A stretch of 64,000 nucleotides of DNA from assembly GCA_027943885.1 (NCBI GenBank), contig AP027078.1:310001-374000 (forward strand), given 5' to 3'. The notes beneath the pieces are model-generated. The model ran no database searches. It saw nothing but the letters and a program-made list of their open reading frames with translations, and was not told the origin of the DNA. Position numbers and translations under genes: made by a program. Each line of letters starts with the position of its first letter. Within the stretch, counting starts at the first letter, position 1. The stretch comes from Candidatus Tyloplasma litorale. Its GTDB lineage: Bacteria > Bacillota_I > Bacilli_A > Mycoplasmatales > Hepatoplasmataceae. This document shows positions 1 through 64,000 of this stretch, in pieces.

Positions 1-1218
1 TTTACCTAATTTTTCTAATTGATTTGATATATTGTTTTCAAACATATCATTTATCAATTTATTTGCTTTTTTATTATCAATTTTTCCTTCTTTTCTTAAT
101 TTTATAATTTGTAAAATTTCATCATAATTAATCCTATTTTTTTTAAGCTTGGAATTATTAATTGAATTTTTAACATTATTAACAATAAAGTTAACTAATT
201 CATCAAAATTTATTTTTTTAAATAAATTTTGAAAAATATCAAAATAGATTTTTTTAGAAGTTATAATACTTAAATTAGTTTTATTAATTTTATCTTTTCA
301 AGTATTTCTAAATTCAAAAATAGAAATATCTTTTTCAGAATTTTTATCAAATTCTTCTTTTAAATTTGTAGTTAATATTATTGGATTAATATTTCCTTCA
401 GGAATAAAATTATAATCATATTGATTATCTTTTTCTCTCATTGGAATCGTCATATTTTTATCTTCATCAAATTTTACTGTTGTTGATTTTACTATATTTC
501 CTAAACTATATTCTTTTATATGTCTATTTATTTCTAAATATAATGCTCTTTCAATATTTTTAAAGGAGTTTAAATTTTTTATTTCTGTTCTAATTCCATA
601 ATCCATTTTTTCAGAATCTCTTATAGAAACATTAACATCAACTCTAAATGAACCATTTTCCATTTTTCCATCATTTATTCCTAATATGATCAATTGCTCT
701 CTTATTTGCTTTACATATTCAATAACTTCTTCAATAGAAGATAATTCTTTATGATCAGAAACAATTTCAATAAGCGGAATTCCTGCTCTATTAAAATCAA
801 ATAAAGTACCTTCATCTGTTTTAATTTGTTTTGCAGTATCTTCTTCCATATGAATTTCTGTTATTGTTATGTCTTTAGAATAATCATTAACAAAAATTTT
901 AAACTTTCCATTTTTACCAATAGGTTTAAAATATTGAGTTATTTGAAATCCTTTTGGTAAATCTGGGTAAAAATAATTTTTTCTATCAAAAATAATTTTT
1001 TCTTCAATTTCCATTTTAAAAATTTTAGCTAATCGATATGCATACTCTATCATTTTCTTATTAACTGTTGGTTTAGCACCAGGATAACCCATATCTATAG
1101 GACTAACATTTGTATTTGGTTTAGAATCAAAATTAACTTCACTAGGTGAGAATGCTTTTGTTTTAGTTAATAATTCTGCATGTATTTCTACTCCAAAAGC
1201 TGGTATTCATTTTTTCAT
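1..1218 (-). CDS. gatB: Asp/Glu-tRNA amidotransferase subunit B (partial)
   Basis: Subunit B of GatCAB, which converts Asp-tRNA(Asn) and/or Glu-tRNA(Gln) to the amidated forms using ammonia from GatA. The start is fixed by the GatB N-terminus MKKWIPAFGVEIHAEL (the W is UGA), and the conserved stretches MGYPGAKPTVNKK, GIPLIEIVSDHKE and GSFRVDVNVSIR follow. 406 codons are present; the family runs to about 475 residues, so the last part of the tail domain lies outside the window. The ATG directly follows the gatA stop (TAAATG), so translation is probably coupled. Because asnS is also present in the window, the essential substrate here is probably Glu-tRNA(Gln); that is inference. Confidence 0.96.
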
Positions 1219-2574
1219 TTATTTTATCAACTCCTCTAATCTATTAGCTATTTTAAAAATTTTTTTATCATTAAAAGGCAATGAAGAAAAATTAATGGCA
1301 GTTGATAAATGTCCATTTTTTGTTATTGGCATTGTTAAAGATGGTGATCCATTGCTATTAAATAAAATTAAAAAACTATTTAATAAATTATTAAATTTGA
1401 TTTTATTTAAATTATTAATATTATTAGCTAAATTGGGAGTTGAAGGGATTAATAAAACATCTCCTTTAGAAAGGATTCTATTTATCTCTTCATTTACTTT
1501 CCTTCTTAATTTGACAGCTTTTAAATAATAATTTTTATCATTATATTTTGCTTCTTGAGAAAATAAAAATCTTTTTTTTACTTCATAACCAAATCCTTTT
1601 GTTCTAGCATGAATTACCTTATCTTCATAATCTCCTTCTTTTCCAAAATTTGCTCCAAAATGAAATCCAGTTAAATTAGAATTACATGAAAAGGCCTCTG
1701 TTGAAGATATAACCTTATAAATAACCAAAATAGATGATAAAAGCTTGTAGTCATCATCTAGAATTTCAATTATTTCATGTCCATCTTTTCTTAAAATTTC
1801 TATTGCCTTTTTATAATCTTGAAGTATTTCTTCATCAAGAATATCTTTTTCAAGAGAAGGGATAGTTATTATTTTATATTTTTCATTATTCATTTCAATA
1901 TTTTCGAAATAATTTTTATCTTTTGGATGCATTGAAGATTGATCTAAAGGATCAAAACCTTGTAAAATATCCAATAAAATAGCTGATTCTTTAATGTTTT
2001 TTGTAAATCATGCAACAGTATCTCAAGTTGGGGCAAAATCATATAAACCATTTCTTGAAACAAGTCCTCAAGTAGGTTTAAATCCTACTATACCTGTAAA
2101 AGAAGCAGGCTTTCTAACTGAATCACCAGTATCTGAACCAATTGAAAAAGAAACAGTTCCATCAGCTACCAAATAATTAGAACCAGATGATGAACCTCCT
2201 AATATATATTTTTTATTAAATGGATTGTAAACAGGTCCATAATTAGAAGTTAATCCTGTACCTCCCATTGCTAGTTCATCTAAATTACTCTTAAACAAAG
2301 GAACTGCACCTTCATTAATAAGTTTTAAAAAAATTGTGGAATTATAATTAGGAATAAAGTTTCTTATAATTTTTGATGCAGATGTTGTTGTTTCTTCAGC
2401 AATAGAAAAGTTGTCCTTTATAGCAAAAGGTATTTTTGATAAAATACCTTTTTTAATCAATAAATTTTCAAAGGAAATTCCTTCAATTATAGAATTATCA
2501 TTTTCTTTTTCTTTTATTTTTAGATCTCTATATTGAGATAAATTAATTTTTTGTCATTTCTCTTTATCAAACAT
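1219..2574 (-). CDS. gatA: Asp/Glu-tRNA amidotransferase subunit A
   Basis: Amidase-signature glutaminase of GatCAB, 451 residues. The catalytic triad can be placed: Lys at about 53 in IPFAIKDNF, the cis-Ser in GGSSSGS (126-132), and the nucleophile Ser at about 152 in GSDTGDSVRKPAS. The family usually has TGGS at the last site; here the second Gly is Asp, right next to the nucleophile. Internal Trp codons are UGA (for example residue 7). It lies between gatC (one base upstream) and gatB (no gap), in the order C-A-B. The neighbourhood makes the identity secure; whether the Asp affects activity cannot be told from sequence. Confidence 0.96.
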
Positions 2575-2575
2575 A

Positions 2576-2869
2576 TTATTTACTTCCCTTATATTTTTCT
2601 AAAAAAATAAATCCTTCTTTTGAAGAAGAGGCATTTTCCAAAATTTTTTTAGAATTATTTTTAATATTTTCATCTTCCCTCAAAGATGATTCTTGATTTT
2701 CAAAAGGAACTCTCAATGGTTCTATTTTTTCCAAATCAAAAGAATCAAGAAATTTTAATTCCTCTTGAAATATTTCCAAATCTTTAGAAAATTTTATTTT
2801 TTCTTCATCAGTTAAATTAAATTTTGCTTTTTTTAGTAAAAAATCTATTCAATCATTTTTGTTTTCCAT
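2576..2869 (-). CDS. gatC: Asp/Glu-tRNA amidotransferase subunit C
   Basis: Small 97-residue scaffold that wraps around GatA and GatB. The start is MENKNDWIDFLL with UGA for Trp; the LTDEEKIKFSKDLEIFQEELKFLDSFD segment matches the helical GatC N-terminus, and the conserved EPLRVPFE-like region (usually PxxHP..NVLRED) is followed by LREDE. It is the first gene of the gatCAB operon, with a clear -10 box (TATAAT) 10-15 bases upstream. Only the family pattern and position identify it, as GatC is poorly conserved, but the fit is good. Confidence 0.9.
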
Positions 2870-2878
2870 AATATGTAA

Positions 2879-2884
2879 ATTATA
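2879..2884 (-). promoter_or_regulatory. -10 box of gatCAB promoter
   Basis: On the minus strand this reads TATAAT in the context AAGGTATAATTTAC, 9 bases before the gatC ATG and just downstream of the terminator of the preceding gene. No good -35 box is seen. The same AAGGTATAATTTAC context recurs in front of the PTS gene at about 59.83 kb. Confidence 0.6.
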
Positions 2885-2902
2885 CCTTATCTAATTTATT
2901 AA

Positions 2903-2932
2903 AAACACTATCCTAAACTTAGGATAGTGTTT
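2903..2932 (-). terminator. Rho-independent terminator after HAD gene
   Basis: Perfect 14-base inverted repeat (arms AAACACTATCCTAA) with a 2-base centre, followed on the minus strand by a T run. It lies 8 bases beyond the stop of the Cof-type hydrolase and separates it from gatCAB. Confidence 0.85.
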
Positions 2933-2939
2933 AATTCTG

Positions 2940-3827
2940 CTATTTTTTTATATTAAAAAACTCTTCTAAATATCTTCCAACGCCAGCTTCATTATTTGTA
3001 TAATCAGTTGTGTCTTTAGCATATGTCTTAATAGTTCCTTTGGAATTTTTCATAGCAACTCCCACAGAGGCCTTTAAAAGCATTTCTCTATCATTCATTC
3101 CATCACCAAAAGCAATGGTTCTATTTAATGGAATATTATAATATGATGCAATATATTCTAGTGCAGTTCCTTTGTTTGAAGCTTTTTGATTAATTTCTAG
3201 AATAACTCATGGATTTTCTTCATTATTTCTTCCATCTCAAAGCCTAAAAAACATTGAATTTCCATATTTTCTATTTAATGTTTGAAGAATTTCATAAGGA
3301 TGAATTCCAACATCTAATTTAATTCCAATTAAAGTATTTTGAGGATCAACAGGAACCTTTTGACCTAATTTTCATTTTTCATAATTATATATTGTACCAA
3401 CACCCATTATTTTTTTAGCAAGATGAGCACCTTCTTCTTGTGTAAATGTTCTATTAATAGTTTCAATAATTACACCATTAAATGCTTTTTTAATTATTTC
3501 TTCATTAAAGATTTTTTCCAATATATTTTTATTCATTGAGTAAACAACTGGTATAAAAGCTTTATCATCAGGTATATGTATATGTGCACCATTATAATTA
3601 GCAACAATTGTTCGAAATTTTAATTTATCATATATAATTTTTGTTTGATCCCAAGGCCTACCAGTTATTATTGCAACCTTATGACCCATATCTATTACTT
3701 TTTTTATGATTTTTATATTTTCTTTTGATAAATTGTAATTTCTTTGACCTTGAATTCCATCTTTTAAAAAAGTTCCATCTAAATCAATTCCTATTAATCA
3801 TTTATTTTCTTTATTTGAATTAATCAT
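2940..3827 (-). CDS. Cof-type HAD-IIB family phosphatase
   Basis: Cytosolic HAD-superfamily phosphatase, 295 residues, usual for the Cof/YidA group. Motif I is GIDLDGTFLKDG with Asp15/Asp17; motif II is the VAIITGR stretch; motif IV is FGDGMND at about 240-246. A large cap domain lies between them, as in type IIB. Members dephosphorylate sugar phosphates, FMN or PLP; nothing here fixes the substrate. Mollicutes usually carry several paralogues. It ends one base before trpS begins (stop-to-start spacing places it as the last gene of the rnjA-trpS-HAD run) and is followed by a strong terminator. Trp is coded by both UGA and UGG (RPWDQ). Confidence 0.9.
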
Positions 3828-3828
3828 T

Positions 3829-4818
3829 TTACCTCATTCCAAATCCCTTCATTACCTTTTCAAGATTTAATGAAGCTTCTTGTTGAATTTTGTTTCTATT
3901 TTTATCTAATGCATTTTGAATGTCTTCATCAGTTAAAGAATAATATTTCTTTTGAATTGTTTCTAATAATTCAGCAACTGCTTCAGCAACACTCTTTTTA
4001 AATTCTTTATAATTAGAATTTTTAAATTCATTTACACACTCTTCAATTGTTATTCCTTTTATAACAGATAAAATAGTTAATAAATTAGAAATTCCTGGTT
4101 TTTTATCTTTATCATAATAAACCTTATTTTCTGAATCAGTTAATGAAGTCATTATTTTTTCTTTGGCAACTTTTGGATCATCAAGCAAAAATATTGTTTC
4201 ATTTAAATCACTATCTGATTTAGACATTTTTTTTGTAGGTGTTTTAAGTGCCATTATTTTAGAACCAAAAGAAGATATTATAGGTTCTGGTATTTTAAAA
4301 TTTAAATTATATTTAGAATTTAATTTAATAGCTAAATCTCTTGTAAGTTCTAAATGTTGTTTTTGATCAAGGCCAACAATAACACCTTCAGCATTATATA
4401 ATAATATATCCCCAGCCATTAAAATTGGATACACCAATAATCCTAATGGTATTTGTTCTGTTTTATTATTATTTTTAATTAATTTATCTTTAAATTGAGT
4501 CATTCTTTTTAATTGACCTTCATTAGAAATTGTTGTTAAATAATAAAACATTTCTGTATGACCTTGAATATCTGATTGTTTAAATAATTTTGTTTTATTA
4601 ACATCAATTCCACAAGCAATAAATGTAGCTAATTGTTTTCTAACATTTTCTCTTAATTCATTAGGATCAATTGGCAAAGTTATACCATGTAAATCAGCAA
4701 CAAACATAAATATGTCATATTCATTTTGTTTTATTACAAGATTTTTTATTGAACCAATGTAATTACCTAATGTTAGATTACCTGTTGCAGTTATTCCTGA
4801 AACAATTCTTTTTTTCAT
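3829..4818 (-). CDS. trpS: Tryptophanyl-tRNA synthetase
   Basis: Charges tRNA(Trp); 329 residues, full length for bacterial TrpS. The HIGH-like motif is GNLTLGNYIG (13-22), the Trp-pocket region includes LMAGDILLYNAE and VGLDQKQHLELTRD, and KMSKS is at 197-201. The protein contains no Trp codon at all, so it is one of the few long genes in the region without UGA. That is notable because this enzyme supplies the Trp-tRNA that reads UGA. It sits in a tight run after rnjA, whose stop is one base away from its start codon. Confidence 0.97.
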   Translation of the reverse strand: MKKRIVSGITATGNLTLGNYIGSIKNLVIKQNEYDIFMFVADLHGITLPIDPNELRENVRKQLATFIACGIDVNKTKLFKQSDIQGHTEMFYYLTTISNEGQLKRMTQFKDKLIKNNNKTEQIPLGLLVYPILMAGDILLYNAEGVIVGLDQKQHLELTRDLAIKLNSKYNLNFKIPEPIISSFGSKIMALKTPTKKMSKSDSDLNETIFLLDDPKVAKEKIMTSLTDSENKVYYDKDKKPGISNLLTILSVIKGITIEECVNEFKNSNYKEFKKSVAEAVAELLETIQKKYYSLTDEDIQNALDKNRNKIQQEASLNLEKVMKGFGMR

Positions 4819-4819
4819 A

Positions 4820-6580
4820 TTATTCTTCCTTATTTTTTTCCTTATTTCTTTCTTTAATAAAATTATTCATTATTTCTTGTGAATAATTTAAAACTATAGA
4901 AACAATTATAGGAGAAAGCTTTCTTGTGTCAAAAATAACTCTCTCCCCAGTTGTTCTTATAACTTCTTTAAGTCCTTTAAAAGTTATTTTATCATCTGAA
5001 GATCAATAATTTTGTAAGTCCTTTTTAACTTCTTGTTTAATTTTTTCTAAAACATCCTTATTAGAAGATTTATGGAAAACACCAATTATTTCTATTTTTG
5101 GTTCTAGAATAATCTCATTTTTTTGTGAATCAATAGCTACAGTTATAGTAACAATTCCATTTTGAGACATTTTGTCTCTATTAGCAATAATTTTATTTGA
5201 TTGACCTTTTAAATTAGTATCATCAACATAAATATCCTCTGCCGGAACAGAATCTCATTTTCTAACTTCTCCATTTTCCATTTTTAATCTTTGTCCATTG
5301 GAAAGAATAAAAACATTTTTTTGATTAACTCCTGTTTTTATAGCAGTTTGTCCATGTCTAACTTGCATAGCTGTTTCTCCATGAACAGGAAAAAAATATC
5401 TTGGTCTAATTAAATTAAACATTAATAATTGTTCTTGTTTTCCACCATGTCCTGATGCATGTATTTTAGGAACTTTTTTATTATCAATAACATTAACTCC
5501 AATTTTAACTAATTTATTAGATATTTTTTCAACAGCTTCATAATTACCAGGAATAGCGGAAGAGGCAAAAATAACAGTGTCATTATGTTTTAATTTTATT
5601 TCTTTATGTTTTCCATTAGCCATTTTAGAAATGCCAGCATTTAGTTCACCTTGAGTACCTGTTGAAATAATCACAACATCATCTCCGCTATATTTTTTAA
5701 ATTCTTTCAAATCCATAAAAATATCATCAGGGGCATTAATGTATTTAATTCTTCTAGCAATATCAACAACTTTATCCATTGAATAACCATTAATAACTAC
5801 CTTTTTTTTGTTTTTAACAGCACTTGATACTATTTCTCTAACACGATAAACATTAGAAGCAAAAGTTGCCACAACTATTCTCCCAGTTGAAGTTGAAAAT
5901 AAATCATCTAAAGCCTCTCTAACATCCATTTCTGAATTAGAAAATTTTTCAACACCAGCATTAGTAGAATCAGATAACATTAAATCAACACCCTTTTGTC
6001 CTAAAGCTGCCATTTTATTAAGATCTGCTCTTGCTCCTACTGGAGTAAAATCAAATTTAAAATCACCAGTTGTAACAACAACACCATGTTTTGATTTGAA
6101 AACAACACCATAACAATCTGGTATTGAATGATTAACATTAAAAAATTCTATTTCAAAATTTAATGTTTTAATACTATATTTATTATTAATAATATTTATT
6201 TTTGGTCTTTTAATTCCTCTTTCCCGAACTTTATTTCAAATTAATCCAGCTGCAATTTTTCCTGCATATATATTTGGTATATCTACTGAATTTAATAAAT
6301 GAGGAACAGAACCAATATGATCTTCATGACCATGAGTTATTATTAGACCTTTTATACGTTTTTTATTTTTTTCCAAATATTCAAATGAAGGAATTATACC
6401 TTCAACAGAAATTGTTTCAGAAGCAAATTTTATACCTGAATCTACAATTCAAATTTCGGTTCCTTGTTCAAAAACATACATGTTTTTACCAACTTCACCT
6501 AATCCTCCAAGTGCATAAACAAAAAGAGGAGGTATTTTATTTTTTTCCTCTATTTGAATTATATTTTTATCTTTTTTCAT
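4820..6580 (-). CDS. rnjA: Ribonuclease J
   Basis: Metallo-beta-lactamase/beta-CASP ribonuclease for mRNA decay and rRNA 5' maturation, 586 residues, typical for RNase J. The zinc motif HGHEDHIG is at 83-90, followed by NHSIPDCYG and the GDFKFDFTP Asp. The beta-CASP part includes STGTQGELNAG and the HASGHGG motif, and a PVHGETAMQ motif closes the active site. A C-terminal domain of about 130 residues follows. A ribosome site AAAAGGAAAT precedes the ATG. Which of J1 or J2 it corresponds to cannot be decided; with one copy seen it is simply called RNase J. Confidence 0.95.
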
Positions 6581-6613
6581 ATTAATTTCCTTTTTTCTAA
6601 GAAAATATATTAA

Positions 6614-7204
6614 TTAAACTAACTTAACTGATGGATCTATTTTTTTAGGATTTAATTTATTTATTCTATCATAAAATAAAATCCCAGATAAATGATCCAT
6701 TTCATGTTGTAAAACTATTGAAGTTAATCCATGAGCTTCTATTTCTACTTCTCTATCAGTAAAATGATCTATTGCAATCATTTTAATTGAATGAGATCTC
6801 AAAACATATCCAGGTATTTCTTCTTCAATAGATAAACAACCTTCACCAAATGAAAGAGCAACTTGTTTTTTCGACTGTTCTATTATTCTTGGATTAATTA
6901 AAGCAAATTCCTCTGGTTCAAATCCTTGATTATTTTCAATTCTAATATACATCATTTTTTTCAAATGACCAAGTTGAACAGCAGAAATCCCATAAGCAGG
7001 TCTTAAATTTCTCTTATCTGATTCAAGATTATTTTGTGAAGATCTAACATAATCAATCATTTGATTCATAATCATAAGATCTTCTTTATTTAAAGGCCAA
7101 GTAACTTCTTGTGAAACCTCTCTAAGAATTGGATTTCCATCTTTTATAATATCTTCATAAGAAATTCTAGGTAATTTATTTATATTAATATCTTTCTTTC
7201 CCAT
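6614..7204 (-). CDS. def: Peptide deformylase
   Basis: Removes the formyl group from nascent protein N-termini; 196 residues. Motif 1 GISAVQLG (72-79, usually GxGLAAxQ/GISAxQ), motif 2 EGCLS (121-125, with the metal-binding Cys) and motif 3 QHEMDH (166-171, HExxH) are all present. The insertions and length match the type 2 deformylases of Firmicutes. A TATAAT box lies 9 bases before the ATG and no purine-rich ribosome site is seen, so it may be transcribed with a very short leader. Confidence 0.96.
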   Translation of the reverse strand: MGKKDININKLPRISYEDIIKDGNPILREVSQEVTWPLNKEDLMIMNQMIDYVRSSQNNLESDKRNLRPAYGISAVQLGHLKKMMYIRIENNQGFEPEEFALINPRIIEQSKKQVALSFGEGCLSIEEEIPGYVLRSHSIKMIAIDHFTDREVEIEAHGLTSIVLQHEMDHLSGILFYDRINKLNPKKIDPSVKLV

Positions 7205-7264
7205 ATTATCATAATTATAACAATTAAAAATTAAAAATAAATTAAATGGTTATATTATTTTGAA

Positions 7265-8065
7265 TTAGCCTTGAAACTCACCTTCATTTACATTATCTAA
7301 AATATGAGTAGATCAAGCAAAGAAACCTGTGACATCCATTATTACAAACATTAACATTTGAATAATAGGAACATACATGTTAGCATAAGCATAATTTGAA
7401 ATTATAAATATTTTAGTTATGAAGAATAAAACAAAACATCATCTTCATTTAAAAAACATCATTGTTGTTGCTGTGATACTTAATGAAGCATTAAATGCAT
7501 CAAAATATCATGTTCATTTAGGTTTTGGTTCATTTATTCCAGGAATATAGTGTAATTCTTCAAAATAATTTTCTATAAGAATAAAGAATGTTAAAGTAGA
7601 AATAAGAACAATTGTTAAAATTAAAAAAAGTTTTTCTTTGGATAAATTTCATTTTTCAATGATTCCTGCTTTTCAAGAAAAATGTCTTATAAAAACAAAC
7701 ATCAATGAATATGCCAATGCAAATGAACCTAATCACATACCTGAAAGTGCTGCAATTATTAAAGAAGTTATCATTTGAGCTGACTGTCAATAAATAAAAG
7801 TAAATGAACCTCTAAAAACCATTATGCCACCTATAAATCCAAAATAACAACTAGCAATTGAAATTGCAATTGCTATTCAAGCTAAATATGAATTTTCCTC
7901 ACCAAATGTATGATCATTTACTGTTATAGTACCAGTAACAAATAAAATTAATTGAAATAATCCAAATATAGTTGTTATACAAATAAAAAATATTAATGAT
8001 GATTTCGATGCATATCATTCATTAACTTTTTTTACTGTTGATTGTATTTTAGTTTGATTTTTCAT
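7265..8065 (-). CDS. PnuC-like nicotinamide nucleoside/NMN transporter
   Basis: Integral membrane protein of 266 residues with about seven hydrophobic segments, read only under code 4 (about a dozen Trp codons, nearly all UGA). The late segment WTWYFDAFNASLSITATTMM followed by KWRWCFVLFFITKIFIISNYAYANMYVPIIQMLMFVIMD resembles the PnuC core, where a W-x-D...S-L...W pattern lines the channel. PnuC proteins take up nicotinamide riboside by facilitated diffusion for NAD synthesis, which Mollicutes cannot make de novo. A ribosome site (AGGGGATT) precedes the ATG. Identification is by remembered pattern only, so it could be another small transporter. Confidence 0.55.
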
Positions 8066-8089
8066 TTATTTTAATCCCCTAAATTTTAA

Positions 8090-8117
8090 AATGAAGAGAC
8101 ATTATAGTCTCTTCATT
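8090..8117 (-). terminator. Terminator after tyrS
   Basis: Inverted repeat with 11-base arms (AATGAAGAGAC) and a 6-base loop, followed on the minus strand by TTTT. It lies 15 bases after the tyrS stop and before the PnuC-like gene. Confidence 0.75.
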
Positions 8118-8131
8118 AATTATTTTATTAA

Positions 8132-9391
8132 TTATATATTATTATTTCAAATTAAAACTCTTTTTTTCTTTCCAATATTTATAAAACAAACTTGCTCCAA
8201 ATAAAATTCATTTTTTAAAATGATTTTTTCATCTTGAATAGTTTTACCATTCAATTTTATTGATCCATTATTTAAAAATTCACGATATTGTCTTCTAGAA
8301 GAAATATATTCTTTTTCAATTAATAAATCCATTAATGATTTATTTTCATTTTGAATAGAAGGAAGATTTTTTAAATCATACAAATCATTTTTTGAAATTT
8401 TTTCATAATCTTCATTAAATAAAATTTTAGAAAGATTGAAAGATTTTTCATAATTTTCTAATGAATGAACAATAGATATAAACCTTTTAGCTAAGTCATT
8501 TTGCAATAATTTTTTCTTTGGATTATTTTGATGTTCATTTTTAATTTCATTAAATTCTTTTTCAGTAATACTTGTTGCTTGCAATAATAATTTTTGAGCC
8601 ATATCATCTGTTTGATTAATTAGAAATTGAAATAATTCATAACTAGAAGTTTTTTTAATATCTAATCAAATTGGTTTTCCACTTGTCTTACCAATTTTAT
8701 TTCCATTTTCATCAGTTAATAAATTTATTGTTATTCCTGATATATCAACTTCTTTTCCATGAAATTTTCTAATTAAATCAATACCAGCAGTTATATTGCC
8801 TCATTGATCAGAACCTCCAAGTTGAAGTTTTACATTTTTATTTTCAAATAAATATAAAAAATCAATAGCTTGAAATAATTGATATGAAAATTCGGTGTAA
8901 GAAATTCCTTGATTTATTCTATTCTTAACTGATTCCTTTGCAAGCATTGTGTTAATATTAAATAGTTTTCCATACTTTTGATATAAACTTATTATTGATA
9001 AATTTTCATAAACTTCATTATTATCAAAAATTTCAAAATTTTTGATATCCATTTTTTCACAAAGTTCTTTAATTAATTCACCTATTTTTCAAACATTATT
9101 TTTTACAACAGAATGATCAATAATCTCTCTTTCAGAATTTTTACCTGAGGGATCACCAATCATACCTGTGAAACCACCTAATACAATTATTGGTTTTAAT
9201 CCATAATTTGATAATATTTTAACTAAAGATAATGATAAAAAATGACCAATATGGATGGAGTCTGAAGTAGGATCAATACCAATATAAAAAGCATCACCAT
9301 TATTAATAAGTTTTTTTAAACTATCCTCATTAGCTATATCTTTTAATAAACCTCTTCAAGATAAATTTGATTTCAAATCTTTTCATTTCAT
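8132..9391 (-). CDS. tyrS: Tyrosyl-tRNA synthetase
   Basis: Charges tRNA(Tyr); 419 residues, as expected for bacterial TyrS. Near the start are FYIGIDPTSDSIHIGHFLSL (HIGH motif) and GGFTGMIGDPSGK. QLGGSDQWGN binds tyrosine/ATP, GKTSGKPIWLD is the KMSKS-loop equivalent, and an S4-like RNA-binding domain ends the protein (SRRQYREFLNNGSIKLNGK). UGA-coded Trp in SDQWGN and near the C-terminus moves the true stop to TAA at 8132. The start is the second of two nearby in-frame options; MKWKDLKSNLSWRG fits the family. Confidence 0.96.
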
Positions 9392-9393
9392 AA

Positions 9394-9747
9394 TTATTTT
9401 GCTTTTAATCCTTCTAATTTTTCAATTTTTTTAACTAATGAAGAAGAAATTTCTGTTAATTTTAATTCTAAATATTTAATTTTCTCATCAAAATCTTCTA
9501 TTCTTAATAATTCTTCTATTGATTCTGTAATTTTCTCTATAAAAATTTCTAAATTTATTTTTATTGTTTCTGAATCAAAACCCTCTATTTCACTTAAAGT
9601 TTTTCCAAAGAATTCTTGAATAGCTTCATTTCAATAATCAGCTTTTTTAATTAAATCTTCAAATATTTCTTCAATTTCCTTCTCTTTAATGTTGTTCATT
9701 ATATATCCTGAAAAAAGTCCAAACAAAACAATTAAAACAAATTTCAT
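9394..9747 (-). CDS. Small YtxH-like membrane-anchored protein
   Basis: 117 residues: one N-terminal hydrophobic segment (about 2-17) followed by a highly charged helical tail with repeated acidic and lysine residues, predicted coiled coil. Its start codon overlaps the stop of the upstream gene (TAATG), so the two are translationally coupled. The upstream protein looks DUF948/YtxG-like, and YtxG and YtxH are neighbours in Bacillus; the YtxH label rests on this pairing and the topology, not on a clear motif. Function unknown; an envelope or stress role is only a guess. Confidence 0.5.
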
Positions 9748-10205
9748 TATTTATCTTCTTTTTTATTTCTAGCTTTAGATGTTTTTGTTGTTTTTGTTGA
9801 TTCTTTTTTAGTTTTTGTTTTTTCAGATTCTTTTGCTTCAACATCAGATTTAATTTTTTCTAATATTGAATAAAGATAATTTCTATTTTCAGAAATTAAT
9901 TTAAGTAATGATTTAAAACTATTTTTAGAAACTGAGTCCAAAGATAAAGCATAATTAGATATTTTATTAAGTGTTTCAACAGTTACATTTAATGATTCTG
10001 ATTTATAAGTCATATCCTCTATTAAATAATCTGTTTTTTTTAATACTATTGTTCTTCTTCTTAAAGAGAATATTAAATATATAACTGCTATGCATAATAA
10101 AAGAACAGCTATTATAGCTACAATTATTAATATTAATAATGCTTCATTTACTGAGTCAGTTGTTTCTTCTAAATAAGTAGTTGCTCTATTTAAATTTAAA
10201 TTCAT
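9747..10205 (-). CDS. DUF948/YtxG-like membrane protein
   Basis: 152 residues with one long hydrophobic segment (about 21-46), preceded by a short Asn/Thr-rich outer part and followed by a helical stretch and a tail rich in Lys, Thr and Glu (TKTKKESTKTTKTSKARNKK). The layout (one N-terminal helix, then a coil with regularly spaced hydrophobics, then a basic disordered tail) resembles the DUF948 family. Ribosome site AGGAG precedes the ATG. It forms a coupled pair with the next gene. No catalytic motif is seen; identity is tentative. Confidence 0.55.
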   Translation of the reverse strand: MNLNLNRATTYLEETTDSVNEALLILIIVAIIAVLLLCIAVIYLIFSLRRRTIVLKKTDYLIEDMTYKSESLNVTVETLNKISNYALSLDSVSKNSFKSLLKLISENRNYLYSILEKIKSDVEAKESEKTKTKKESTKTTKTSKARNKKEDK

Positions 10206-10213
10206 TTTTTCTC

Positions 10214-11281
10214 CTAGTGTTGTTTTATTAAATTATTTATTTTATCAAAATTTAAATCATTTAAAATTTCTTTAGTTAATTTTAATGTTTCACAATAATC
10301 AAAAATGTCAAAAATAGAAGAAGATGTATGTAAATTTCTTGAAACAAGACCAATAGGAATAACTGTTATTCCGTTTTTTGCTAAATGAATATTACCAGCG
10401 TTTGTTCCTCCCATTGAAAAATAATCTTGATATTTAATTTTATTATTTTTCATTAATTTACGTAAGTATTGAATAACTTCCTTTTTATATATTGTTCTAG
10501 CATCTTTATGTCTTAACATTGTTCCTTTTCCTAAAATTCCCTTAGGCTCTGAAGGATTATTAAAATCTAAAGCAGGAGAAACATCAATAACCATAGCAAT
10601 ATCAACATCATATTTAAATGATGAAACTCTTGCTCCTGTTAGTCCTGTTTCTTCTTGTGTTGTACAACCAATAATAATGTCAAAATCAAATTCTTTATTT
10701 TGAATAAATTTCATTAATTGAATAATAATTGAAACACCAATTCTATTATCAACTGATTTTGACATAACTCTTGAACCATTAAATTCAACTTTAGAATCAA
10801 AAGTTATAACACTACCTTTTTTAATCCCTCAATTTTTAACTTCTTCTTCATTTCTAGCGCCAATATCTAAAAGCATTTTTTGTATTTCAACATTTTCACC
10901 TTTTCCTTGATGTGAATTAGAATTTGGTAAAACAACAACTCCAGAAAAAGAATTTTTATAATCATCAGTTCATACTCTTAATCTAGTTAAATTTAAAGAA
11001 CTTTCTCAAACTCCTCCAAAAGCTTCAAAATAAATAAAACCTTTTTTAGAAATATCAGTAACCATAAATCCAACTTCATCCATATGAGCTTCAATCATTA
11101 ATTTTTTTGCATCTTTATTTTTTGATTTTTTTATACCTCAAATAGATCCTAAATTATCATATTCAAGATTTAAATCATATTTTTTTATATTTTCTTTTAT
11201 TATATTAGAAACAAAAGATTCTCTACCTGAAATGCCAGGTGCTTCTAATAATTTTTTTAAAACTTCTCTATTTAATTTCAT
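10214..11281 (-). CDS. M42 family metallo-aminopeptidase (glutamyl aminopeptidase type)
   Basis: Cytosolic two-metal peptidase, 355 residues, about the family length. Metal ligands are visible: His66 (EAHMDE), Asp178 (KSVDNR), Glu210-Glu211 (TTQEETG), Asp233 (VIDVSPALD) and His318 (NLHTSSS). The family forms dodecameric tetrahedral particles that trim peptides, useful for a cell that imports peptides. Start chosen at the divergent promoter; M-K-L-N-R-E-V-L-K-K-L-L-E-A-P-G-I-S-G fits the usual N-terminus. It shares its promoter region with the plus-strand degV genes. Confidence 0.93.
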
Positions 11282-11294
11282 AATTAAAATTTTC

Positions 11295-11314
11295 TATATA
11301 ATATATATTATATA
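11295..11314. promoter_or_regulatory. Palindromic divergent promoter, pepM42 / degV
   Basis: The 20-base stretch is a perfect palindrome (TATATAATAT and its mirror) holding TATAAT boxes on both strands, in the 61-base gap between the M42 peptidase (minus) and the first degV (plus). It probably drives both. A binding site for a regulator is possible but the sequence may be no more than two overlapping -10 boxes. Confidence 0.55.
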
Positions 11315-11342
11315 ATTTATTTATTAAAATAAAGGAGAAAAA

Positions 11343-12245
11343 ATGGGAAAGATAGGATTAATTGTTGATTCATCTTCAGGTTTCACAAGAAAAGAAATTG
11401 AAGATAAAGGTTTTGGTTTTATTCCACTTAACATAATTGTTAATGGTAAAGTGTACAGAGCTGGTGTCGACATAAATTCAAAAGAAGTTTATGAAAAAAT
11501 GTCTGATAAAAACATTAAAATGGGAACTTCAACAGCAACAGGTGAAAGTATCATAAGAGCTTTTGATAAAGTTTTAGAAAATTATGATGAAGCAATTTTT
11601 ATTGGGTTAAGTCATAAATTTTCAGGAAATATAAATGCAGTAAAAAATGTTGCACAAAATAATTCCAAATATAAAAATAAAATTCATATTTATGATTCAG
11701 AATATTGTTCACCATGATTAAGTTTTTATTTCAAAGAATTTGAAAAATTAATTATGGAATATGATGATGTTAATGAAATAATGAGAATTTTAGATTTACC
11801 TAAAAAATATATATGTGGATTTTTAACACCAGGAGATATTTGATGATTTTATAATGGTGGAAGAATAACTAAATTACAATATATGATGGGTTCATTAATG
11901 AAAATAAATCCAATATTAACTGTTGCAGACGGTGAAATAAAAAAAGATCAACTTTCTAGAGCAAGAACACAAGAAAAAACTCTAAATAAAATGGGTGATC
12001 TTGTTTTAGAAGTAATAAATAAAATTAAAAAAGAAAATTTAAAATTTAAAATTGTTGTAGTTAAATCAAGTATTGAGGAATTAACAAATAAAGCAGCAGA
12101 TTTTATAAAAAATAAATTAAATATTTCTAATGAAGATATTGTAAAATTAGAATTATCTTCAGAACAAGCAAGTCATTTAGGTCCAGGTTCATTTGGATTT
12201 GGTACATTTGTTACTCTTGAAGAACTAATTAAAAAGGGAAAATAA
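11343..12245 (+). CDS. DegV family fatty-acid-binding protein (FakB type), copy 1
   Basis: 300 residues. N-terminal MGKIGLIVDSSSGF, the KMGTSTATGE stretch (the TSxPSxGE head-group loop), SHKFSGNINAVKN, and WWFYNGGRITK / GSLMKINPILTV are the DegV landmarks. FakB proteins hold a fatty acid in a deep pocket while the FakA kinase phosphorylates it to acyl phosphate, which feeds phospholipid synthesis (PlsC and AcpS are elsewhere in this window). FakA is not in the window. Ribosome site AAAGGAGAA lies 6 bases upstream. Copy 2 follows after 8 bases; the pair could bind different fatty acids, as FakB1/FakB2 do. Confidence 0.92.
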
Positions 12246-12253
12246 AAATCAAA

Positions 12254-13123
12254 ATGAAAAAAAAGGTTGCAATAATGGTCGATTCTGAAATGGGATGATC
12301 TGAAAAAGAAGCAAGACAAAAGGGATTTAATTTTGTTCCAATCATAATAAATTGAAATGGTAAAGAAGGATATTCTGGAGTTGATTATACTTTGGATTTT
12401 GTGTATAAAAATTTAAATAATGATACAGTTTTTAAAACTTCAACATCTAAAATAGGAGAAATTCAAGAAGAATATAGAAGAGCTTTAGAAACTGCAGAAC
12501 ATGTACTATTTATTCCAATTTCTAAACATTTATCTTCACAAGTTAATTCAGGAAAATTAGCTGCAGAAAATGAAGAGTTTAAAGGAAAAATAACTGTTTA
12601 TGATTCTGAATTTATCGGTCCATGATTATTATCAATGTCAAGTATCTTAGAAGAAATGATGGAAAAAGATGCTTCACTTGAAGAATTCATTGAAGTTTTA
12701 GATTTACAAAGAGGAAATATGTTTGGATGATTATTTCCTAAAGGACTTGAAAGATTAAAAGCTTCAGGAAGACTTTCTAAAGCAGCATATTTAGCAGGTT
12801 CTCTTTTAAAGATAGTTCCAGTAACTCCAATAGTTAATGGAATGTTAGAAGCAAATGGTGTTATTAAAACAAGATCAGTTGAAAAAGCATTAGATGCTGT
12901 TGTTAGCAATACAATAAAAAAATATCATGAATTAACTGCCAAAGGATTAAAAGTTGAAATTCTATGCACTGTTCTTGGTGAGGAAAATGAAGATTTTGTT
13001 AAATTACAAGAAAAATTTAAAGAAAAAGGGTTTGAAAATTTAGGAAAAACTTGACTTCCATCAGCTATAATTGGTCATGTTGGAATTGGTGGAGTTGGTG
13101 CAGGAGTAACCATTAAAAAATAA
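12254..13123 (+). CDS. DegV family fatty-acid-binding protein (FakB type), copy 2
   Basis: 289 residues, paralogue of the gene just upstream. It has MVDSEMGWSEKEAR in place of the usual DSS, the loop FKTSTSKIGE, KHLSSQVNSGKLA, and GRLSKAAYLAGSLLKIVPVTPIVNG. The tail HVGIGGVGAGV corresponds to the HxGPGxxG end of the family but lacks the Pro. Four or more Trp are UGA. Only 8 bases separate it from copy 1 and no ribosome site better than AAAATCAAA is seen, so it is likely cotranscribed. Differences in the ligand loops suggest a different ligand from copy 1; that is inference. Confidence 0.9.
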
Positions 13124-13133
13124 TCATTAAAAT

Positions 13134-13163
13134 AAAAAGAGATGGAAATTTCCATCTCTTTTT
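13134..13163. terminator. Bidirectional terminator, degV / DEAD helicase
   Basis: Perfect 30-base palindrome with arms AAAAAGAGATGGAAA. A run of A on one side and T on the other makes it work in both directions, and it lies between convergent genes; it even touches the helicase stop codon. Confidence 0.85.
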
Positions 13164-14277
13164 ATTTTAATTTAATTTTTGTAAAATTAACATTTGGGTT
13201 TTTTTTAACTATTTCATTGTATCTATAAATATCAGAATCATTATAAATATCATATATATTTCCTTTAACAATATTTCTATCTGTTCTACCTATTCTATGT
13301 TTATAGTATGTTAAATCAATCGGTAAAGAATAATTGACAATATGAGTAACACCTGGAAAATCCATACCCCTAGACATTAAATCTGTAGTTATTAAGTAAA
13401 TTATTTCTGATTTATTTATTTTTTTTAATAGTCTATTTCTTTCTCTTTGTGATAAATTAGAGCTAAATAAAGCAACATTTTTGAATCCCTTTGTTTTTAA
13501 TTTTGAATAAATAAATTCTGCTTCTTCATTTGTTTTTGTGAAAATTAAAGAAAAAAAAGGATTAAATTGATTTGAATTTAAAAGTTCTATTAAAGTTTTT
13601 AATTTATCACCATCATATGCTTTTATAAAAAAAGAATCTATTTTATCTTGAGCATCTTTTTTAATTATTATATTATCTATTTCTTTATTAAAAGTTTTTT
13701 TAATTAAATTTTGAAGTTCAAGTGGAAAAGAAGCAGAAAAAAATGAAATTGTTGTTCAATAAGGTATTTTTTTAGATATAACTTCAATATTTTTAAATGC
13801 ATCAAAATTAAAAATCATGTCAACTTCATCAATAATAAAATATTTTAAATCAATTAAAGAGTGATTTATTTTTTCTCTTAAAGAGTTTATTCTATCTATA
13901 GTACCAATGATTATTTGACTTCCATTTTTTAGTTTTCTTTCTTGATCATTAAAATCTTCCCCACCAATTGCTAAAAGTGATTTGATTTCATAATCTAAAA
14001 ATGGTTTTATTTCTTTTAAAACATTATGAATTTGAGTTGATAATTCTCTTGTAGGAGCAATTATTATTGCTTGAGTATTAAAATTGTCAAAATTAATATT
14101 TTGTAATATAGGTAATAAAAATGTTAAAGTTTTACCAGTTCCTGTAGGAGCTTCAATAAAAAGATTTTTTTTCTTAATCAATTTAGGTATAGCAATATTT
14201 TGTATAGGTAATAATTTTTCAAATTTTTTATAATTTAAATATTTATTTAATGATGGATTAATGTAGTTTATATGCAT
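13162..14277 (-). CDS. DEAD-box-type RNA helicase
   Basis: 371 residues, just the two RecA-like domains with no extra C-terminal RNA-binding domain. Motifs: Q-motif region LLPIQNIAIP, Walker A APTGTGKT, PTRELSTQ, GTIDRI (usually GTPxR), motif II IIDEVDM (DEVD instead of DEAD), motif III SASF (SAT), motif V TTDLMSRGMDFPGV and motif VI HRIGRTDR. These changes and its place next to nif3 and trmK match the CshB-like helicase of mycoplasmas. It likely helps ribosome assembly or RNA decay. Its first 20 bases overlap the end of nif3. Confidence 0.9.
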
Positions 14278-15013
14278 TTTTTTCCTCCGATAAAATTATT
14301 TGTATTTTTGTATTTTTTTCTAAAAATATTTTTACAATAGATTTAAAAATATTTTCTGAAAAATGAGATATTTCAATAACTTTTATACCTCTATCTTTAC
14401 TTGTGACCCATTCATGATGTTTAACTTCTCCAATTAAATTAACAATTGAATCATCCATCATATTTATTTCTGATCCACCTGCACCTGATGCTATCAAAAC
14501 TTTTTTTACAGGATAATTAATATCAAAATTATTTCTAAATTGAATATCACCTAATTCTAAAATTTCTTTTATTTCTTCAGCAAATTCAAAAGCTGGTAAT
14601 GTTTCCTTTAAACTTGCAATAACATGAGTATTATTCTCAGATTGCTTGATATTAATTAAATCTAATGCCAATGCTTGCATATAAGCAATAGAATTAGGAT
14701 TATAATCAGCATTTGTATGTATAACATATAATCCTATTTGATTATTTTTTAATAATTTATATTGAGCTTTTATTATTTTGTCTTTTTTAAGTATTTCATC
14801 TTTAGAACCAAAAAACATTGGATGATGAGAAATAATTAAATCAACATTATTTTTTTGAGCTTGAGCAATAACATTAAGAGTTAAATCTAATGTAACCATT
14901 ATTTTATTTATATTTTCCTTAATATCTACTTGTTCGCCAATGTAATCTTCCAAAATAGCTGCCATTGGTGGAAATTCATTATCTAATAATTCTTTTAATT
15001 TTTTTCATTTCAT
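14258..15013 (-). CDS. Nif3-like dinuclear metal center protein
   Basis: 251 residues. Landmarks are TLDLTLNVIAQAQ, the metal-binding ISHHPMFF (paired His), and late HHEWVTSKDRGIKVIEISHFSENIF giving further His/Glu ligands. The family was long annotated as GTP cyclohydrolase type 1-like; its cellular role is not settled. Start moved upstream of the first standard-code Met to MKWKKLKELLDNEFPPM (UGA Trp), which matches the family. It overlaps trmK upstream (19 bases) and the helicase downstream (20 bases), so the three are one operon. Confidence 0.9.
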
Positions 15014-15645
15014 AATTTATCTTTTAATCACTCTCTTTCATTTTTTTTAAAATTAATGTTTTTACTTTTAATTGAATTATCATTAAAAATTTTTAAATTA
15101 TATTTATAATAATCAATTATTTCTTTATCTTTTTTATAAATTAGAGATGGGCCCATAAACAATTCTTTTTTACTAAGATTCATTGTTCCAGGAATAGCTT
15201 CAATAATTAAATTAAAAATTTTTCTTTCTTTTATAATTCATTCATTTTTAATATAAAAATTTATTTTAGATAATCTTTCTCTAACTAATTCAAAATTAGT
15301 TGTAGGATGTAAAATATATCTTCCATTAAATTTTTTTTGTGAAATTATTTCAGATATCTTATCTCCACCCATACCTGCAATTACAATAACATCTATTTTT
15401 TCAACATCTATTTTTTCAATACCATTAGAAACTATGATTTTAATTTTTTTATCTAAATTATTTTTAATAATATTTTTTTGAGCCATTTTAAGAGGTTCTT
15501 CATTAATATCTGAAGCAATTATATTTTGAGTTATTTTATCTTTAAATAAAAAAATAGGAATTAATGCATGATCTGTTCCAACATCTAAAACAAACTCATC
15601 TTTATTTATTAATGACTTAATAAATGATAACCTCTTATATTTCAT
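14995..15645 (-). CDS. trmK: tRNA (adenine(22)-N(1))-methyltransferase
   Basis: SAM-dependent methyltransferase for m1A22 in tRNA, 216 residues. Motif I LDVGTDHALIPIFL and motif GMGGDKISEII followed by LHPTTNFELVRERL are characteristic of TrmK. The C-terminus runs through UGA Trp codons to TAA at 14995, inside nif3. It starts an operon trmK-nif3-helicase. A TATAAT box lies exactly 6 bases before the ATG with no ribosome site between, so the message is probably leaderless. Confidence 0.93.
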
Positions 15646-15651
15646 ATAATA

Positions 15652-15657
15652 ATTATA
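15652..15657 (-). promoter_or_regulatory. -10 box of trmK, leaderless arrangement
   Basis: Minus-strand TATAAT, 6 bases before the trmK start codon, so the expected transcription start falls at or next to the A of ATG. The preceding rpoD terminator separates it from upstream transcription. Confidence 0.6.
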
Positions 15658-15673
15658 TATTTATTAATAAATA

Positions 15674-15701
15674 AAAAGACCATTATATATAATGGTCTTT
15701 T
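15674..15701 (-). terminator. Terminator after rpoD
   Basis: Palindromic stem with AAAAGACCATTA arms around a short AT centre, ending in a T run on the minus strand, 10 bases after the rpoD stop. Confidence 0.85.
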
Positions 15702-15711
15702 AATATATATA

Positions 15712-16935
15712 TTAATTATCAGAAACAAAATGTTCTAAATCCTTTTTAGCTTTTTCTTTTATTTTTTTCATAGCTTTAGATTCAATTTGTCTTACCCGTT
15801 CTCTAGAAATATCTTCTAGTTTTCCTATTTCTTCCAATGATTTTGCTTCTTTTATTTCTTCAGAATTTTCTGATAATCCATTACGCATTCTTAAAATTCT
15901 TACTTCTCTTTCATTTAAATATTTAGGAAGAATATCATTTATTTTAGAAATAATTTCTTTATTTCGAGCAAATTCATAAGGATTTGCTATTCTTTTATCC
16001 TCTATAAAATCATATAAAAATGATTCACCTTCAGAATGTATTGATTTATCTAATGAAGTTGGATCTATATTTATTAATCTTATTTGATTAATTTTTTTAA
16101 CTGTAAATCCTTCTCCCATAGCTTTTGCTAATTCTTCATCAGTAGGTTGTCTTTCATATTCTTGCATTAATTCTCTAGTTATTTTAGAAAGCTTATTTAT
16201 TGTTTCAACCATATGAACTGGAATTCTAACTGTTCTAGCTTGATCAGCAATAGCTCTAGTTATTGCCTGTCTAATTCATCAAGTAGCATAAGTAGATATT
16301 TTGAAACCTTTTGTATGATCATATTTATTAATTGCTCTTATCAATCCACTATTACCTTCAGCAATTAAATCTTGAAAAGGTAAACCTCTTGCTTTATATT
16401 TTTTTGCTATATTAACAACTAATCTAAGATTTCTTTTTATCATGACATCTTTAGCATGATTTCCATCTAAAATTTCTTCTTCTGTTGCATTCTCTTGTTT
16501 TGATTTTTGAAGAGCAATTGCTAATTCAATTTCTTCATCTGTTCTTAAAAGCTTACCATTTCTATATACATGTCGCATATATCATTTGATATGATCTTTA
16601 GCTTCTCCTAAATCATTATCTAAATCATCATCAGACATTTTCCGATATTTTTCTAATAATAATTCTTCATTTGATTTTTCATCTTTATCTTTCTCATCAG
16701 AAACATCTTCTATCGAGGAAATTATTTCATTTTTCTGAAGTATATATAAAAAACTATTAGTTTCTTCTTCAGAAATTAAAATTTTATTTTTTTCAAGAAT
16801 TTCATAAACTTGATCTTGTGTTAAGAATTCTTTGTTAGAATTCTTTGTTTTTTTTAAGGCATTTATTATTTTTCTATATTTTCTATTAACCGCTTTTTCC
16901 TTTGAAAGCTCCTTTTGTTTTAATGTTTCAACCAT
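15712..16935 (-). CDS. rpoD: RNA polymerase sigma factor RpoD (SigA)
   Basis: Housekeeping sigma-70 factor, 407 residues. The N-terminal part is a short region 1.1-like segment. Region 2 contains [43 protein letters not shown] and [18 protein letters not shown] (2.4, recognising -10); region 3 has [13 protein letters not shown]; region 4.2 is [22 protein letters not shown]. The paired WW and other Trp are UGA, so under the standard code it would look like three fragments. Operon order glyS-dnaG-rpoD with a terminator after it recalls the macromolecular synthesis operon of Firmicutes. Confidence 0.97.
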
Positions 16936-16961
16936 TGTTTTAATTATATCATTTTTTTAAT

Positions 16962-18698
16962 TTATTTTTTAGTCAAATTTCTTAAAAGTAAAAATAATTC
17001 CTTTTTTTCTTTTTCATTTTTTATAGTCATTGATTCATGATAAATTTGATCTCGATTTAACTTATTGAATAATCTTCTTACTTTTTCAATATGTTGTTTA
17101 AAACTTTGCATATTTTGAATTTCCATTATTTCTGATTCTTTATTAATACTAATTACCTTTTCGTTCAATTTATTAATTTCATTTTTAATTTTAGAATCAA
17201 TAGGAAGATTATTCATCTTGTAATTTTTATATATTATTCAAAACTCTAAAAGTTCTGGATTATGAATCGGAATTGGGTTTTTACTTAAAAAATTAAATGC
17301 TTCATCATTTAATGAAGCATAATTTATTATTAAAAATTCTGTTGTAATAATCTCCTTAGGAAATTTTTTTATTTGGTTTTCTGATTTTGATTGTTTAGTT
17401 TTTTTAGAATTATTTAAATTATTATCTATTTCATCTAAAATTACTTCAACATCAATATTTAGCTCTTTAGCAAGATTATTTATATTATTTTCTCTTATTA
17501 AATCTTCTTTTTCAAAACTAATAATGGATATTAATTCTTTTATTAAATTTATATTATTCTTATCAATTTTTTTAAATTTAGATAATGTATTTTTCTTATA
17601 AAATTCATAAAATAAAACTTTAGAATTTAATGTTTTTGATATTTTGGATTTACTTTTAGAAAGAAGTTCATCTAAGTCTTTTACACCATCTAATTCTATA
17701 ACATTAACATTAAAATTATTTTTTAATAATTCTTTCCCTATTGATAAAGTTGCATTAATCCCAGCAACATCTGAATCAAATCCTAGTAATATATTATTAG
17801 AAATTTTTTTAATTGCATTAATATGATTCCTTGTTAATGCTGTTCCCATTGTTGCTATAGAATTTTTAAAACCTAACTTATATAAAGCAATAACATCCAT
17901 ATAACCTTCAACAATAATTAATTCTTTTTTTAAGGATGCCTCACTTTTAGCATTGTGTAAATTATATAAAATATTTGATTTTTTAAATGTTGGTGTTTCA
18001 GGAGAATTTAAATACTTAGCATATTTATCATTATCAAAGACTCTACCTGAAAAACCTACAATTTCACCATTAGAATCATAAATAGAAAACATTAATCTAT
18101 TTATAAAATAATCATGTATCAATGAATCTTCACTTCTTCTACCAAGACCATATTTAATTATTTCTTCTTCTGAATACTTTTTCAATTTTAAAAAATTAAC
18201 AAGAGATTTTCCATCTCCTGATAAACCTATATTGAATTTTTCAATAATTTCCTTTGTTATTCCTCTTTTTTCTAAATAACTTTTAACTTTACTTGAATTG
18301 TTATTTTTTAAATTAAATTTAAAAAAATCTAACGCATCATTAGAAATCTCAATACCACGATCAACATTAATGTCTCTTTTTATTGAATAAGTTGATAAAT
18401 ATTTTGTTCAATCTATTTTATATTTATTAGAAAGTTTTTTTAAAGATTCTATAAATGAAATTCCTTCATGCAATTGAACAAAAGAAATTACACTTCCACC
18501 TTTGCCACAAGAAAAACATTTAAAAATACCTTTACTATCAGATACTGACATTGAAGGTTTAGTATCAGGGTGAAATGGACATAAACCAATATAATTATTT
18601 CCCTTTTTTTCTAAAGAAATATAATCACTAATCACTTCTGATATTGTGGCTTTATCTTCTATTATTTTGATTAATTCTTTTAAATTATTATTTTGCAT
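16962..18698 (-). CDS. dnaG: DNA primase
   Basis: Makes RNA primers at the replication fork; 578 residues. The CHC2 zinc finger has Cys40, His43, Cys61 and Cys64; the RNA polymerase core and Toprim domain show IIVEGYMDVIALY and LLGFDSDVAG. The last 84 residues, after a UGA Trp, are a separate helical segment that corresponds to the DnaB-binding domain; it is in frame and has no own start signal, so I do not call it a separate gene. The start overlaps the glyS stop by 11 bases. rpoD begins 26 bases downstream. Confidence 0.95.
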
Positions 18699-20037
18699 TA
18701 TTTTTTATATATTCATTAATATTTTTAATTAGAATTCTTTCTTGATTCATTGTGTCACGATTTCTTATCGTAACACTTTCATCTTTTGCTGTATCAAAAT
18801 CATAAGTAATAACAAAAAATGTACCAATAGAATCTTGTTTTCTATATCTTTTACCAATAGAACCGCCTGTTGAAAAATTAATAGGACCTATATTTTTTTT
18901 CAATAATTCATTATAAAGTTTTTTTGCTTCTTCATTTAATTTATTGGTCAATGGCATAATAGAAACTTTATAGGGAGCTAAAGAAAAGGGAAGTTTTAAA
19001 ATTTCTCTTTTTTTGTTTTCTATAAATAATTCAGAAATAAGTGCAAAAAATAATCTTTCAACTCCCATTGAAATTTCTAGCACATGTGGATAATATTTTT
19101 CATTTGAATTAGCTATTGAGTAATTTAATTTTTCATTTGAATTCAAACTATGATTTTTCAAATCAAAATCTCCTCTATTTGCAAAACCTAATATTTCGCC
19201 TCATCCAAAAGAAAATTTGTATTCAAAATCTATTGTTTTAGATGAATAATGAGCTAAAGATTCTTTATCTACATCAAATTCTTTTATATTTTTTTTATCT
19301 AAACCTAATTTAAGCAAAAATTCTCTTATTTTATTTAAAAAATAATCAAATCATTTTTCTGTTTCTTCAGGTTTTACAAAAAATTCTAATTCTAATTGTT
19401 CAAATTCTTTTGTTCGGAAAATGAAATTACCTGGAGTTACTTCATTTCTAAAAGATTTACCAACTTGCCCAATACCAAAAGGAATTTTAGGATTAAGTGA
19501 GTTTATAACATTTTTAAAATTAATAAAAATACCTTGAGCAGTTTCTGGTCTCAAGTATAAATTATCTTCATTATTTATTTTTGAATTAGAAGTTTTGAAC
19601 ATTAATTCAAAACTTCTTACCTTGGTTCAATCTCTTTTTTTACAATTAGGACATTTTATTTTTTTATGAATTATTTCTGTTTGTTCTTCAAAATTAAGAT
19701 TATCAGGATTTAAATTAGTTTTTTCTTCAATTAAATGATCTGCTCTATATCTAGATTTGCAGCTTTTACAATCTATCATAGGATCATTAAATTTAGCAAT
19801 ATGACCCGAACTCTTTCAAACATTAGAATTTAAAATTATTCCAGAATCAAAATGATATATTTGTTCAGGTTCTTGATCAATGAAAAATTTTTTTCATTCA
19901 TTTTTTATATTATCCTTAAGCATTGCCCCCAAAGGACCATAATCTCATGAATTAGCTAACCCACCATAAATAGATGATCCAGAATAAACAAAACCTTTAT
20001 CTTTTAAGTAAGATATTATTTCTTTGGTATCTTTCAT
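18688..20037 (-). CDS. glyS: Glycyl-tRNA synthetase (dimeric type)
   Basis: Class II enzyme charging tRNA(Gly), 449 residues, of the single-chain type used by Mollicutes. Conserved: [20 protein letters not shown] at the N-terminus, [21 protein letters not shown], the motif 2 region [17 protein letters not shown] and [27 protein letters not shown], motif 3 [13 protein letters not shown], and the anticodon domain with [10 protein letters not shown]. Start chosen at MKDTKEII, with TATAAT-like boxes 4-10 bases upstream and no ribosome site. It leads into dnaG and rpoD. Confidence 0.96.
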
Positions 20038-20080
20038 ATTAATTATAATTATACTACTATGAATAATAAATAATTAGATA

Positions 20081-20728
20081 TTAGTCACCAAAAATTTTTC
20101 CTGTTGTAATATAAAATGTCATTTCACTAATTTCTTTTATACCTGCTAAAGTAAGTTCTAATGATTTAATTGCAAGAATAACATCTTGCATTAATTGATC
20201 TTTGTTTAATTTTTCTTTTGTAGAAAGTATTTTTTGAGCAAAAGATTTCAATTCTCTTTTATAAAGTTCATTTATAGAAATATCTTTTTTTATTAATCTT
20301 GATGCTCATTCTGGATTTTCAGTTGTTATAACATTTTCTAAATCATTAAATCTTTTTATTATTTTTTCACAAAATTCATTTAATCAACTTAAACTAGGTT
20401 TTAAATCATAACTATTAGAAATAAATTTAGCTGTTTCTTTACAATTTTTAGATATTGTTGATAATATTTTAACAATCATAGTATATGAAATATTTCTTCT
20501 TAAATCAATTCCCAAAGGTGAAAAGGAAAAAACTTGAACAGTATCTTCAAATGCTGAATCACAATTTTCCTTAACAAGATCATGATTAGCAATGATTTTT
20601 GAAACTTTTTCGTAATTTTTATTTAAAGAAATTTCATTTAATATTTCATATTGTTTAATTAATTTATTAATAATATTTTTTATATTATCTTTGTTTCTTT
20701 CTTCAAATTCAATAATTCTTGTTAACAT
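20081..20728 (-). CDS. phoU: Phosphate transport regulator PhoU
   Basis: All-helical protein of 215 residues; the two PhoU repeats include a metal-binding-like segment (ENCDSAFEDTVQVF) and the late LAIKSLELTLAGIKEISEM. PhoU restrains Pst uptake and, in other bacteria, the PhoR/PhoB response; no two-component system is seen here, so a direct effect on the transporter is more likely. It is the last gene of pstS-pstCA-pstB-phoU, 14 bases after pstB, with a ribosome site (AGGAG) before the ATG. Confidence 0.92.
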
Positions 20729-20742
20729 TTTTTTCTCCTTTT

Positions 20743-22041
20743 TTATCCAAATTTACCAGTTATATATTCATTTGTTTTTTCATTCTTTGGTTTTGTAAAA
20801 ATTTGCTTTGTTTCTCCATATTCAATAAGTTTACCTTGATAAAAGAATGCAGTTTTATCAGATATTCTCGCAGCTTGTTGCATTGAATGAGTAACCATTA
20901 TAATTGTATAATTTTTCTTTAAATCTAAAATTAATTTTTCAACTTTGGCAGCTGCAATAGGATCAAGAGCTGAAGTTGGTTCATCCATTAATAACACATC
21001 TGGTTGATTAGCTATTGCTCTTGCAATACAAAGTCTTTGTTGTTGACCACCTGATAATCCTGTTGCTAATTCATTAAGATTATCTTTAACTTGTTCATAA
21101 ATAGCAGCTCTTTTCAATGAATGTTCAACTATTTCTTTTAATACAGCTTTGTTTTTGACTCCATTAATTCTAGGACCATAAGACACATTTTTAAATATAG
21201 ACATTGGAAAGGGATTGGGTTGTTGAAAAACCATTCCTACTTTTGTTCTTAATTCAGGTAAAGTAATAGTGTCTGTTGAATCATAAATATTTTTTAATGT
21301 TAAAATATCCATTTCATTATTAAGAATAATTTTTCCTTCAGCTTTAAATAAAGGTATTTCATCATTAATTCTATTTAATGTTTTAAGAAAAGTTGATTTA
21401 CCACATCCTGAAGGACCAATTATTGATATAACTTGATTTTTAGGAAAATCCATTGAAATATCATAAATTGCTTGTTTATTCCCATAAAAAATATTTAAAT
21501 TTTCAACTGAAATTGCAATACTTTCATCAACATTAGGAAACATTTTTTTTCATTCTAATAATAAAGATTTATATTGCTTTCTATATTTATCAACTCTTTC
21601 TTTTTTAGTTATTTGTCCTGGTTTTAATGCTTCAGATTTAGATTTTAATTTTTCAATTTTTTCCAATAAATTTTTTTTATTAATTTTTTTATATTTAACA
21701 TATCTCTTTTTAAGAGAGTTTATTTTTTCTTTTTGATTTTTAATTTTTTCATTTAAATCAAAAATATTTGATTTGATTTTTTTTGTACTGTGAAGATTTT
21801 CATCGTTTATTTTTTCAATTTTATTTTCTAACTTAGATAAAACTTCATTTTCATGTTCAATTTTTTTTAAAAGTTTTTCTAAGTTAGAAAGAGAAGAATT
21901 ATCAATGCTTTTTTCAATATTTCTTATTTTAGTTTTATAAATTTTTCTTTCATAATTTACTTTATTATATGCAATTTCAGCTTGAGTTAATTTTTCTTCA
22001 ACTATTTTTTTATCTTTTAATATTTCTTTTGCTTTTCTCAT
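20743..22041 (-). CDS. pstB: Phosphate ABC transporter ATPase with N-terminal coiled-coil extension
   Basis: Couples ATP hydrolysis to phosphate import. The ATPase part (about residues 167-432) has Walker [10 protein letters not shown] (209-217), Q-loop [13 protein letters not shown], signature LSGGQQQR, Walker [12 protein letters not shown] and switch [12 protein letters not shown], all typical of PstB. In frame before it lie about 166 residues of Lys/Glu-rich heptad-like sequence (for example [23 protein letters not shown]), joined through a UGA Trp. The upstream ATG has a ribosome site (AAAGG), 3 bases after the pstCA stop; the internal Met at 21543 has none. I therefore annotate one 432-residue protein. 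Standard PstB is about 255 residues. Confidence 0.88.
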
Positions 22042-22044
22042 TAT

Positions 22045-24141
22045 TTACCTTTTTCTTTTATTTAAAATACTCATAAATATTGTCATAATTAAAATTAATA
22101 TACCTAAAATAAATATTATAAATCCAATTGTTTCTGCAACAAATATTCCAACTAATATCAATAGCAATGATAATAATAAACCTAAACTACCTATTAAATC
22201 TTTTTTAGAAATGTAATTTGATAAAAGTGATAATAATAAGATTAATGAAAGTATAACTAATCCTATTGCAGCAATTTCATGTCATGGTATTTCTTCTAAA
22301 AGAGTTAAACTATACATTTCTGTTGCTAATGTTGTTCCACCTAATTGCATTCAATCAGCAGCGCTATCTCTTGAAACTGTTCCAAAAATCATTACTAGAG
22401 CAGCAGATTCACCAATTATTCTTCCTATCGCCAATATTATTCCAGAAGTTATTTGAGGAATTGATTGTGGAATGGCTATTTTTAATGATGAAGTTGTTTT
22501 GGTAGAACCTAAAGCTAATGAACCTGTAATAGATTCTTTAGGAACAGATTTAATTGCTTCTTGTGTTGTTTGAACAACAGTGGGGACAACAATTAAAGTC
22601 AATATTATTGCTCCAGCTAAAGGAGCAAAACCAATTGCATTAGCAAAAGATAAAAATAAAACAGATCCAACTATACCAAATATTAATGAAGGAATACCAG
22701 TTAAAATATCAATACCAGTTAATAAAATTCTATTTACTTTATTATCTTTTGCAAAAACACTAAAATAAATTCCTGTTCCAATACCCAAAGGAATAATTAG
22801 TGCCATTGATAAAATTATTAATAAAACAGTTCCAAAAATAGCTGATTGTAAACCTTCATCACCTGTAGAGGAAATATATTCTCAACTTAATCCACTATAA
22901 CCTGCTATTACTAAAAATAAAATAATTGATGCTAAAAATAAAACTCCAATTGAAGAAACAACTCAAGTTAATCCACCTAAAAGTTTAGATTTTCTAGCTT
23001 TCTCTTTTTCATAAGTGGATTTTATTGTAGTTTTATTTATTAAAACTTCATTATTATATTTATTACTATAATATTCATGAACTTCATCATTAAATTTTTG
23101 CTTTTTTTGAAGTTTATGATATTTTTTTTGTTTGGAAATTGATAAATTTTTAAGTCCTGATTTTTCAACAATTAATTCTAAATTTTGTACTTCCTCAATT
23201 TTTTTAGTTGCTTTTAATGATTGATGTTTTGGATTTTGTTGTTTTTGAACAAATCTCATAGTTAAAAAAACAAATAAAATTGTGATCATTAATAGTAAGG
23301 CCATCGCGAACATTGAAGCTTCTTGAATAGAATCTGGTTCTAATTCATTATAACCCTTAAACATTGTAGAAGTTAATAATCTTATTTGATTAAATAAACC
23401 TAATGTTGGACCAGTGTAAGGATCAACCGAAATCATAGATACAGCAGTAGCTTCTCCAAGTGCACGACCAACACCTAAAATTGTTGCAACAAGAATTCCT
23501 GTTGCTGCAGCTCTTAGAGTTATATAAAATGAAGTTTGATTTTTTGTTGCTCCAAGAGCCAATGAAGAGGTTTCCATTTTTTTATCAACTGCATTAATAG
23601 AGGCTGTTGTTATTAGTGTAATTGTTGGCATTATCATAAATGCTAATGTTATAACTATTGTTAACAATGCTCCTGAAGAGGTTCCAAAAATACCCATTAT
23701 AATTCAATCAATAACTCTTGATCCAAAAGCACCATAAATAACAGATGGAATAGAAGCAAGAATAGATAACGAAACAAAAAAGAATGTTTTAAAAGATGAA
23801 GGAGCAATTCTTGTGATAAAAAGAGCAGTTAAAACTGATATTGGAACTGCTATTAAAGTTGCTAAAAAAGTAGTTCAAATAGTATTAAAAACCATAAATC
23901 CAGCGGCGAAAAGTTCAACTCCATCATATTTATTACCAAATAATCAATTTCCATCATCTCAAACTTCTCCAACCCCAAATAAACCTTTAATAAAAACAAA
24001 GATAATTATTATAGTAGCAAAAAATAATGCAGAAGATGCTAAAACGAAAAGACAACTTTTAAAAAGATTGTTTGAAATAGACTTATTTCTTTCAATAGAT
24101 TTTTTTGTTTTAGTTGTAATAATCTTATTGTGCTTATTCAT
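22045..24141 (-). CDS. pstCA: Fused phosphate ABC transporter permease PstC-PstA
   Basis: One open frame of 698 residues under code 4 containing both permease subunits. The PstC half (about 1-290) ends with the coupling loop LALGATKNQTSFYITLRAA at about 196; the PstA half (about 390-640) has LALGSTKTTSSLKIAIPQS at about 541 and GRIIGESAALVM. Between them is a basic cytosolic linker of roughly 95 residues (295-390). After the usual last helix there are two more hydrophobic segments before the stop. I recall M. genitalium MG411 as a similarly long permease, so the fusion is probably shared in Mollicutes. It follows pstS after 32 bases with a ribosome site (AGAGAGGG). Confidence 0.9.
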
Positions 24142-24173
24142 TTTTTAATCCCTCTCTTATTAATATTTTATAT

Positions 24174-25349
24174 TTAATGTTCAACATTAAATATATCTCC
24201 ATATCCATAATAAACATGTTTATTATTTGTATATAATTCATTCAATATTTCTGAGTTGGTTGTAGGTCTTTCATCATAATTTGTATTATTTGTATTATAA
24301 ATAATTAAAATAGCATCTATAGCAAAAGCATTATAAGAATTAGAATTTTCTGTTCATCCTCAACTTTTTAATTCATCTTCAGAAGCTTCTCTTGACTGTA
24401 AACCTATATATGCATCAGTTGCACCTGGGACCGCTTCTTTAAAAGCATCTCCAGAACCATTTGTAGCAATTACAAAATTATAATCAAATCATGGAGAAAT
24501 TGCTTCTTGAAAATATTTAGTTAAAGAGGTTACAACAGAAGTTGCCGAAGTTGATCCAACAATTTCAACACTAATATGTGAACCTTTTTCTAAATTAACA
24601 TCATTTGTATAATTTTCAATTGTTGATTTTGTAAAATCAATTCTTCCACCCATATCAGCTAAATCTGTTGAAATTTCTCCATCCTCTTCAATAATTTCTC
24701 CTGCTTTAGTAGAATAATTCATTCATGAATAAAACAAATATGATCCTTTTAAATTATTATTGTTTGTATCAATATATGAAACATCAGTATTTTGATTTTT
24801 TCAATAATCATAATCAAAATTTAAAATTGTTGATTCATCTTCTCCATTCCGAACTCTAAAAAAAGAATTAAAATTTCTTGAAGGGTAATTACTTGATTTA
24901 ATATTGTTTAATGTAGGCTCATATTTTTCTCATTCACCATTTTCATTTTGACTTTCAAAAGATGCAAAATCAATATTTGGATGTTTATCACTAAATTCCT
25001 TTTTTAAAACTGGCTTATCATTTTCGAATTCAGCAATTGTTCCAAATGAAACATATCCTACTGAAGGTCCATTACTGGCAACAGCATTTATCATAGCATC
25101 ATTATTTCTCACTTCTCTAGCATTAAAACCAGGAGAAAAAGAATCATTATCTAAAACTTTTTCTGCAAAAGCTTCCCTTGTTCCTGAAGAAGAATCTCTA
25201 TTAAATGCCATAACAGATCATGATGGTCTTGCATTTAATATAGAAGGTAATATTATAACCAATGCTAAGCAAATAATAATAAAAATAGACATAATAACCC
25301 TAAATATATTTGAATCACAAATAATTTTTAATTTTAACTTAAATTTCAT
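24174..25349 (-). CDS. pstS: Phosphate-binding protein PstS (membrane-anchored)
   Basis: Extracellular phosphate-binding component, 391 residues. The binding loop NRDSSSGTREAF (around residue 60) contains the Ser/Gly/Arg set that holds phosphate, and NDAMINAVASNGPSVGYVSFG is the second conserved block. The N-terminus is basic with a hydrophobic helix (about 20-38, SIFIIICLALVIILPSIL) but no clear lipobox before a Cys at its end, so it is probably an uncleaved anchor rather than a lipoprotein. First gene of the pst operon; ribosome site AAGGGAT. Confidence 0.9.
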
Positions 25350-25380
25350 TTTATCCCTTAATTTTTTCTAAATTAAAAAC

Positions 25381-25433
25381 ATTAATTTATTTAAAATATA
25401 ATAAATTAATGCTTGTTTATATTTTTCAAACAA
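25381..25433 (-). promoter_or_regulatory. Inverted repeats in the pst operon promoter region
   Basis: The 113-base gap before pstS holds a perfect 11-base inverted repeat (arms ATTAATTTATT, 25381-25391 and 25400-25410, 8-base spacer) and next to it TTGTTT / AAACAA (25413-25418 and 25428-25433, 9-base spacer). A TTGAAA-like -35 and TATTAT-like -10 can be drawn here. The repeats may be operator sites for phosphate control or simply AT-rich chance; no known Pho box is recognisable. Confidence 0.4.
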
Positions 25434-25462
25434 TTTATAACACATATTTTATATTAAAAAAA

Positions 25463-27055
25463 TTATTTTATTGAAATTATTTTTGTTTTTTTATCTAAAG
25501 TATTTTTAAAAACTTTTAACTTTATACTTATCTCTTTAGAATGAACTTTTTCATTAATAAAGGTTTTACTTAATAAAATATAAGAAGGTTTTATAGAACG
25601 AGTTAATTTTATAGAACCTTCTTTTTCATCTCTAATTAGTTGAATAATTCCACAATTATTTTTTGTTATAGATGCTGCACTATTTCTTCAACTAAAAAAA
25701 TCATTTCTATCATTGGTATTTTCTGCAAAAGCAATATAAAAATTTTCACTAATTTTGCCTAATTTAGGAATTATTTTTGAAACAAGTGAAATATTAGAAA
25801 CTTCTAACATAACTGCAACAAGATCATTTTTAAATTTAACTGTTTTAGCTTTTTGATTAGAATATCCTAAAACCAATTCTATTATTTGTTTTTTATATCT
25901 AAAAGAATAATCTACAATATCTTTAATAATTTCAATTGAATAATCTATAAAAAATTCATGAATTAAATTTGGTTGTCTTTCTTTTAGTTTATAACTAGCA
26001 CTTCTTATTATGGGTTGTTTATCTTTTAATAATTTAATTATTTTAATTGATTCTTGATTTAAATTATTTGCCTTATAGAAAATATCTTTAATTTTTTTAT
26101 AAGATAATTTATTTAAATTTAATGATTCTTTGTAAATTAAGTTTAATTTAATAAAAGCCTCATTTATTTTTCCTTTATCTTTTCTTGTTTCAGCAATGGC
26201 AAATATATTGAAATCTTCAATTTTAAAATCAATATATTCATTACTTGATTTTTTACTAAAATATGATCTTATAACGTTATTTCAAACTCTATTAATAAGG
26301 AAATGATTATTTCTCCTAATACTTTGATTTAAAACATAGATAGAACCATCTTCTGATAAATAAGTTTTAAATTCTTTATTTTCTAAAATTTGAGAAAGCC
26401 TTAATAATTGCAATTTCAAAATTAAAAAATCCTTAGTTGAAGAAACTAATTTATATTTAGAAGCAATTTTCATTAAAGTAAAACCCTTTGTTTTTAAATT
26501 CTTAATATCTTTTGAAACTAAATTAAAAATTTCATCATCATCATATTCTTTTATTCCTCTATTAAAATAAGAAATATCTAAAGAAGTATTTTCTAATAAT
26601 TTTGTTTCAGCAATTTGAAATTTTCATTTTCCATTTACTATTTTGGAATTGTTATTAATGTAAATTACCCCAATAGTTGTTGTTTCATCTATATAACTAA
26701 TTGAAAGAAGAATGCTTTCATTTAAATTGGAAATTAATTCATTTAAAACTTTTAAATCCACTTTATTATTAATTTTTTTTAAAAAATCTTTAAAATTTCT
26801 AGTTTCAGAATTTGTAGAAATCATATAAATAAATTCTTCAATATTATATTCCCTAGATTTAAATTCGCCATTATTTTGTGGTATAAATTTAATTTTTCGT
26901 GTTTTGATATTTAATTCAACAGAAGAATATAAATCAGCCATGTTATTATATGAAGATTCAATATTTTTTAAATTAAAGAAAAAACGAACACAAAAAAACA
27001 TAATTAGTGTTCCAAATATTATTGTGAATAATAAAAGTACTCATTCAAAAACCAT
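25463..27055 (-). CDS. Unknown membrane-anchored protein, 530 residues
   Basis: I do not recognise this protein. It begins with one hydrophobic helix (about 4-27, VLLLFTIIFGTLIMFFCVRFFF), followed by a soluble, Lys/Ile/Asn-rich region of about 500 residues that looks like several mixed alpha/beta domains: a segment around 80-145 with ILLSISYIDETTTIGVIYINN, a middle part with repeated leucines, and a C-terminal part with VMLEVSNISLVSKIIPKLGKISENFYIAFAE. Read through four or so UGA Trp codons. It ends one codon gap from... pcrA: the pcrA stop lies one base beyond its start, so they are cotranscribed, pcrA first in the order of transcription. Size and topology suggest a signalling or scaffold protein, but no catalytic motif is visible. 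Confidence 0.7.
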
Positions 27056-27056
27056 T

Positions 27057-29108
27057 TTAACCTTTAATTACTTTATAACTTTTATGTCCTGATAAAATTT
27101 CATGAATTTTATCATCATTATCGAATTTTATTTTTACAAAACCATTTTTCTTACCTATTATTGTTCCGACTCCAAAAATAGAGTGAATTACTCTTTCTCC
27201 AAATTCAAAATGATTTGTATTTTCATTATTTTTATATTTTCTAAAATTACTCTTTTCAATTATTTCATTAACAAAAATTGATTGTTCAGTAAATGAATTT
27301 CCATAAGAAGAAGAGCCATTAGTTAAAGTGATAACTAATTTTTTCATAGCTCTTGTCATAGCAACATATGCAACTCTTCTTTCTTCTTCTAATTCTCCAA
27401 CTTGAATAGATCTAAATGAAGGTCAATGTCCTTGATTCATAGAAAATATAAATACAATAGGAAATTCTGTTCCTTTAGATGCATGAGCAGTAATTATTTT
27501 TATTTCTCCATCATCTGTTTTTTCATCACCTGCTGAAGATAAAGTTGCATTATTATAGAATTGAATAATTTTATCTTCAATAGTTATTCCATTAATATTA
27601 ATTATTTCTTTTTGAATAATATTTAAAATTTCTTTTATATTATCCTTTCTATCAGGATCATCAAAAAATCTATTTATATAACCAATTTCTTCTAAATATT
27701 CTTCCAAAGAATCAGAAATAGCATTTAAATTTTTATCTTCTTTTATTTTATAAATGAAATTTTTTGTCTGCTTAATTCAATTAGAAATAAGTAAAGGTTG
27801 ACTACTAGAATTTTGTGAAAGATACTCTCACATACTAATTCCTAAATCTTCAGATTCAATTCTAGTTTTTTGAATTTTTTTTGGTCCAAATTTTTTTGGA
27901 GGATCATTTATTATATCTAAAAGATTAGAATTGCTTTGTTTTGATGCAAACAATAAAAATTTTAAAGTTTGTTTAACTTCTTTTCTATCATAAAATTTTT
28001 GAGCACCAATAAGTTTGTATGGCATACTATTAGCATTTAAAATCATTTCCAATGGTCTTGTTTTATATGATGATCTAACGATAATTGCCATATCATCATA
28101 ATTAAATCCTTCTAATTTAAATTCTCTAATTTTTTTAACAATTTCATATGGTTCTTCAGATTCATTTTTAAGTGATATTCATTCAATAGGATCACCATGT
28201 TTTTTTGTTGGAGATGATTTAAATTCCGAAACTCTATTTTTATTATTTTGAATTAAATTATTAGCAGCATTTATTATTTCAGGAGTAGATCTATAGTTTT
28301 GATCTAACATAATTGTTTCTGAAGAAGGAAATCATTTATTAAAATTATTAATCAAATCAATATTAGCACCCCTTCAAGAGTATATATTTTGATCAGGATC
28401 TCCTACAACAGTTATATTTGAATTTTCATTTGTTATTGATTTTATTATCTCAAATTGAATATTATTAGTATCTTGAAATTCATCTATAAAAATATATTTA
28501 TATTTAGACATTCATTTTTTTCTAATATTCTCATTAGAAGTTAATAATTTTTTAACTTCAGTAATTAAATCATTAAAATCAAGTTGTCCATTAATTTTTT
28601 TAGAATTATTATATTTTTCTCATAATGTAGCAATTTGATTTTCCATTATTATTTTAGAATCATTTAATTCTTTAACAAAAATTTCTTCTCTTGAGATTTT
28701 ATCAAAAAAACTTATTGCTTCTTTTTTTTCAACAATAAATTCATTTTCTTTAATTAAATTTGAAATTCTACTTTGAGAATCTGAAGAATCAATAATTACA
28801 AAATTACGATCTAAGTTTAATTCATTATGTTCTATTCTTAATAAAGAATTACATCAACCATGATAGGTAAAAACATTTTTTAATTTTTCACCAACTTCTT
28901 CTAAAATACGTTCTGATATTTCTTTTGTTGCTTTATTAGTAAATGTTATTGCAAGAATTTCATTTGGAGAAGCCAAATTATTTTTTAAAATATAAGCTAT
29001 TTTAGAAACAATTGTTCTTGTTTTTCCAGAACCTGGACCAGCAATTATTCTTAATGGTCCTTCTATTTTTTTTACAGCTTTTAATTGATTTTTATTTAAA
29101 TTTAACAT
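27057..29108 (-). CDS. pcrA: UvrD/PcrA-type DNA helicase
   Basis: Superfamily 1 3'-5' helicase, 683 residues. Motifs: LNKNQLKAVK Q-motif, Walker A GPGSGKTRT, TFTNKATKEI (Ia), YIFIDEFQDTN (II), VVGDPDQNIYSWRGA (III), LDQNYRS (IV), TAHASKGTEFPIVF (V) and VAMTRAMKKL (VI). The C-terminal tail (FGERVIHSIFGVGTIIGKKNGFVKIKF) is the tudor-like RNA-polymerase-binding module found in PcrA and supports PcrA rather than Rep. It probably acts with UvrABC (all in this window) in nucleotide excision repair. Its start overlaps the folD stop by 17 bases. Confidence 0.95.
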
Positions 29109-29940
29109 TGTTAATTAATTTATAACATTTTAGAGTATTTTCCAATAATAAAGAAACAGTCATTGGACCTGTTCCACCAGTAATTGGTGTTATATAAGAA
29201 GTTTTATGTTGAATTTTTTCAAATTCAATGTCTCCAAAAATTAATTTTTCCTCTCTTGTAAGTCCAATATTAACAACAATTGAACCATTTTTTATGAAAT
29301 TTTCTTTTACTAAATGTTTATATCCAACAGCAGATATAACTATATCTGATTGTTTTGTAAAATAAGATAAATCAATTGTATTTTTATTGCAAAGTATAAT
29401 TGTTGCACCTCGATGAATAAGTAATTTTGATAATGGTTTTCCTGCAATCTCTCCTTGGCCAATAATAGTAACAACTTTACCAAGTAAATTTATATTATAT
29501 TCATCAAATAATTTAATAACACCATTTGCTGTAGGTGGGATTAATTCTGCTTTATTTATATCAAGTAATCCTTTATTTAAAGGATGAAAACCATCAACAT
29601 CTTTTGAAGGATCAATTGATTTAGAAATATTATTTTGATCAATTTGAATTGGCAATGGTAATTGAACCATTATTCCATGAATTTTTTTATTAGAGTTTAA
29701 TTTAAAAATCTCTTTAATTAAATCTTTTTCATTTATATTTTCTTCTAATTTTAAAAGGGAAAAATTTATTCCTACTTCTTGTGCTTTTTTTTCTTTATGT
29801 TTCAAATAAAGATTAGATTCAGGATTATTACCAACTTGAATTGCAACTAAAGAGGGTTTTGATTTCAAATTTAAAATTTCATTTTTTATTTTTGTGTTAA
29901 TTTTTTGAGAAAGTCTAGTTCCATCTAATATTATTGCCAT
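29092..29940 (-). CDS. folD: Methylenetetrahydrofolate dehydrogenase/cyclohydrolase
   Basis: Bifunctional one-carbon enzyme giving 10-formyl-THF, needed to formylate Met-tRNA (deformylase is also encoded here). 282 residues, usual length. Signatures: YLKHKEKKAQEVGI (with the catalytic Lys), MVQLPLPIQ, DPSKDVDGFHPLN, PPTANGVIKLF, TIIGQGEIAGKPLSKLL (Rossmann loop) and PITGGTGPMTVSLLLENT. Placed between tsaD (3 bases upstream) and pcrA (overlap), in one operon. Confidence 0.96.
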   Translation of the reverse strand: MAIILDGTRLSQKINTKIKNEILNLKSKPSLVAIQVGNNPESNLYLKHKEKKAQEVGINFSLLKLEENINEKDLIKEIFKLNSNKKIHGIMVQLPLPIQIDQNNISKSIDPSKDVDGFHPLNKGLLDINKAELIPPTANGVIKLFDEYNINLLGKVVTIIGQGEIAGKPLSKLLIHRGATIILCNKNTIDLSYFTKQSDIVISAVGYKHLVKENFIKNGSIVVNIGLTREEKLIFGDIEFEKIQHKTSYITPITGGTGPMTVSLLLENTLKCYKLINNVKFK

Positions 29941-29943
29941 AAA

Positions 29944-30927
29944 TTAAAATTTCCTCCTTGGATCAGCATCCATTTCTAAATTAGAAGGTTCAATTAAATT
30001 TAAATAAATTTTTATAGAAGCTAAATATCCAATCATTGCTGCATTATCACCAGTATATTTCAATTTAGGTAAAAAAACATTAATATCTTTTATTTTCATT
30101 ATCTTTTTTCTTAGTAAAGAATTTGCAGAAACTCCACCACCAATAAAAACATCTTTAATATTATATTCTTCAATTGCTTTATTAATTTTATTAATAATTT
30201 GTGTTATAGCAGATTTTTGAAAACCCTTAATTAATCCTTCTTTGTTTATATTTTTAACTTTGCTTTTATTTAAAATATGAGATTTTAATCCAGAATATGA
30301 AAATTCATAATTTGGTAAATTAGTTATAGGACATTCTATTTCTAATGCATTTGTTTGGGATGCTATTTCATCAATTATTTTTCCTCCAGGATAATCATAT
30401 CCTAAAGTTTTTGCCACTTTATCATAAGATTCACCTATAGAATCATCTCTTGTACTACCTAATTGAATATATTTTCAACCCTCTTTTATTAATATTTCTG
30501 TATGACCACCAGAAACAATAACAACAATAGCTTTTTGAGGGATTGTGTTAGGATGATTGTTTATGAAGGGAGAATAAGCATGTGCTTCAATATGATTAAT
30601 ATCATACAAAGGTTTGTTTAATTTTAAAGAAAGTGTTTTAGCAACAACAATACCAACTTGTAAAGTATTTATTAATCCAGGACCACCTGTAACAGCTATA
30701 TGATCAATTTTTTCCATTTTAATACCTGAGTCATTAATAGTTTCTTCTATTAATTCAAAAATATATTTAGAATGTAATCGACTAGCTATTTCAGGAATAA
30801 CACCACCATGTTTTTTATGTTCATTAATTTGAGAAAATGTTTTTAAGGCAATAACTTCAAAACCCTCTATAATGGCTATTGAAGTATCATCACAAGATGT
30901 TTCTATTGCAAGAATATATTCATTCAT
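29944..30927 (-). CDS. tsaD: tRNA N6-threonylcarbamoyltransferase
   Basis: Catalytic subunit for t6A37 in ANN-decoding tRNAs; 327 residues. ASKHA fold: ILAIETSCDDTS at the start, the metal motif HIEAH (112-116), VSGGHTEI, SYDKVAKTLGYDYPGG, and IGGGVSANSLLRKK; DADPRRKF at the end. Trp at the joint KEGWKYIQLG is UGA. Its partners TsaB and TsaE lie just upstream in the same run, separated by asnS; TsaC is not in the window. Confidence 0.97.
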
Positions 30928-30929
30928 AA

Positions 30930-32276
30930 TTAAAAATTCAACTTACCAGGTGTTCTAGGATAAGGAATTACATCTCTTATATTATCCATTCCAGTTAAAA
31001 ACATAATCATTCTTTCAAATCCCAATCCAAAACCTGTTGATTTAGCATAACCATTTTCTCTTAATGATGTGTATCAATGTAAATCAGATAAATCTTGATT
31101 TTTTTCTTTTATAATTTTTATTAAAATTTCATATCTATCTTCTCTTTGTGATCCACCTATTAATTCACCTATCTCAGGAATAAGTAAATCAAATCCTCTT
31201 ACAGTCCCATCTTCATTTTGATACATATAAAATGATTTAATTTCCTTTGGATAATCATAAACATATACAGGAGAATTAAAATAAACACCTGCAAGATATT
31301 TTTCATGTTCTGTACCTAAATCCATTCCAAATTTAATATCCTTATCTTGAAAGTTAATTTTTTTACTTGCTATTTGCAATATATTAATAGCTTCTTTATA
31401 AGATATTTTTTTAACTTCTGATTTAGAAATATTTTCTAATTGGTGAATTAATTTATTATTTTTATTTGCTTTTTCAATAAATTTTAATTCTTCATTATTT
31501 ACTTTTAAAACTTCTTTTACAATAAAAGATAACATTTTTCAGCCAATATCCATCATTTCATGATAATCACAAAAAGCAGATTCTGGTTCAACCATTCAAA
31601 ATTCAGAAGCATGTCTTTTTGTATGTGAATTCTCAGCTCTAAAAGTAGGACCAAAAGTATAAACATTTTTCAATGCTTGAGCATATCCTTCTGCATGCAT
31701 TTGTCCAGAAACGGTTAAAGAAGCTTTTTTATCAAAAAAACCTTTATCTTTAGGTGCATTAATTTCAAAAGATTCACCAGCACCTTCAGCATCATTACTA
31801 GTTATTATTGGAGTATGAATATAAATAAAATTATTATCATTAAAAAAATTATGAATAGCTAAAGAAGCTGTGGATCTTATTTTCATTATTGATTGAAATA
31901 ATTTAGTTTTAATTCTTAAATGAGAATTTTGTCTTAAAAATTCCAAGCCATGTTCTTTTTTACCAATTGGAAAATTTTCAGAAGTTTTTCTAATAGAAAT
32001 AATTTCTCTAACTAAAATTTCTAAATTTTCATTTTTACCAATAATTAATTTACCCTTAATTTCAATAGCTGAAAAAATAGGAATAGAAGATAATTTTTCA
32101 AAAACATCCTCATTATCTTTTTTATAAACTAACTGTATTCCATTTAATTTAGTACCATCCGTTAATTCAATGAATCCTATTTTTTTTGACGATCTATTAA
32201 ATCTAACCCAACCATTAACTTCTAAAATATTATTTAATAATTTATCTTTATTTATATATATATTTTTAATTTCCAT
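30930..32276 (-). CDS. asnS: Asparaginyl-tRNA synthetase
   Basis: Class IIb synthetase charging tRNA(Asn), 448 residues. It has the N-terminal OB fold ([23 protein letters not shown]), motif 2 [26 protein letters not shown], and motif 3 [47 protein letters not shown] places it with AsnRS rather than AspRS. Presence of AsnRS means GatCAB is probably needed for Gln-tRNA(Gln). Both UGG (NGW) and UGA (EFW, GWK) code for Trp in the same gene. Confidence 0.97.
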
Positions 32277-32288
32277 TATTTCTCCTAA

Positions 32289-32828
32289 TTAAAATGATGA
32301 TAAATATTTTAATTTAACTTTATATAAATTATCATATATTTTAAATGATTTATTATCTATTTTTTTTTGAAGTAATTCTTTTGTGAAATTTTTATATCCA
32401 TCATTTACATCATTGTACTGATCAACTTCTTCAGAAGTTAAAGTTAGTATTTTAGATTTTTTATTTTTTTTAAAATAAAATTTATTTTTACCAAAAGGTA
32501 TACAAGTATATTTGCTATTTAAATCATCTATTAATTTAAAAGAATCAATTGTATATATTTTATTTATCTTTTCCACTATATTTATAGTGGAAATAATATT
32601 TAAAGCAACTTTTACACCTGTGTATGAACCAGGGCCAATTGTTATCATATATTCTTTTATATTAGATAAATCTAAATTATTTTCTTCTAAAAAAACCTTA
32701 ATTTTAGAAATAGCAATTTTAGCCATATTATTATTTGTATTTTCAATAAAAAAATTATCAATTTTATTTTCAAAATTAATTATTGCTAAAATAAGTTTTT
32801 TGTTTGAAGTATCAATAAAAAGTTTCAT
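32289..32828 (-). CDS. tsaB: tRNA t6A biosynthesis protein TsaB
   Basis: 179 residues; inactive ASKHA partner that dimerises with TsaD. The N-terminus MKLFIDTSNKKLILAI and the block ITIGPGSYTGVKVALNII (standard GPGSFTGLRIG) identify it. The protein is shorter than the 220-235 residues of typical TsaB and lacks most of the C-terminal subdomain, a form common in reduced genomes. It lies 8 bases after tsaE and 12 bases before asnS. Confidence 0.9.
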   Translation of the reverse strand: MKLFIDTSNKKLILAIINFENKIDNFFIENTNNNMAKIAISKIKVFLEENNLDLSNIKEYMITIGPGSYTGVKVALNIISTINIVEKINKIYTIDSFKLIDDLNSKYTCIPFGKNKFYFKKNKKSKILTLTSEEVDQYNDVNDGYKNFTKELLQKKIDNKSFKIYDNLYKVKLKYLSSF

Positions 32829-32836
32829 TTTATATT

Positions 32837-33250
32837 TTAATTTTTATAAACAAATATCATTCTTGAATTTTCATCAATTATTTTTATATTAATGAATATA
32901 CTATTTTTTAATTTAGAAAATTTGTTACCTCATTCTACAAAAACCTTATTATTTTCTAAATCTTCTGAAATTAATGATAAAAGCTCTTTTTTATTCATTT
33001 TTTTTATTAAAAAAAAATCATAATGAACTACTCCATCATATGTTCTTTTATAACCATATGTAGGAGATTTTATTTGGTCCTTTATACCTAATGAATTAAC
33101 AATTCCTTTTATTAAAGTTGTTTTTCCTGAACCAATTTCACCTTGTATAAAAAAAAGATTTGATTGTTTAGGTAACACTTCAATTAATTTTTTCCCAAAA
33201 TTAATTGTTTCATTAACACTAGATATTTTATGTTTTAGCACCAACTTCAT
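32837..33250 (-). CDS. tsaE: tRNA t6A biosynthesis ATPase TsaE
   Basis: 137 residues, small P-loop ATPase that resets the TsaB-TsaD complex. Walker A is GEIGSGKTTLIKG (about 39-51), followed by VKSPTYGYKRTY-like switch (IKSPTYGYKRTYDGVVHYDFFLI) and, after a UGA Trp, VEWGNKF, the conserved E-W-G/P-motif. First gene of the tsaE-tsaB-asnS-tsaD-folD-pcrA run. Confidence 0.93.
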
Positions 33251-33314
33251 AATCTCACAATTTTAAATATTATAGTATATATTTTAATAAAATTGGCTTT
33301 TTAAATAAAAAAAA

Positions 33315-33391
33315 TGGGGCGAACGACGGGAATCGAACCCGCGAATGGCGGAACCACAAACCGCTGTGTTAACCCCTTCACCACATTCGCC
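33315..33391 (-). tRNA. tRNA-His (GTG)
   Basis: 77 bases on the minus strand including the genomically encoded extra G at -1, its partner C73 and the 3' CCA. The acceptor GCGAATG pairs with CGTTCGC; D-arm GTG..CAC with AGGGGTTAA loop; anticodon stem GCGG/CCGC with loop TTGTGGT, anticodon GTG; T-arm GCGGG TTCGAAT CCCGT. The G-1:C73 pair is the hallmark of His tRNA. Base pair 31-39 is T-T, an oddity. It has its own -10 box and lies alone between tsaE and the P-type ATPase gene. Confidence 0.96.
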
Positions 33392-33405
33392 ATATTTACT
33401 TAATA

Positions 33406-33411
33406 ATTATA
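33406..33411 (-). promoter_or_regulatory. -10 box of tRNA-His promoter
   Basis: Minus-strand TATAAT, 14 bases before the first base of the mature tRNA; just downstream of the terminator of the P-type ATPase gene. The -35 region is only weakly matching. Confidence 0.5.
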
Positions 33412-33430
33412 GCAAATAATTAAAATAAAA

Positions 33431-33459
33431 AAAGTCATTTTATTTTATAAAACAACTTT
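33431..33459 (-). terminator. Terminator after P1B ATPase gene
   Basis: Imperfect inverted repeat (AAAGT...ACTTT, arms about 13 bases with one or two mismatches) followed on the minus strand by a T run. It begins within the stop codon of the ATPase. Confidence 0.6.
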
Positions 33460-35530
33460 AATTATTATTTTTTCTTTCAAATTTATTTTTATTATCTAAA
33501 AAAAGAGTTGATGCATTAATCATTGCAACTGTATCATTAAAAGTCATTGACATTGCTGAAAGCGCAGGTCCAATACCACTCATTCCAATTATTCCTGTTG
33601 CTGCTAATGAAACAAATATAATATTATAAAATATAGCAATTAAAAACCCTCTATTTATTGTTGACAATGTTTTTCTAGATAGTCAAATAGCATAAGAAAC
33701 AAGAGTTAAGTCACTTGAATTTAAAACAACATCTGCAACATCAATTGCTGCATCCATACTTGTATTTATAGCAATACCTAAATCAGAATTTGCTAAAGCT
33801 ATTGTATCATTTATCCCATCCCCAACAAAAGCAATCTTCTTACCTTTTTTTCTTAATTCATCAATAATATTTGATTTTTTATTAGGATCAATTTCATAAA
33901 ATATATCTTTTGAAGAAATACCCAATTTAGAACCGATATTTAAGGCTGTTTCTTTATTATCTCCTGTAATCATCATAATGTCAATACCCATTCTTCTCAT
34001 TTGTGATAATGCCATTAATGCTGTTTCTTTTATTTCATCTTTTAATTCAATATAACCATAAACTTTCTTACTATCAAATAAATATATAATAACTGAACCA
34101 TCTTTACGAAGATTAACTACATTTTCATTTTCTATAAATGAATTATTTATTTCTTTTAATCATTTATAAGATCCAATCATAAGTTTTTTTTCTTCAATTA
34201 AAATACCCTTACCAATAATTTCTTTTGTTCTAATTTTGAAAATTTCAATATTTGAAAAATGTTTTGTTATTGATTTAGCTAAAGGATGATTAGAATTTTT
34301 TTCAGCACTAACAAAAAGTTCAATCATTGAAGAAGGAATTGTTGAACTAACAACCTTAAATTTCCCTTTTGTTAATGTACCTGTTTTATCAAAACATATA
34401 GTATCTATTTTTTTAATTGTTTCAAAAATATTTTTAGAAGTTAGTAAAACACTTTCTTTTTTTGATGCAAAAGAGGAAATTAAAACTGACATCGGAGTTA
34501 TTAAAATAAAGGAACATGGACAAGCTATAACTAAAACTGTTATAAAAACATAAAAAGAATATAATCAAGGTTCATTTAAATATGTATGAACAGGAATATT
34601 AAAACTAGTTAATGAATAAACTAAGCCAGTAGTAATAAAAGTAATGATAGCTATAACTAAAACTGAAGGTACCAATCATTTAGCTATTTTATCTGCGATT
34701 TTTTGAGAATCAGGTTTAGCATTTGTAGCCTCATTTATGGAATTTATTATTTTTGATATAAAAGAATCATCAACTTCTTTTTCTACTTGAACAACAATTA
34801 AACCATTAGAAGAAACAGTTCCTGAAAAAACTCTTGAACCAATAATTTTATGAATTGGCATTGATTCACCAGTTAAAGTAGATTCATCAATTGTTGTTTC
34901 TCCTTCTACAATTTTCCCATCAGCAGGAACTATTGAACCAGGTTTAACAATAAGAAAATCATTAATTTTCACATTAGATATTTCTACTTCAATTTCTTTT
35001 CCATCGACTAATTTAATGGCTTTTTTTGGTTTTAAAGATTCCAATGAATTCATATCATTAGTAACCTTATTGGTTAATCATTCTTCTATAAATCTTCCTA
35101 AATATATTAATCATAAAATTTCTAAAGATTCATAGAAAAAATAAGGTAAATCATTATTTGTTGATAAATTAATTATAAAAGCAATAAGTGAATAAAAATA
35201 AGATGCTGAAGTTGCCATGGCAACCAACATATCCTCACCTATTTCTTTTTTCATTAATTGAACCATAGAGCTCTTTATAAAAGCAAATCCAACTAAAATA
35301 AATGCTAATGTTGAAATAACAAATTGTAATCAATCATTAGACATAATATATAATATAGGATTCCTTCATTCATCAATTTTAATGAATAGACTAAAAATCA
35401 TATAATAAATAGATAATGCACCAAATATAGTTGTATAAACTAATATTCATTTTTTAGGTTTATATTTTCCATCTTCAGAATACAATCCCAAATGATTTAA
35501 AATTTTTTTTCAAATTACCTTTAAATTCAT
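33458..35530 (-). CDS. P1B-type heavy-metal (probably copper) exporting ATPase
   Basis: 690 residues. The CPC metal motif is at 337-339 (VIACPCSFI), phosphorylation site FDKTGTLTKG with Asp381, the TGES loop LTGESMPIH, the HP motif NHPLAKSI, and GDGINDTIALANSDLGIAI near the end. About eight hydrophobic segments surround these. There is no N-terminal CxxC metal-binding domain; the protein begins almost directly with the first membrane helix. CPC indicates Cu(+)/Ag(+) or related soft metals. No CsoR or CopY regulator or CopZ chaperone is adjacent. Start ATG lies 6 bases after TATAAT, so probably leaderless, mirrored with the dUTPase gene. Confidence 0.9.
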
Positions 35531-35584
35531 ATTAATATTATATATTAATTAATAATAAATAAATATATAATATTAATATGAATT
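35524..35584. promoter_or_regulatory. Perfect 22-base inverted repeat holding two divergent leaderless promoters
   Basis: Arms 35524-35545 and 35563-35584 are exact reverse complements (22 bases) around a 17-base AT spacer. Each arm contains, reading outward, TATAAT, six bases, then the ATG and the second codon AAT of a gene: the P1B ATPase on the minus strand and the dUTPase on the plus strand. Neither gene has a ribosome site, so both transcripts should begin at the ATG. Confidence 0.8.
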
Positions 35585-36078
35585 ATAATTTTGAAAAAAT
35601 GGCGAATAAACAAAAAGAATTAGATCATTTTATAAGAAGCAATTCCATAGATAAAATAAATAATGAAAAATATTTTAATTATAGAATAATTGCTCTTAGT
35701 GTTGAAATATCTGAACTTGTTAATGAAATAAGATTTTTCAAATTTTGATCTCAAAAAAAGCCATCAGAAAAAAAGATAATTATAAATGAATTAGTTGATT
35801 GTTTTCATTTTGCTTTTTCAGTAGGTAATACATTACAAAATAATGAATGAAAAATTAATTTTAATTTAGATGAGAAAGATTCTTTTGAAAATATTTATTT
35901 TAATTTACAAGAAAATTTAATAAAATTAAAAGAAAGCAAAAATTTAAAAACATTTTATAAAATAATGATGGATATTACAAAAATTGCTTGAAACTTAAAT
36001 TATTCACAAAAAGACATTGAAGAAGCATATAAAATCAAAAATGAAATTAATTATAAAAGACAAAACTCAGGTTATTAA
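35578..36078 (+). CDS. Dimeric dUTPase (all-alpha NTP pyrophosphatase family)
   Basis: 166 residues on the plus strand. ALSVEISELVNEIRFFKFW contains the ExxE metal motif, and ELVDCFHFAFS the second one (usually ExxD); these are the marks of the dimeric dUTPase/MazG fold used by Firmicutes phages and many Mollicutes. It hydrolyses dUTP to dUMP and PPi, keeping uracil out of DNA. Three UGA Trp codons are needed to read it, so it is invisible as a long ORF under the standard code. It ends inside a terminator hairpin and overlaps the stop of the convergent gene. Confidence 0.85.
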
Positions 36079-36088
36079 TCTGAGTTTT
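36062..36088. terminator. Terminator hairpin shared by convergent genes, stops in the loop
   Basis: Arms AAAACTCAG and CTGAGTTTT enclose a 9-base loop that contains both the TAA of the plus-strand dUTPase (36076-36078) and the TAA of the minus-strand metallopeptidase (36075-36077). Runs of T/A on both sides fit bidirectional action. Confidence 0.8.
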
Positions 36089-36668
36089 TTATTATAATTT
36101 TACTTATTTTTTCATAACCAAAATTAATTTGCCTTCACATTTCTTCAATTTTAGAATTGGAAAATTTAGCATTTTTAATTCAATTTTCAATATATTTTTC
36201 TTTATTTGATTTACTATTATTCTTTAATTGAGAAACTAACATTCCATCAAAAAAAGAAAATAATAAGGCTTGTGCAATGACTTCTGCAACATACTCTTTT
36301 TGAGGAATTGAGAGTTTAATTTCATTTTTATTATTATCTTCATGATTATTAACTAAATGACCTAATTCATGAAAATAAACATGTGCTTTAGATTCAAAAT
36401 CTGCATCAAATCTTACTTTAATAGTTTTTTTATAAATTTTTATTTCTTTTAATTTTTCATTAAAAGGTTTTTTAATCAAAGCACCTTCTCTTTTGTTACC
36501 CTTTTTTTCATAAGAAAAAAGAGTATTATATTCATTTAAAATATCTCTAGTATTCTTCAAAATACTAGAAGTAAATTTCTTATTTAGATCAGAATAATTA
36601 AAATATATTTTTCTATTTTTAACAAAATTTTTATATTCATTTATTAAATAATCTTCATTAATTTTCAT
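36075..36668 (-). CDS. Zinc metallopeptidase-like protein (ImmA/IrrE-like HExxH)
   Basis: 197 residues. A zinc motif VYFHELGHLVNNH has HELGH at 100-104, and downstream KEYVAEVIAQAL supplies Glu residues (125, 129) that could be the third ligand, as in the ImmA/IrrE gluzincins. There is no signal peptide or membrane helix. ImmA/IrrE proteins cleave repressors, but no partner repressor lies nearby; the gene follows the K+ channel and overlaps the dUTPase end. The Lys-rich N-terminal 95 residues match nothing I know. Peptidase activity is likely, substrate unknown. Confidence 0.65.
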
Positions 36669-36679
36669 TTTATTTGAAT

Positions 36680-37282
36680 TTATTTTTTAAAATCATCTTT
36701 TAAATTTTTATTTTGTTTTCTTAATCTTTTAATGCTATTCTCAAATTTTAAATTTTCTTCTCTTAATTGAGCCAATTCTTTTCTTAATTGAACTAATTCA
36801 GTATTCATCTCATCATTAACTTTACTTATAACAATTTTTTCTTTAGCTGAATTTTTTCTTCTTTGAAGTTCTTGTGCAAAACCATTAACAACAACGGCTG
36901 TATATAATGCTAAAAAAGCAATTCCAATTATTCCTATAAGCATTGCTCAAACTCTCATAAAAGTTGTTATGGGATATATATCACCATAACCAACTGTTGA
37001 AATAGTTACAAAAACTCATCATAAAGAGTCAAAATAATCAAATTCACCATTTTCCAAACCATCACCACTAAAATGAGGAGTATTACCTATTTCTTCTAAT
37101 GCAAATGTTATTCCAGATAAAACAAAAATTAAAATAAAAAAAATGATTGTAATTGTAAATAACACTTTTCATTGTGAGTAAACAGATTTACAAAGAAAAG
37201 TTATTCCTTTTCAAACTGGATTTTTATGTAATATTTTTTTACTTTTTTTACTTTTTTTACTTTTTTTATTATTTTTAGACAT
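36680..37282 (-). CDS. Two-transmembrane K+ channel with C-terminal coiled coil
   Basis: 200 residues. Two membrane helices (about 40-62 and 108-130) flank the pore loop with selectivity filter TVGYGD (96-101). The cytosolic C-terminus (140-200) is a strong heptad coiled coil (ELVQLRKELAQLREENLKFE) rather than an RCK domain, likely a tetramerisation zipper. The N-terminus carries a three-unit Ser-Lys-Lys repeat made by an exact 9-base DNA repeat. The start lies inside the end of rsgA (8-base overlap). Controls potassium flux or membrane potential; gating is unknown. Confidence 0.9.
37241..37267. repeat. Three tandem copies of a 9-base unit in the K+ channel gene
   Basis: Plus-strand unit ACTTTTTTT occurs three times without interruption; on the coding strand it gives repeated Lys-Lys-Ser in frame at the channel N-terminus. 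Copy-number change would alter the number of basic repeats by whole units without breaking the frame. Confidence 0.8.
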
Positions 37283-38153
37283 TGTAATTATCCTTTTCTT
37301 CTAATAATTTTTCATAATTTTTCATTGTACGTTTAGAATAATTCATTTTTTTTATTTCACATTTTGCTTCATAAATATGAAGACAGTTACTAAATTTACA
37401 TTTTCCAGCATATTTTTCAAAATCCATAAAATTTCAAGAAATTTCATTTTTACTAAGTTGATTTATATTTAAAGAAGAAAATCCAGGTGTATCAACAATA
37501 TATGAATTTTTGAAAATTTCAAATGCTTCAGAATGCCTAGTTGTATGTTTTCCTCTTCCCAAAGCTTGAGAAATTTCACCAGTTTTTAAATGTAATTTAT
37601 CATTTAAATTATTCAATAGTGTTGATTTTCCAACTCCTGTTTGACCTGTTATGACACTTAATTTATCTTTTGTTCATTTATGTAATAATTTTTTCTGAAA
37701 AAAAGTTATTTTATTATCAGTTGTTAATATTTTAAATCCAGAATTTCTATATTCATTTATTATTTTTTCAATTTTTTCATCATTTTTTAATAAATCACTT
37801 TTGGAAAAAATTAAAATAGGTTCTACATTTTTAGAATTAAATATAGTTATTAACTTATCTAAATAAAAATCATTTAATTTAGGATTAGTTATTGAAGTGA
37901 CTAAAATTGCATTATCAACATTAGAAATATTAGGTCTTATAAATTCATTTTTTCTTTTTAATAATTTTGTTATTACATTAATTTCTTCTAGCCCATGCTT
38001 ATTTTCATTTATTTGTACTTCCACATTATCACCAACAATAATTTTAATTTTTTCATTTCGAAAAATTCCTAATGGCTTAGCAAAATAAACTCTTCCTTTA
38101 ATTAAGACTTTATAATTTCCTCCAGAAGAATAAATAACTTTCCCTATTGCCAT
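37275..38153 (-). CDS. rsgA: Ribosome small subunit-dependent GTPase RsgA
   Basis: Circularly permuted GTPase that matures the 30S subunit; 292 residues. An N-terminal OB fold ([22 protein letters not shown]) is followed by G4 FSKSD, then G1 GQTGVGKST and G3 DTPGF (in permuted order), and the C-terminal zinc finger [15 protein letters not shown]. The Trp in the NEISWNF linker is UGA. Its ATG is 9 bases after a TATAAT with no ribosome site. The end overlaps the K+ channel start. Confidence 0.95.
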
Positions 38154-38178
38154 ACTATACTAATTATATATCATTAAA

Positions 38179-38820
38179 TTATTCTTTATAAAGTTCAACA
38201 TAATAAATGATTTTACCCAAAGATGAAAATTTTTTCTCATATTCTGTCATTATTACATCACTTTTATTTTTATGTAAATCTCTTATTTCATTTTTTATTT
38301 TAAATTTAGTTTTTGAATTCACTTCTTCCAAAGCAAATTCAAATAAATCTAATTGATCAGTTTTAAATTCTATTTTAGAATTATGTTTTAAAATTTTATA
38401 AAATTCATTTAAAAAATTAGAATGAAGTAATCTTCTTTTTTCATGTTTGCTTTTTGGTCAAGGGTCAGGAAAATTAATAAATATTTTATCAATTGATTCA
38501 TTATTAAATCAATCACATATATTCATAGCATCACCTGAAATGAATTTTAAATTATCAATTATATTTTCTTCAATTTTTTTAACAGGTACTATTTGAACAG
38601 AAGGATATTTATCAATTCCAATCATATTAATATTTTTATTATTCATTGCTTGTTGAATTGTAAAATTACCTTTTCCCATGCCAATTTCTATTCATATACA
38701 ATTTTCATTTTTAAAAACTTCTTTATTTCATAAACCTTTCAAATTTATAGGATTTACAAAAGCTATTTTTGAATTTTTTAAATATTCATCTGCCCAAGGT
38801 TTTTTTCTTAATCTTCCCAT
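38179..38820 (-). CDS. trmB: tRNA (guanine-N(7)-)-methyltransferase
   Basis: Makes m7G46 in tRNA; 213 residues. Landmarks: MGRLRKKPWADEYL N-terminus, IWIEIGMGKGNFTIQQA (SAM motif I), NMIGIDKYPS, and the signature FINFPDPWPKSKHEKRRLLH. This gene shows both UGG (PWA) and UGA Trp codons. It follows uvrC by 10 bases and precedes rsgA by 25 bases. Confidence 0.96.
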
Positions 38821-38830
38821 TATTTTCTTC

Positions 38831-40567
38831 CTATCTAGATTTTATAAATTTATCAACTTTTCTATTAGATATTATTTTTCTTAATTCTGAATCTGAAGCA
38901 ATTAGAATTTTTCTTATAGATTTAAATTCTCTAAATAAATTTTGTTTATCTATTTCATTTAAAAAAGTGTACTTATCTAATTCACTTTCTAAAATTATTT
39001 TTTCTCTTCTTGATCTATGAAAATGAATAACAAAGCGATGAACTTCATCTTGTATTCTTGTTAAAAATAAATGAATAAAACTCCCTTTTTCTAAATTTAT
39101 TATTTTCATTTCTGAATCAATAATTGCATTGGTTTTATGATTTTCATCTTTTATTAAACCAAATAAAGCAACATCTTTAATATTTAATTCTTCTAAAACT
39201 TTTTTAACTTTTATTAATTGATATTTGCCATCAACAATAAATAAATCTGGAAGTTCTTCTTTTTTATCAATTATATTTTGAAAATGTCTTCTTGAAACTT
39301 CTTCAATAGATGCATAGTCATCCATTTTATTTACATTATTAACAATGTATTTTCTATATTTTGATTTTCTTTTCTCTCCATTTTTGAAATGAACAATAGC
39401 GCCAACTTGTTCTGAACCCATAGTTGAAGATATATCTATCATTTCAATTGTATGAATTTCTTTATTTGAAATTTTTTCTTTAAATATTTTCATTGCATAT
39501 TCATAATTTTTTATTTCAAATAAAAAACTTTTAATATTGCTTTCATATTTAGATTTAGCATGTTCATAAACAATATCAATAAGTTCCTTTTTAACACCTT
39601 TTTTTGGAATTGAATGATGAAAGTTTTTATGTTCTCATTGTAATTCAAAAGGAACAACTACTTCATCAGGAATAATGGCATTTAAATAATATCGACTAAT
39701 AAAAGATTCAATTGAATCTTTTGGATCTGGATTAAATTGTTTATTCATATAATTATTAGTAATATTTATATGGCCAAATCTAATAGACATCATGGAAATA
39801 GAAACAATACCATCTGAAGCATAAAAATTAAAGATATCTCTATGTTTATTATCATTAAATTTAGTTATTCTTTGTTCTTTTATTTTTTTTATTAAATTTA
39901 AATTTTCTAATAATTTTTGAGATTCCTCAAAATTAAATATTTTATTATTTTTTTCAATTTTTCTTTTCAATTCCTCTTCAAAAAAAATTGTTTTTCCTTT
40001 AAAAAAATTCTCTATTTGTTCAATTATAAATTGTTTTTTCTCTTCAGTATTTTCACCAACACATTGTCCCATACATCTTCCCATTTGATAATTTAAACAA
40101 GGCTCATTTTTATTTGGTGATAAACATAAATCCAAAGGTAAACAACTAGAAAGTATTTTTATTATTCTCCTTGCGCTAAATCCATCAGGAAATGGTCCAT
40201 AATATTTTGCTCCTCTATAAAATTTTTGATTTTTTGAAACTGATAATTTTATATTTTTTCCTTTTTTTAATTCAATATAAGGATATGTTTTTGAAGATTT
40301 GATTTTTATATTATATTTTGGCTCATATTCATTAATTAAATTTTGTTCTAAAATTAAAGCTTCCATTTCAGAAGCACAAACTTGATAATCAAATGAAAAA
40401 ATATGTTTAAGTAATAATTGATTTTTTAATGATAATTCATTATTAAAATATTGTTTCATTCTATTTCTTAAATTTTTAGCTTTTCCAACATAAATAATTT
40501 GATCATCTTTATCTTTCCAAAGGTAAACTCCTGGATTTTTAGGTATTTGATTTCAATTTATTTCCAT
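38831..40567 (-). CDS. uvrC: Excinuclease ABC subunit C
   Basis: Dual-incision nuclease of nucleotide excision repair, 578 residues. GIY-YIG domain at the start (PGVYLWKDKDDQIIYVGKAKNLRNR), Cys-rich QMGRCMGQCVG segment, UVR-like coil, and the RNase H-like domain with FIVDGKYQLIKVKKVL and the catalytic pattern down to HRFVIHFHRSRR. The C-terminal helix-hairpin-helix part looks weakened: the usual first GIG hairpin reads FLNEIDKQN. It is transcribed from its own -10 (9 bases before ATG) after a 50-base gap from uvrA. Confidence 0.95.
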
Positions 40568-40617
40568 AGCATATTAATTATATAATAAATTTTTTTTACA
40601 AATTTAATGGTTAATTT

Positions 40618-43440
40618 TTATTTCCTTCTTAATACCTTTTTTAAATAAGGGGCTGTAAAGGAGTTTTTAGAAGAAGCAATCATTTCAGGTGTGCCTTTTG
40701 CCACAATGTTCCCTCCACCTAAACCACCGTCAGGTCCCAAATCAATTACAAAATCAGCTGTTTTTATAACATCCAAATTATGTTCAATAACTATTAATGT
40801 ATCACCAGCATCAACAAGTCTATTAAGAACATTTAATAATAATTTAATATCATAACTATGAAGTCCAGTTGTAGGTTCATCTAAAATATATAATGTTTTT
40901 CCTGTTGATTTTTTTTGTAAATGTAATGCAAGTTTAACTCTTTGAGCTTCTCCACCAGATAAAAGAGTTGCTGAATGACCTAATTTAATATATCCTAAAC
41001 CAACATCTTTTAAAAATTTTATTTTATTATTGATTTTAGGTAGATTTTCAAAAAATTTCAATGCTGTATCAACAGACATATCCAAAATATCAGATATTGT
41101 TTTATCTTTGTATTTTATTTGTAATGTTTCCTCATTGTATCTTTTTCCATTGCATTGATCACAAACCACATTAACATCAGGAAGAAAATGCATAGAAATT
41201 CTAATAATACCATCACCTTGACATTTATCACATCTTCCACCTGAAACATTGAATGAAAATCTGCCTTTTTCATAACCTCTTATTTTTGCTTCTGAAGTCA
41301 TTGCAAATAAATCTCTTATATCATCAAAAACTCCTGTATAAGTAGCAGGATTTGATCTTGGTGTTCTACCTATTGGACTTTGTGTTATAGAAATTATTTT
41401 ATCAATATTTTCTGCTCCAACAATTTTTAAGTGTTTTCCAGGTTGTTTCATTGATCCATTTTTAGTAACTTTATTAAATAGTGATTTATATAAAACATCA
41501 TTTATTAATGTTGATTTTCCAGAACCAGAAACACCTGAGACAACATTTAAAACTCCTAAAGGAATTGTGACATCAACATTTTTTAAATTGTTTTCTGTAG
41601 CTCCAATTATTTGTAATGTTTTTCCATTACCCGATCTTCTTCTTTCGGGAATCGATATATAATCTCTTCCTGAAAGAAAATTTCCTGTTAATGTTTTTTT
41701 CTTTGCGACTTCCTCTGGTTTACCAAATGAAACAACTTCACCACCATATTCACCAGCTTTTGGACCAATATCTATTATATAATCAGATTCTTCCATAGTT
41801 TCTTCATCATGTTCAACAACTATTACTGTATTACCTAAATCCCTTATATCTTTAAGAGTTTTTATTAATTTTGTATTATCTCTTTGATGTAAACCAATTG
41901 ATGGTTCATCTAAAACATAAATAACACCTGTTAATCTAGAACCAAGTTGAGAAGCAAGTCTAATTCTTTGGGCTTCGCCACCAGATAATGTTCCTGCTAT
42001 TCTATCAAGAGTTAAATAATGAAGTCCAACATTATTTAAAAATTTAAATCTAGATTTTATTTCTGATAAAACTAATCCAGAAATTTTTTCTTCATTCTCA
42101 TTTAGTTTTAATTCTTCAAATCATTTTTGTGATTTGCCAATTGACATTTGAGTAACTTCATAAATATTTAATCCATTAACTTTTATAGAAACAGCTTTAG
42201 AATGAAGTCTTGCTCCTTTGCAAGCATCACATGTTTTTGTTCCTAAGAATTTTTTATAATGTTCTCTAGCACCCTCAGAAGAAGTTGATTCATATCTTCT
42301 TCAAATTTTATTAGCTATTCCCTCGATTTTTTCATTTCTTTGATCGGTAAATTTTGCTGAATTTATAACATATAAAATAGGTTCTTTTGAACCATATAAA
42401 ATTAATTTTTTATGTTCTTCTGTAAAAGTAGAAAGTTTTTTTGTTAAAGGTATTTGATAATGTCTTAATAAACTTTCAAAAACTTGTCAATCAATCCCTC
42501 TTAGTTTTTCTCCAAAATAAAGAATCCCACCTTCCAAAATTGTTTTACTTGGATCTGAAATTTTTTCTCAAGTTACTTCTTCAATAACACCTAAACCTTT
42601 ACATTTTTCACATGCTCCATGTGGAGAATTAAATGAAAAAGTTCTAGGCTCAATTTCATCTATTCAAAAATCACCATGAGGACATGAAAAATGACTTGAA
42701 TATTTAGTAATTAAATTTGTTTTTGTATTTTCAACATCAACTTTACCATTTCCATATTCAGAAGCTATTTGCACTGCTTCAAAAATTCTACTTCTATTTT
42801 CATCATTAATATAAATACGATCAATAATAATAGAAATAGTATATTTTAATTTAGGATCAAAAATTATTTTTTCATCAAGTCTTTTTAATTTGCCATTAAT
42901 TAAAATTCTTAAAAAACCTTTCTCACGTAATTCATTTATAAGATATTGATGATCACCTTTAATATCTCTAATTTTAGGTGCTAATATTTGAATCATTTCT
43001 TCTTGATTTTTTAAAAATATATCATCTACAATTTGAGTAAAAGTTTGAGCAGTTATTTCTATATTATGTTTAGGACAAAAAGGTTTACCAATTCTAGCAA
43101 ATAATAATCTATAGTAATCATAAATTTCTGTTATAGTACCAACAGTTGAACGTGGATTATTAGAAGTAGTTTTTTGATCAATTGCTATAGCAGGAGATAA
43201 ACCTTCTATAGAATCAACATCTGGTTTTGAAGTTCCTCCTATAAATTGTTTTGCATAATTAGAAAGTGAATCCACATATCTTCTTCTTCCTTCATTATAC
43301 AAAACCTGAAAAGCTAAAGAAGATTTTCCAGAACCAGAAACACCAGTGATAATAACTAATTTATTTTTAGGTATTTTTAAACTTATATTTTTTAAATTAT
43401 TTTCTCTTGCTCCAGAAATTTCAATGTATTTTGAAATCAT
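40618..43440 (-). CDS. uvrA: Excinuclease ABC subunit A
   Basis: Damage-sensing ATPase, 940 residues. The first Walker A is [14 protein letters not shown] (33-43), the second is [16 protein letters not shown], with two ABC signatures (LSGGEAQR) and zinc modules CDKCQGDG...[10 protein letters not shown] in the second half. The middle region reads through about a dozen UGA Trp codons. Its ATG immediately follows the uvrB stop, so the two are coupled. Confidence 0.97.
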
Positions 43441-45387
43441 CTATAATCCTCCTTTTAATTCTGTAATTAAATCTCTTAAATTTATAGCTCTTTCAAAATC
43501 ATATTCAGCAGACGCGGCCATCATTTCTTTTGTTAAAGCATCAATTTTTTCTTTTGTTTTTAAAGCAGAAAATTTAACTTTATGTTTACTTTCAAATTCC
43601 TCAATTGTAGGTTTTGGAATATCCTTAATAATTGTTTTAGGGATAATAGAATGTTTTTTATTAAATTCTTCTTGTATTTTTCTTCTACGATTTGTTTCAA
43701 AAATAGCTTCATTCATTGATTGAGAATAATAATCAGCATACATAATAACTTTACCTTCACTATTTCTTGCTGCACGTCCTATTAATTGAATTAAAGATCT
43801 TGTATTTCTCATAAATCCATCTTTATTAGCATCTAAAATAGCAACTAAAGAAACTTCAGGTATATCTAACCCCTCTCTTAAAAGATTTATACCAACCACA
43901 CAATCATATATTCCTGTTCTTAACTTTCTTAAAACATCTTCTCTTTCCAATGTTTTTAAGTCAGAATGTAAATAAGCAACAGATATTCCATTATCTTTCA
44001 TATAAGTTGCTATATCTTCTGAAAGTTTTTTTGTTGTTGTGTTTATAAAAACTCTTTGATTCTTTTCTTTTCTTAAATAAATTTCTTCCATTAAATTATC
44101 TAATTGATTTAATTCGGGTCTAACTTCAACAATAGGATCCAATAAACCTGTTGGTCTAATTATTTGTTCAATATATTTATTATTAGTTTTATTTAATTCA
44201 TATTCACCAGGTGTGGCCGAAAAATAAATAGTTTTTGAAATTTTTTTTTCAAATTCTTCAAACATTAATGGTCTATTATCCAATGCAGTTGGTAATCTAA
44301 ATCCATACTCAACAAGAGTTTCTTTTCTTGATCTATCACCTTTATACATACCTCTAATTTGTGGAATCATTAAATGGGATTCATCCAATATTAATAAAAA
44401 ATCTTTTGGAAAATAATCTAATAAACTAGCTGGTGTTTCACCCTTTTTTCTATATTTATCAAAATAAATAGAATAATTTTCCATTCCTGAAGTTATTCCA
44501 AATTCATCTAATTGTTCAAGATCAAATTTAACTCTTTGTTTCAATCTTTCGGCTTCCAATAATTTATTTTTACTTCTAAAAAATTCTAGACGTTCTTCTA
44601 AATCTTTTTCAATTTCAATCATTGATTTTTTAACTTCATCTGATTTGATTGTATAAAAATTAGCTGGAAATATTATATAATTCTCATAATTTTTTAAAAC
44701 TTTTTTTTGTAAATTATCTATTTCTGAAATTCTTTCTATTTCATCACCAAACATTTCTATTCTTATACAAAATTGATCTGTTCAAGAAGGATTCACTTCA
44801 ATTACATCACCTTTAGCTTTAAATTTCCCAGGCAATAATTCATCTCCTCTTTCATAAGATAAAGAAACTAATCAATGAAGTAATTCTTTTCTTTGTATTT
44901 TTTGTCCTTTTTCAACTCTTTTAAATTGTTCGCCATATTCTGAAGGATGTCTGTGACCAAAAATTGCGGCAACAGAAGCAACAACAATAACATCATCATT
45001 AGTTATTAAAGAAGTTGTTGCTGATGTTCTCATCATTTCCAATTGTCAATTTTGCATTGAACTTTTTTCTATGTATGTGTCTGAAGAAGGTTTATATGCT
45101 TCAGGTTGATAAAAATCGAAATTAGAAATATAATATTCAACTCTATTTTTAGGAAATAATTGCTTCATTTCAATAAATAATTGATTTGCTAAAGTTTTAT
45201 TAGGTGCTAAAATTAAAGTGGATTTTTTATATTTTTCAATAACATTTGCCATTGTAAATGTTTTACCTGTACCAGTGGCACCAAGCAAAACTATATCATT
45301 TTCCTTTTTTAAAGATTTTAAAATTTCTTTTATTGCTTCAGGTTGATCACCATTAGGCTTAAATTTACTTATAAGTTCAAATTTCAT
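43441..45387 (-). CDS. uvrB: Excinuclease ABC subunit B
   Basis: Helicase-like core of excision repair, 648 residues. Walker [11 protein letters not shown] (34-43), beta-hairpin region [17 protein letters not shown], Walker B ILDESHLM, motif [41 protein letters not shown], and the C-terminal UVR coil [29 protein letters not shown] for UvrC contact. A good ribosome site (AAAGGAAAA) precedes it. It heads the uvrB-uvrA pair; pcrA and uvrC in the window complete the system. Confidence 0.97.
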
Positions 45388-45424
45388 ATTTTCCTTTTAA
45401 ATTATTATGTATATAATTATAAAA

Positions 45425-45449
45425 CAAAAGTACCTAATAGGTACTTTTG
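45425..45449 (-). terminator. Terminator of the rpmJ-rplQ operon
   Basis: Perfect 11-base stem (CAAAAGTACCT) with a 3-base loop and T tail on the minus strand, 14 bases past the rplQ stop. The terminator behind rpsO at 59.86 kb uses the same CAAAAGTACC core. Confidence 0.85.
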
Positions 45450-45463
45450 ATATTTTATTAATT

Positions 45464-45838
45464 TTAAACAAAGGCTATTATGGAAATAGGTGAAGCATCA
45501 CCTTTTCTATTTCCATATTTCAATACTCTAGTGTATCCACCATTTCTTTTAGAATATTTTGGTGCTATTTCACCAAAAAGTTTTTGTACAGCATCTTGAT
45601 TATCATTAATTTTAACATTTCTTAAAGTTTTTGCAACTTCTCTTCTTGCTTGAACAGTATCTTTTTTTGCTCAAGTAATTAATTTATCCATTTTCTTTTG
45701 TAACTTTTTTGCTTTTGCATGAGTAGTAACAATTTGACCATGAATAATTAAATCTGTAAGTTGGTTTCTTTCAGTCCTTGCTCTTCTAGCAGGACTATGA
45801 ACATTTGATTGTCTTTGTTGTCTATTTCTTTTAGCCAT
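45464..45838 (-). CDS. rplQ: 50S ribosomal protein L17
   Basis: 124 residues; the N-terminus carries HSPARRARTERNQLTDLIIHGQIVTTHAKAKKLQKKMDKLI, followed by VQKLFGEIAPKYSKRNGGYTRVLKYGNRKGDASPISIIAFV, the standard L17 pattern. One Trp is UGA. Last gene of the operon, 12 bases after rpoA, with AAGGAG ahead of the ATG. Confidence 0.97.
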
Positions 45839-45850
45839 AATTACTCCTTA

Positions 45851-46837
45851 TTATTCAGTTTTAAATGATAAACCTAAATTTTGAATTGCTTCAACAATTT
45901 CTGATACTGATTTATCACCTAAATTATCAATTCTTTTTAAAGCAGAAAATGGTCTATTTATTAATTCACCAACAGTTTCAATTTTTGCTTTTTCTAAACC
46001 ATTTTGTGATCTAACAGATAAATTTAATTCTTCAATTGGCATTGTTAATTGAGTATCTTCTTTTTCTTCAAATTGTTCTTCTTCAAACATTTCTTCAACT
46101 TTTGTTTCATCAATTACTGCTAAAGTTTCAAATGAAGCATAATGTTTTTTTAAAATTGCCCCAGCCATTGAAACAGCTTCTGAAGCCTTCATATTACCTT
46201 TAGTTATAACATCTAATACAAGTCTTTCATAAACATATGATTCACCTGGATTAACTTCTTCAACAGTAAAGTTAACATTTTTAATTGGTGAAAAATTAGA
46301 ATCCATAGGAATAATCATTTCATTTTCGCCTAATTCTTCTGCAACTAAAATTCTATTTTCTTCAAAAGTTCTAAATCCTTTTGAAAATCTAATAAATAAT
46401 TTTAAATTTAATGCACCATGTTTTGAAGTATTTGCAATAACCAAATCCTTATTAACAACCTCAATACCAATAGGCATTTCAATATCTGATGCTAAAACTT
46501 GATCTTCTTTAGAAACAACTGTAGCTTCAAAAGTTTCATCAATATCTAAAATGTTAACATCTGTTTTTAATACTAATTCTTTTAAATTAAGAATTATTTC
46601 AGCAACATCTTCTTTAACATTATCTATTCCTTGAAATTCATGCATTGCTCCTTTTATTTTAATAGCAAAAGGTGCAGCAGAAGGAATTGAAGAAAGAAGA
46701 GTTCTTCTAATTGCAGTTCCTAAAGTATTACCAAAACCTCTTTCCAATTTTTCAATAATAAATTGTGAATGTTCAGGATTTTGTTTAATTTCTTCAGTTA
46801 TTTTTTTTGTAAATGTTGGTTTTAAAAATTTATCCAT
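45851..46837 (-). CDS. rpoA: DNA-directed RNA polymerase subunit alpha
   Basis: 328 residues. The N-terminal dimerisation domain contains LERGFGNTLGTAIRRTLLSSIPSAAPFAIKIKGAMHEF; an acidic linker (EEMFEEEQFEEKED) leads to the C-terminal domain LSVRSQNGLEKAKIETVGELINRP that contacts DNA and activators. No Trp codons interrupt it. It sits between rpsK and rplQ as in other Firmicutes. Confidence 0.97.
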   Translation of the reverse strand: MDKFLKPTFTKKITEEIKQNPEHSQFIIEKLERGFGNTLGTAIRRTLLSSIPSAAPFAIKIKGAMHEFQGIDNVKEDVAEIILNLKELVLKTDVNILDIDETFEATVVSKEDQVLASDIEMPIGIEVVNKDLVIANTSKHGALNLKLFIRFSKGFRTFEENRILVAEELGENEMIIPMDSNFSPIKNVNFTVEEVNPGESYVYERLVLDVITKGNMKASEAVSMAGAILKKHYASFETLAVIDETKVEEMFEEEQFEEKEDTQLTMPIEELNLSVRSQNGLEKAKIETVGELINRPFSALKRIDNLGDKSVSEIVEAIQNLGLSFKTE

Positions 46838-46854
46838 TTATTTAATTGCACTCC

Positions 46855-47244
46855 TTATCTTCTTCTAAATTTTTTAGGTTTTTTAACACCATTATGTGGC
46901 AATGGTGTTACATTTTTAATGTCAGAAATTTCAAATTCGGAAGCTTGTAGATGTCTTAAAGCAGCATCTTTACCTGGTCCAAAACCTTTAATTCTTATTT
47001 TTAAAGTCTTAACACCATTTTCTTTTGCAACTTTTGAAACACTTTGAGCAACCAATTGTGCTGCATAAGGAGTTGATTTTTTAGCTCCTTTAAAACCTAT
47101 TGCACCTGCTGATGATCAACAAATCGCATCACCAGACATATCTGTAATTGTAATAATTGTATTATTGAATGTTGAGTGAATGTGAGCTATACCTGAAGGT
47201 ATATTTTTTTTAGCTTTTTTTCTTCTTGATGTTTGTCTTGCCAT
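46855..47244 (-). CDS. rpsK: 30S ribosomal protein S11
   Basis: 129 residues. [48 protein letters not shown] and [38 protein letters not shown] are the S11 hallmarks. The W in AICWSSAG is UGA, so the true start is the [13 protein letters not shown] form at 47244, not the internal Met. Confidence 0.97.
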
Positions 47245-47260
47245 AATAACCTTCTCCTAA

Positions 47261-47626
47261 CTATTTCTTCTTATTAGCAACAGTCTTTTTAGGACCTTTT
47301 CTTGTTCTTGCATTTTGTTTTGTAGATTGACCTCTAACAGGTAAACCTTTTCTATGTCTCATTCCTCTATAAGTTTTAATTTCCATTAATCTTTTAATGT
47401 TAAATTGAACTTCTCTTCTTAAATCACCTTCAGTAGTATATTTAGAAGCTTCTTCTCTTATTCTTGTTAATTCATCATCAGATAAATCTTTTGTTTTTTT
47501 TGTTTCATCGACATTAGCAGCTGCACAAATTTTTGAAGCAGTTGTTCTACCAATACCATATATATAAGTAAGTGAGAATTTAATAGCTTTGTTATCTGGA
47601 ATTTCAATATTTAATATTCTAGCCAT
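47261..47626 (-). CDS. rpsM: 30S ribosomal protein S13
   Basis: 121 residues. [33 protein letters not shown] at the start, then [46 protein letters not shown], which is the S13 C-terminal tail at the subunit interface. 16 bases before rpsK. Confidence 0.98.
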
Positions 47627-47638
47627 AATTTTTTAATA

Positions 47639-47752
47639 CTATCCTTGTCTTTGCTTATGTTTTGGATTCTTGCAAATGACACTAACTCTCCCTTTTCTTT
47701 TTATTACTTGACAATCTTTGCACATTGGCTTAACAGATGATCTTACTTTCAT
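47639..47752 (-). CDS. rpmJ: 50S ribosomal protein L36
   Basis: 37 residues: [19 protein letters not shown] followed by [18 protein letters not shown]. The zinc ligands are Cys11, Cys14, Cys27 and His32, so it is the zinc-binding form. It is too short to appear in ordinary ORF lists. First gene of the operon, with AAGGAG 10 bases upstream and a 165-base structured leader. The usual upstream partners infA, map, adk and secY are absent here. Confidence 0.97.
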
Positions 47753-47932
47753 AATATATTTTCTCCTTAATTATTTTTTATAGTAAACAAAATTAAACCT
47801 TCAGTAGGTTTAAAGGTAGAGAACACAATTATAAAGTGTTTATATAGCTTTTTTAGTATATAAAGCAGTTTAAAATTGTTCTACCAACTGAGAATGAAAT
47901 TATTTAATAAAAACACACTCTTATTAATTATA
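47753..47932 (-). promoter_or_regulatory. Promoter and structured leader of the rpmJ operon
   Basis: A minus-strand TATAAT (47927-47932) starts a leader of about 165 bases. It contains CTCAGTTGGTAGAACA, nearly the consensus tRNA D-arm; hairpins AACAC/GTGTT and AAACCT/AGGTTT (the latter just before the ribosome site); and a long-range pairing GGTAGA with TCTACC (about 47813-47818 with 47880-47885). No T-arm or anticodon arm is seen, so it is not a tRNA gene. Likely a control leader for ribosomal protein synthesis, but this is inference. Confidence 0.5.
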
Positions 47933-47966
47933 TAGAAAATTATTTTATTCATATCTTTAAATAAAA

Positions 47967-48701
47967 TTATTTTTTAAAATTTCATTCTCATTCACCATAC
48001 ATTGGATTAGATGGAAATATTCCTGATCAAGTGGCTTCATTTTTATCATAATTAAATGTAAAAACAAATTCTTTATGATATGGTAAATCTAAATTAGAAA
48101 GTCTTAAAACAGAATGATATTTTATTTCTTTTCTTTTTAAATCAACAATTAAATAATTTGGAATGAATATTTTAAACATTTCTTTATTTTCATTAGCCAT
48201 TGATTTTCATTCATTAGGCACATTCATTTTACTTTGAATTACGAAAATTTTAGATAGTGAAAATTTATGTAATTTAATTCAATTAATGGAAATTGTTTCA
48301 ACTTGAGTTTTAATTTCCTCATCATGAACTTTTGAAAAAGTTTCATTTAACAAAACAATTTTAGGAGAGATTATTTTTGTAGATATTTTATTAACTCCTC
48401 AAAAATTTCTTAATAAATATCTTGTTCAAAGTCTTTCAGAAAAAGGAAATAAAACATGTTCTAAAATAATCAAACCAATAATAATTAAAGTTACTATTTC
48501 TAATATTTCCATAGATCTACTATTTCCACCTAAAATAATATCAGTTAAAGTCAAAATTCCCATTATAAATGCAAGAACATGCAAAATAAAACCAATATTT
48601 CTTAATGTGTCAAAAACCCTAGAACCAACTATTAATATATCTTGATATTGTCCAGAATTAATATATTTTTTTCTTAATATTTTATTATCAATACCATTCA
48701 T
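47967..48701 (-). CDS. Unknown protein with two transmembrane helices
   Basis: I do not recognise this 244-residue protein. Two hydrophobic helices (about 33-57 and 66-86) follow a short basic N-terminus, then a soluble domain of about 155 residues, with a Trp-rich end (EATWSGIFPSNPMYGEWEWNF). The Trp codons are nearly all UGA. The arrangement recalls the two-helix DUF3137-like proteins but I see no firm signature. It starts 3 bases after the end of rsmE, so they are cotranscribed. The last codons contain TGAGAATGAAAT, repeated inverted in the rpmJ leader. Confidence 0.7.
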
Positions 48702-48704
48702 AAT

Positions 48705-49403
48705 TTAGTTGACCTCACTATTAACTATTGCTATTGAAGCAATTGCAGAAGTTTCTGTTCTTAGTATATTTTTTCCTAAAGAAACTATATTTGTTTCCTT
48801 TTCCTTAAAAAAATTTATTTCTCTTTCTTCAAAACCACCCTCAGGACCAATTACCAATACTAAATCATTACTTTTTCTATTTTTTAATGAATCAATAAAT
48901 TGTAATTTCTTTTCATTTTCATAAAAAACAAAAAATTCTTTATTTAAAAAATCAACATCTTCCAAAGAAGAAATAAATTTTAATTTAGGAATATCATTTC
49001 TTCTTGATTGTTCACATGCTTCAATTATTATTTTTTCAAATCTTTCAAATTTATCTCTTATATTTTTTAAAGGAACTATTGATCTATTGGATTCTCAAAA
49101 AATAATTTCATCAACATCCAATTCAGTTGCTTTTTGAATTATTAAAGAAATCTTTTTAATTTTAGGAATTGATTGCAAAAGTGTTATTTTTCTATTTTTA
49201 TCAATAATAAATTCATTATCTTCAATTACAATAATTTGCTTATTTATTAATTTACAAATCAATTCTAAATTTTGATAAATACAAACAAATTCCTCATCTT
49301 CTCTTACTCTTAAAACTTTTATCAATTGATGTAAAAGTTCCTTAGTTGGAATTATATTTTCCTTTGGATTATTTTGTTTATTTAAAATAAAAAATCTATG
49401 CAT
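48705..49403 (-). CDS. rsmE: 16S rRNA (uracil(1498)-N(3))-methyltransferase
   Basis: SPOUT-class methyltransferase, 232 residues. The N-terminal PUA-like part starts MHRFFILNKQ, the middle has ISLIIQKATELDVDEIIFW (KxTELGVxxI motif), and the knot shows DLVLVIGPEGGFEEREINFFKEK and LGKNILRTETSAIASIAIV. The Trp after DEIIF is UGA. Gene lies 22 bases after purB. Confidence 0.94.
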
Positions 49404-49425
49404 AATTAAAATATTACCAAAATTT

Positions 49426-50727
49426 CTAAAATTTAATATTGAAAACTCTTTCGTAAATTAAATCAACATTTTTTAAAAAATAATCATGATTAAATAGTTC
49501 TTCAAACTCCTTATTATTAATTAAAGAATTTATTTTTTTATTTTTCTTTAATAATTTCATAAATGAAATTTTATTATTTCAAGCTTTGTCTGCAATTTTT
49601 TGAACTAAATCATATGCTTCTTCTCTTGACATATTTTTATGAATAAGAAAAGATAAAACTCTTTGTGAAAAAATAGTTCCTTGAGTTAAATTAATGTTTT
49701 CTTTCATTTTCTTTTGATCTATTATTAAATTTTGTATAACTTTTGAATATCTTCTAAAAGCATAATCAATTAAATTTGTAGCATCTGGAATTATAATTCT
49801 TTCCACAGAAGAATGAGAAATATCTCTTTCATATCATAAAGAATTATTCTCTAAAGCAGGAATAACATATCCTCTTAAAACTCTAGCAATTCCACAAATA
49901 TTTTCTGAAGCAATTGGATTTTTTTTATGTGGCATAGCAGATGAACCTTTTTGATCTTTAGAAAAAAATTCCATCATTTCCATAACTTCAGTACGTTGTG
50001 AATTTCTAATTTCTAAAGCAATTTTTTCTAATGTTGTAGCAATAATAGCTAAAGTAGAAATATATTCTGCATGTCTATCTCTTTGTAATATTTGTGTTGA
50101 TATTTTAGAAGAATTAATTTCCAATTTATCACAAACAAAATCTTGAATTTCAAGAGAAGTATTTACAAAATTACCAACAGCACCAGATAATTTACCAACT
50201 TCAATATTTTTGCTTGCCTTTTTAAATCTCTGTATATTTCTTTGCATTTCATCATATCAAAGAGTAAATTTTAATCCTAATGATGTTATTTCAGCATGAA
50301 CTCCATGTGTTCTACCAATAACTGGTGTGTTTTTATATTCATAAGCTTTTTCTTTTAAAATATCAGCAAAATTTAATAAATTAGAAAGAATAAGTAAATT
50401 TGCTTCTTTAATTTGAACTGAATATGCAGTATCTACAACATCAGTAGAAGTAAGTCCATAATGAAATCATTTTTTTTCATCACCTAGTGTTTCAGAAATT
50501 GATCTTGTAAAAGCAATAACATCATGCTTAGTTAACATCTCTATCTCTTTCAATCTTTTTAAATTTAATTTTGCATTTTTTCTAATTAAATCAAAATCTG
50601 ATTTAGGTATTATCCCTAAATTTGTTCATGCTTCAAGTGATGTTAATTCAACCTTTAAATAAGTATTAAATTTATTTTCTTCAGATCATATTTTTTGCAT
50701 TCTTTTTGTTGAATATCTATCTATCAT
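49426..50727 (-). CDS. purB: Adenylosuccinate lyase
   Basis: 433 residues. The signature [10 protein letters not shown] (262-271) carries the catalytic Ser loop. The N-terminus [20 protein letters not shown] is typical, with Trp as UGA. Together with purA it turns IMP into AMP; no de novo purine genes are seen, so this is salvage. Ribosome site AAGGAAA; a 13-base inverted repeat lies upstream. purA is 1 kb upstream, with an orphan permease in between. Confidence 0.96.
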
Positions 50728-50745
50728 AATATTTCCTTATATTTT

Positions 50746-50778
50746 AATTATAAATATTGTTAAATAATATTTATAATT
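50746..50778 (-). promoter_or_regulatory. Inverted repeat and -10 box before purB
   Basis: Perfect 13-base arms (AATTATAAATATT) with a 7-base centre; the promoter-proximal arm contains minus-strand TATAAT. It is not followed by a T run, so it looks more like an operator or 5' hairpin than a terminator. Ribosome site AAGGAAA follows. Confidence 0.45.
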
Positions 50779-50859
50779 AAAAAGTTTTTTGTGCATATTC
50801 TCATTATTAAATTAAATATATAATTAATAATGTTATTTTAATAATTATAATTGTTAAAT

Positions 50860-51600
50860 TTATTTATTTAATATTATATTGATTAAATAAATTGTACCTA
50901 AGATAAATATTCATACATATTGGATGATCATAAGAATATTTCATTGTATTGTTTCACTTCATGCAAAAAAATTTGCATTACTAAATTTATCTCAAGAAGG
51001 AGGATTACTCAATGAATGATAATTACCTGTTCTTAATATATTTTGAAAAAATTGATTAACAGCAAAAAATGGATTTAATAAAAATGAATATCATCAAGTT
51101 GTAAAATATGGGTTTTTACTATAAATATAAAATGGCTCTTCATTTATAACACTTCCAAAATTATTATAGATATTGATGACCCCTCCAGTAATAAATATGA
51201 AAGTTATTATTATTACTATAATTAAAAAATAATTAACTGGATTTATAGTTTTTATAAAATGTAATATTAAAAAACTTATTGTAAATATTTCTATAAAATA
51301 TAAAATTAATAATCTTCAATTTAATTTCAATAAATGAATTTCTCATCCATCAATATTACTTTCATAATTTATATGATTACATATTATTACATAAAATATT
51401 GTAGATATTATATATAAAAATAATAAATATATAAATGTAGATATATAAGTATATAATTCTGTTTTTACATTAATCAACCTTAAATTGGGTTTTAATTTAA
51501 AATTAAAATTTTTCTTAATATTAAATAGTATAATCGAACTTATGAAAAATATTTGCATACAAAAAACAAATGTAAATGAATGTCAAAATTGTATGTACAT
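50860..51600 (-). CDS. Orphan multi-spanning membrane protein, possibly truncated ABC-2-type permease
   Basis: 246 residues under code 4, with five or six hydrophobic segments and the loop NNFGSVINEEPFYIYSKNPYFTTWWYSFLLNPFFAVNQFFQ between two of them, which resembles the outer loop of ABC-2 permeases. No ribosome site precedes the chosen ATG; the frame stays open for about 35 more codons upstream (to near 51705) without an ATG. Even for this genome the DNA is extremely AT-rich, and no ATPase partner is adjacent. It may be a decayed, 5'-truncated permease or a gene with a rare start. Identity is tentative. Confidence 0.5.
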
Positions 51601-51722
51601 AGCAATTGTAAATAAAAATAATGTTATTATAGGTATATAAATATATAAGGATTTAATTTTAAATATAAAACGTAAATATATAATACAATACATATAAATA
51701 ATATGCTGAAATTTTAAATATA

Positions 51723-53021
51723 TTATTTAAATAATTGATTAATGTCAATTGTTTGATTTCTATCTGGTCCAATTGAAAATTGAGAAACTTTAACACCTGT
51801 TAATTCTTCGATTTTTAACAAATATTTTTTTGCATTTTTAGGTAATTCATCAAAACTTTTCACATTTGTTATATCTTCCTTTCAACCAGGTAAATTAATA
51901 TAAATAGGTTTAAGATTGTTAAAATCTGTTTCTCCTGCTGGGAGATATTTAATTTCTTTTCCATTTAACAAATATGATTTACAAATTTTTAACTTATCTA
52001 TGCCTGATAAAACATCAAGTAAAGTTACAGAAATATCTGTTAATCCCGAAACTCTAGCAGCATGACGAACTAAATTAGCATCAAATCAACCTATTCTTCT
52101 TGGTCTTCCTGTTGTTGTTCCAAACTCATTTCCAATTTCCCTAATCTTTTTAGAAATTTTATTTTCAAATTCTGTTGGAAAGGCGCCTTTTCCCACTCTT
52201 GTAGAATAAGATTTTACAACACCTAATGTTTTTGAAATAGAATTAAGTGGAATTCCTACATTAACAGGAATTGAAGAGGAAGTAGGTGAAGATGAAGTAA
52301 CAAAAGGATAAGTTCCATGATCAATGCATAATAAAACACCTTGGGCACCTTCAAAAAGAACTTTATCACCATTTTCTAAAGCCTCATGAACAATTAATGA
52401 AGTATCAGTTATGAATTTTTTTATTTTCTCTCTTGCACTGATAATTTTTTCATAAACTTCTTCAAAGCAAAATTTTTCTTTTCCAAATGCTTCAAAAATT
52501 TTATTTTTTATTAATAAATTGTCTTTTAAAAGATTTTGAAATAATTCATCATCTAGTAAATCAGCAAATCTAATACCATCTCTAGAAAATTTATCTACAT
52601 AAGCAGGACCTATTCCCTTTTTAGTAGTGCCTATTTTTCTAAATCCTTTTAATTCTTCATACATCCCATCTAATCTAATATGATAAGGCATTAAAACATG
52701 AGCACGATCTGAAATAAATAATTGATAATCTTTAATTCCTTGAGATTCTAAAATTTCTAATTCCTTAACAAGAGCTAAAGGATCTATAACCATTCCATTA
52801 GCCATAACATTTTTTACAGAAGGATTAAATATTCCTGAAGGAATAAGATGTAAAGAATATTTTTTACCATCAATAGAAATTGAATGTCCAGCATTATTTC
52901 CACCTTGATGTCTAACAACCATATCAGCCTTTAAAGAAAGATAATTAGTAATTTTTCCTTTTCCTTCATCTCCTCATTGAGTACCTACAACAGATAATGA
53001 ATTATATTTTTCATTATTCAT
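51723..53021 (-). CDS. purA: Adenylosuccinate synthetase
   Basis: GTP-dependent IMP to adenylosuccinate step, 432 residues. Phosphate loop [12 protein letters not shown] (W is UGA), [50 protein letters not shown] and [10 protein letters not shown], plus [14 protein letters not shown]. Its first 8 bases overlap the rluB end. With purB it is the AMP salvage branch. Confidence 0.97.
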
Positions 53022-53745
53022 ATTTAACTCCTAATCCATTATAAATTTCTGATTTTGTAAGTTTTTTATTTTGACCAACATCAATTCCTTCTAATTTAAG
53101 ATTTCCTATTTGAATTCTTTTTAAATTTAAAACCTTACGATTATTGGCTAAAAACATTCTCTTAATTTGATTTTTTTTACCTTCAGAAATAATCATCTTA
53201 ACCATAACTTTGCCTTCTTCATTATTTATTAATTTAAATCCATCAATTTTTTTAGTAACATAACCATCATCAAGTTTAGTACCTAATTTTAAAGATAAAA
53301 TAATTTCTTTTGTTAAAGGTTTATCAACTCAAACTAAATATGTTTTTTTTACTTTATTTGATGGATGCATAACTTTGTTTGAAAGTTCACCATCACTTGT
53401 AACAATTATTAAACCTGTTGTATTATAATCTAATCTACCCACTGTAAATAAATTTCTATTTTTGTAATTATTTATTAATGATATTACTTCTCTTCCTTTT
53501 TCATCTTGTCTTTGAGAAATATAACCTTTAGGTTTATTAAGTAAAAAATATTCATGTTTCAAATTAAATTTAATTATTTTATTATTTATTTCAATCTTGT
53601 CATTAACACTTGCTTTTTGACCAACTACAGCAACTTTTCCATTAACTTTAACATGACCCTCTTTCAAAAATTTATCCACTTGCCTTCTTGAAAAAGATCC
53701 ATAATTAGATATTAATTTTTGAATTCTTTCTTCTTTATTCATCAA
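53014..53745 (-). CDS. rluB: 23S rRNA pseudouridine synthase, RluB/RsuA family
   Basis: 243 residues. An S4 domain (ERIQKLISNYGSFSRRQVDKFLKEGHVKVNG) precedes the catalytic RLDYNTTGLIIVTSDGE with its Asp. In Firmicutes this gene follows scpB, as it does here (stop/start overlap of 11 bases with scpB), which favours RluB, acting on 23S U2605-type sites. RsuA-like specificity cannot be excluded from sequence alone. Confidence 0.93.
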
Positions 53746-54373
53746 TAATTTCTCCTTTATTTATTTTAACTTTTTGAACTTCATTTTTTATTTTATTCTT
53801 CAAATCATCATTCTCATAAGAGAATAATGAAGTTTCATTTAAATCTTCATTTTCTTCGGTTGAATCTAGGTTTTTTGGAGCTTTTGGAAGATCTTCCAAG
53901 CTCTTTAAATCAAACAATTCAAGAAAGGTAGGAGTTGTCACATATAATTTAGGATTACCTGGAGAAGTTGCTCTCTCATTTGAAATTATTAATTTATAAT
54001 CCAATAATTTAAAAATCGCATAATCCACTGAAGTTCCTTTTATATTTTCAATAAATGGTTTTGTTACAGGTTGCTTATAAGCAATAATTGTAAGTACTTC
54101 TAAAAGTGTTTTTGATAAAGATACATTAATAACTTTATTCATTTTTTTAGATAATTCAAGTGAAGTTTTACTTGAAATTGTTAATCTAATATTTCCTTCA
54201 CTATTTTCCTTTAAAACAAGAGGTCAATCTAATTTTTTTAATTCCAATTCTAAAGAATTAATCATTTTAATAATATCATTACGACTTATTGATAACATAG
54301 AAGATAATTCATCAACACTAATTCCTGCTCTACCTTTTAAAAAAAGAATAGAATATATTATTTTATTTTTCAT
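53735..54373 (-). CDS. scpB: Segregation and condensation protein B
   Basis: 212 residues. Winged-helix kleisin partner: LLEVLTIIAYKQPVTKPFIENIKGTSVDYAIFKLLDYKLI, then NPKLYVTTPTFLELFDLKSLEDLP, all typical. The N-terminal winged helix (GRAGISVDELSSMLSISRNDIIKMI) is read through a UGA Trp. It overlaps scpA by 11 bases and rluB by 11 bases. Works with SMC in chromosome organisation. Confidence 0.95.
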
Positions 54374-55106
54374 AATTTTTTAACCTTATTTTTATTTCTC
54401 CATAATCATTTTCTTGATAAATAAAAATTTCATTGTTTCTAGACATTTCCAAAATAATTAATAATGATAGTGAAATATAATATTTATCTTTTGATTTTAA
54501 AATACTTGATAATGTTAAAAAGCCCTCATTTATGGATTTAATAATTTCCTTTTTTACTATTTCTGATGATTTTTTTGTAATTCTAATTGTTTTTTTCTTT
54601 AATTTATTTTTCTTTATCGAAGAATCAATATTTAACACCGCTTTTTCTAAATCTTTTTTCCCCTTAGAAGTAAGTTTTCCAAATTTTTGTAATTCTAAAT
54701 CAATATAATTTTGAAAATCATCATCTAATTTTTCAAAAAAAGGTGTTTTATTATGTAACTTTTTCAGCTCTTCTGAAAGAGTTTTTATTTTTTCATATTC
54801 AATAAGTCTTTCTAATAAATTTTCTTCATCTATCTTTTCTTTTTTATCACCAAAAGAATTAAATTTAAGTAAATGTTTAGATTTGATATCTATTAATTGA
54901 CAAGCTAATAATAAATATTCAGAAGTTTCATCTAAATCAATTGTTTCTTGTGCATTTATAAAATTTAAATATTGATCAGCAACTTGAACTAAAGAAATTT
55001 TTAGAATATTGAATTTCTTTTTTTTAATTAAAAATAATAATAAATCAAGTGGACCTTCAAAATTTTCTAAAGTTAGTTTTGTTTTATCAAAATCATCAAC
55101 TATCAT
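54363..55106 (-). CDS. scpA: Segregation and condensation protein A (kleisin)
   Basis: 247 residues. LENFEGPLDLLLFLIKKKKFNILKISLVQVADQYLNFI is the N-terminal kleisin segment that grips the SMC neck, and the C-terminal winged helix contains ILKSKDKYYISLSLLIILEMSRNNEIFIYQ. No Trp is used. Overlaps the phosphorylase end by 4 bases and scpB by 11. Confidence 0.96.
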   Translation of the reverse strand: MIVDDFDKTKLTLENFEGPLDLLLFLIKKKKFNILKISLVQVADQYLNFINAQETIDLDETSEYLLLACQLIDIKSKHLLKFNSFGDKKEKIDEENLLERLIEYEKIKTLSEELKKLHNKTPFFEKLDDDFQNYIDLELQKFGKLTSKGKKDLEKAVLNIDSSIKKNKLKKKTIRITKKSSEIVKKEIIKSINEGFLTLSSILKSKDKYYISLSLLIILEMSRNNEIFIYQENDYGEIKIRLKNYEK

Positions 55107-56380
55107 TTTACTTCACCTAAAATAACCTTTGTCTCAATAGGATCATTAGTAAAATCAAATACTTTTAAAATTGTTTGAATTATTTCTTCACTAATTTCTT
55201 TAGAGGAAGTAACTTCAAATAGGGGTTCATTTTTATTTATCTTTTCACCTTGTTTTTTTAAAAATTTAATGCCTGAATCAAAATCTAATTTTTCATTTTT
55301 AAATTCACGTCCTGCTTTTAATGCTATTAAAGCATTACCCAAATTTTTTAAATTTTTAAAAAATACATATCCTTCTTCTTCTGAATTAATTATTTTTTTA
55401 AATTTTGGTTCAAATTTAATTCCTTTTTCATAATTAGAAACACCATGTCTTTTAAATCATTCTTTTTGTAATTTAAAAGCAGTCCCTGATTTTATAACTT
55501 CTTCAAAAATTTTTTCTGATTCTTCTTTAGAAACATTTTTAGATTTAGAATGTAATTCAATTGATATTTTCTTAACTAATTCATAAAAATCTATTGAATA
55601 ATTACCTTTTAAAAATTCAATTGCTTCAATAACCTCTAATTTATTACCAACAGAAAAACCTAATGGTTGATCCATTGATGAAAATAAAACAAATAAATTT
55701 CTATTATATTTATTAGCAATTAATTTCATTAATCTTGCAAGTTCTTGTCCTTCTTCAATATTTTTCATAAAAGCACCTGAACCTATTTTCATATCAATAA
55801 GAATATTTTTAGCACCTGAAGCTATTTTTTTGGATATTATTGAAGCAGCTATTAAAGGAATTGAATCAACTGTTGCTGTAATATCACGTAATGAATATAT
55901 TTTCCCATCTGCTGGAGTTAAATTAGGAGTTTGTCCAGTTAATGAAATACCTATCTCTTCAACCATCTTGTAAACTTTTTCAATTCCAAGTTCGGCATTA
56001 AAACCTTTTATTGATTCTAATTTATCAATAGTTCCGCCTGTAAAACCTAAGCCTCTACCTGATATTTTAAAAATTTTAACATTCATCGCACCCAAAATTG
56101 GTAATAATGCTATTGAAGTTTTGTCACCAATACCACCTGAAGAATGTTTATCCACAAAATCATTTTTTAAAGGTAATGTTTCACCTGAATTAATTAATGC
56201 CGTTGCATAATTAATTGTTTCCTGATCTGTAAAACCATTTATTTTTATCGCCATCAATAAAGAAGCAGCATGATAATCTTTAACAATGCCGCTCATTAAT
56301 CCATTAACAAAAAAATCTATCTCTTCTTTTGTAAGAGATAATTTCTTAGATTTTTTATCAATTATTTCAACTATATTCAT
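55103..56380 (-). CDS. deoA: Pyrimidine-nucleoside (thymidine) phosphorylase
   Basis: 425 residues. Landmarks: KKLSLTKEEIDFFVNGLMSGIVKDYHAASLLMAI, the DKHSSGGIGDKTS phosphate loop, GRGLGFTGGTIDKLESIKGF, and DMKIGSGAFMKN. The tail region KAGREF follows a UGA Trp. It splits thymidine/uridine into base and (deoxy)ribose 1-phosphate, supporting nucleoside salvage. DeoA and Pdp cannot be separated from sequence alone. Coupled to scpA by a 4-base overlap. Confidence 0.94.
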
Positions 56381-56387
56381 AACAATT

Positions 56388-57257
56388 TTATTTTGACTTT
56401 TCTTGTCTTATTTTTCTTTTCATCATCTTAATTTTAGATTTTTCAACAATTTTTTGATGTCTTTTTAATTCTTTTGGTGATAATTTAGAAGTTCAATTAT
56501 CAATATCTTTTTGCATTTGTTCTTTTATTCTACGTCCTATTAATTCTGTTGGTAATTTAGAATGATTAATAGGTTTGATTGTTTTATTAATAATAACCTT
56601 AACAGTTCTAGTTCTTAATGAAAACACTTTCCTAGCTTCTAATGTACCTAAAATAGTGATTGGAACAATTGGTAAGAAATATTTCTGAGGAAATCTAAAT
56701 AAACCATTTTTAAATTCTAATAATTCTCCTGTTAATGATCTTTCCCCCTCTGGAAATATAACAACTGCTCTATTTTTTTGTTTTGCATATTGTGCTGCTC
56801 CTTCTAAAAGTGCCAATGCTTTTCTTGGGGATTTTCTATCTAAAAACATTCCATCAACACCATTAAAATATCCACTAGTTAATTTACTAGTTTTTAATTC
56901 CTCTTTTGCAATAGGAACTAAATTTAATTTGTTTGAAATAGCAACAGATAAAATAACACCATCAAAATTAGAAGTGTGATTAGGAACAATTCAAGCTCCA
57001 CCACCTCTTGGTAAATTTTCTTCTCCTTCAACTTCTACTTTTATACCTGCCCTTTTAATTATCCCCCTCATTTTTTTTCTGTGATATTGTACTCTTTCTT
57101 CAAATGGATGAAGATTTGGGTCTTGTTGTTTTTTATTTTTTTTAACTCATTTATTTAATTTTCTTGATCCATTTCATCCTGCTAAAAATCCTGTAAATCA
57201 AAAAACTTTAACTCTAAAAATGTTCTTAAAAAAATCTATTATTTTACTATCTTTCAT
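56388..57257 (-). CDS. plsC: 1-acyl-sn-glycerol-3-phosphate acyltransferase
   Basis: 289 residues. Motif I NHTSNFD (93-99) has the catalytic His-Asp pair, motif III FPEGERS is at 168-174 and GTLEARK... VPITILG (motif IV Pro region) follows. The basic N-terminal 40 residues and Lys-rich C-terminal tail could hold it on the membrane. It adds the second acyl chain to make phosphatidic acid, using acyl-ACP; acpS is the next gene upstream. Fatty acids probably enter through the FakB-type proteins. Confidence 0.94.
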
Positions 57258-57312
57258 AAATTTCCTTTTTATTTTATATGTCTATTATATATATAATTAT
57301 AAATTATACATT

Positions 57313-57654
57313 TTATAAATTTATAATTATTGAAAAAGCAACAGTATAATCTTTTTCATGTGAAATTGAAATTTTAATATTATCATTTTTCAAATTTTTG
57401 AATAAAACATATGGTTTTCCATTATCTTCATTTAAAATTGAAATTTCATAAAATTTTATTTTTTTATTTGATGCCTTAATTATTGCTTCTTTAGAAGCCC
57501 ATCTACCACTTATGAAATCCATTTTAGAATCTTCATCTTTTAATTTAGATAAAAATTCCAATTCATCTTTATTTAAAAATCTAGTTTTATTTTTAAGTAA
57601 CTTTATCCTTGCCTTTGAAACAATATCTATTCCAATTCCATTAATTATTTCCAT
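57313..57654 (-). CDS. acpS: Holo-acyl-carrier-protein synthase
   Basis: Transfers phosphopantetheine from CoA to ACP; 113 residues. GIGIDIVSKARIKLL has the metal-binding Asp, SGRWASKEAIIKAS the second conserved block, and ISISHEKDYTVAFSI the third. The ATG lies six bases after TATAAT with no ribosome site, so probably leaderless; its -10 overlaps that of rnhC. Confidence 0.95.
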   Translation of the reverse strand: MEIINGIGIDIVSKARIKLLKNKTRFLNKDELEFLSKLKDEDSKMDFISGRWASKEAIIKASNKKIKFYEISILNEDNGKPYVLFKNLKNDNIKISISHEKDYTVAFSIIINL

Positions 57655-57660
57655 ATATTA

Positions 57661-57670
57661 ATTATATAAT
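57661..57670. promoter_or_regulatory. Overlapping divergent -10 boxes, acpS / rnhC
   Basis: The 10-base ATTATATAAT holds TATAAT on both strands (57661-57666 minus, 57665-57670 plus), in a 24-base gap. ATG lies 6 bases away for acpS and 8 for rnhC, both without ribosome sites; the two promoters cannot easily be occupied at the same time. Confidence 0.65.
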
Positions 57671-57678
57671 TTATATAA

Positions 57679-58515
57679 ATGTATTTAAGTATTAAATCTT
57701 ACTCAAAAGAAAAATTTTTAGAATTTTATCAAGCAATAGGTGGAAGAAAAACAAAATCAAATGATGATATTGTTTTTGATAATAAAATTTATGATAATGT
57801 AAAAATAACTTTTTATACAAATTTAAATATTTTATTTAATGGAAAAATAAACAAAAAATTAGAAAAATTGATTGATATAATAATTGATAAAGAATTATAT
57901 GTAGGTTCTGATGAAGTTGGAATTGGAGAATCTATTGGTCCAATAGTTGTTGTTGCATTGAAATTTAAAAATTATGATTCAAAGAAAAAAGTTATATTAA
58001 ATGGAATTAAAGATTCCAAAAAATTAAGTGCTAAAGAAATAGATCAAAAATCAAAATTTATAAAAAAATATTCTGATTTTAAAATTATGATAATGCCACC
58101 TAATAAATTTAATAATATTTATAAAAAATTAAATAATATTAAAGCAATTAATGCATTAATGCAAAATGAACTTCATAAGAAATTTGAAAATGAAAATAAT
58201 ATACACATAACAGATCAATTTGTAAATGAAAATAAATATAATGAATATATTTTAAATAGCAACAATGAACCATTTAAAGGTAAATTAATTTTATTAACAA
58301 AAGCAGAAGAAAAATATTTAGAGGTTGCTGCTGCTGCAATAATTGCAAAATCAATTTTTAATAATTGATTAATTAACAAATTTAAAGAAGATGGTATAAA
58401 AATTAATATAGAAAATAATAAAAGATTAAATTCTTGAAAATTATTTCAAGAATTAAATAACGGAACAATAAAAGTAGATAACAAAAATGAATATATAAAA
58501 AAATGAAAAAAATAA
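57679..58515 (+). CDS. rnhC: Ribonuclease HIII
   Basis: Removes RNA from RNA-DNA hybrids; 278 residues. The N-terminal TBP-like domain is about 1-75; the catalytic domain begins GSDEVGIGESIGPIVVVAL (Asp-Glu pair of HIII), with further acidic ligands at KDSKKLS and ITDQFVNEN, and EVAAAAIIAKSIFNNW later. The Trp at 231 and others are UGA. Plus strand, probably leaderless (TATAAT 8 bases before ATG). The reading frame ends next to a shared hairpin. Confidence 0.92.
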
Positions 58516-58534
58516 CTTATTTAATTAAGTTATT
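58511..58534. terminator. Terminator hairpin shared by rnhC and the PTS gene, stop in the loop
   Basis: Arms AATAACTTA / TAAGTTATT with 6-base loop. The rnhC TAA (58513-58515) lies in one arm and the PTS gene TAA (58525-58527) spans the loop edge; a run of seven T follows on the plus strand. Confidence 0.7.
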
Positions 58535-59808
58535 TTTTTAAAATTTTTTGAATAAACAAAACAATAAACCAAGGAATAAATTAAGCCTAATAAAATTCCA
58601 ATAATGGGTATTCAATATCAATTGGTTTCAAATCCTTTTAATGAAGGCATTATACCAAACATAACTATATCAATAATTCAACCTGTTGAAATTCAAACTG
58701 AAACATTTAAAATATTCAAAATTCAAAATGATAAACCAAAAATTAAAGCATTAAAAAAATATAATGTTGGACTTATAAATATGAATGAAAATTCTGTTAT
58801 TTCACTTATTCCAGATAAAGCTGTTATTAAAGTAAAAAATAAGAATGTTTTTCCATTTTCTCATCCTTTTCACAATATAAATACTATTGCTGTAATTGGA
58901 AATCCAAAAGATAAAATAGGTAAAAACCCTTGTTGATATTGTCCTATATTATAAGAATTCGAAACTTCATAAATATATTTATTACCTTCAAAAATAATTT
59001 CACCATTTAATTGAGTGAAATCCATGCCTTTAGAATACATAAAAACTCAAATATTACTATCACCAGCAATAGTTTTAACAAGTTCATCAGAAGCATTAAA
59101 TATATTTAAAACTCCTCCTATTTCAGTGTATAAAAAGGTAGGCATTAAAACAGTATGTAATCCAAAAGGTAATAAAAGTCTATTTACAAAACCATATAAA
59201 AATGCACTAAAACCAAATGGAATTGAACTTATCAAAAAACCAATTCCCCAAATCAAAATACTTATAATCATAAAAATTGGTGTTAAAATTAACACTAATA
59301 AAAAACCTAAAATTAAAAATCAATTTTTATTACTAATTTTCTTGTCTAAATAAATAAAAATAAATGAAAGAATCATCATTGAAAAAACAGAAAATGATAT
59401 TGGAGTCATAGAATGAATAATAGATTCATTTCCATAACTAGTATAAAAACCTAAATTACCAATAAAAAAACTAGGAATTATTCCTGTTTCTACAATAATA
59501 CTTTGAACAGCAATAAAAATAAATAATGTAATTAGAGAATTTATTATTGTATTATTATTTTTATCATTATGAAAATGAATAATAATGGAAACATAAACTA
59601 AAATAGGAAAAATAACAAAAACAATTGATGATAGATCATTTAAAAAAGATGAAACAAAAGATTCTAAAGGTAATGATATCGAAATACCTAAAATAATAGA
59701 TGAAAATGCCACCAATGAAATTGGAAGAATTAATGTTGGTCCTAATTTTACTAAAAAATTATGAATCCTACTTAAATGATTATGATCATTATTTTTTAAT
59801 GTTTTCAT
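58525..59808 (-). CDS. PTS EIIC component, glucose family, without EIIA/EIIB
   Basis: 427 residues, about ten hydrophobic segments. NRLLLPFGLHTVLMP matches the EIIC substrate block (NRxLxPFGLHH), SFGFPITAIVFIFCEGWENGK the GFP region, and ALSGISEITEFSFIFISPTLY replaces ITEPIEFSF. No EIIA or EIIB domain is attached, so a partner elsewhere must phosphorylate the sugar. Substrate could be glucose, GlcNAc or a glucoside. It is a single-gene unit with an inverted repeat over its -10 box, and ends in the rnhC-shared hairpin. Confidence 0.82.
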
Positions 59809-59825
59809 AGAGCTATCTTATATAT

Positions 59826-59842
59826 AAGGTAAATTATACCTT
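59826..59842 (-). promoter_or_regulatory. Inverted repeat over the -10 box of the PTS gene
   Basis: AAGGTA ... TACCTT with a 5-base centre, covering the minus-strand TATAAT at 59833-59838. The flanking ATAT extends the symmetry loosely. Position suggests a repressor site that would block the promoter, but chance cannot be excluded. Confidence 0.45.
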
Positions 59843-59854
59843 TTTATATACAAA

Positions 59855-59888
59855 ACAAAAGTACCACTATTTATAGTGGTACTTTTGT
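59855..59888 (-). terminator. Terminator of the infB-rpsO operon
   Basis: Perfect 15-base stem (ACAAAAGTACCACTA) with a TTTA loop, followed on the minus strand by TTTTG and T-rich sequence, 57 bases past the rpsO stop. Confidence 0.9.
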
Positions 59889-59945
59889 TAAAATATTATA
59901 CCTTAGCAAATTAATAACATCTAGCCAAAGCATTATTTAGCATTT

Positions 59946-60215
59946 TTATTTTCTTAAATTTAAAGCTTCTAATAACTCTTTATATCTTTCTTCTGATTCT
60001 GATTTTAAATATTTTAATAATGAAGCTCTTTGAGAAACTTTTTTATATAAACCTAATTTAGAATGTTTATCTTTTTTATTAACTTTCATATGTTCAGTTA
60101 ATTGTAAAATTTCTTCAGTTAGAATAGCGATTTGAACTTCAGTTTTTCCTGTGTCCTTTTCATCTTTTCCAAAGCTTTTTATTATTTGTTCTTTTCTTTC
60201 TTTTGTTATTGCCAT
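59946..60215 (-). CDS. rpsO: 30S ribosomal protein S15
   Basis: 89 residues, standard length. KDTGKTEVQIAILTEEILQLTEHMKVNKKDKHSKLGLYKKVSQRASLLKYLKSESEERYKELLEALNLRK is the S15 fold (shown in parts: TGKTEVQIA, LTEHMKVNKKDKHSK, RASLLKYL). It lies 20 bases after ribF and closes the infB-rbfA-truB-ribF-rpsO operon. Confidence 0.98.
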   Translation of the reverse strand: MAITKERKEQIIKSFGKDEKDTGKTEVQIAILTEEILQLTEHMKVNKKDKHSKLGLYKKVSQRASLLKYLKSESEERYKELLEALNLRK

Positions 60216-60235
60216 ACCTTTATATTGTACCTTAT

Positions 60236-61126
60236 TTAGGGTAAATTAAAATAAGTTTTTCCTAGTTCTTTATCTTGTGATAATTTATTTTTTAATTCCT
60301 CTATAGAATCAAACTTAATAGGATCACGATATTTTTCAATTAATTCCACTTTTATTTCTTCATCATATATTGTTTTATCAAAATTATAAATAAAACTTTC
60401 ATATGTTCTTTTATTATCATTGGAAATAGTAGGATTGGTAGAAATAGATGTTAATGAAGGAAATTTATTATTTTTATATGTTACATAGGAATAATAAATA
60501 CCATCATTAATATTTATTTTATATGCTGGATATTCCACATTTGCAGTTGGCATATCTAATTCTGTTCCTATACCTTTACCATGTATAACTTTTCCTTTGT
60601 AAAAAAAATAATGTCCTAAAGATTTTAAATAATAATCTAAATTATCCTTACAAAGTTCTTCAAATATTTTTTTTGAAGATATCTTTTCCTTTTGATTTTT
60701 TATTTCTTTAATAATTGTTACATTAAATTTTTTCTTTAAAGTAGAAACATCACCTTCTTGATTATGTCCATATTTAAAATCTTTACCTACAACTATTTCT
60801 TTAACATTAATTTTTTCTAAATAATTTTCAAATTCCTTATAACTAATAGAAAAATTCTTTTTTGTTGGGTTAAAAATTAAAAAAAAATCTGGATTAAATT
60901 CATTAATAAATTCCATTCTCTCTTCTAGAGAATAAAAATTATCAATTTTTCTTTGTGAAAAAATCATTGTTCCAAATTCCAATTCTTTCTTTTTTGCAAT
61001 ATCACTTGCTGTTTTAAGTATTTTCTTATGACCAATGTGAATAGAGTAAAATTTACCTAAGGCAATTATTTTTTCCTTTTTAGAAAATTTTTCTATACTT
61101 GGAAATTTAATTATTTTTGCAGGCAT
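60236..61126 (-). CDS. ribF: Bifunctional riboflavin kinase/FAD synthetase
   Basis: 296 residues. The FAD synthetase part has ALGKFYSIHIGHKKIL (HxGH) and the ISSKKIFEELCKDN region; the riboflavin kinase part has GKGIGTELDMPTANVEYPAYK and DGIYYSYV. Makes FMN and FAD from imported riboflavin. Its ATG overlaps the truB TAA (TAATG). Confidence 0.95.
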   Translation of the reverse strand: MPAKIIKFPSIEKFSKKEKIIALGKFYSIHIGHKKILKTASDIAKKKELEFGTMIFSQRKIDNFYSLEERMEFINEFNPDFFLIFNPTKKNFSISYKEFENYLEKINVKEIVVGKDFKYGHNQEGDVSTLKKKFNVTIIKEIKNQKEKISSKKIFEELCKDNLDYYLKSLGHYFFYKGKVIHGKGIGTELDMPTANVEYPAYKININDGIYYSYVTYKNNKFPSLTSISTNPTISNDNKRTYESFIYNFDKTIYDEEIKVELIEKYRDPIKFDSIEELKNKLSQDKELGKTYFNLP

Positions 61127-61947
61127 TAGTCTATGTTTTTCTTAATTTTATATTTATTATTTTCTATTTTTTTTATTCACATATTATTTCCTTTTGAATT
61201 TTTAACAACTAATTCATTTTCTTCTCTTTTAAAATCAATTATTTTACCATCTATTAAATTTTTATATAATAAATCATCAATTTTAACAAAAGACATAGGA
61301 ACAATTTTTTCTCTTTTAATTTTTTTAAATTTTCTAAAAACAGGAGATTTTATTTTTCCTATTGAAGTTCTTCTTAAAGAAGTTAACATTGAGGGAATAG
61401 AAAATTCATCACCTAAATCCCTTGCTATAGATCTAATATAGGTTCCTGAACTAACATTTATTTTAAATTTATATTCTATATTAGAAAGTTCTTTTATTTT
61501 AAATGAATTAATTTTTCTTTTAATGGGTTTTAATTTAAAATCAATATTCTTTCGTGAAAGTTCATGAGCTCTTTTACCATTAATTTTTATATTTGAATAA
61601 TTTGGAGGAATTTGTAATATTTCACCAACAAATTTTTTTTCAATCATTTTATTAAGCTTATATTTATTTATAGAAAAATCTTTAATTCTATCAACAATAT
61701 AACCATCAGTATCTAAAGTATTTGTTCTTGTACCAAAAAGAATACTTCCAATATAAGTTTTATCACTATTTAAAAATAATTCTAAAAATTTAGTATCAGA
61801 ATCTGTTGCTACAATTAACAATCCTGATGCAAAAGGATCAAGAACTCCTGAAAATCCTATTTTTAAAAAACTCTTTCCTTTTTTAAAATTAGAAAGAGTT
61901 TTATTGGAAGTTAATCCAGGTTTTTTATTTAATAAATAAAAAGCCAT
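61126..61947 (-). CDS. truB: tRNA pseudouridine(55) synthase
   Basis: 273 residues. Catalytic Asp37 lies in GFSGVLDPFASGLLIVATD; IGSILFGTRTNTLDTDGYI, SGTYIRSIARDLGDEF and the C-terminal PUA-like tail follow. The last 17 codons are reached through a UGA Trp and end at TAA (61126-61128), one base into ribF. Confidence 0.95.
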
Positions 61948-61955
61948 TTTAATTA

Positions 61956-62285
61956 TTAATTTGATTCATCAATAAGTTTTTCCATTTCATTTATTCTATC
62001 AAGCATATCATCTAAAATAAATTCAATAAATGGAACTTTTTTAATTGAAAGTAAATGAGCAAGATTTTTTCTAATAACATTACTTGCTTTTTTTAATTCA
62101 AAAAATGTTTGTTCATCTTTTGGTTTTAAAAATGAAACATAAACTTTAGCTACTGAATTATCATTATTCAATATAACTTCAGTAATTGTTGTTTCTCTTA
62201 ATTTTTCATTAGATAATTCAGCAATTATTTCTGATAATTTAAGATGAATTTCTGATTCTAATTTTTTTGTTTTTATTCCTGACAT
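61956..62285 (-). CDS. rbfA: 30S ribosome-binding factor A
   Basis: 109 residues, single KH-like domain: LESEIHLKLSEIIAELSNEKLRETTITEVILNNDNSVAKVYVSFL and NLAHLLSIKKVPFIEFILDDMLDRINEMEKL. Acts in late 30S maturation, possibly with RsgA of this window. Lies between infB (5 bases) and truB (8 bases). Confidence 0.95.
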   Translation of the reverse strand: MSGIKTKKLESEIHLKLSEIIAELSNEKLRETTITEVILNNDNSVAKVYVSFLKPKDEQTFFELKKASNVIRKNLAHLLSIKKVPFIEFILDDMLDRINEMEKLIDESN

Positions 62286-62290
62286 AATAT

Positions 62291-64000
62291 TTAATTTACC
62301 TTTACTAATTCTTTTGCAATAAGAATGTCTCCTTCTTGCAATTTAAGTTTTTGATCTTTAAGAACAATACCACACTCTCTACCCTTAACAGCTTCTTTTA
62401 ATTGAGATTTTTCAAATTGAAGAGACAATACTTTTGTTTTTAAGATAACTTTATTATCTCTTATAACTTCAACAATTGAATCTTTTTTTATAGAACCTTC
62501 TCTAACAATAGATCCTAAAATTGTTCCTATTTTTGAGAAAGTAAATAATTTTTTGACTTCAACTTTTCCAATTTCTTTTTCTTCAAATTTATCTTCAATT
62601 AATCCATTTATTTTATTTTGAACATCTTCAAACATTTTATATATAATGTTAAATTCAAAAATATTAACATTTCTATTTTTGGTAAAAGCCATTATTTTAG
62701 GAGAAGTTTTTAAATTGAAAGTATAAATACTAGCTTTTGAAGCTTCTGCAAGAGTGATATCTGTTGTTGAAATTTCACCAGTATCTTTTCTTATTATTTT
62801 AACTTCAACATCATCATTTGAAAACCCTTCCAATTTAGAAGAAATTGCTTCCAAAACTCCTAATGAGTCTGCTTTTAAAATAATATTAAAAGCTTTTTTA
62901 GAATTATTTATTCTTTCAAATAAATCTGCCACATTATAATTATTTGTTATTTTTCTTAATTGATTGATTCTTGAATCATGAATTTCATTGGCGATTTTTT
63001 GAGCATCCTTATCTTTTGTAACTACAAATTTTGAACCAACAATAGGTGATTGCCCAATACCAAAAATCTCTACAGGACTACCTGGAAAAGCTTCTCTTAT
63101 TATTTTTCCTTTATCATCATGCATTGATTTAATTCTTGAAACAAAATCATCCATTATTATATTGTCTCCAATTTTTAACGTTCCATTTTGAACAATAACA
63201 GATATTAAATTACCTTTATTTTTATCAACATTTGATTCAATAACTGTTCCAGAAGCCAATATATTTTTTGGAGCTTTTAATTCTTGCATTTCAGACATTA
63301 AAACAATATTTTCAATTAATTTATCAACACCTTTATTTTTTAATGCTGAAATAGGAACAAATGGAACATCTCCACCCATTTGTTCTGATACAACACCAAT
63401 TTTTAATAAATCTTCTTGAACTTTATCAAAATTAGCACCTACAGAATCAATTTTATTAACAGCAACAATCATTGGGACATTGGCAGCTTTAGCATGATCA
63501 ATTGATTCAATTGTTTGAGGCATAATTGAATCATCTGCTGCAACAACAATGATAACAATATCTGTTACTTTTGAACCATTAGCTCTCATTTCGGTGAAAG
63601 CTTCATGACCAGGTGTATCAATGAAAGTTAATTTATTTCCATTAACTTCAATTTGATAAGCACCTATTGTTTGTGTTATTCCACCAATTTCTTTTGAAGT
63701 TAAATTAGATTTTCTTATTGTATCAAGTAAAGTTGTCTTTCCATGGTCAACATGTCCCATAATTGTAATAATAGGAGGTCTAGTTATAACTTCCGCTGTT
63801 GAATCTCAATTTTGTTTATCCATTATTTGTAATATTTTTTCAACTACATTAACAGCAGAAACATCTTCAACTTTTTCAAAATCAATATTATTTTTTAAAG
63901 CTAATTCAGCTATTTGTTCATCATCAAGAATATGATTCACATTTGAATTTTGACTTAAACCAACATCTTTCATTGCTTTTTTAATATCAATCCCAATAAT
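62291..64000 (-). CDS. infB: Translation initiation factor IF-2 (5' end outside the window)
   Basis: 570 codons of the C-terminal side are present. G1 is MGHVDHGKTTLLD, followed by GGITQTIGAYQ, G3 DTPGHEAFTEMRANG, and G4 AVNKIDS. Then domains II, III and the C-terminal beta-barrels (TFSKIGTILGSIVREGSIKKDSIVEVIRDNKVI). Before the G domain the sequence includes ADSTAEVITRPPIITIMGH with a UGA Trp. The window ends in frame about 80 codons before the G1 motif, so only the N-terminal region is missing. First visible gene of the operon leading to rpsO. Confidence 0.97.

Follow-up and report, generated by a model that had tools for sequence, protein, structure and literature searches.

A 61-bp near-palindrome in the genome of Candidatus Tyloplasma litorale takes in the starts of two divergent genes, one for a heavy-metal ATPase and one for a dUTPase. 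The palindrome is real and stands out statistically, and known processes account for it best. In the reading that we favour, with a probability of roughly 60%, a quasipalindrome arose from two distinct leaderless promoters that overlap each other, and template switching during replication then homogenised it.

Anatomy of the near-palindrome

The analysed DNA, hereafter the window, is a 64-kb stretch (bases 310001–374000) of AP027078.1, the very small, AT-rich, single-contig genome (615,622 bp) of Candidatus Tyloplasma litorale Fukuoka2020. This bacterium belongs to the Hepatoplasmataceae and is a gut symbiont of the isopod Tylos granuliferus (PMC10928387, Table 2). Two genes, both read with TGA as Trp (code 4), diverge here from an intergenic gap of 47 bp (35531–35577). 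The minus-strand gene (33458–35530) encodes a P1B-type heavy-metal translocating ATPase of 690 aa, whose translation contains the CPC and DKTGT motifs and matches TIGR01525 with E=1.1e-148 (496.6 bits; curated cut-off 346.25). The plus-strand gene (35578–36078) encodes an all-alpha dUTPase of the dUTPase_2 family, 166 aa long, of which residues 4–166 match PF08761 with E=1.7e-37 (129.6 bits; gathering cut-off 22.9). These matches bear out the two products, a metal ATPase and a dUTPase, proposed in a first-pass annotation of the window.

The near-palindrome occupies positions 35524–35584 and is centred on base 35554. Its two 30-nt arms are separated by a 1-nt spacer and pair at 28 of 30 positions (93% complementary), with both mismatches located close to the centre. 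The left arm (35524–35553, minus strand) holds the promoter, start codon and codon 2 of the ATPase gene, and the right arm (35555–35584, plus strand) holds the same elements of the dUTPase gene. The outer stem, formed by 35524–35546 and 35562–35584, is perfect over 23 bp. Base-by-base pairing thus confirms the symmetry noticed in the first-pass annotation and lengthens its perfect inverted repeat from 22 to 23 bases. Each arm terminates as TATAAT-N6-ATG-AAT(T), the N6 being ATTAAT on both strands, in agreement with the order given there of TATAAT, a six-base gap, ATG and the next codon. The -10 hexamer of the ATPase gene (35537–35542, minus strand) lies 6 nt from the ATG at 35530–35528 (G000:345528–345542, minus strand), and that of the dUTPase gene (35566–35571, plus strand) lies 6 nt from the ATG at 35578–35580 (G000:345566–345580, plus strand). 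The distance between the two hexamers is 23 bp, and the predicted starts are 48 bp apart. The gap is almost pure A/T, and a search of its 47 bp for a TTGACA-like -35 element found none.

A wider palindrome was rejected. A self-match of 81% over 95 bp, which would have carried the symmetry into both coding regions, counts each arm twice. The flanks of 35524–35584 align no better than ordinary gene starts (P=0.07–0.12), so that the similarity does not reliably extend beyond the fourth base after ATG. Given the published coverage of the genome, 527x Illumina and 223x ONT (PMC10928387), an assembly artefact is an unlikely source of the palindrome.

Hairpin formation, which had been put forward as a check, is supported by computation: DNA folding predicts a stable structure of -17.1 kcal/mol, with a z-score of -6.5 and none of 200 shuffles folding as well. 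Were transcription to start at the ATG, however, the hairpin would be absent from both mRNAs. For the strong fold to have an effect, the DNA would have to extrude a cruciform or the start sites would have to lie upstream of the ATG.

Leaderless gene starts in the genome and its relatives

Throughout the genome, TATAAT-N6-ATG occurs at 42 sites, compared with 15 for a reversed-pattern control. In a survey of open reading frames that covered the window, eleven 20-kb stretches (L065–L075) and 14 short stretches of the genome, 31 such sites are followed directly by an ORF or by a reading frame that stays open to the end of the examined piece. The spacing between TANAAT and ATG was tabulated for the 227 ORFs of at least 100 aa in the window and L065–L075; it is exactly 6 nt in 22 of them, as opposed to 5 at a spacing of 7 and 3 at a spacing of 8. 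This layout fits what is known of mollicute promoters, which depend on TAWAAT and have a degenerate -35 box.

On both strands of the near-palindrome, the -10 distance puts the predicted start site on the start codon. Both arms are therefore predicted from their geometry to be leaderless promoters, a reading well supported in silico, and the first-pass view of two divergent promoters with leaderless geometry gains support from the 42 sites against 15 and from the sharp spacing peak. The transcription start sites themselves we infer from this geometry.

The distribution of -10-to-ATG distances is bimodal, with a second peak of 22 ORFs at exactly 9 nt and at most 8 ORFs at any distance other than 6 or 9 (n=227). 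TATAAT-N9-ATG is likewise enriched in the whole genome (60 sites against 18 for the control). The two peaks suggest leaders of 0 nt and 3 nt, with leaders of 1–2 nt avoided; the putative 3-nt leader is often ATT, GTT or ACT ahead of ATG.

The N6 layout is also enriched in the two metagenome-assembled genomes (MAGs) of the same genus (42 against 17 and 58 against 21) and in genomes G003 (74 against 23) and G004 (45 against 7), and is weakly enriched or not enriched in four genomes of genus g4, including Hepatoplasma. Across the ten genomes compared (G000–G009), the spacing classes follow lineage: N6 and N9 are both enriched in the genus of the window, N6 is the only class clearly enriched in G003, G004 and G006, and in g4 the enrichment is mainly of N9.

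Identity of the arms beyond promoter constraint

How far chance and shared promoter sequence account for the symmetry was assessed with several null models. When the entire window was Markov-shuffled 20 times, perfect arms with at most 60 nt between them never exceeded 14 nt. Of 6000 Markov sequences modelled on the very AT-rich local composition, one reached a run of at least 23. For a null model of paired promoters, we used the 29 other TATAAT-N6-ATG starts, which form 406 pairs, and the 21 alignment columns that lie outside TATAAT and ATG. The ATPase and dUTPase starts match in 19 of the 21 free columns, and the 406 other leaderless pairs match in 9.6 on average and in 16 at most. Under independence of columns, the probability of a 19/21 match is ~3e-5 for a case that was picked from a 64-kb window. 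The resemblance of the arms thus exceeds what constraint or chance would give, as expected of a corrected quasipalindrome, and the earlier impression that their identity goes beyond the needs of a promoter consensus holds. Perfect arms of at least 16 nt occur 16 times in 284 kb, and this is the only pair that spans two divergent start codons; the others lie mostly at gene 3' ends or in convergent or same-strand gaps, as terminators would.

Several other repeats were noticed. At 13126–13171 of the window, a perfect, loopless 46-bp palindrome lies between convergent genes and overlaps the 3' end of the minus-strand gene; it is probably a bidirectional terminator. At L075:10124–10185 (G000:590124–590185), two perfectly paired 22-nt arms enclose an 18-nt loop; this repeat lies close to where a predicted minus-strand ORF of 562 aa begins (L075:10233), a position that is not terminator-like. 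In G006 (C10:57414–57435), TATAATTCATATATGAATTATA is a perfect 22-bp palindrome in which two opposite-strand TATAAT-N6-ATG sites overlap and point inward. In L072, three successive large minus-strand ORFs, starting at 8405, 11144 and 14298, are almost identical in their upstream DNA and opening codons (ATATTTTGAATATGATAAAATTA..TTGTTATGCTTAAAAAA), which suggests a family of tandem genes whose promoters were duplicated with them.

The gene pair in relatives

Of the genomes compared, one allows the gap itself to be examined. In the same-genus MAG DT_51 (G001; JABSQD010000035.1), the dUTPase and ATPase genes are also divergent and are separated by 45 bp, with the dUTPase start taken from a reading of the sequence; the ATGs given by the automatic start-finder lie a long way upstream within the open frame. 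The dUTPase is 48% and the ATPase 50% identical to the proteins of the window, too diverged for a trustworthy alignment of the intergenic DNA. Each gene in DT_51 has its own -10-like boxes, and the ATPase-side -10 stretch TATATAATAT is found there also. The palindrome was not found in the DT_51 gap, where the best dyad is short (14-bp arms) and scores 9, compared with 25 in the window.

Elsewhere, the two genes lie far apart (G005, G007 and G008), or the contig stops inside the ATPase gene and the gap falls beyond its end (G002). A dUTPase search of genome contigs found no close relatives, and an alignment search with the ATPase for closer relatives returned only the two same-genus MAGs and one Asgard MAG. 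Loss of symmetry in close relatives had been named in advance as an observation that would speak against the first-pass reading; symmetry is indeed lost in DT_51, the sole comparable relative, but that genome is distant (AAI ~54%; PMC10928387). Either the gene pair would predate the palindrome, or the palindrome would have decayed in DT_51.

The ATPases of DT_51, G003 and G006 carry a long His-rich N-terminal tail that is absent from the ATPase of the window (33458–35530). The ATPases of the Hepatoplasma-like genus g4 (G005, G007 and G008) likewise lack it. The window ATPase begins just before LKVIWKK, which by eye, though not in the MAFFT alignment, can be lined up with LWKFIKK of DT_51, the residues that follow the first His-rich part of the DT_51 protein.

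Origin of the symmetry

We propose that two leaderless promoters of the sigma-70 type stand back to back in the 47-bp gap, one for each gene, and that the RNA of each gene would begin on the A of its ATG, at 35530 for the ATPase and 35578 for the dUTPase. Because both arms have the same TATAAT-N6-ATG order, the gap would already have been an imperfect palindrome. During replication, a nascent strand may then have folded back and copied itself, a process known as quasipalindrome correction. Such a template switch would have homogenised the outer 23 bp, codon 2 included, without mending the mismatches of the central loop. Template switching fits the observed anatomy, in which a perfect outer stem that takes in codon 2 surrounds an imperfect centre, and it fits the lack of a palindrome in DT_51. 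In E. coli, template switching converts quasipalindromes to perfect or more perfect repeats (PMC7202029), and a single event can make or repair perfect stems (PMC8794818). The event, with its direction and date, is a proposal drawn from the present sequence; the gap of DT_51 is less symmetric, at a divergence too great to polarise the change. The symmetry itself would require no dedicated function. Each -35 region adjoins the -10 element of the other promoter, so the footprints of RNA polymerase would overlap and simultaneous occupancy is unlikely. One polymerase at a time in the gap, and hence competition between the promoters, would be the likely consequence.

Chance keeps some probability as the source of the palindrome. 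Two strong leaderless promoters in near-pure A/T DNA would share their constrained columns in any case and could agree at the others by luck. Any two leaderless starts agree at ~46% of the free columns, the local Markov model reached a run of at least 23 once in 6000 sequences, and the site was chosen post hoc from 64 kb. Nevertheless, the match at 19 of 21 columns, where none of the 406 other pairs exceeds 16 (P ~3e-5), together with the standing of this site as the sole divergent start-codon pair among 16 perfect arms of at least 16 nt in 284 kb, makes coincidence unlikely, if still a serious competitor.

A more radical role for copying is improbable. A template switch or inverted duplication might have transferred an entire promoter, together with the gene start, from one gene to its neighbour, so that a 5'-truncated ATPase gene acquired its present start. 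The missing His-rich tail, the position of the ATPase start just before LKVIWKK and the extension of arm identity into codon 2 speak for such a capture. However, the gap is of the same length in DT_51 (45 against 47 bp), the presence there of TATATAATAT argues against a new ATPase promoter, and Hepatoplasma-like homologues lack the tail too; the ATPase N-terminus is accounted for just as well if the original start was kept and an in-frame deletion followed it. The idea can be generalised: in genomes with leaderless, -10-only promoters, every divergent pair of leaderless genes would automatically be a quasipalindrome, and a template switch could hand a working promoter and start codon to the neighbouring gene in one event. 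That this happened here, at the loss of the His-rich N-terminus of the ATPase, is a conjecture to which we give little credence.

A shared operator is disfavoured and, of the alternatives weighed, has the lowest probability. The dyad would serve one metal- or nucleotide-responsive regulator that represses or co-regulates both genes, as the earlier suggestion of a common metal-responsive regulator supposed. In favour of this, the dyad symmetry covers each of the -10 boxes, metal efflux pumps are typical targets of such regulators and the gene pair is kept together in DT_51. Yet a six-frame Pfam search of the genome detected no ArsR, CsoR, Fur, MerR or BlaI/CopY domain (PF01022, PF02583, PF01475, PF13411 and PF03965) where control genomes were positive, so a regulator would have to come from a family beyond these five. 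In addition, the dyad is not conserved along with the gene pair in DT_51, and a dyad with 30-nt arms that includes codon 2 exceeds the usual size of an operator. A structural rather than a functional cause, also the preference of the first-pass annotation, is the better reading. The recent inversion offered there as another option fails on logic, since flipping the spacer leaves the arms no more alike and cannot on its own create arm identity.

Comparison with known systems

The arms resemble leaderless bacterial genes in having TATAAT 6 nt ahead of ATG and no recognisable -35 element. Among Mollicutes, leaderless transcripts are reported in Mesoplasma florum and Mycoplasma gallisepticum, but only a few were mapped there, which calls for some caution over the starts predicted here. 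In the present genome the layout appears common, and two such starts form a near-perfect palindrome. As in quasipalindrome template switching described for E. coli (Ripley, Lovett) and for RNA genes (Monttinen and Loytynoja), an imperfect repeat would have become more perfect and mismatches lie near the loop; the differences are that the parent quasipalindrome would here come from two functional promoters and that the case is known from its end-state sequence alone. Divergent transcription, sequence symmetry and possible polymerase competition are shared with the bidirectional promoters of Warman, Grainger and colleagues. Those, however, are defined by one shared -10 element, and the distance between their starts is commonly 10, 18 or 23 bp (PMC12825309); here two -10 elements lie 23 bp apart with predicted starts separated by 48 bp. 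By the published definition, the locus is thus not a bidirectional promoter but two promoters that diverge.

Both leaderless starts and template switching have been described before, and their combination is a modest new example, but a clean one: back-to-back leaderless, -10-only starts make a natural quasipalindrome that is open to homogenisation by replication. Symmetry between promoters therefore need not imply a regulator. The peaks of -10-to-ATG spacing at exactly 6 and 9 nt may outrank the palindrome in interest. The locus also points to a family of isopod symbionts that may often start their genes without a leader.
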